21,386 bases of DNA from an uncultured Prevotella sp. (GTDB lineage: Bacteria; Bacteroidota; Bacteroidia; Bacteroidales; Bacteroidaceae): contig USDT01000042.1 of assembly GCA_900553465.1 (NCBI GenBank), forward strand, positions 1-21,386. Direction: 5' to 3'. Of this stretch, positions 1-21,386 are shown in pieces. The position numbers and the translations under genes were made by a program. The number at the start of each line of letters is the position of its first letter. The stretch's first letter is position 1. The notes under the pieces are model-generated. The model did not search any database. It saw only the letters and a list, made by a program, of their open reading frames with translations, and had not been told where the DNA came from.

Positions 1-14
1 ATACGCTAATCTAC

Positions 15-27
15 AGATGTGTATAAG
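15..27. other. Possible Tn5/Nextera adapter remnant
   Basis: The bases AGATGTGTATAAG match the first 13 bases of the 19-base Tn5 mosaic end used in tagmentation libraries (AGATGTGTATAAGAGACAG). The match lies 15 bases from the end of the window and then diverges. Seen: the 13-base identity and its position. Inferred: residual adapter at a contig end. A chance match cannot be excluded, because the last six bases of the mosaic end are absent. Confidence 0.5.
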
Positions 28-56
28 CGTAATTCCTGTTTCCCATCTAAATTGCC

Positions 57-161
57 AGTGATAGGGTAGTGATACCGTAGTGATAGAGAAAACGGGCATA
101 TATCACTAACGAAACAGCTTGAATATCAATCGATAAAAAAGAAATCAGTGATACAGTGACA
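57..161. repeat. AGTGATA short repeats, partly helically phased
   Basis: AGTGATA occurs at 57-63, 68-74 and 79-85, exactly 11 bases apart, so the copies lie on about the same face of the helix. It occurs inverted at 101-107 (TATCACT), again at 147-153, and as AGTGACA at 155-161. The arrangement resembles an array of binding sites for a repressor or a replication/partition protein, but no gene for such a protein is in view. It may also be a degenerate low-complexity stretch. The leftward open frame through it (47-280) shows no recognisable protein features. Confidence 0.4.
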
Positions 162-533
162 GAGGAAATGGGAAAAACTTGTATGATAAGGCCCTGTTTT
201 TTTCTTTGGTATATTTTATACGATTTCTGAATTTTAGTGCAGTTGCCCTGCAAAATGGCGTATCGTTCATTACGACACACTTTCTTTTATTTTATGGATA
301 ATTTTTCTTCTTTTTGCCACCTAAAGGCCGTTTTTAACTCCATTTTCCCAGCCTTCTTCTCAAAATGGCAGTTTGTTACTGCAGTATTACTTGAGTAAAA
401 GTTTATAAGTGATTATAAATAAGGATGATATGTCTGTTTGTGAAGAACAGTAAAAAAGCCCGTTTTCAAGGGGTGAAAGTTACTTGTTTTTACTTGTAAC
501 TTATTGGGAATAAAAAAGATAGTAGTCAGAAAC
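162..533. other. AT-rich gene-free leader region
   Basis: No convincing gene was found here on either strand. The sequence is AT-rich with many A and T runs and no clear Bacteroidota promoter or terminator. With the flanking repeats it forms the long non-coding region in front of the DUF6383 protein. If the invertible promoter at 546-744 is in the orientation shown, its transcript would run leftward into this stretch. Confidence 0.5.
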
Positions 534-545
534 AAAATGACTAAA

Positions 546-572
546 AAAACGTTCGTTTTAATTCGTCATTTT
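546..572. repeat. Inverted repeat, left arm of candidate invertible promoter
   Basis: This 27-base arm matches the reverse complement of 718-744 at 24 positions: AAAACGTTCGTTTT, five variable bases, then GTCATTTT. The core AAACGTTCGT is at 547-556. As I recall, this is the core type (ARACGTTCGT) found in the inverted repeats of B. fragilis promoters flipped by the serine recombinase Mpi. AAAATGACT at 534-542 adds a further copy of the outer motif in the opposite orientation, so the arm is itself a loose palindrome. Confidence 0.75.
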
Positions 573-579
573 TACTGCA

Positions 580-610
580 CAAAAATACAACTACTTTTTG
601 AACCTGCAAT
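580..610 (-). promoter_or_regulatory. Promoter inside the invertible segment, pointing away from the surface-protein gene
   Basis: On the minus strand there is ATTG (610 to 607), a 19-base spacer, and TATTTTTG (587 to 580). This fits the Bacteroidota vegetative promoter (TTTG-N19-21-TAnnTTTG), with a complete -7 box and a one-base change in the -33 box. It lies wholly between the two 27-base inverted repeats and fires leftward. After inversion about position 645, the -7 box would lie at about 703-710 and read rightward, starting a transcript near 717 with a leader of roughly 130 bases to the ATG at 848. A weaker rightward candidate exists in the present orientation (TTTG at 597-600, TATTTTTT at 623-630), but its spacer is 22 bases and the box lacks its final G. 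Confidence 0.6.
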
Positions 611-717
611 CCTTTCCACAAATATTTTTTCTTTTTCTATATTCTTTCTTATCAATCAGATAGCTTAAGGAGTACGAAAAACCGCCTTTCCGATACAAAC
701 TCTTTCGAAGACCGCCC

Positions 718-744
718 AAAATGACTAAAAAAAACGAACGTTTT
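718..744. repeat. Inverted repeat, right arm of candidate invertible promoter
   Basis: This arm pairs with 546-572 (24 of 27 positions). It reads AAAATGAC, five variable bases, then AAAACGAACGTTTT. The arms enclose 145 bases (573-717), within the usual size range of phase-variable promoter segments in Bacteroidales. No recombinase gene is in this window; enzymes of this kind often act in trans on many such sites. Confidence 0.75.
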
Positions 745-847
745 CGCTATCAAAGTACAAAAGTTAACAGATAGTCTTGCGTACATTAAATATATAAAAG
801 AAGAAATTATTCTTAATACATTATTTACTAACAAATTAATTTAAGTT

Positions 848-3800
848 ATGAACAAAAAGTTTTCTACTCTTGTCGCCAGTATGTTACTGGCAACGACAGT
901 CGGAACAGTTTCTGCACAGAACCTAGAGTTCACAAAGTCAGCTCTACCTACAAATGTTAGGGTAGAGAGTGTGGCCGACGGAAAATGCTATCAGTTGACA
1001 GACGGTTGGAATGTGTTGGTAATGCAGAAGGTTTCGACAGAAAAAGGTGATCGTTTCATCTTGAAGTATGTCCCTTATTACGCAGCCAATATAGGGGAAT
1101 CCTTGTGGTATGTGACGGTTGATAAAGACAATAAGGAAAATGGTGTGGCCTTTAAATTTATGAACTTGGCTTATAATTATCCTATCTCTTTTGATCCGGC
1201 AAAGATTCAGGATTATAAACCGGGAAAGACTTATGAAGGTTCTTATTTGGCTGGTGAAGCAGTCGCTTGGGCTTGGATGAGAAGTGAAGCCAGTGAGGGC
1301 TTAAATGTAGGTAAAACTCCGGAAGCCTATTTCAAGACAGACTCTGTGATGACTTTGATTCCGAATGCAGATGGTACGGTTGCTGCTGTCAAGTATGATG
1401 TTCGTGAGACTGACAAGCTTGCACAGTTGAACATTCGTCCGGCTGTTGCTGGTCCTGTTTGGTTAGGAAAGAACGATTTGAACAGCATGTTGCAGACACA
1501 AGATGCAACAAATGGTAAAACATCTTTCTCTTTTGAAAAAGATGTGACAGAAGGTTTGGCAAACTTGTGGTCTGCAGGTAAAGGCCATGCTTATGAGGCT
1601 GTTGATGCTGTAGGCGAAAGCACTTTGTCATATGGTGCTGTTGCTGATGCTGCTGCTGAAAAGGATGCGGCTATGCTTGCTGCCAATGAAGCTGAAAAAA
1701 AAGTAGAAGCAGCCGTGAAAGCTCTGGCTGATGCTGAATCAGAATATAATGTTTTGGCTCAGAAGATCCAGAATGTAGAGTCTGAAAAGGTTGAAAAAGG
1801 TAGAGAACTTGTGAATCAAAGTTGGATTTACAACTTTTTGAATGAAAGTGAAGATGCTACAAAACAAGCGATTTTACAGAAAAAACAATCTATCGCAACA
1901 AGTTCTGCTCTAAACGAAGAGGCCAAGAAACAACTTGCAGAATTGGCTGAAAAATTAGAGGCAGCTCAAAATGAATATAAAGATGCAGTTGCTGCCCAGA
2001 CCGCTCTTCAAAATTCTATCAATAATGCCACGGATGCATGGAATGTTGCTCTGGATGTTAAAAATAAAGCATTCGATCAGAAAAGTAGATATGCAAAGTG
2101 GGGAACAGCGATGAGGAAGTATTTCAACGAAACAAATAATGTATATTATGTCTCAGATATGGGCTATGCCCCTAATGATAAACCACAAGCATGGAATTCT
2201 TATTTCGATGCAGCTAAGGTAACTGATGAAGCAGAGAAGGAAGCCTTTGTAGAATATGGACATCGTTTGTATGCTATCTTGAAAGAAGCAAATAATGGTG
2301 TAGATATATCAATGTCTGCTTCAGCTTATAAGAGCCAAAACAATAAGGCTTTTATAAATGGTGTCAATGCTCTTAATACTGAAGAAAATGAAACCTTTGA
2401 AAAAGCTGCAGAAGCTGTTATCGCTTCAGAAGGTGCAATAGCTTCAATCTCTAAAGATTTAGATGTTGCTATTGGTGTAGCAGAGGAGAAAAAGCAAGCT
2501 GAGAAGGCTGCCAGCACAGCTTATGACGAAATGTTTGAAGCTTATGGAGTTCACAGTCAAGCTCTTGAAGAAGCAAAGAAAGAGTTGAAAGAACTTGAAG
2601 AAGAATTGGCCTCTGTTCAAGCTGAACTGAAAGAAGTTAGTGCTAAGAAGGTCGAGCTAGAAACTGCTATTTTCAACTATACGCAACAAATTGCAAGTTT
2701 GAATGAACAGTTGATGGCTTTAGATGGTGAAAAGGGGGCAGCTTATTGGACATGGGTAGACGCTCGTTATGCGCATAAGGATGCTGAACGTGCTGCTATC
2801 AAGGCTTCAGAAGTGTTTGAAAACATTCGTCTTGAAAAGTCATTTAACTGGTTATCTCTGAAAGCCGGCAAGAATGCCAAGGGCCAGGATACTTATTTAA
2901 TGGTCGACACAGCTTATCTGAACGGCTCAGCCGGTGAAGAAATTGCAGGTATCCAGCATTTAGGATTCGCTACTCGTGAACATGAAGCTGATTTCAAATC
3001 TGTCAACAACTTGGCAGCTCGCGATATCAACGGTCGCTTCAACTTCCGTTTCTTCTACTGGCCGACTCAGGACTCTTTGCGTATTGAAGCAGATGGTTAC
3101 AACGTGAAGAACGTAACGACTAAATATTGGAAGGATCGTACAAATAGTGAAATCGATATTTTTGCTACTTCTGCAAAAGGCCAAGAAAACAATCTGGTTA
3201 AGATTGCTGTATTAGGTGGTGCCCGTCGTGAAGCCACTATCGGTTCTTCCGAAGAGCTGAAAGGCACAGGTATCTATACATACAACGACCGTATCGGTTT
3301 GAGCCTCTCTCCTGCTGCTCACAATGCCGTTTTGGAACCGGGCATCTATTTCATGGATGTAGTAAACGGTGCTGATGCACAGAAGAACGGTGCTCGCTTG
3401 ATGGTTGATTTGAACGGTTGGAACTTGACAAAGGTTGCTCCGGCTGAATGGGATGTGATGAACTTCGAACACATGCCGGCCGCTAAGTGGGTTGTAAATC
3501 AGAATACGAATGAATTCGGTGGGTATCCTGAAATCTGGAACCAAGAAACAGGAGCTACTCTGAATAATGGTTCTTACAAAGTATTGGCTGATGGTAATAT
3601 CGTAATTAACTATTATTATAACAACGAAGAAGCTTGGTTGACTAATGATACGCTGAAATTGACAAAGACCGTAAGTAACCGCTTGGGCTTCTTTAACGAT
3701 GATGCCAAGAATGTAAACTATACTTTGAACTACTTGAATGTAGGCAATGACTTGGGTGTTACAATTGGCAACTCTACCGTAGGCAACGACACGATCTTAC

Positions 3801-5119
3801 GTGTATCTGCCGATGAGGCTACTAAGTTCGAACTGGTAAAATGGGGCAATGGTTATAATACCCCTATCTTCGAAAAAGACACGATCTTCCAGACTTATTA
3901 TCAGATCCGTGTAAACGATCCGTATAAGTTCGCTAACAACCAGAAATATGTTCAGGTATCTGAAGTTGGTGGTACTGAAATGATGGTAGTAACAGAAGGT
4001 GCAGAAAATGGTTCTGTATTCACTTTGAAAGAAGTGAACTGCGTAGACGGAACTCATTACTATGCATTGCTGACAGAAGGCAAGAAAGCCGGTGTGATTG
4101 ATGCAACAGGCTTGATTAAGGCTGAAAACGTGGCTACTGAATCTACAACTTCTGCTTTCGCATTGGTTGCTGATACGACTGCTCTGTATCGTGAGTTTAC
4201 AGCTGACGAATTGGGTGAAAACGGCGCAATGAAGTTCTACCGTGTGAACTCTACTGCTAAGGCTTACTTGTATGAAGGAGCTGACAACCTGCTTTGCGTA
4301 GAAGGTAAGGGTGACGATAAAGCTGAAGCATTCAATGTAATCCCGACAGGTGTCGAAAACACATTGATGCCACAGTACTTGATTGCCAAGGATGTGAACT
4401 TTGTAGTCGGTGATACAGTTCTGTGCGACGCTACTACTCACTCTCATGCAACAATAGAAGAAGCTTTGAAATGCCCGCATAGTAAAGTAACTGCTGACAC
4501 GACATTTGGTCGTTTCTTGGTGAACATGATCGACTCAGTTCCCGCTGTTAAGAAATATACTTGGGAAGGTAAATACAAGAGACTTGCATTCTTGCCGGGT
4601 TATATGACAGCTGGTAACTTAGTTCTGGATGGCACAACTCATAAAGTCGCTCTGAAGCTGAATGCTCATGATCAGGCTAAGTTCTCTTTCCGTTTGGTTA
4701 ACGAAGGATCTAACGACTTCTTGATCGAATCTGAATCTTATGGAAAGAAGACAGCGTTTGATGGCGGTATCGCTCCGTCTGCTAATCTGGGTGGTTGGGT
4801 GAAAGTACAGAACGGTGTTCCTGTCATCATCAATGACTTCGAAGCAGCTATGCAGTCTGACCTCTACAATGTCGACACTAACGCTGGTGGTGCAACAGCC
4901 AACGACGAAATCACGACTTCTGAAGTAACGATTATCGCAGGCGAAGGCAATGTTACAATCGCTAACGCTGCCGGCAAGAAGGTTGTTGTAAGCAACATCT
5001 TGGGTCAGGTAGTAGCCACTCAGGTTCTGACATCCGACAATGCTGTGATTGCTGCTCCTCAAGGCGTAGTCGTAGTAGCTGTTGAAGGTGAAGAAGCTGT
5101 AAAGGCAATCGTAAGATAA
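848..5119 (+). CDS. Large secreted coiled-coil surface protein with C-terminal DUF6383/T9SS-like sorting domain (S-layer-glycoprotein-like)
   Basis: A 1423-residue protein with a clear signal peptide (1-23, cleavage after VSA). Seen: two long Ala/Glu/Lys-rich coiled-coil stretches at about 265-415 and 535-667; a long beta-rich, Asn/Asp-rich region at about 670-1350; and a final domain from about 1358 with a GKKVVVSNILGQVV motif ending in KAIVR. That end matches my memory of DUF6383 and has the NxLGQ signature of type IX secretion sorting domains. Ten D-(S/T)-(A/I/L/V/M/T) sequons (Asp165, 687, 742, 934, 981, 1011, 1109, 1189, 1217, 1229) fit the Bacteroidales O-glycosylation motif. Known: Parabacteroides distasonis makes families of phase-variable surface glycoproteins from invertible promoters. 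Inferred: this is such a protein, switched by the segment at 546-744. The start ATG has no Shine-Dalgarno, as is usual here. The middle third is markedly more AT-rich than the C-terminal half, suggesting domain shuffling. Ligand and exact role are unknown. Confidence 0.8.
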   Translation: MNKKFSTLVASMLLATTVGTVSAQNLEFTKSALPTNVRVESVADGKCYQLTDGWNVLVMQKVSTEKGDRFILKYVPYYAANIGESLWYVTVDKDNKENGVAFKFMNLAYNYPISFDPAKIQDYKPGKTYEGSYLAGEAVAWAWMRSEASEGLNVGKTPEAYFKTDSVMTLIPNADGTVAAVKYDVRETDKLAQLNIRPAVAGPVWLGKNDLNSMLQTQDATNGKTSFSFEKDVTEGLANLWSAGKGHAYEAVDAVGESTLSYGAVADAAAEKDAAMLAANEAEKKVEAAVKALADAESEYNVLAQKIQNVESEKVEKGRELVNQSWIYNFLNESEDATKQAILQKKQSIATSSALNEEAKKQLAELAEKLEAAQNEYKDAVAAQTALQNSINNATDAWNVALDVKNKAFDQKSRYAKWGTAMRKYFNETNNVYYVSDMGYAPNDKPQAWNSYFDAAKVTDEAEKEAFVEYGHRLYAILKEANNGVDISMSASAYKSQNNKAFINGVNALNTEENETFEKAAEAVIASEGAIASISKDLDVAIGVAEEKKQAEKAASTAYDEMFEAYGVHSQALEEAKKELKELEEELASVQAELKEVSAKKVELETAIFNYTQQIASLNEQLMALDGEKGAAYWTWVDARYAHKDAERAAIKASEVFENIRLEKSFNWLSLKAGKNAKGQDTYLMVDTAYLNGSAGEEIAGIQHLGFATREHEADFKSVNNLAARDINGRFNFRFFYWPTQDSLRIEADGYNVKNVTTKYWKDRTNSEIDIFATSAKGQENNLVKIAVLGGARREATIGSSEELKGTGIYTYNDRIGLSLSPAAHNAVLEPGIYFMDVVNGADAQKNGARLMVDLNGWNLTKVAPAEWDVMNFEHMPAAKWVVNQNTNEFGGYPEIWNQETGATLNNGSYKVLADGNIVINYYYNNEEAWLTNDTLKLTKTVSNRLGFFNDDAKNVNYTLNYLNVGNDLGVTIGNSTVGNDTILRVSADEATKFELVKWGNGYNTPIFEKDTIFQTYYQIRVNDPYKFANNQKYVQVSEVGGTEMMVVTEGAENGSVFTLKEVNCVDGTHYYALLTEGKKAGVIDATGLIKAENVATESTTSAFALVADTTALYREFTADELGENGAMKFYRVNSTAKAYLYEGADNLLCVEGKGDDKAEAFNVIPTGVENTLMPQYLIAKDVNFVVGDTVLCDATTHSHATIEEALKCPHSKVTADTTFGRFLVNMIDSVPAVKKYTWEGKYKRLAFLPGYMTAGNLVLDGTTHKVALKLNAHDQAKFSFRLVNEGSNDFLIESESYGKKTAFDGGIAPSANLGGWVKVQNGVPVIINDFEAAMQSDLYNVDTNAGGATANDEITTSEVTIIAGEGNVTIANAAGKKVVVSNILGQVVATQVLTSDNAVIAAPQGVVVVAVEGEEAVKAIVR

Positions 5120-5136
5120 GAATAGAGGAATAGTTT

Positions 5137-5156
5137 GGAGTGGCAGCGGCCACTCC
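5137..5156 (+). terminator. Hairpin 17 bases after the surface-protein stop
   Basis: GGAGTGGC (5137-5144) and GCCACTCC (5149-5156) form a perfect 8-base-pair stem with a 4-base loop. No T-run follows, so it may be a 3' stabilising hairpin or a weak terminator. The stronger terminator is further on, at 5321-5367. Confidence 0.45.
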
Positions 5157-5320
5157 CTCTATATAGTAATTTATAATCAAATAATTCTAAAATGTTTGGC
5201 CGCGTGCCGTGCAAACGGTAATTACCCTGTGACAGGCGAACAAGCGGTTTAATATTAATAATATTAAAGTATTGAAATAAAGTTCATTCTGCTGTGAGCC
5301 TGTGAAGGTGTAAGGCAGAT

Positions 5321-5367
5321 AAAAAAACAAGCCCCGGGGACGGTTTCGTCTTCGGGGCTTTGTTTTC
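5321..5367. terminator. Bidirectional rho-independent terminator between convergent genes
   Basis: An A-run leads into GCCCCG (5331-5336), which pairs with CGGGGC (5353-5358); inner bases extend the stem, and TTTGTTTT follows. Read on the minus strand, the same hairpin ends in a T-run (TTGTTTTTTT). It lies 8 bases past the stop codon of the leftward peptidase and about 200 bases past the rightward surface protein, so it probably serves both. Confidence 0.85.
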
Positions 5368-5374
5368 AACTTTT

Positions 5375-7555
5375 TTACAAAGACTTTTCCGGATACATGG
5401 CATTCCACCATTCCGGTTGGTTCTTGAGCCATTTGGCGAACCAAGCGTAGATGGTTTTGTTCCATTCGGCACGCTTCTTATAGTCCAGTATCTGGTGGTT
5501 TTGTCCTACTACTTGTACGAAGGCCGTAGGTTTGCCTAACAGTTTCAGGGCTGTAAACATCTGGATGCTTTCACCTACCGGGACGTTCGTGTCGACCGTG
5601 CCATGCAGGAAAAGGATCGGGGTGTTGATTTTGTCGGCATTGAACAGCGGGCTTTGCAACGTGTACATATCCCGTGCGTTCCAGGGATAGCTGTTTGCGC
5701 TTGCCAAAGCACTATAGGAGTATCCCCAGTAACCTTCGCCCCAATAGCTGGTGATGTCGCTGATTCCGGCATGAGAGATGGCGGCGGCAAAGATATCCGT
5801 TTTTGTTTGCAGGTATTGTGTCATGAAGCCACCGTAGGATGCCCCTATGCAACCGATCTTTTTAGCGTCGACAAAGTTGTGTTCGGCACAGAATTTCTTT
5901 GTTCCTTCGATGATCTCGTCTCCTGTACGCTGTCCCCATGCATTTACGTGGCGGGCGGAGAACTCCAGGCCGAAGCCGGTTGCTCCGCTGGGCTGGATGA
6001 TATAAACGATGTAGCCCAATGCCGCATATACGTGCGACGGATACCGGTTTTCGAGTGAACGTTCCGTCGGACTGGTTCCCCCGTAGTAGTTCACGATCAG
6101 CGGATATTTCTTGTTAGGATCGAAATGGGGCGGCAGGTAATAACGACCGTAGATCGTGTCGCCGGCAGCTGCCCGGAAATTCCAATCGTGCACTTCGCCG
6201 AGGGTGATATCTTTCAAGATGCCGGCGGAAAGATCTTTCAGACAGACAGAACTTTTCTTTTTCAGGTTGACGGAATAGAGGCGTTGCGAGTTGGAGGCGC
6301 TTTCGCCGAAATAAACCAGTTCGGGAGTTGTTTCGGCAATCGTAAAATCCGAGAGGATATCCTCTTTTAACGGGATGGGGAGGATTTTCCCGGTTGACGG
6401 ATTCAAGACGTACAGGCGTACGCAATCCTTATCTTCTCCCTGCAGGTAGATCTGTTTATCACCTTTGTTCCAAACGAAGTTTTGAACCGATGGATTAAAA
6501 TCTTTGGTGACAGGATTTGCCTGTTTGCTTGCCGGATCGTAAAGGAAGAGCTGCCCGTCGGCCATATTGGAAGTCTGCCCCGGTGCTATCTTCAGCCCTA
6601 TTTTATTGAAAGCCTCTCCAGATGCGGCAATTGCCAGCATCTTGCCGTCGGGCGAGAATTGGGCATAGCTGATGAACGGATCTTTCAAAAGGAGTTCCGT
6701 ATCCAGTGTTTGCAGATCCATCCGATAGAGCAAAGTAGTCGAAAACGGACGTTTCGTCAGCTCCCGTTCGCTACAAGTGAAGAGCAGATAGCGGCCGTCG
6801 TCGGAAATATCGTTGATGGAAGTCGAAGTGTGCCCGTAGGTAAGGCGTTGGAACACTCCGGTTGCCAGGTCGTACTTATGGATGAATGAACGGGTACGCC
6901 ATCCCGGCTGGCGGTCGTCAGGCACAAGGATTTCCTGAAGGTCTTCCCCTTTCTTCGGTCCTTCCTCGATGATGTTGAACAGCAGGAAATCCTCTGTCGG
7001 GGCAAAGCTGAACCAACCGTCGGGAAGGTTGTGGGCAAGGACTTCCTCTGCTTGGGTTGCAGGGTCGATCGTGACAAGTTCCTTTCCCTGCATGCCTTTG
7101 CGGGTATAGTAAAGACGGTTGCTGCGGGGCATCCAGCTATAATGATGGTTGTTGCTTTCCATTAAAACCTGCCCTGTGGCCCGGTCGGTCACTTGCTGGA
7201 AGGATTCGGTATCGCCACCGGGATAAGTCGTCTGGTAGGCGGTCAACAGGTATTTGCCGTTGGGGGAGAGGCTGACGGAACGAATGCGTGTGCCATCGAA
7301 GACATCGCTCAAAGTGTAACGCTTCTCTGGATCGGTTGTCGCCGTGACAACGGCTTTGCTGTCCGTCTTGAAGGTGACTTTCGGAATGTGGTTCGTTTCG
7401 TCCGGGGCTGTAAGATATTTGATTACGACTTCGTAGCGGCGGGGTTCGAGTGTGAGCTTGAGCTCGCCGTTGGCGGGTGTCTGTTTCTCGTTGTCGATAT
7501 ATACTTCGTAATGCTCTGGTCCGCTGATCTGATCGGGAGGCCGTCCTGTCTTCTT
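5375..7555 (-). CDS. S9-family (prolyl-oligopeptidase-type) serine peptidase, 5'-truncated
   Basis: The frame is open leftward from an in-frame TGA at 7556-7558, giving 726 visible residues. The part after the TTG at 7310-7312 is 645 residues. Numbered from that TTG: a beta-propeller-like region with repeated SPNG/SPDG and SDDG strands (about 1-370), then an alpha/beta-hydrolase domain with nucleophile Ser492 (GASYGG), Asp574 (GTVDTNVP) and His606 (GQNHQ). This is the expected order for family S9 exported peptidases that cleave peptides, often after proline. The TTG is not a believable start: the 81 codons upstream continue as good coding sequence (a beta-strand-rich EVYIDN segment) like the N-terminal accessory region of Bacteroidales homologues. 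The signal peptide and roughly the first 100 residues are missing, because the sequence changes at about 7530-7558. It converges on the surface-protein gene. Substrate unknown. Confidence 0.85.
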   Translation of the reverse strand, partial: KKTGRPPDQISGPEHYEVYIDNEKQTPANGELKLTLEPRRYEVVIKYLTAPDETNHIPKVTFKTDSKAVVTATTDPEKRYTLSDVFDGTRIRSVSLSPNGKYLLTAYQTTYPGGDTESFQQVTDRATGQVLMESNNHHYSWMPRSNRLYYTRKGMQGKELVTIDPATQAEEVLAHNLPDGWFSFAPTEDFLLFNIIEEGPKKGEDLQEILVPDDRQPGWRTRSFIHKYDLATGVFQRLTYGHTSTSINDISDDGRYLLFTCSERELTKRPFSTTLLYRMDLQTLDTELLLKDPFISYAQFSPDGKMLAIAASGEAFNKIGLKIAPGQTSNMADGQLFLYDPASKQANPVTKDFNPSVQNFVWNKGDKQIYLQGEDKDCVRLYVLNPSTGKILPIPLKEDILSDFTIAETTPELVYFGESASNSQRLYSVNLKKKSSVCLKDLSAGILKDITLGEVHDWNFRAAAGDTIYGRYYLPPHFDPNKKYPLIVNYYGGTSPTERSLENRYPSHVYAALGYIVYIIQPSGATGFGLEFSARHVNAWGQRTGDEIIEGTKKFCAEHNFVDAKKIGCIGASYGGFMTQYLQTKTDIFAAAISHAGISDITSYWGEGYWGYSYSALASANSYPWNARDMYTLQSPLFNADKINTPILFLHGTVDTNVPVGESIQMFTALKLLGKPTAFVQVVGQNHQILDYKKRAEWNKTIYAWFAKWLKNQPEWWNAMYPEKSL

Positions 7556-7571
7556 TCATACATGCCGGCAT
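7530..7571. other. Sequence junction: peptidase homology ends, new composition begins
   Basis: Recognisable peptidase coding sequence runs down to about 7530; an in-frame stop follows at 7556-7558 and no start or signal peptide is present. A perfect 12-base palindrome, CATGCCGGCATG, lies at 7560-7571. Genes on the left look Parabacteroides-like; genes on the right differ in codon choice. In 60-base samples counted by eye, 2041-2100 has 20 G/C and 8221-8280 has 33. Either an assembly chimera or a genuine rearrangement would explain this. Confidence 0.6.
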
Positions 7572-7667
7572 GCATCCATAAATAAAGCCATACGCCCGTG
7601 ACCGCAACTATATGGAATGAGAACGTATTTATCACCTCATGACTACTATCGTATAAAATAAAATTCA

Positions 7668-7675
7668 TATATTTG
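7668..7675 (+). promoter_or_regulatory. -7 box for the thioredoxin gene
   Basis: TATATTTG fits the Bacteroidota -7 consensus TAnnTTTG exactly, 41 bases before the ATG at 7717. No good TTTG lies 19-21 bases upstream, so strength and control are uncertain. Confidence 0.5.
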
Positions 7676-7716
7676 TAATCAGGTTGCTAATAACAAACAA
7701 AAACACAACAGACAAC

Positions 7717-8844
7717 ATGAGAAAATCTATTATTACCACTATCCTTGCGATGTTTAGCCTGCCTTTCATGGCGCAGACCACAGGCACAGACACCCAATAC
7801 GAAATCAAAGGCACATGCCAGCCTACACTCAAGAAGGTTTATCTGCTCGATGCCAACACTGTGAGATTCATTTCCGACGTCATAAAGATTGACAGCGCAG
7901 AGACCGTAAACGGCAAGTTCGAGATGAAGGGCAGCTGCAAGAAGGACGCCATACTCGGTATTCTGGGTGAGAATGCACAGATGTGTGTGTTCATAAACGA
8001 CGGAAAGCCCGTGACGGTAGACCTCAGCACAATGAAGCTGAGCGGCTCTGAACTGAACAACCGGGTGAACAGCATAGACCGACAGATTGACGGTCTGTAC
8101 GGCGAAATGAACAAATACATGCAACAGTATGCCGAAGCAAGCATGAGCGGAAAGTCGCAGGACGAGCTGAAGGCGCTGGCCGAGAATCTGCAGAAAAACC
8201 ACATCGATCCCATAAACGCCAAGATGGAGACGGTGGTGAGGAAGGCTGTAGAGGAAAACCGCGACAACCTCATACCGGCAATATTCGGAGACAACATAGC
8301 CGACAAGTACACGACCGACGAGCTGCGCGAACTGCTCAACCCTAAATATGCCTACGCCAGCCACCCGCGACTGGCACGTTCGAGAGCGCGCCTGGCCGAG
8401 ATTGAGCGCAAAGAGGCCATCATGGGCTCACAGTTCAAGGACGTGGAGATGAAGGGAACCGACGGAAAGATGCACAAGTTGAGCGAATATTGCGGCAAGG
8501 GAAACTACGTGCTCATCGACTTCTGGGCAAGCTGGTGCGGACCGTGCCGCGCCGAGATGCCTAACGTGAAGGCCAACTACGAGAAGTATCACGCCAAAGG
8601 ATTCGAGATCGTCGGCCTGTCGCTCGACAACAAGGAGGACGCATGGAAGAAAGGAATAGCCGACCTCGGCATGCCGTGGCCCAACCTCTCCGACCTTCAG
8701 GGATGGAAATCCGTCGCAGCAACGACTTACGAGATCCGCGCCATACCGTCGAGCCTGCTCGTAGATCCGCAGGGCAAGATTGTCGCACTCGACCTCAGAG
8801 GCGACCAGCTGGGCAACAAACTGAAGGAGATATACGGTTTCTAA
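7717..8844 (+). CDS. Periplasmic thioredoxin-like protein, DUF4369 plus TlpA/ResA-type domain
   Basis: 375 residues from the ATG at 7717. I prefer this start to the upstream TTG at 7684 because it puts the signal peptide (1-20, ending FMAQ) at the N-terminus. Residues about 27-115 look like a DUF4369 beta-sandwich; 115-235 is a helical, charged linker; 238-375 is a TlpA/AhpC-type thioredoxin fold with WCGPC (Cys274, Cys277) and the cis-proline at Pro344. Bacteroidales carry many such proteins, thought to reduce disulfides of exported proteins or take part in cytochrome maturation. The Cys at 19-21 typical of a lipoprotein is absent, so it is probably soluble in the periplasm. It is a single-gene unit followed by a strong terminator. 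Confidence 0.88.
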   Translation: MRKSIITTILAMFSLPFMAQTTGTDTQYEIKGTCQPTLKKVYLLDANTVRFISDVIKIDSAETVNGKFEMKGSCKKDAILGILGENAQMCVFINDGKPVTVDLSTMKLSGSELNNRVNSIDRQIDGLYGEMNKYMQQYAEASMSGKSQDELKALAENLQKNHIDPINAKMETVVRKAVEENRDNLIPAIFGDNIADKYTTDELRELLNPKYAYASHPRLARSRARLAEIERKEAIMGSQFKDVEMKGTDGKMHKLSEYCGKGNYVLIDFWASWCGPCRAEMPNVKANYEKYHAKGFEIVGLSLDNKEDAWKKGIADLGMPWPNLSDLQGWKSVAATTYEIRAIPSSLLVDPQGKIVALDLRGDQLGNKLKEIYGF

Positions 8845-8868
8845 AAACCCGACATAAACCAAAGCACG

Positions 8869-8909
8869 CGCCCTGCCCGATGCTGTCACGGCATCAGGCA
8901 GGGCGTTTT
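8869..8909 (+). terminator. Rho-independent terminator of the thioredoxin gene
   Basis: A 15-base arm (8869-8883) pairs with 8891-8905 with one C/A mismatch, leaving a 7-base loop, followed by TTTT. The stem is very GC-rich. It starts 25 bases past the stop codon. Confidence 0.92.
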
Positions 8910-9017
8910 CAGTAATATTCATAACGCCCCGACACCACCAGCACATTCATATCACATACAGCACGCCGCCGCTCCGGAACATCATCAGACGGAACAAGAC
9001 AGGCGGCAACGGCAAAT

Positions 9018-9051
9018 GTATATTTATGCACAAACTGTTGTATAAATATAC
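9018..9051. repeat. Inverted repeat GTATATTTAT...ATAAATATAC
   Basis: GTATATTTAT (9018-9027) pairs with ATAAATATAC (9042-9051), and inside it ACAA pairs with TTGT around a 4-base loop, leaving a 2-base bulge. The 13-mer GTATATTTATACA, the reverse complement of 9039-9051, recurs exactly at 9454-9466. Confidence 0.7.
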
Positions 9052-9070
9052 AGTGCGCGGACCGTCAACT

Positions 9071-9132
9071 CTCTGAGAATCGATTATTTGCAGACAAAAG
9101 ATCTGCCGCACGCAAATATTCAATTCTCAGAG
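9071..9132. repeat. 62-base imperfect palindrome
   Basis: CTCTGAGAAT (9071-9080) is the exact reverse complement of ATTCTCAGAG (9123-9132). Inside, 9083-9091 pairs with 9112-9120 at 8 of 9 positions. The loop contains a competing GCAGA/TCTGC pair. There is no T-run, so a terminator is unlikely. It could be a structured RNA or a small palindromic element. Confidence 0.7.
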
Positions 9133-9215
9133 ACATAACATAAACCACTGGTTATCAGCAAATTAAATTTCCCCTTACAAAAAAGAAAATTTTCCGGCTT
9201 ACGAAAGAGTGCTTT

Positions 9216-9273
9216 TTGCACCCTGATATGGGCTCTATCATGGCATGATACAGACCATATTGCACCCTGATAT
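9216..9273. repeat. 14-base direct repeats bracketing a 35-base palindrome
   Basis: TTGCACCCTGATAT occurs at 9216-9229 and 9260-9273, 44 bases apart. Between and overlapping them, 9226-9260 is a near-perfect dyad centred on 9243: ATATGG/CCATAT outside, CT/AG next, then TATCATG/CATGATA either side of one G. Fifteen of 17 positions pair. Such a combined layout is typical of operators or of transposon/plasmid end structures, but no partner gene is visible. Confidence 0.7.
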
Positions 9274-9453
9274 AGTATGTTTCGCACCACAACAAAGCCT
9301 GTATTGCACAGCAGTGACAGCCACATCATACTGTCAGCAACCGATTGTCGCGACATGAAACAACAGAAACAGGCATCTGCCGGCAGTAGTAACAAGGGTA
9401 GCTGTCATCTATTTTGCGATTTTATTTTGTCAAAATTTTTTACTGAAAAAAGT

Positions 9454-9466
9454 GTATATTTATACA
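9454..9466. repeat. Distant inverted copy of the 9039-9051 motif
   Basis: GTATATTTATACA is the exact reverse complement of 9039-9051. The two enclose about 400 bases that contain the other repeats of this region, like short terminal inverted repeats of a non-coding element. I saw no clear target-site duplication. Confidence 0.5.
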
Positions 9467-9541
9467 GAATTACGTCCTGCACTCCTTACAGCAGCCATGA
9501 ATAAGCATTGCCGCCAGACCATAGCGTTCTGCACATACGGA

Positions 9542-9571
9542 CAAAAAAATCCCCGGACGTTGAGTCCGGGG
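9542..9571 (-). terminator. Rho-independent terminator of hsp20
   Basis: CCCCGGAC (9551-9558) pairs perfectly with GTCCGGGG (9564-9571) across a 5-base loop. On the minus strand it is followed by a T-run (complement of the A-run at 9542-9549). It lies about 60 bases past the hsp20 stop. Confidence 0.9.
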
Positions 9572-9633
9572 ACAGTGTTTAATGTATAACCATTCTAAAA
9601 TTTGCCAACCGTGAGAAAATAACTCTTAAAAGA

Positions 9634-10050
9634 TTACTCTACAGTGATCTGTCTGCTGACCTTGTGCTCTTCCTTCTTTATCTTGGGAAGTTCTACTGTG
9701 AGCACTCCGTCGGCCACTCCGGCCTTGATCTTCTCCTTGTCTACATCGTCCGGAAGAATAAGAGTCTGTTCGAACTTTGAGTAGGCGAACTCGCGGCGCA
9801 GATAGTGTGCTTTCTTGTCTTCCTCGCGCTCCTCGCGTTTGTTCTCCATCTTTATGGTGAGGTCACCGTCGTCGTTGATGTGAACCATGAAGTCCTCCTT
9901 GCGCATTCCCGGAGCGGCAAGCTCTACTATGTAGCTGTCCTGTGTCTCCTTGACATTAATGGCCGGGGCCGTTGCGTTGGTCTTCGGTGAGTTGACAAAC
10001 AAGTCGTTGAACACTTCTGGTAACCATGAATTTCTGTAAACTGGCATCAT
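9634..10050 (-). CDS. Hsp20/alpha-crystallin small heat-shock protein
   Basis: 138 residues, typical for bacterial Hsp20 proteins. The alpha-crystallin domain covers about residues 30-125, with the PGMRKEDF turn and the closing GVLTVELPK motif; a short C-terminal tail follows. It acts as an ATP-independent holdase that binds unfolding proteins in the cytoplasm. Two ATG codons lie side by side at the start (10048-10050 and 10045-10047). A perfect AGGAGGT sits 7 bases before the first, which is unusual in Bacteroidota, where most genes lack it, and implies strong translation on demand. It is on the same strand as the upstream hydrolase but 146 bases away, with its own upstream repeats, so probably it is transcribed independently. 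Confidence 0.95.
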   Translation of the reverse strand: MMPVYRNSWLPEVFNDLFVNSPKTNATAPAINVKETQDSYIVELAAPGMRKEDFMVHINDDGDLTIKMENKREEREEDKKAHYLRREFAYSKFEQTLILPDDVDKEKIKAGVADGVLTVELPKIKKEEHKVSRQITVE

Positions 10051-10057
10051 AATTAAT

Positions 10058-10064
10058 ACCTCCT
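10058..10064 (-). promoter_or_regulatory. Perfect Shine-Dalgarno of hsp20
   Basis: AGGAGGT on the minus strand, 7 bases before the ATG at 10050. Neighbouring genes on this strand show nothing similar. Further upstream in the same leader, GCCTTT (10097-10102) can pair with AAAGGC (10107-10112). Confidence 0.8.
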
Positions 10065-10155
10065 GATTATTTTTTAGTTGTTTGTTTTCTTGTTATGCCT
10101 TTCTTTAAAGGCTTCACTCTTATATATACAACTAACGTACCAACAGGAATTTTAT

Positions 10156-10187
10156 GCCATATTGTCGCACAGCTGCGCCATTTTGTC
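10156..10187 (-). promoter_or_regulatory. Paired direct repeats upstream of hsp20, probable stress-control site
   Basis: On the minus strand, GACAAAATGGC (10187 to 10177) and GACAATATGGC (10166 to 10156) match at 10 of 11 positions and are 21 bases apart, two helical turns, with a CAGCTG palindrome between them. They begin 10 bases past the hydrolase stop and lie about 105-140 bases before the hsp20 start. No TAnnTTTG box follows at a suitable distance. I infer an activator/repressor site or an alternative-sigma promoter for the heat-shock gene. Confidence 0.5.
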
Positions 10188-10196
10188 ACGACCGTA

Positions 10197-11147
10197 TCAT
10201 CTGTTCCACTTCTCCACAAAGGCTTTCACACGGTCGGTGTACTCCTGCTTGTGGTCGCGGTAGGACACGGCATGTGCGCTGCCGGGAGCTATCCACAGAG
10301 CCTTGGGCTGCGGTTTTGCCTCGTAGCAGGGATGAACCATTGCCGTAGGCACAAAGTCGTCCTTGCCTCCGTGTATGAAGAACATCGGCTTATGACTTGC
10401 CTTCAGCTGCTTCACGGGCGACGCCTCGCCGAAGCTCCAGCCGTACTTCAGCTTGCACAGCACACTTGATACATGAAGCAGAGGAAACTCCGGAAGGTCG
10501 AAACGCTTCTTCATCTCGTGTGCGAACTCGTCCCACGCGCTGGTGTAACCGCAGTCCTCCACAAAGCATTTCACGTAATCGGGCGTCTTCTCTCCGGAGA
10601 TGTTCATCGTAGTGGCGGCTCCCATCGACACTCCGTGCACCACCATGCGCGACTCGCAACCACTCTGGCGGAACATGCGTTCGGCCACATCCATCCAGTG
10701 CATCACGTCGAGCCGGTCTTTCCAACCCATCTGTATGTCGTCGCCGTCGCTCAGTCCGTGACCGTGAAGGTCGGGCAACAGAATGTTGTAACCCATCACC
10801 TTATTATATATATAAGCTATGTGGAGCATGCCGGTGGAACGGTCCTTGTAGCCGTGAACCACAACGGCGGTGCGTCCACGGGCACTGTCGGAACGTGCAA
10901 AGATGGCATGCGAGCGCTCGCCGTCGGGCATTACGATGAACGTATCGCGCAGAATGCCGTTGCGTTGCAGACTGTCGAGCCAGGGACGTGTCTCCGGATA
11001 GTTCTTCATTACATATGCGTAGCTTGTCTTTTTCGACCTGTCTGCGTTGGACAGGGCATAGTCGAGCATGTAGAAGCCCGAACCGATGAGGACTGCCAAC
11101 AGCGTTACAGCCATTATAGCAGCCGACCATAACATTTTCTTTTTCAT
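10197..11147 (-). CDS. Membrane-anchored alpha/beta hydrolase
   Basis: 316 residues with one N-terminal hydrophobic segment (about 6-27), so probably an uncleaved anchor or signal peptide with the enzyme outside the cytoplasm. The hydrolase fold shows an oxyanion-hole HGY at 98-100, HGHGLSDG at 128-135, nucleophile Ser174 in GVSMG, Asp263 in GGKDDFVP and His292 in GSAHAVS, a complete triad. The family is the broad serine aminopeptidase S33/esterase-like group; the substrate cannot be read from sequence. Its ATG overlaps the stop of the glycerate kinase gene (ATGA, 11144-11147), so the two are translationally coupled. Confidence 0.85.
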   Translation of the reverse strand: MKKKMLWSAAIMAVTLLAVLIGSGFYMLDYALSNADRSKKTSYAYVMKNYPETRPWLDSLQRNGILRDTFIVMPDGERSHAIFARSDSARGRTAVVVHGYKDRSTGMLHIAYIYNKVMGYNILLPDLHGHGLSDGDDIQMGWKDRLDVMHWMDVAERMFRQSGCESRMVVHGVSMGAATTMNISGEKTPDYVKCFVEDCGYTSAWDEFAHEMKKRFDLPEFPLLHVSSVLCKLKYGWSFGEASPVKQLKASHKPMFFIHGGKDDFVPTAMVHPCYEAKPQPKALWIAPGSAHAVSYRDHKQEYTDRVKAFVEKWNR

Positions 11148-12211
11148 ATCATCAGTCGTTTGATTGTTTCACTTATGTTGGCACGGGCTGTGTCGGGACG
11201 CATGGCCTCTGCCGTGTCCATCGATGCGGGAGTGACGGCCTCCACACGCGAAAAACCGGCCTCGAGCAGTTCGGGAACATCGGCCACACTGCCGGCGATG
11301 AGCCATACGGGAACTCCGGCTGCACGTGCACGCGACAGAACACGGCCGGGCAATTTGCCCATGAGTGTCTGACGGTCGGCCCGTCCCTCGCCCGTTATGA
11401 CACACGAGGCATTGCCGAGCATGGCGTCGAAGCCGGCCATGTCGAGCAGAAGGTCGGCTCCGCTGTGCACCGTGGCACCAAGATACTGCATGAAGGCATA
11501 GCCAAGACCGCCCGCAGCGCCTGCACCGGGTTCGGAGGAACGGTCGTATCCGAAGTGGCGGGCGGAGAAATCGGCAAAGCGACGGGCACGGTTGTCGAGC
11601 ATGACTACATCGGCCGGCGACGCTCCTTTCTGCGGACCGTAGACACAGGCTGCGCCATCAGGACCGTATAGCGGATTGCGCACATCGCTGGCCAGAGTGA
11701 ACCGGCACTGCCCGAGCACACCACGAAGAGCATCGTCCATCGTTCCACCATCGGCAAAGGCATCGGTGAGAGCACGCAACATGCCTATTCCGGCATCGCT
11801 CACGGCGCTGCCGCCCAGTCCGATAATGAAGTTGCGGCATCCGCGCCTCACGGCATCGGCCACAAGTTCGCCCACTCCGTAGGAGGTGGCACGCACCGGA
11901 CTGCGCAGCTCGGGTTCGATAAGCGTGAGTCCGCACGAGGCAGCAGACTCGATGAAAGCCGTACCGTCGGCACTTATTCCGTACTCGGCCTCGACATGAC
12001 GCATCATGGCGTCACGCACAAGTACCTTATGACAGGTGCCGTCCGACAGGCTCATGAAAGCGTCGAGCATGCCCTCGCCGCCGTCGGACACGGGCAACCG
12101 GAGCACTTCGGCACCGGGCTCGGCATCATATATGGCTTTTTCCACAGCCTCCTCGGCACCGGCCGAAGACAGGCATCCCTTGAAAGAGTCGATCGCAAGA
12201 ATATATTTCAT
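11144..12211 (-). CDS. glxK: Glycerate kinase (GlxK/GarK family)
   Basis: 355 residues, slightly shorter than the usual 370-380. Family motifs are in order: AIDSFKG at 6-12, SDGGEG at 42-47, GLGGSAVSDAGIGML in the middle, PQKGAS, GAAGGLG and ITGEGRAD near the C-terminal third. It phosphorylates D-glycerate with ATP, giving 2- or 3-phosphoglycerate and feeding sugar-acid, serine or glyoxylate carbon into glycolysis; the family is usually credited with the 2-phosphate. It is cytoplasmic. It is first gene of a two-gene unit with the alpha/beta hydrolase. The ATG is not preceded by a Shine-Dalgarno. Confidence 0.93.
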   Translation of the reverse strand: MKYILAIDSFKGCLSSAGAEEAVEKAIYDAEPGAEVLRLPVSDGGEGMLDAFMSLSDGTCHKVLVRDAMMRHVEAEYGISADGTAFIESAASCGLTLIEPELRSPVRATSYGVGELVADAVRRGCRNFIIGLGGSAVSDAGIGMLRALTDAFADGGTMDDALRGVLGQCRFTLASDVRNPLYGPDGAACVYGPQKGASPADVVMLDNRARRFADFSARHFGYDRSSEPGAGAAGGLGYAFMQYLGATVHSGADLLLDMAGFDAMLGNASCVITGEGRADRQTLMGKLPGRVLSRARAAGVPVWLIAGSVADVPELLEAGFSRVEAVTPASMDTAEAMRPDTARANISETIKRLMI

Positions 12212-12261
12212 ATCGTGATTGTTGTGTCTTTTGAATTAAGGCTAATAAAACAAGCCATTGA

Positions 12262-12269
12262 CAAAGATA
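12262..12269 (-). promoter_or_regulatory. -7 box for glxK
   Basis: TATCTTTG on the minus strand matches TAnnTTTG, about 50 bases before the glxK start. No clear TTTG is found 19-21 bases upstream. Confidence 0.5.
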
Positions 12270-12341
12270 CGTATTGATTGTGACTTACGGTGTGAAAAAG
12301 ACATAAAAAAGAGCTGAGCATAGGAAAATAGTGCAATCATG

Positions 12342-12387
12342 GCAGAAAAATAAAGGGATGCATGCCTTCAGAACGCATGCATCCCTT
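12342..12387 (-). terminator. Terminator of the nusB-to-DUF5606 operon
   Basis: A perfect 13-base-pair stem: 12353-12365 with 12375-12387, 9-base loop. On the minus strand it is followed by TATTTTTC. The inner part repeats GCATGC. It is about 57 bases past the DUF5606 stop. Confidence 0.9.
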
Positions 12388-12444
12388 ATGTCGTTGTGGG
12401 CGGCGGCATCCGAAGACACCGTCCGTGAAACGCCGTGAAAAGGA

Positions 12445-12885
12445 TTATTCCTCTGTACGGTCGTCGATATTGTCGCCCTCAGTAGGCATCAGAACTTCCT
12501 TGAAGTCGGTTATGCCGTTCTTCACGAGGAGGTTGTACCACTGTATAAGTTTCTTGATGTCGCTGTCGTGAACGCGCTCACGGTCGTAGCTGGGCAGAAC
12601 CTCTGCGAAGAAAGCGTGCAACTCTTCCTTAGAGCATTTCTTGTAATTGAGCGAGCATTCTTTCTTGTCTTCCTTTTCGCCAAGATTCTGGAGCACCTGC
12701 CACAGAGGCACGTCTTCGCTGTCAGTGTACATTGCTATATCGGCGAGGCTTGTCACACGGTCGGACGCAAATGCCGGTATGCGGCGGTGAGCCTCATCAA
12801 GTGATTCAACAATAAGATTCATTTTTCCACGCGAAACCAGGCGGTAAAGGCCCGGTTTGCCTGCTATTGAAAGAATTGTTTCCAT
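12445..12885 (-). CDS. DUF5606 family protein
   Basis: 146 residues, no signal peptide or membrane segment, so cytoplasmic. The N-terminal half (METILSIAGKPGLYRLVSRG, then FASDRVTSLADIAMY) matches what I recall of DUF5606, a conserved Bacteroidota family of unknown function; the C-terminal half is Lys/Glu-rich helix ending in an acidic tail. It starts 2 bases after the coaE stop and is the last gene before the operon terminator. The constant company of coaE suggests a housekeeping role, but no mechanism can be read. Confidence 0.8.
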   Translation of the reverse strand: METILSIAGKPGLYRLVSRGKMNLIVESLDEAHRRIPAFASDRVTSLADIAMYTDSEDVPLWQVLQNLGEKEDKKECSLNYKKCSKEELHAFFAEVLPSYDRERVHDSDIKKLIQWYNLLVKNGITDFKEVLMPTEGDNIDDRTEE

Positions 12886-12887
12886 TT

Positions 12888-13457
12888 TTATAATCTGTTG
12901 TTTATTTTGTTTAAAATGTTGTTAATCTGTAAATCTATGTCATGAAAGCCGTCGTTCACAATCTCGAAATCGCTGCGTGCCACCACTTCCTGCTGCGGCA
13001 GCTGACGGTCTATCCACTCCAGCGCCTGCTCGCGTGTGATGTTGTCGCGCGCCATTATGCGCTTTATGCGCAGTTCGACGGGCGCCGTGACGCAGACGAC
13101 AAAGTCGAAAGGCACACGTTTGTCGAAACCGCTGTCGAAGAGAATGGCGCTTTCAAGCCACTCGATGTCGGAAGACATGTAGTCGGCGGCTACTGCTGGA
13201 TGAACAATATCGGCCACAGCGCTGTTGTTGGCGTCGCTCGCAAGGAGAAACGCGGCAAGCACCTGTTTCTGCAACACGTCTCCTTTGTACACGCTGTCGC
13301 CTACAAGACGGCGGAGCGCATCGCGCAGTGCGGGTGATGTGCGCATAAGTCTTTTGGCGGCCGCATCGCAGTCGTAAACCTCAATGCCGCGTCGGTTGAG
13401 CGACTTGCACACAAATGACTTGCCGGCACCAATGCCTCCTGTTATCGCAATTTTCAT
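12888..13457 (-). CDS. coaE: Dephospho-CoA kinase
   Basis: 189 residues, normal family length. P-loop GGIGAGKS at 7-14, DCDAAAKRLM at about 29-38, and the lid region with RIMARDNITREQA. It phosphorylates the 3'-hydroxyl of dephospho-CoA, the last step of coenzyme A synthesis, in the cytoplasm. It lies fourth in the leftward operon, between ybbR (116 bases upstream) and the DUF5606 gene. The 116-base gap contains a hairpin (CAGGCAGCC at 13516-13524 with GGCTGTCTG at 13529-13537, one G-U pair) but no T-run. Confidence 0.93.
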   Translation of the reverse strand: MKIAITGGIGAGKSFVCKSLNRRGIEVYDCDAAAKRLMRTSPALRDALRRLVGDSVYKGDVLQKQVLAAFLLASDANNSAVADIVHPAVAADYMSSDIEWLESAILFDSGFDKRVPFDFVVCVTAPVELRIKRIMARDNITREQALEWIDRQLPQQEVVARSDFEIVNDGFHDIDLQINNILNKINNRL

Positions 13458-13573
13458 TTTTCTGTTGTCTGTTATCGGTGTCGCTCCGGTGTTGCAAACG
13501 CAGTGTCAGACTTGTCAGGCAGCCTTGCGGCTGTCTGTCGGGCCGGGCATCGCCTGCCGTAGAACGCATACCC

Positions 13574-14554
13574 TTACTGCTGTTCCACCAAATAATCCAC
13601 CTGATTTATCTCAAGCTGCGCATTGCGCACCATGTAAGGACTCTTCACCAAGTGAAGATCGCACTTGTCGGAAGCATGTCCCATCACTTCGTTATAATCC
13701 ACCACAACAACAAACTGATCTGCCTTCACCGTACGGAACATACTTGCTCCGACTGTGAATCTTACATTGACATGCGACGGGAATGTGCGCAGCACCTTTC
13801 CATCGGGCAGGTTGATGGCCTTGATAGGCACGGACACGCTCTCCTCTGTGAGGATGTCAGGATACAGTCCGATGCGGACTGTGGACGGAACGCATTTCAC
13901 TCCGTGTATCTTGGCTATCGGCACTTCCTTTATTACGGTATCCTCGAAATTGACAATGCGTATCGGTTCCGTCTTCACGTAGCGTATGCTGTCGAGCATT
14001 TTCCTGCTCGCATACACTGTGACTTTCTCCGGCCAGAAGCGTGTAGACGCAAGATAATAAGACCGGCCTGGTACAACCGACCCGTCCATACGCACCGGCA
14101 CCGTCTTGGAAGCGCCGTAATTGAAGTAAAAATCAAGTTTGTCGGGATTGACAGACACTATCTTCGACGAACCCATAAGCTGCTGATAGACAAACTTCTG
14201 TATATCGGCAGACGGCACAAGTCCGTATCCTGTCTGTTTGTTGGCGTATGCTCCGAAATTTATCTTTATCGGCTGCATACGTCTGCTGTAAATGTAAGTG
14301 ACAAGCGTAAAACCTTTATCACGCACAGTCACCTTCACTGTGGAGTCCATCTCTGTGGTAAGTACCACATTCTTTGGGACATTGGTAAGCGACATCGGCA
14401 CTGTTATTTCACGCTCGTATGTCTCATTAAGAGCCATCATAAGCCAGAAGATACTGCTTAGAGCCAGAAAAAACAAAAAAATCAGAAACTCCTTGTTCAA
14501 GAATCCGAACAAGAAGTTCCTGATGTTTTTATAATCATGCGTCAATCGCTCCAT
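13574..14554 (-). CDS. ybbR: YbbR-like domain protein
   Basis: 326 residues with a single membrane segment at about 21-43, followed by repeated beta-rich YbbR-type units running to the C-terminus. Topology is probably anchored in the inner membrane with the repeats outside. In Firmicutes YbbR (CdaR) regulates the diadenylate cyclase; in Bacteroidota the role is not settled. The yajC-ybbR-coaE order is widespread in Bacteroidales. Gap to yajC is 45 bases. Confidence 0.85.
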   Translation of the reverse strand: MERLTHDYKNIRNFLFGFLNKEFLIFLFFLALSSIFWLMMALNETYEREITVPMSLTNVPKNVVLTTEMDSTVKVTVRDKGFTLVTYIYSRRMQPIKINFGAYANKQTGYGLVPSADIQKFVYQQLMGSSKIVSVNPDKLDFYFNYGASKTVPVRMDGSVVPGRSYYLASTRFWPEKVTVYASRKMLDSIRYVKTEPIRIVNFEDTVIKEVPIAKIHGVKCVPSTVRIGLYPDILTEESVSVPIKAINLPDGKVLRTFPSHVNVRFTVGASMFRTVKADQFVVVVDYNEVMGHASDKCDLHLVKSPYMVRNAQLEINQVDYLVEQQ

Positions 14555-14599
14555 TCCTTCGACGTTCTAGGTATCACCTGTTACACCGAATGCGTGACA

Positions 14600-14923
14600 T
14601 CAGGCATTCGGCATTTGTGAAGACGGATCAGCGAAAACGTAGCTCTTGTCAACGACAATAACCACACCGCGTGCTATCTCCACCTCAATTGTATTGGTGG
14701 TAAGATCAACACGTTTTACAGTTCCATATATTCCACCACCGGTAACAACCTTTGCTCCTTCTGTGAGAGAATTCTGGAACTTGCGTATTTCCTTCTGTTT
14801 CTTCTGCTGTGGGCGTATCATGAAAAGCCACATGATAACGAAGATTGCCACCATCATTACCAACATGCCCAAGCCTCCGCCCTGAGCTCCTGCTGCCTGA
14901 GCAGCCAATACCAATGTACTCAT
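14600..14923 (-). CDS. yajC: Preprotein translocase subunit YajC
   Basis: 107 residues. One membrane helix (about 18-38) followed at once by the family motif IRPQQKKQKE, then a small domain with EGAKVVTGGGIYGTV. YajC is an accessory inner-membrane protein of the SecDF complex. Second gene of the leftward operon, 41 bases after nusB. Confidence 0.95.
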   Translation of the reverse strand: MSTLVLAAQAAGAQGGGLGMLVMMVAIFVIMWLFMIRPQQKKQKEIRKFQNSLTEGAKVVTGGGIYGTVKRVDLTTNTIEVEIARGVVIVVDKSYVFADPSSQMPNA

Positions 14924-14964
14924 CTTTTATAGTCTTAGTTATTTTGTTTATATTTCTTCAATTA

Positions 14965-15984
14965 TTATTCCGCATTGTCTTCCTTTGTCTCCGCAGGCTC
15001 TTCACCGCCGTTCTTCTTGGTTTCGGCAGCGACCTGAGACTTCTTTGAGCGCGGTTCGTCCATCGACTTGAACATCTTACCTGTACTGATAAGGAAGCGT
15101 GCGATGGCGTCGAGCATACCGTTGATGTATCCTCCACTCTTCGGTGTGGAATAAAGCTTGGCAAGCTCTACATATTCGTTGATGGTGACACTTACCGGAA
15201 TGTTCGGGAAAGTCATCATCTCGGCAATAGCGATCTGCATTATCACGATGTCCATATACGCCAGACGGGAGAAGTCCCAGTTGCGCGATGTCTCGCTCAT
15301 GTAGCGCTGATATTGCTCGGCATTCAGTATTGTTGTTCTGAAAAGCTTACGCGCAAAGTTTCTGTCTTCCTCATCCTTGTATTCAGGCAGAAGTTCCTGC
15401 TTCTGCTTGTTTTTCGGATCGAAGCGTTTGATGGTTTTCAATACGAATGTATCTACTATTTCCTTGTCGTCATTCCAATAAAGACTCTTTTCTTCAAGAA
15501 TAGCGTCAAGGTCTGCATTTTCCTGAATGAGCTGCTTGTAAAGCTTGCGCCACAGTTCACGGTCAGCCTCATATGAGTCGTCCTCCGACTGCATGTAATT
15601 GGCGTATGCCTCGCTCTGTTCTATCTGATTGCACAGTTTTCTCACAAACTCCAGGTCTTCTTCCCATGACTGTTTCTGAGTCTCGGCAAACTCGCAGAGC
15701 ATTTTGTTTTCCTCGAGCTGCACAGCAAACTTGTTATAAGCAAACTTTGACGACGGTAACTCCTTACCTTCACGCTGTGCCCTTTGGGAGAGTATCTCAA
15801 CACGATGTCTTTCCTCCCGTGTAATGGCTACGATAAGCTCAAGCAGATAATTGTATAAATCATATGCTTTAGAAAGGCTGAACAAGAGTTCCTTCTCAGC
15901 GTTATCCATATTTTTGTTGCCATTCTGATAGTAAGAATAGGTTAACTGGACTATCTTTATTCTTATTAGCTCACGATTAATCAT
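14965..15984 (-). CDS. nusB: Transcription antitermination factor NusB, long Bacteroidota form
   Basis: I start at the ATG at 15982-15984 (MINRELIRIK), giving 339 residues; the open frame runs 53 codons further upstream to 16143, but those codons encode an unrelated hydrophobic stretch and cross the promoters. The NusB RNA-binding fold is at about 200-310, with the SVTINEYVELAKLYS and GYINGMLDAI motifs. The N-terminal 200 residues are a helical extension usual in Bacteroidota, where NusB is about 300 residues rather than about 140. A Lys/Glu-rich tail ends the protein. With NusE/S10 it binds boxA in rRNA leaders and prevents early termination. First gene of the leftward operon. Confidence 0.92.
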   Translation of the reverse strand: MINRELIRIKIVQLTYSYYQNGNKNMDNAEKELLFSLSKAYDLYNYLLELIVAITREERHRVEILSQRAQREGKELPSSKFAYNKFAVQLEENKMLCEFAETQKQSWEEDLEFVRKLCNQIEQSEAYANYMQSEDDSYEADRELWRKLYKQLIQENADLDAILEEKSLYWNDDKEIVDTFVLKTIKRFDPKNKQKQELLPEYKDEEDRNFARKLFRTTILNAEQYQRYMSETSRNWDFSRLAYMDIVIMQIAIAEMMTFPNIPVSVTINEYVELAKLYSTPKSGGYINGMLDAIARFLISTGKMFKSMDEPRSKKSQVAAETKKNGGEEPAETKEDNAE

Positions 15985-16010
15985 TATCCATCCTTCAATA
16001 AAATTCTTTG

Positions 16011-16042
16011 CAAAAATAGAGAAAAATACAGTAACCGCCAAA
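16011..16042 (-). promoter_or_regulatory. Promoter of the nusB operon
   Basis: On the minus strand, TTTG (16042 to 16039), 20-base spacer, TATTTTTG (16018 to 16011): a full Bacteroidota consensus promoter. The start would be close to the nusB ATG at 15984. Confidence 0.8.
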
Positions 16043-16077
16043 AAAATACAGACGTTTAATGTTTTTTTTTGATATGC

Positions 16078-16109
16078 TTTGGGCAATCCAAAGAAAAAGA
16101 GTAACTTTG
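16078..16109 (+). promoter_or_regulatory. Promoter of the L25-pth-S4-purN cluster
   Basis: TTTG (16078-16081), 20-base spacer, TAACTTTG (16102-16109): full consensus. It gives a leader of roughly 95 bases before the ATG at 16212. Its -33 box lies 36 bases from that of the divergent nusB promoter. Confidence 0.8.
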
Positions 16110-16211
16110 CACCGCTTTTATGAGTACATCGATACAGAAACACATTTCTCGTGTGATGGCGAATTAAGGCATGACTATCATCAAACTTAATTTAGAGTAA
16201 CACATTTTATT

Positions 16212-16808
16212 ATGAAAGAAATTAACGTAACAGGTCAGAAGCGCACTGCCCTTGGAAAAAAAGCTTCTAAAGAATTGAGAAAAGAAGGTTTGGTACCCTG
16301 CAACCTCTACGGTGAGGCAACACAGGACGGCAAACCGGTAGCAATGGCTTTCGCTGTTCCTATGAGCGAACTGCGTAAGGTTGTCTACACTCCGCATATC
16401 TACATGATCAACCTCGTAATCGACGGCGAGTCTCACACAGCAATCATGAAGGAACTGCAGTTCCATCCGGTAACAGACGCACTGCTGCATGTAGACTTCC
16501 TCGAGGTGAACGAGAACAAGCCGGTTACAATCGGTATCCCTGTAAAACTCGTTGGTTTGGCACAGGGTGTACGCGATGGTGGTAAGATGAACCTCTCTAT
16601 CCGCAAGATCGACGTTACAGCTCCTTACACTATCATACCGGAGCACCTTGACATCGACGTTACATCACTGAAGATCGGTAAGAGCATCAAGGTTGGTGAT
16701 CTCAGCTTCGAAGGTCTTGAGATCGCAACAAGCAAGGAAGTTATCGTATGCTCTGTGAAGATGACACGTGCCGCAATGTCTGCAGCAGCCGCCAACGCAG
16801 CAGAGTAA
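16212..16808 (+). CDS. rplY: 50S ribosomal protein L25 / general stress protein Ctc
   Basis: 198 residues, the long Ctc/TL5 form with two domains: the L25 fold at about 1-92, which binds 5S rRNA, and a C-terminal beta domain at about 95-185 (IDVTAPYTIIPEHLDID). It ends in an alanine-rich tail. It stabilises 5S rRNA in the large subunit; the long form is stress-induced in some bacteria. It is the first gene after a consensus promoter and shows the A/C-rich codon choice of a strongly expressed gene. Confidence 0.95.
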   Translation: MKEINVTGQKRTALGKKASKELRKEGLVPCNLYGEATQDGKPVAMAFAVPMSELRKVVYTPHIYMINLVIDGESHTAIMKELQFHPVTDALLHVDFLEVNENKPVTIGIPVKLVGLAQGVRDGGKMNLSIRKIDVTAPYTIIPEHLDIDVTSLKIGKSIKVGDLSFEGLEIATSKEVIVCSVKMTRAAMSAAAANAAE

Positions 16809-16900
16809 TAAGTTTCCAATAGACAATCTGATGCCGGACAGTGGCGCTTCAGCATCATGAAAAAGGATTTATGAAGCTTCTGTCCGCAACATTATAGTAG

Positions 16901-17473
16901 ATGGATAAATATTTAATTGTAGGGTTGGGAAATCCCGGTGACGAATATGCCGGAACCCGCCACAATACTGGATTTATGATATTGGACGCTTTTGCAAAAG
17001 CGTCCAATATTGTTTTTGAGGACAAGCGTTACGGCTTTGTGGCCGAAACAAGCCTCAAAGGACGCAAATTGTTTCTGCTCAAACCCACCACATACATGAA
17101 TCTCAGCGGCAATGCCGTGCGCTATTGGCTCAACAAGGAAAACATAGACCAGTCGCGTCTGCTCGTCATTGTGGACGACCTCTCACTGCCACTCGGTGCT
17201 TTCCGCCTAAAAGGATCAGGCAGCAACGGCGGTCATAACGGTCTTGGCAACATACAGCAGTTTATCGGACAACAATACGCGCGACTCCGTATGGGCATCG
17301 GAAACGATTTTCCACGTGGTGCACAGGTAGACTGGGTGTTGGGAAAATACAGCGAAGAAGACATGAAAGTTCTGCAGCCGTCCATCGACTGCGCCGTTGA
17401 CATAATAAAGAGTTTCGTGTTGGCCGGTATCGACAACACAATGAACGCCTACAACAAATTAGGAAAGAAATAA
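16901..17473 (+). CDS. pth: Peptidyl-tRNA hydrolase
   Basis: 190 residues, normal length. [18 protein letters not shown] gives Asn11 and the catalytic His21; [17 protein letters not shown] and GSNGGHNGL supply the other conserved Asn and Asp residues. It cleaves the ester bond of peptidyl-tRNAs dropped by ribosomes, recycling tRNA. It is 92 bases after L25 and its stop overlaps the next start by one base (TAATG). Oddity: bases 16979-17010, encoding about residues 27-37, are a perfect 32-base palindrome. Confidence 0.96.
16979..17010. repeat. Perfect 32-base palindrome within pth
   Basis: ATATTGGACGCTTTTG (16979-16994) is followed directly by its exact reverse complement (16995-17010), with no spacer. 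It encodes the ordinary family sequence around LDAFAKASN, so the palindrome arises from synonymous choices in a conserved peptide. In mRNA it would form a very stable hairpin early in the coding region. Confidence 0.9.
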
Positions 17474-17892
17474 TGGCAGAGGAAGCAAGAATAGACAAAT
17501 GGCTGTGGGCCGCACGCATATTCAAGACACGTTCCATCGCAGCCGACGCATGCAAGAACGGCCGTGTGATGATGAACAACGTATGCGTAAAGCCAAGCCG
17601 TATGGTGAAAGCCGGCGAGGTGGTAAGTGTTAAGAAGCCTCCTATCACCTATTCATTCCGCATTCTGAAAACCATAGAGCAGCGTGTAGGCGCAAAACTT
17701 ATTCCTGAAATTTACGAAAACGTCACCGATCCAAAACAATACGAATTGCTGGAGATGAGCCGCATAAGCGGATTTGTCGACAGAGCACGCGGAACCGGCC
17801 GTCCTACCAAGAAGGAACGCAGAGCTCTCGATGCTTTCATTGATCCGGCAATGTTCGGATTCGATGACGACTTTGATGATGACATAGAATAA
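17473..17892 (+). CDS. S4-domain RNA-binding protein (Hsp15/HslR-like)
   Basis: 139 residues. The S4 RNA-binding domain covers about 7-65 (RIDKWLWAARIFKTRS, then GRVMMNNVCVKPS and GEVVSV). The C-terminal part has a basic GRPTKKERRALD motif and an Asp-rich end. Hsp15 proteins bind large subunits stalled with peptidyl-tRNA, which fits its place directly after pth, with which it overlaps by one base. It is cytoplasmic. Confidence 0.9.
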   Translation: MAEEARIDKWLWAARIFKTRSIAADACKNGRVMMNNVCVKPSRMVKAGEVVSVKKPPITYSFRILKTIEQRVGAKLIPEIYENVTDPKQYELLEMSRISGFVDRARGTGRPTKKERRALDAFIDPAMFGFDDDFDDDIE

Positions 17893-17905
17893 CAAACAAC
17901 CACTT

Positions 17906-18475
17906 ATGAAGAATATTGCAATATTCGTTTCCGGCAACGGAACCAACTGTGAGAACATAATAAAACACTTTTCCGGCTCGACAGAAGCATCCGTCGCACT
18001 TGTCGTCTCAAACCGTGCAGACTCTTATGCCCTCACCCGTGCCGCCCGATACAATATTCCAACAGTGGTGATACCTAAAAGCGAATTCAACGATGAAGCC
18101 ATTCTGATGGAAACACTGCACCGCTACGACATCGACTTCATCGTACTTGCAGGCTTTCTTCTCATGATTCCCGATTTTCTTGTAAAGGCATATGATCACC
18201 GCATGGTGAACATCCATCCGGCACTGCTTCCTAAATTCGGAGGCAAAGGCATGTATGGCCGTCATGTACATGAAGCCGTAAAGGCTGCGGGTGAGAAAGA
18301 AAGCGGAATAACAATACACTGGGTAAGCAACGTATGCGACGGCGGTGAAATCATCGCACAATACTCCACGTCACTGACCGAAAGCGATAGCGTGGACGAC
18401 ATCGCAGCTAAAGTTCACAACCTGGAAATGCTCCATTATCCCGAAACCATAGAGAAGGCGATCTCCTCTCTATGA
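17906..18475 (+). CDS. purN: Phosphoribosylglycinamide formyltransferase
   Basis: 189 residues, normal for the folate-dependent enzyme. FVSGNGTN at 7-14 binds the ribonucleotide phosphate; the catalytic Asn102, His104 and Asp145 lie in VNIHPALLPKFGGKG and NVCDGGE. It transfers a formyl group from 10-formyl-tetrahydrofolate to GAR, the third step of purine synthesis. It starts 13 bases after the S4 gene and ends 6 bases from the convergent outer-membrane gene, without a visible terminator between them. Confidence 0.95.
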   Translation: MKNIAIFVSGNGTNCENIIKHFSGSTEASVALVVSNRADSYALTRAARYNIPTVVIPKSEFNDEAILMETLHRYDIDFIVLAGFLLMIPDFLVKAYDHRMVNIHPALLPKFGGKGMYGRHVHEAVKAAGEKESGITIHWVSNVCDGGEIIAQYSTSLTESDSVDDIAAKVHNLEMLHYPETIEKAISSL

Positions 18476-18481
18476 TTCAGG

Positions 18482-21313
18482 TCATCCTTCGCTGCGTGCC
18501 TCGCGCCTTGCTTTCTTTCCTCCAAACACATTCATTTTGTATTGCACCTTCAGCATAACATAACTGTTTATGGTGTTATACTCCGTATCGTTTCTACTGT
18601 TGGCATTTATGGAGCGTGAGAAATTGCTCTGTTCGCGCAGTATATCCTTAAACTCAAGCATCAGTTTAAGGGCCTTTTTCTTGAGGAAACTCTGACTTAT
18701 CTGCATATTCCATATCAGCTCGTCCGTATTCATCGACTTTTCGTTATATCCGCGACGGCTGCTCTGATTGATAGATGTCCAGAAAGACATGCCCCACGGA
18801 GCCTTTATGTCGACATCCATTCCATACGAATATCTCCACGTATCCATGTTGTTGTTAGACTGCAACATGTTTCTTGTCATGTTATAGTTCACAGATGCAT
18901 GCACTCCAACGTCCAGCCAGTCGTTTCTGAAGTTTCCCCATATATTCTCTCTGAACGATGTTGAATGAGTCACATTCTTCTCCGACGAGGCGTCGTTATT
19001 GAGATTTATGTAGCTGACATAATGATCATAGTTCACCCGGCTGTCAGTTCCCACAGTCCAAACACCTGACGTATCTATCGATGTATTGAACGAGAAATTC
19101 AGCGATCCGTTCCAATTGCCGTTTATATTCTGCGGTTGTGTAGTACGTCCTCCCGTCTTCTCGTCATACGTCACCATATTACTTATGCTGTTGCGTGTTG
19201 TGCTGAACCTTGCTCCGGCCGTTATATTACGCTGGTGTTTCATGGCATGCGACTTGAAATTCAGATTTATGTTGCTTGTGAACGAAGGCTTCAGCCCCGG
19301 GTTACCCTTGCTTATATAGAGCGGATTGCTGTCGTCCGTGATGTCAAGCATGCTTGTTATGCTCGGCTGCGAAGTCGAGCCACGATAGGTGAACTTTATG
19401 TCGCTGAACTTAGAGAAACGGTATCTGAAATTAACGGTCGGTGAAATATTGGTCACCGTACGCACCGTATCGACAAGCATTCCCCAATAATCCTGTATGA
19501 GATGAGAGCGCTGCGGACGCACCACTATACCGGCATTCAGGTTGTATTTCTCGTCCACCACTCTCAGCTGCACATTGATATTGTGATTATAATTGTTATG
19601 CTCGGCATAGCGGCTCAGGTCTTCGTCAAGATAATATTCCAAAGGCTGTTCGAAAAGCTCGAACATGCTGTTCCAGTCACGATAACCGTTCATTATATCA
19701 TTCCATGCCTCTTCGGCTATACGCTCGAAATTATAAGTCTTTCGATCGCTCATGCTGTGAGTGTACTGGTATTGATAACTCATCTGCAGAAAGACATTCT
19801 TAAGAAGCGGTTCGGTGTATGTGGCCCTCAGACTGTAGCTTATATTGTCCGACGGCGACACATTATAGCGGTTTGTCTGATACGTTGAGTCGTTACCGAA
19901 CATGTCCTGCACCAGATACAAATGGACGTTCGATGCAGACAGACTCTTATTGTTGCCTTTTCCATAATTGATGTTTCCGTTCAGCGCGATGTTACGTCCC
20001 TTACTGTTAAGCTTGCGGAAGAACTGAAGCGAAGCACCAGTCGACCAGTTGCTTCCGTTGCTCAACGACTTGTTGCGCCTGCGGTTCACCATCAGTCCGT
20101 TGTCATCCATCACACCGATTCCCTCCTCGCTCAACGGATCATCCACATAGATGTAAGGATCTTCCTTATACGACGCCGATGAAGAGAATCCGCGTCCGTC
20201 GTTCATAGAATAATTGAACGAAGGTCTGAATGTTATGGTTGTCATGGTGTCCGGTTTCCATTCCAGTTTCATATTGGCGTTCCATCCGTCACTGCGCGAA
20301 TAGTTCTGGTTCTCGCTGTTTGAGAAAGCACCTGTCTGATTGACAAAACTTTCCACCGAACTTCTCGACCAATTGTCGTTGTCGGAGTGGTTCCATCTTA
20401 TTCCACCGTTTATTTTCAGTTTGTCGCGTTTCTCATAGTTTATGTCCATACCCGTCATCTTCGAGCGTCGCTTTCCACCGTTGCCGGTGTTGTTCATATT
20501 ACTTATGAGCGTATAGCGCAGGTCTCCATAGAAGCGTGCGCCCATAAAGTGCCCGGCATATCTGTCATGCGTACCGTAGCCCACGTTGGTATTCACGTTA
20601 AAGCCCTTCTTCATTTCCTTCTTCACAGTGAAGTCAAGCACCGTCACTTCGTTGCCATCGTCTATTCCCGTAAGCTTGGCCAGATCACTCTTTTCGTCAT
20701 ACGACTTTATCTTGTCCACTATATCGGCAGGCAGATTCTTCAGTCCGTTCTGCACATCGCCGCCCATAAACTCTCGTCCGTCGAGCATAAACTTCTTCAC
20801 CTGTTTACCGTTTATGGTCACAGTTCCGTCTTCCTCAATCCTGGCACCGGGCAGTTTCTTCACCAGTTCCTCAATCGCCGAACCCTCAGCTACTCTGTAT
20901 GCCGCAGCGTTATAGACAAATGTGTCCTCCTGCACCACCACCTTCGGAACATTGGCCGTAACCACAGCCTCACCGAGCAGCGTCACACTCTGTTCGAGCT
21001 TTATGCTTCCGGCATCTGTCTTCCGTCCTGCAGACACCACAACATCGTGCATCCTTTCAAGATATCCCATGTTAGACACTTTCAGTATATATTTTCCCGG
21101 GGCGTCCACCTTTATCTCAAACCGGCCCATGTCGTCGGTCAGCACACCTCCCACAAACGTGGTGTCAGTCTTCAGCAGCTGCACAGTGGCCCTGAACAGC
21201 ACGCTATCATTTGCCGCATCAACAACGTTTCCACTGATTGACGATTTCTGGGCATAGGCGCATACACACGAAAACATCAATAGAAAATATATCGCAATGT
21301 GTCGAAGATTCAT
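18482..21313 (-). CDS. TonB-receptor-like outer-membrane beta-barrel protein
   Basis: 943 residues. Signal peptide 1-21 (ends CAYA), then a carboxypeptidase-regulatory-like beta-sandwich at about 25-108, a plug-like domain at about 125-215 (VYNAAAYRVAEGSAIEEL, then INGKQVKKFMLDGREF and NGLKNLPADIVDKI), and a barrel with many alternating aromatic strands to about 925. The C-terminus is basic (GGKKARREARSEG) rather than a terminal aromatic. No SusD partner or TonB box is seen, and the domain order matches the Bacteroidota outer-membrane beta-barrel family (family 3), for which substrates are mostly unknown. Its downstream end almost touches purN, so the two convergent transcripts probably overlap. 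Confidence 0.88.
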   Translation of the reverse strand: MNLRHIAIYFLLMFSCVCAYAQKSSISGNVVDAANDSVLFRATVQLLKTDTTFVGGVLTDDMGRFEIKVDAPGKYILKVSNMGYLERMHDVVVSAGRKTDAGSIKLEQSVTLLGEAVVTANVPKVVVQEDTFVYNAAAYRVAEGSAIEELVKKLPGARIEEDGTVTINGKQVKKFMLDGREFMGGDVQNGLKNLPADIVDKIKSYDEKSDLAKLTGIDDGNEVTVLDFTVKKEMKKGFNVNTNVGYGTHDRYAGHFMGARFYGDLRYTLISNMNNTGNGGKRRSKMTGMDINYEKRDKLKINGGIRWNHSDNDNWSRSSVESFVNQTGAFSNSENQNYSRSDGWNANMKLEWKPDTMTTITFRPSFNYSMNDGRGFSSSASYKEDPYIYVDDPLSEEGIGVMDDNGLMVNRRRNKSLSNGSNWSTGASLQFFRKLNSKGRNIALNGNINYGKGNNKSLSASNVHLYLVQDMFGNDSTYQTNRYNVSPSDNISYSLRATYTEPLLKNVFLQMSYQYQYTHSMSDRKTYNFERIAEEAWNDIMNGYRDWNSMFELFEQPLEYYLDEDLSRYAEHNNYNHNINVQLRVVDEKYNLNAGIVVRPQRSHLIQDYWGMLVDTVRTVTNISPTVNFRYRFSKFSDIKFTYRGSTSQPSITSMLDITDDSNPLYISKGNPGLKPSFTSNINLNFKSHAMKHQRNITAGARFSTTRNSISNMVTYDEKTGGRTTQPQNINGNWNGSLNFSFNTSIDTSGVWTVGTDSRVNYDHYVSYINLNNDASSEKNVTHSTSFRENIWGNFRNDWLDVGVHASVNYNMTRNMLQSNNNMDTWRYSYGMDVDIKAPWGMSFWTSINQSSRRGYNEKSMNTDELIWNMQISQSFLKKKALKLMLEFKDILREQSNFSRSINANSRNDTEYNTINSYVMLKVQYKMNVFGGKKARREARSEG

Positions 21314-21343
21314 AATAATAGTAGGTTTTATTTATCAATAGTT

Positions 21344-21377
21344 CGTTAAAAATTAGCCAAGCCTAAGCGGCTTTGGC
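21344..21377 (-). terminator. Probable terminator of the gene beyond the right edge
   Basis: On the minus strand GCCAAAGCC pairs with GGCTTGGC (21377 to 21356, one bulge) around a 5-base loop, then TAATTTTTAAC. It ends about 43 bases before the beta-barrel start, so that gene's promoter must be within those bases; I could not identify a TAnnTTTG box there. Confidence 0.65.
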
Positions 21378-21386
21378 GGTAAATAA

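Follow-up and report, generated by a model that had tools for sequence, protein, structure and literature searches.

A candidate Mpi-type invertible promoter, captured in the OFF orientation upstream of a DUF6383 gene in a probable Parabacteroides sequence

The window, that is, the whole stretch of 21,386 bases that was analysed, contains an ORF of 1423 aa (positions 848..5119, plus strand) preceded by two inverted repeats located at 546-572 and 718-744. Each repeat comprises 27 nt, the two being complementary at 24 of the 27 positions and separated by 145 nt, and they constitute the sole 27-nt pair with at least 24 matches within approximately 400 bp in the window. A first-pass annotation of the sequence had described the repeats with this similarity and spacing, and both their positions and their spacing were reproduced; the best pair recovered from 100 dinucleotide shuffles of window positions 1-1000 reached 21/27 (mean 18.6), and none attained 24. 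The left repeat is the inner portion of a near-palindrome (534..572; AAAATGAC-N4-AAAACG-TT-CGTTTT-N5-GTCATTTT), the putative gene-distal recombination site, and the right repeat (718..744), whose outer half-site is not palindromic, would be the gene-proximal one. The 14-bp core AAAACG-TT-CGTTTT is present in both arms (546-559 and 731-744), perfect and matched, with central dinucleotides TT (552-553) and AA (737-738) that agree as TT/TT when read inwards. The sequence AAAACGTTCGTTTT, found in both arms, fits the Mpi core ARACGTTCGTN, and the repeat core AAACGTTCGT, which the first-pass annotation had assigned to the Mpi type, agrees with that consensus as quoted in passages of PMC8375218. Searches with the site pattern at up to three mismatches yielded 25 matches in the nearest genome (G001, see below), some of them one site counted on both strands, and the reversed control pattern gave none in that genome. 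From the dinucleotide pattern, the exchange points are predicted at 553 and 737, which would delimit an invertible segment of 185 bp (553..737) that extends from one central dinucleotide to the other.

Between the repeats lies a predicted promoter directed away from the ORF. It consists of an ATTG -33 element (607..610, minus strand) and a TATTTTTG -7 element (580..587, minus strand) separated by a 19-nt spacer, and hence reads leftwards from 610 to 580, in agreement with the leftward Bacteroidota promoter claimed for this interval. The -33/-7 pattern applied here is that of Bacteroidota promoters; ATTG-N19-TATTTTTG is its sole match on both strands of 450-860, and it remained the single match on both strands of 1-7532 when up to one mismatch was allowed. 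The further claim that no comparable rightward promoter is visible between 573 and the ATG at 848 is borne out by the pattern, which gives only the leftward match in 450-860. Reversal about position 645 (x -> 1290 - x) would transfer the -33 element to 680-683 and the -7 element to 703-710 of the plus strand, the latter as originally calculated. A conserved 26-bp box (638..663; TATATTCTTTCTTATCAATCAGATAG) is situated upstream of the promoter.

The 1423-aa protein carries a DUF6383 domain at residues 1349-1422 (E 2.7e-30 in a profile search), as had been proposed for the protein downstream of the switch, and its N-terminus looks, by eye, like a signal peptide. On the basis of this signal-like N-terminus, the DUF6383 domain and the literature, the protein is predicted to be located at the cell surface. 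A protein search retrieved relatives of up to 100% identity among the best 120 of 409 matches, the named ones among those 120 being from P. merdae (47-48%), and a contig scan with the same protein yielded 26 stretches that matched a pattern, none of which was confirmed. The nearest genome encodes the same 1423-aa ORF and, to the left of the repeats, shows no ORF of at least 120 aa across 1.2 kb; thus, the captured orientation drives no evident gene.

Window positions 1-7532 align to the closed genome G001 (4,377,447 bases), which is the nearest to the window among the genomes compared and identical to it over the switch locus, at 99.947% identity, with 4 mismatches, no gap and the same orientation. 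The remainder of the window, beyond position 7532, did not align to the 37 kb of G001 with which it was compared, and the nearest genome shares 35% of the words of the window, a value consistent with a split near 7532. An S9 peptidase frame (5375-7312 as listed) continues past the join in G001 and hits a stop in the window. On the far side of the join, window positions 12888-14554 gave one match in 59 genomes, of 35 bases in G031, and among the 120 matches listed for the NusB protein encoded there the closest relatives show 92% identity and the named ones belong to Prevotella, Prevotellaceae and Hoylesella. The contig is therefore described here as probably chimeric at about 7532/7533, with a Parabacteroides part followed by a Prevotellaceae-like part, and the switch and the DUF6383 gene lie wholly within the former. 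The best E value of the locus is 3.1e-220 in G001, versus 1.9e-9, a weak match, in G016, which we take to be P. distasonis ATCC 8503. The switch thus probably belongs to a Parabacteroides of a species other than P. distasonis, so that, in the parallel drawn by the first-pass annotation with P. distasonis, the genus stands and the species probably does not. A metagenome-assembled genome labelled P. distasonis (SIG124) carries sites of the Mpi-type pattern.

The DUF6383 gene of the window has numerous relatives in the nearest genome, where 13 DUF6383 matches exceed the cut-off, 10 of them scoring at least 92 bits in frames of 843-1424 aa. Nine of these genes carry the promoter unit, facing the gene (ON) in two cases and away from it (OFF) in seven, in line with the suggestion that further copies of the repeat would be found before DUF6383 genes. 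The tenth large gene (2641826) shows no core at up to two mismatches within the surrounding 12 kb. To extend this comparison, loci (designated by L-numbers) were taken from eight genomes and from 37 stretches of named genomes, and a promoter unit beside the start of a family gene, recognized by its N-terminal motif, was scored at 50 of them, DUF6383 being profile-checked in G001 and the window. Twelve of these units are ON and 38 OFF, counts that do not represent a population ratio since most loci were selected because they resemble an OFF copy. Both sites are present at 42 loci (5 ON, 37 OFF), and their dinucleotides agree in 40; the unequal ones are L039 and L072, and those of L039 also agree once the core picked in the repeat-pair search is used. 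Eight loci were scored without a site pair: seven are ON, for the remaining one (L043) the repeat-pair search gave a weaker pair, and none of the eight is clearly fixed OFF. A separate tally of 54 units, with duplicates removed, gave 37 OFF and 5 ON with a pair, 1 OFF and 8 ON without one, and 3 OFF with unmatched sites. That loci devoid of a pair face their gene supports the promoter assignment.

One DUF6383 gene whose promoter faces it in the absence of a site pair is syntenic in G001, G014, G021 and G003, and its counterpart in the SIG124 genome has the sites and is OFF; likewise, L065 of G032 is ON without a pair, whereas L086 of P. acidifaciens is OFF with one. At least one paralogue thus appears to be locked in the ON state because it has no site pair. 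As a separate observation, a block of 858 bp that precedes this fixed-ON gene is reversed between L028 (reverse strand, 6288-7141) of G001 and L051 (5052-5909) of P. massiliensis, and is perhaps another invertible segment.

The 26-bp box adjoins the promoter in this family. Using TATATYCTTTCTTATCAATYAGATAG at up to two mismatches, eight copies were located in G001, all eight in DUF6383 switches, and the box was present in nine of 38 genus genomes; the reversed control produced no match. Recognizable but more diverged copies persist at loci without the site pair, for which reason the box is read as a probable activator or UP-type transcription element and not as part of the recombination site; a role as a recombination enhancer is disfavoured on the same grounds.

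To examine the sites themselves, a repeat-pair search that ignored the two central bases was performed, and 45 pairs were retained after identical segments had been removed. The central dinucleotide, read inwards, is equal in both arms of 43 pairs. The two unequal pairs (L022 5216-5454 and L036 6225-6436) were dropped as off-register, each re-using an arm of a true pair. When partners were shuffled over the 45 pairs, 13.8 equal dinucleotides were obtained on average and 25 at most, figures that serve as a guide and not as a probability because the loci are partly related by descent. The 43 true pairs fall into the classes TA (20), AT (12), TT (5), AA (5) and GT (1), with a core-to-core spacing of 184-186 in 26 of them, and in 35 of the 43 segments (A/G)TTG-N19-TATTTTTG sits 14-15 nt inwards from the arm. 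Variability over the 86 arms is greatest at core positions 7-8 (commonest letter in 50 of 86 at each), yet these agree in 43/43 pairs; position 14, the next most variable (65/86), agrees in 30/43. Orthologous loci mostly keep their class, although one locus that is AT/AT in G001, G014, P. acidifaciens and G032 (the last with weaker flank support) is AA/AA in G003, both arms having changed. In serine recombination, strand exchange takes place across a 2-bp centre, which has to be identical in the two sites, and a match of this kind fits serine rather than tyrosine enzymes. The agreement of the arms at their most variable bases is thus the expected signature of a serine recombinase whose overlap is 2 bp. 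No earlier mention of this matched-dinucleotide pattern was found in open-licence papers.

Three PF00239 proteins are encoded in G001. One of them (373734-374354) scores 316.6 on the NCBIfam model NF009949 of the Mpi family (cut-off 272), and so represents, in the nearest genome, the Mpi-like serine recombinase that the first-pass annotation had proposed to look for; among the 120 relatives listed for it, most of the named ones are annotated as master DNA invertase Mpi and the others as DNA invertase Pin-like, and the PDB entries closest to it in sequence are DNA-invertases. Sites at up to one mismatch occur in 16 of the 38 genus genomes (G013 and G030 having one match each), and the control site pattern matched once among the 38, in G027. 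An Mpi-family homologue of at least 72% identity is present in 15 of the 16 site-bearing genomes, no close one being found in the remaining genome, G005 (490 contigs). Seven of the 22 genomes without sites at this threshold carry a full-length Mpi homologue of at least 68%, and another, G004, carries one of 67% over residues 1-154. This distribution favours the Mpi-family protein as the enzyme, and the recombinase acting on the window switch is most likely a chromosomal Mpi-family invertase encoded elsewhere in the genome.

An inverton worked by a different recombinase, be it a tyrosine enzyme or either of the two further short serine recombinases of G001, is unlikely, even if some observations lean that way. 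All three PF00239 proteins of G001 match the Mpi-family model, but the other two do so below the cut-off (187.8 and 185.3), which is passed by the 373734-374354 protein alone. In G005, sites occur alongside relatives of these two proteins (one at 56%, the other at 72% over part of its length in a broken frame) and not alongside a close Mpi homologue; against this, five of the 16 site-bearing genomes (G003, G008, G023, G030 and G032) encode nothing above 38% identity to either, an absence that is not firm given that these assemblies are 81-90% complete. For a tyrosine enzyme, the matching 2-bp centre is the adverse evidence.

Reversal of a segment was observed directly in the comparison of L022 (G001 2845400-2845599, ON) with the syntenic L041 of G014 (OFF), whose flanks align plus/plus and whose segment aligns plus/minus, the reversed stretch covering 207 bp at 86% identity. 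When the segment was reversed by script between the central dinucleotides, identity rose to 310/348 aligned bases, as against 248/329 before the reversal. Flank similarity, weaker than for this pair, assigns two further counterparts, L049 of G021, which is ON, and L098 of P. acidifaciens (flank support of 623-648 bits), which is OFF. The reversed segment was thus seen at a paralogous locus across species; the window locus and its copy in G001 share a single orientation (OFF), and flipping of the window's own locus is what we infer from its relatives. That single orientation, together with the missing outer half-palindrome of the right site, could be taken to indicate a decayed switch, formerly invertible and now fixed OFF, leaving the gene silent in this strain. 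We regard such decay as decidedly improbable, since both 14-bp cores are perfect and matched, L022, with similarly one-sided sites, has a flipped counterpart in G014, and seven of the eight loci scored without a site pair face their gene. The notion that the repeats are merely a regulator-binding palindrome or an RNA hairpin, without inversion, draws on the nearly palindromic core, as operators often have, and on the same single orientation of the locus, but is barely credible in view of the segment reversed between the arms at the syntenic locus and of the agreement of the two most variable core bases in 43/43 pairs, a match that an operator does not need.

Taken together, the paralogues that face both ways, the syntenic locus flipped between species, the matched dinucleotides and the Mpi-family gene in G001 make it very likely that the segment is, as first annotated, an Mpi-type invertible promoter before a DUF6383 gene, captured OFF. 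In the mechanism that we propose from these sequences, a serine invertase, most likely of the Mpi family, would bind the cores at 546-559 and 731-744, cut around the matching TT dinucleotide and rejoin 553-737 in reverse. In the captured orientation, the promoter and its upstream 26-bp box would fire leftwards, leaving the DUF6383 gene OFF; once flipped, with the -7 element at 703-710, transcription would start near the right repeat, approximately 130 nt before the ATG at 848. This predicted start site and the expected effect on DUF6383 expression follow from the geometry of the segment, and the genome would contain several DUF6383 genes, that of this locus among them, each of which is switched individually.

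On a broader scale, we tentatively propose, as an idea that falls a little short of an even chance, that one Mpi invertase serves many surface-protein promoters, with the dinucleotides (TA, AT, TT, AA, GT) acting as addresses. Matching arms would flip, the classes would be insulated from one another, loci of the same class could trade segments or rearrange, and both arms would have to change in step; at least one member, permanently ON, would provide a default surface protein beside the switchable set. Some paralogous promoter segments within one genome are nearly identical, as in L022 15400-15599 and L025 8406-8605 (97%) or L053 6138-6337 and 12539-12738 (95%). The L022 and L025 segments of G001 are 97% alike, versus 86% and 87% to their own G014 orthologues, and the L047 and L049 segments of G021 are 94% alike; paralogues closer than orthologues hint at exchange between loci. 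Strict trading within a class was also considered: the two cases in G001 and G021 fit, but in G003 two loci on a single contig, one TT and the other TA, share 95%, and this idea is only suggestive.

Sites of this type were also observed outside the DUF6383 family. Sites with a TA centre flank a segment before what appears, by eye, to be an exopolysaccharide gene cluster in three genomes (L031 6639-6825, L052 5886-6071 and L111 5532-5718), so that a glycan locus may likewise be under the control of this invertase. In G014, a TT/TT pair whose two sites are nearly full palindromes (L045 6066-6244) precedes the gene of a 633-aa protein, regulator-like as judged by eye, and the -33/-7 promoter pattern gave no match inside this segment. 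Single exact sites occur in contigs labelled as Lachnospiraceae and Bacilli metagenome-assembled genomes (L092 and L095), in which a pair search of the available contig DNA gave no site pair. One scan of viral contigs for a phage link returned no exact site.

These observations extend Mpi-type promoter switching to DUF6383 secreted proteins across several Parabacteroides species and offer, in the matching of central dinucleotides, a test for working invertons that needs only their sequence. They also open two questions to testing: by what means a single global invertase can act on many promoters and still leave the chromosome in order, and whether the fixed-ON paralogue supplies a default surface. 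The switches may, in addition, bear on phage susceptibility and on host recognition of a common gut commensal.

Both Mpi-type promoter inversion and phase-variable surface glycoproteins of Parabacteroides are already known, and the window locus is a further case. Phase-variable S-layer-like glycoproteins of Parabacteroides distasonis, DgpA and DgpC, were reportedly described by Fletcher et al. in 2007. The available passages of PMC2943079 and PMC8400631 refer to this phase-variable S-layer-like family, and the latter attributes its switching to a DNA-inversion mechanism. The window locus resembles the Dgp family in the genus Parabacteroides, in a large, presumably secreted protein and in its predicted switching by inversion; the window species is probably another one, and the likeness is one of description in those passages. 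In B. thetaiotaomicron, the S-layer protein BT1927 also has an invertible promoter ahead of its gene, inactive in most wild-type cells according to extracts of PMC12118408 and PMC12578637. The extracts nevertheless describe another repeat (CCGTTACCTABVRAGTAAC), situated close to a gene for a site-specific integrase, and name tyrosine-type invertases for capsule repeats near-identical to that of BT1927 (PMC12118408, PMC12578637). The Mpi-controlled capsule promoters resemble the window switch in having short repeats with the core, a similar segment length and an Mpi-family homologue: in PMC8375218, the repeat core is ARACGTTCGTN in the capsule loci of B. fragilis, where Mpi inverts at least thirteen regions (PMC5903667), and GTTCGTTTAA in B. 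intestinalis, whose promoter segments measure 183-186 bp and whose genome encodes Mpi-family invertase homologues. The approximate transcription start is placed there inside the proximal repeat, as predicted for the window (PMC8375218). The repeats in those passages are described for capsule loci, whereas the window switch would control a single large DUF6383 gene, the likeness being one of description; relative to the capsule promoters as described there, the window switch adds the half-site GTCATTTT and the 26-bp box inside the segment.
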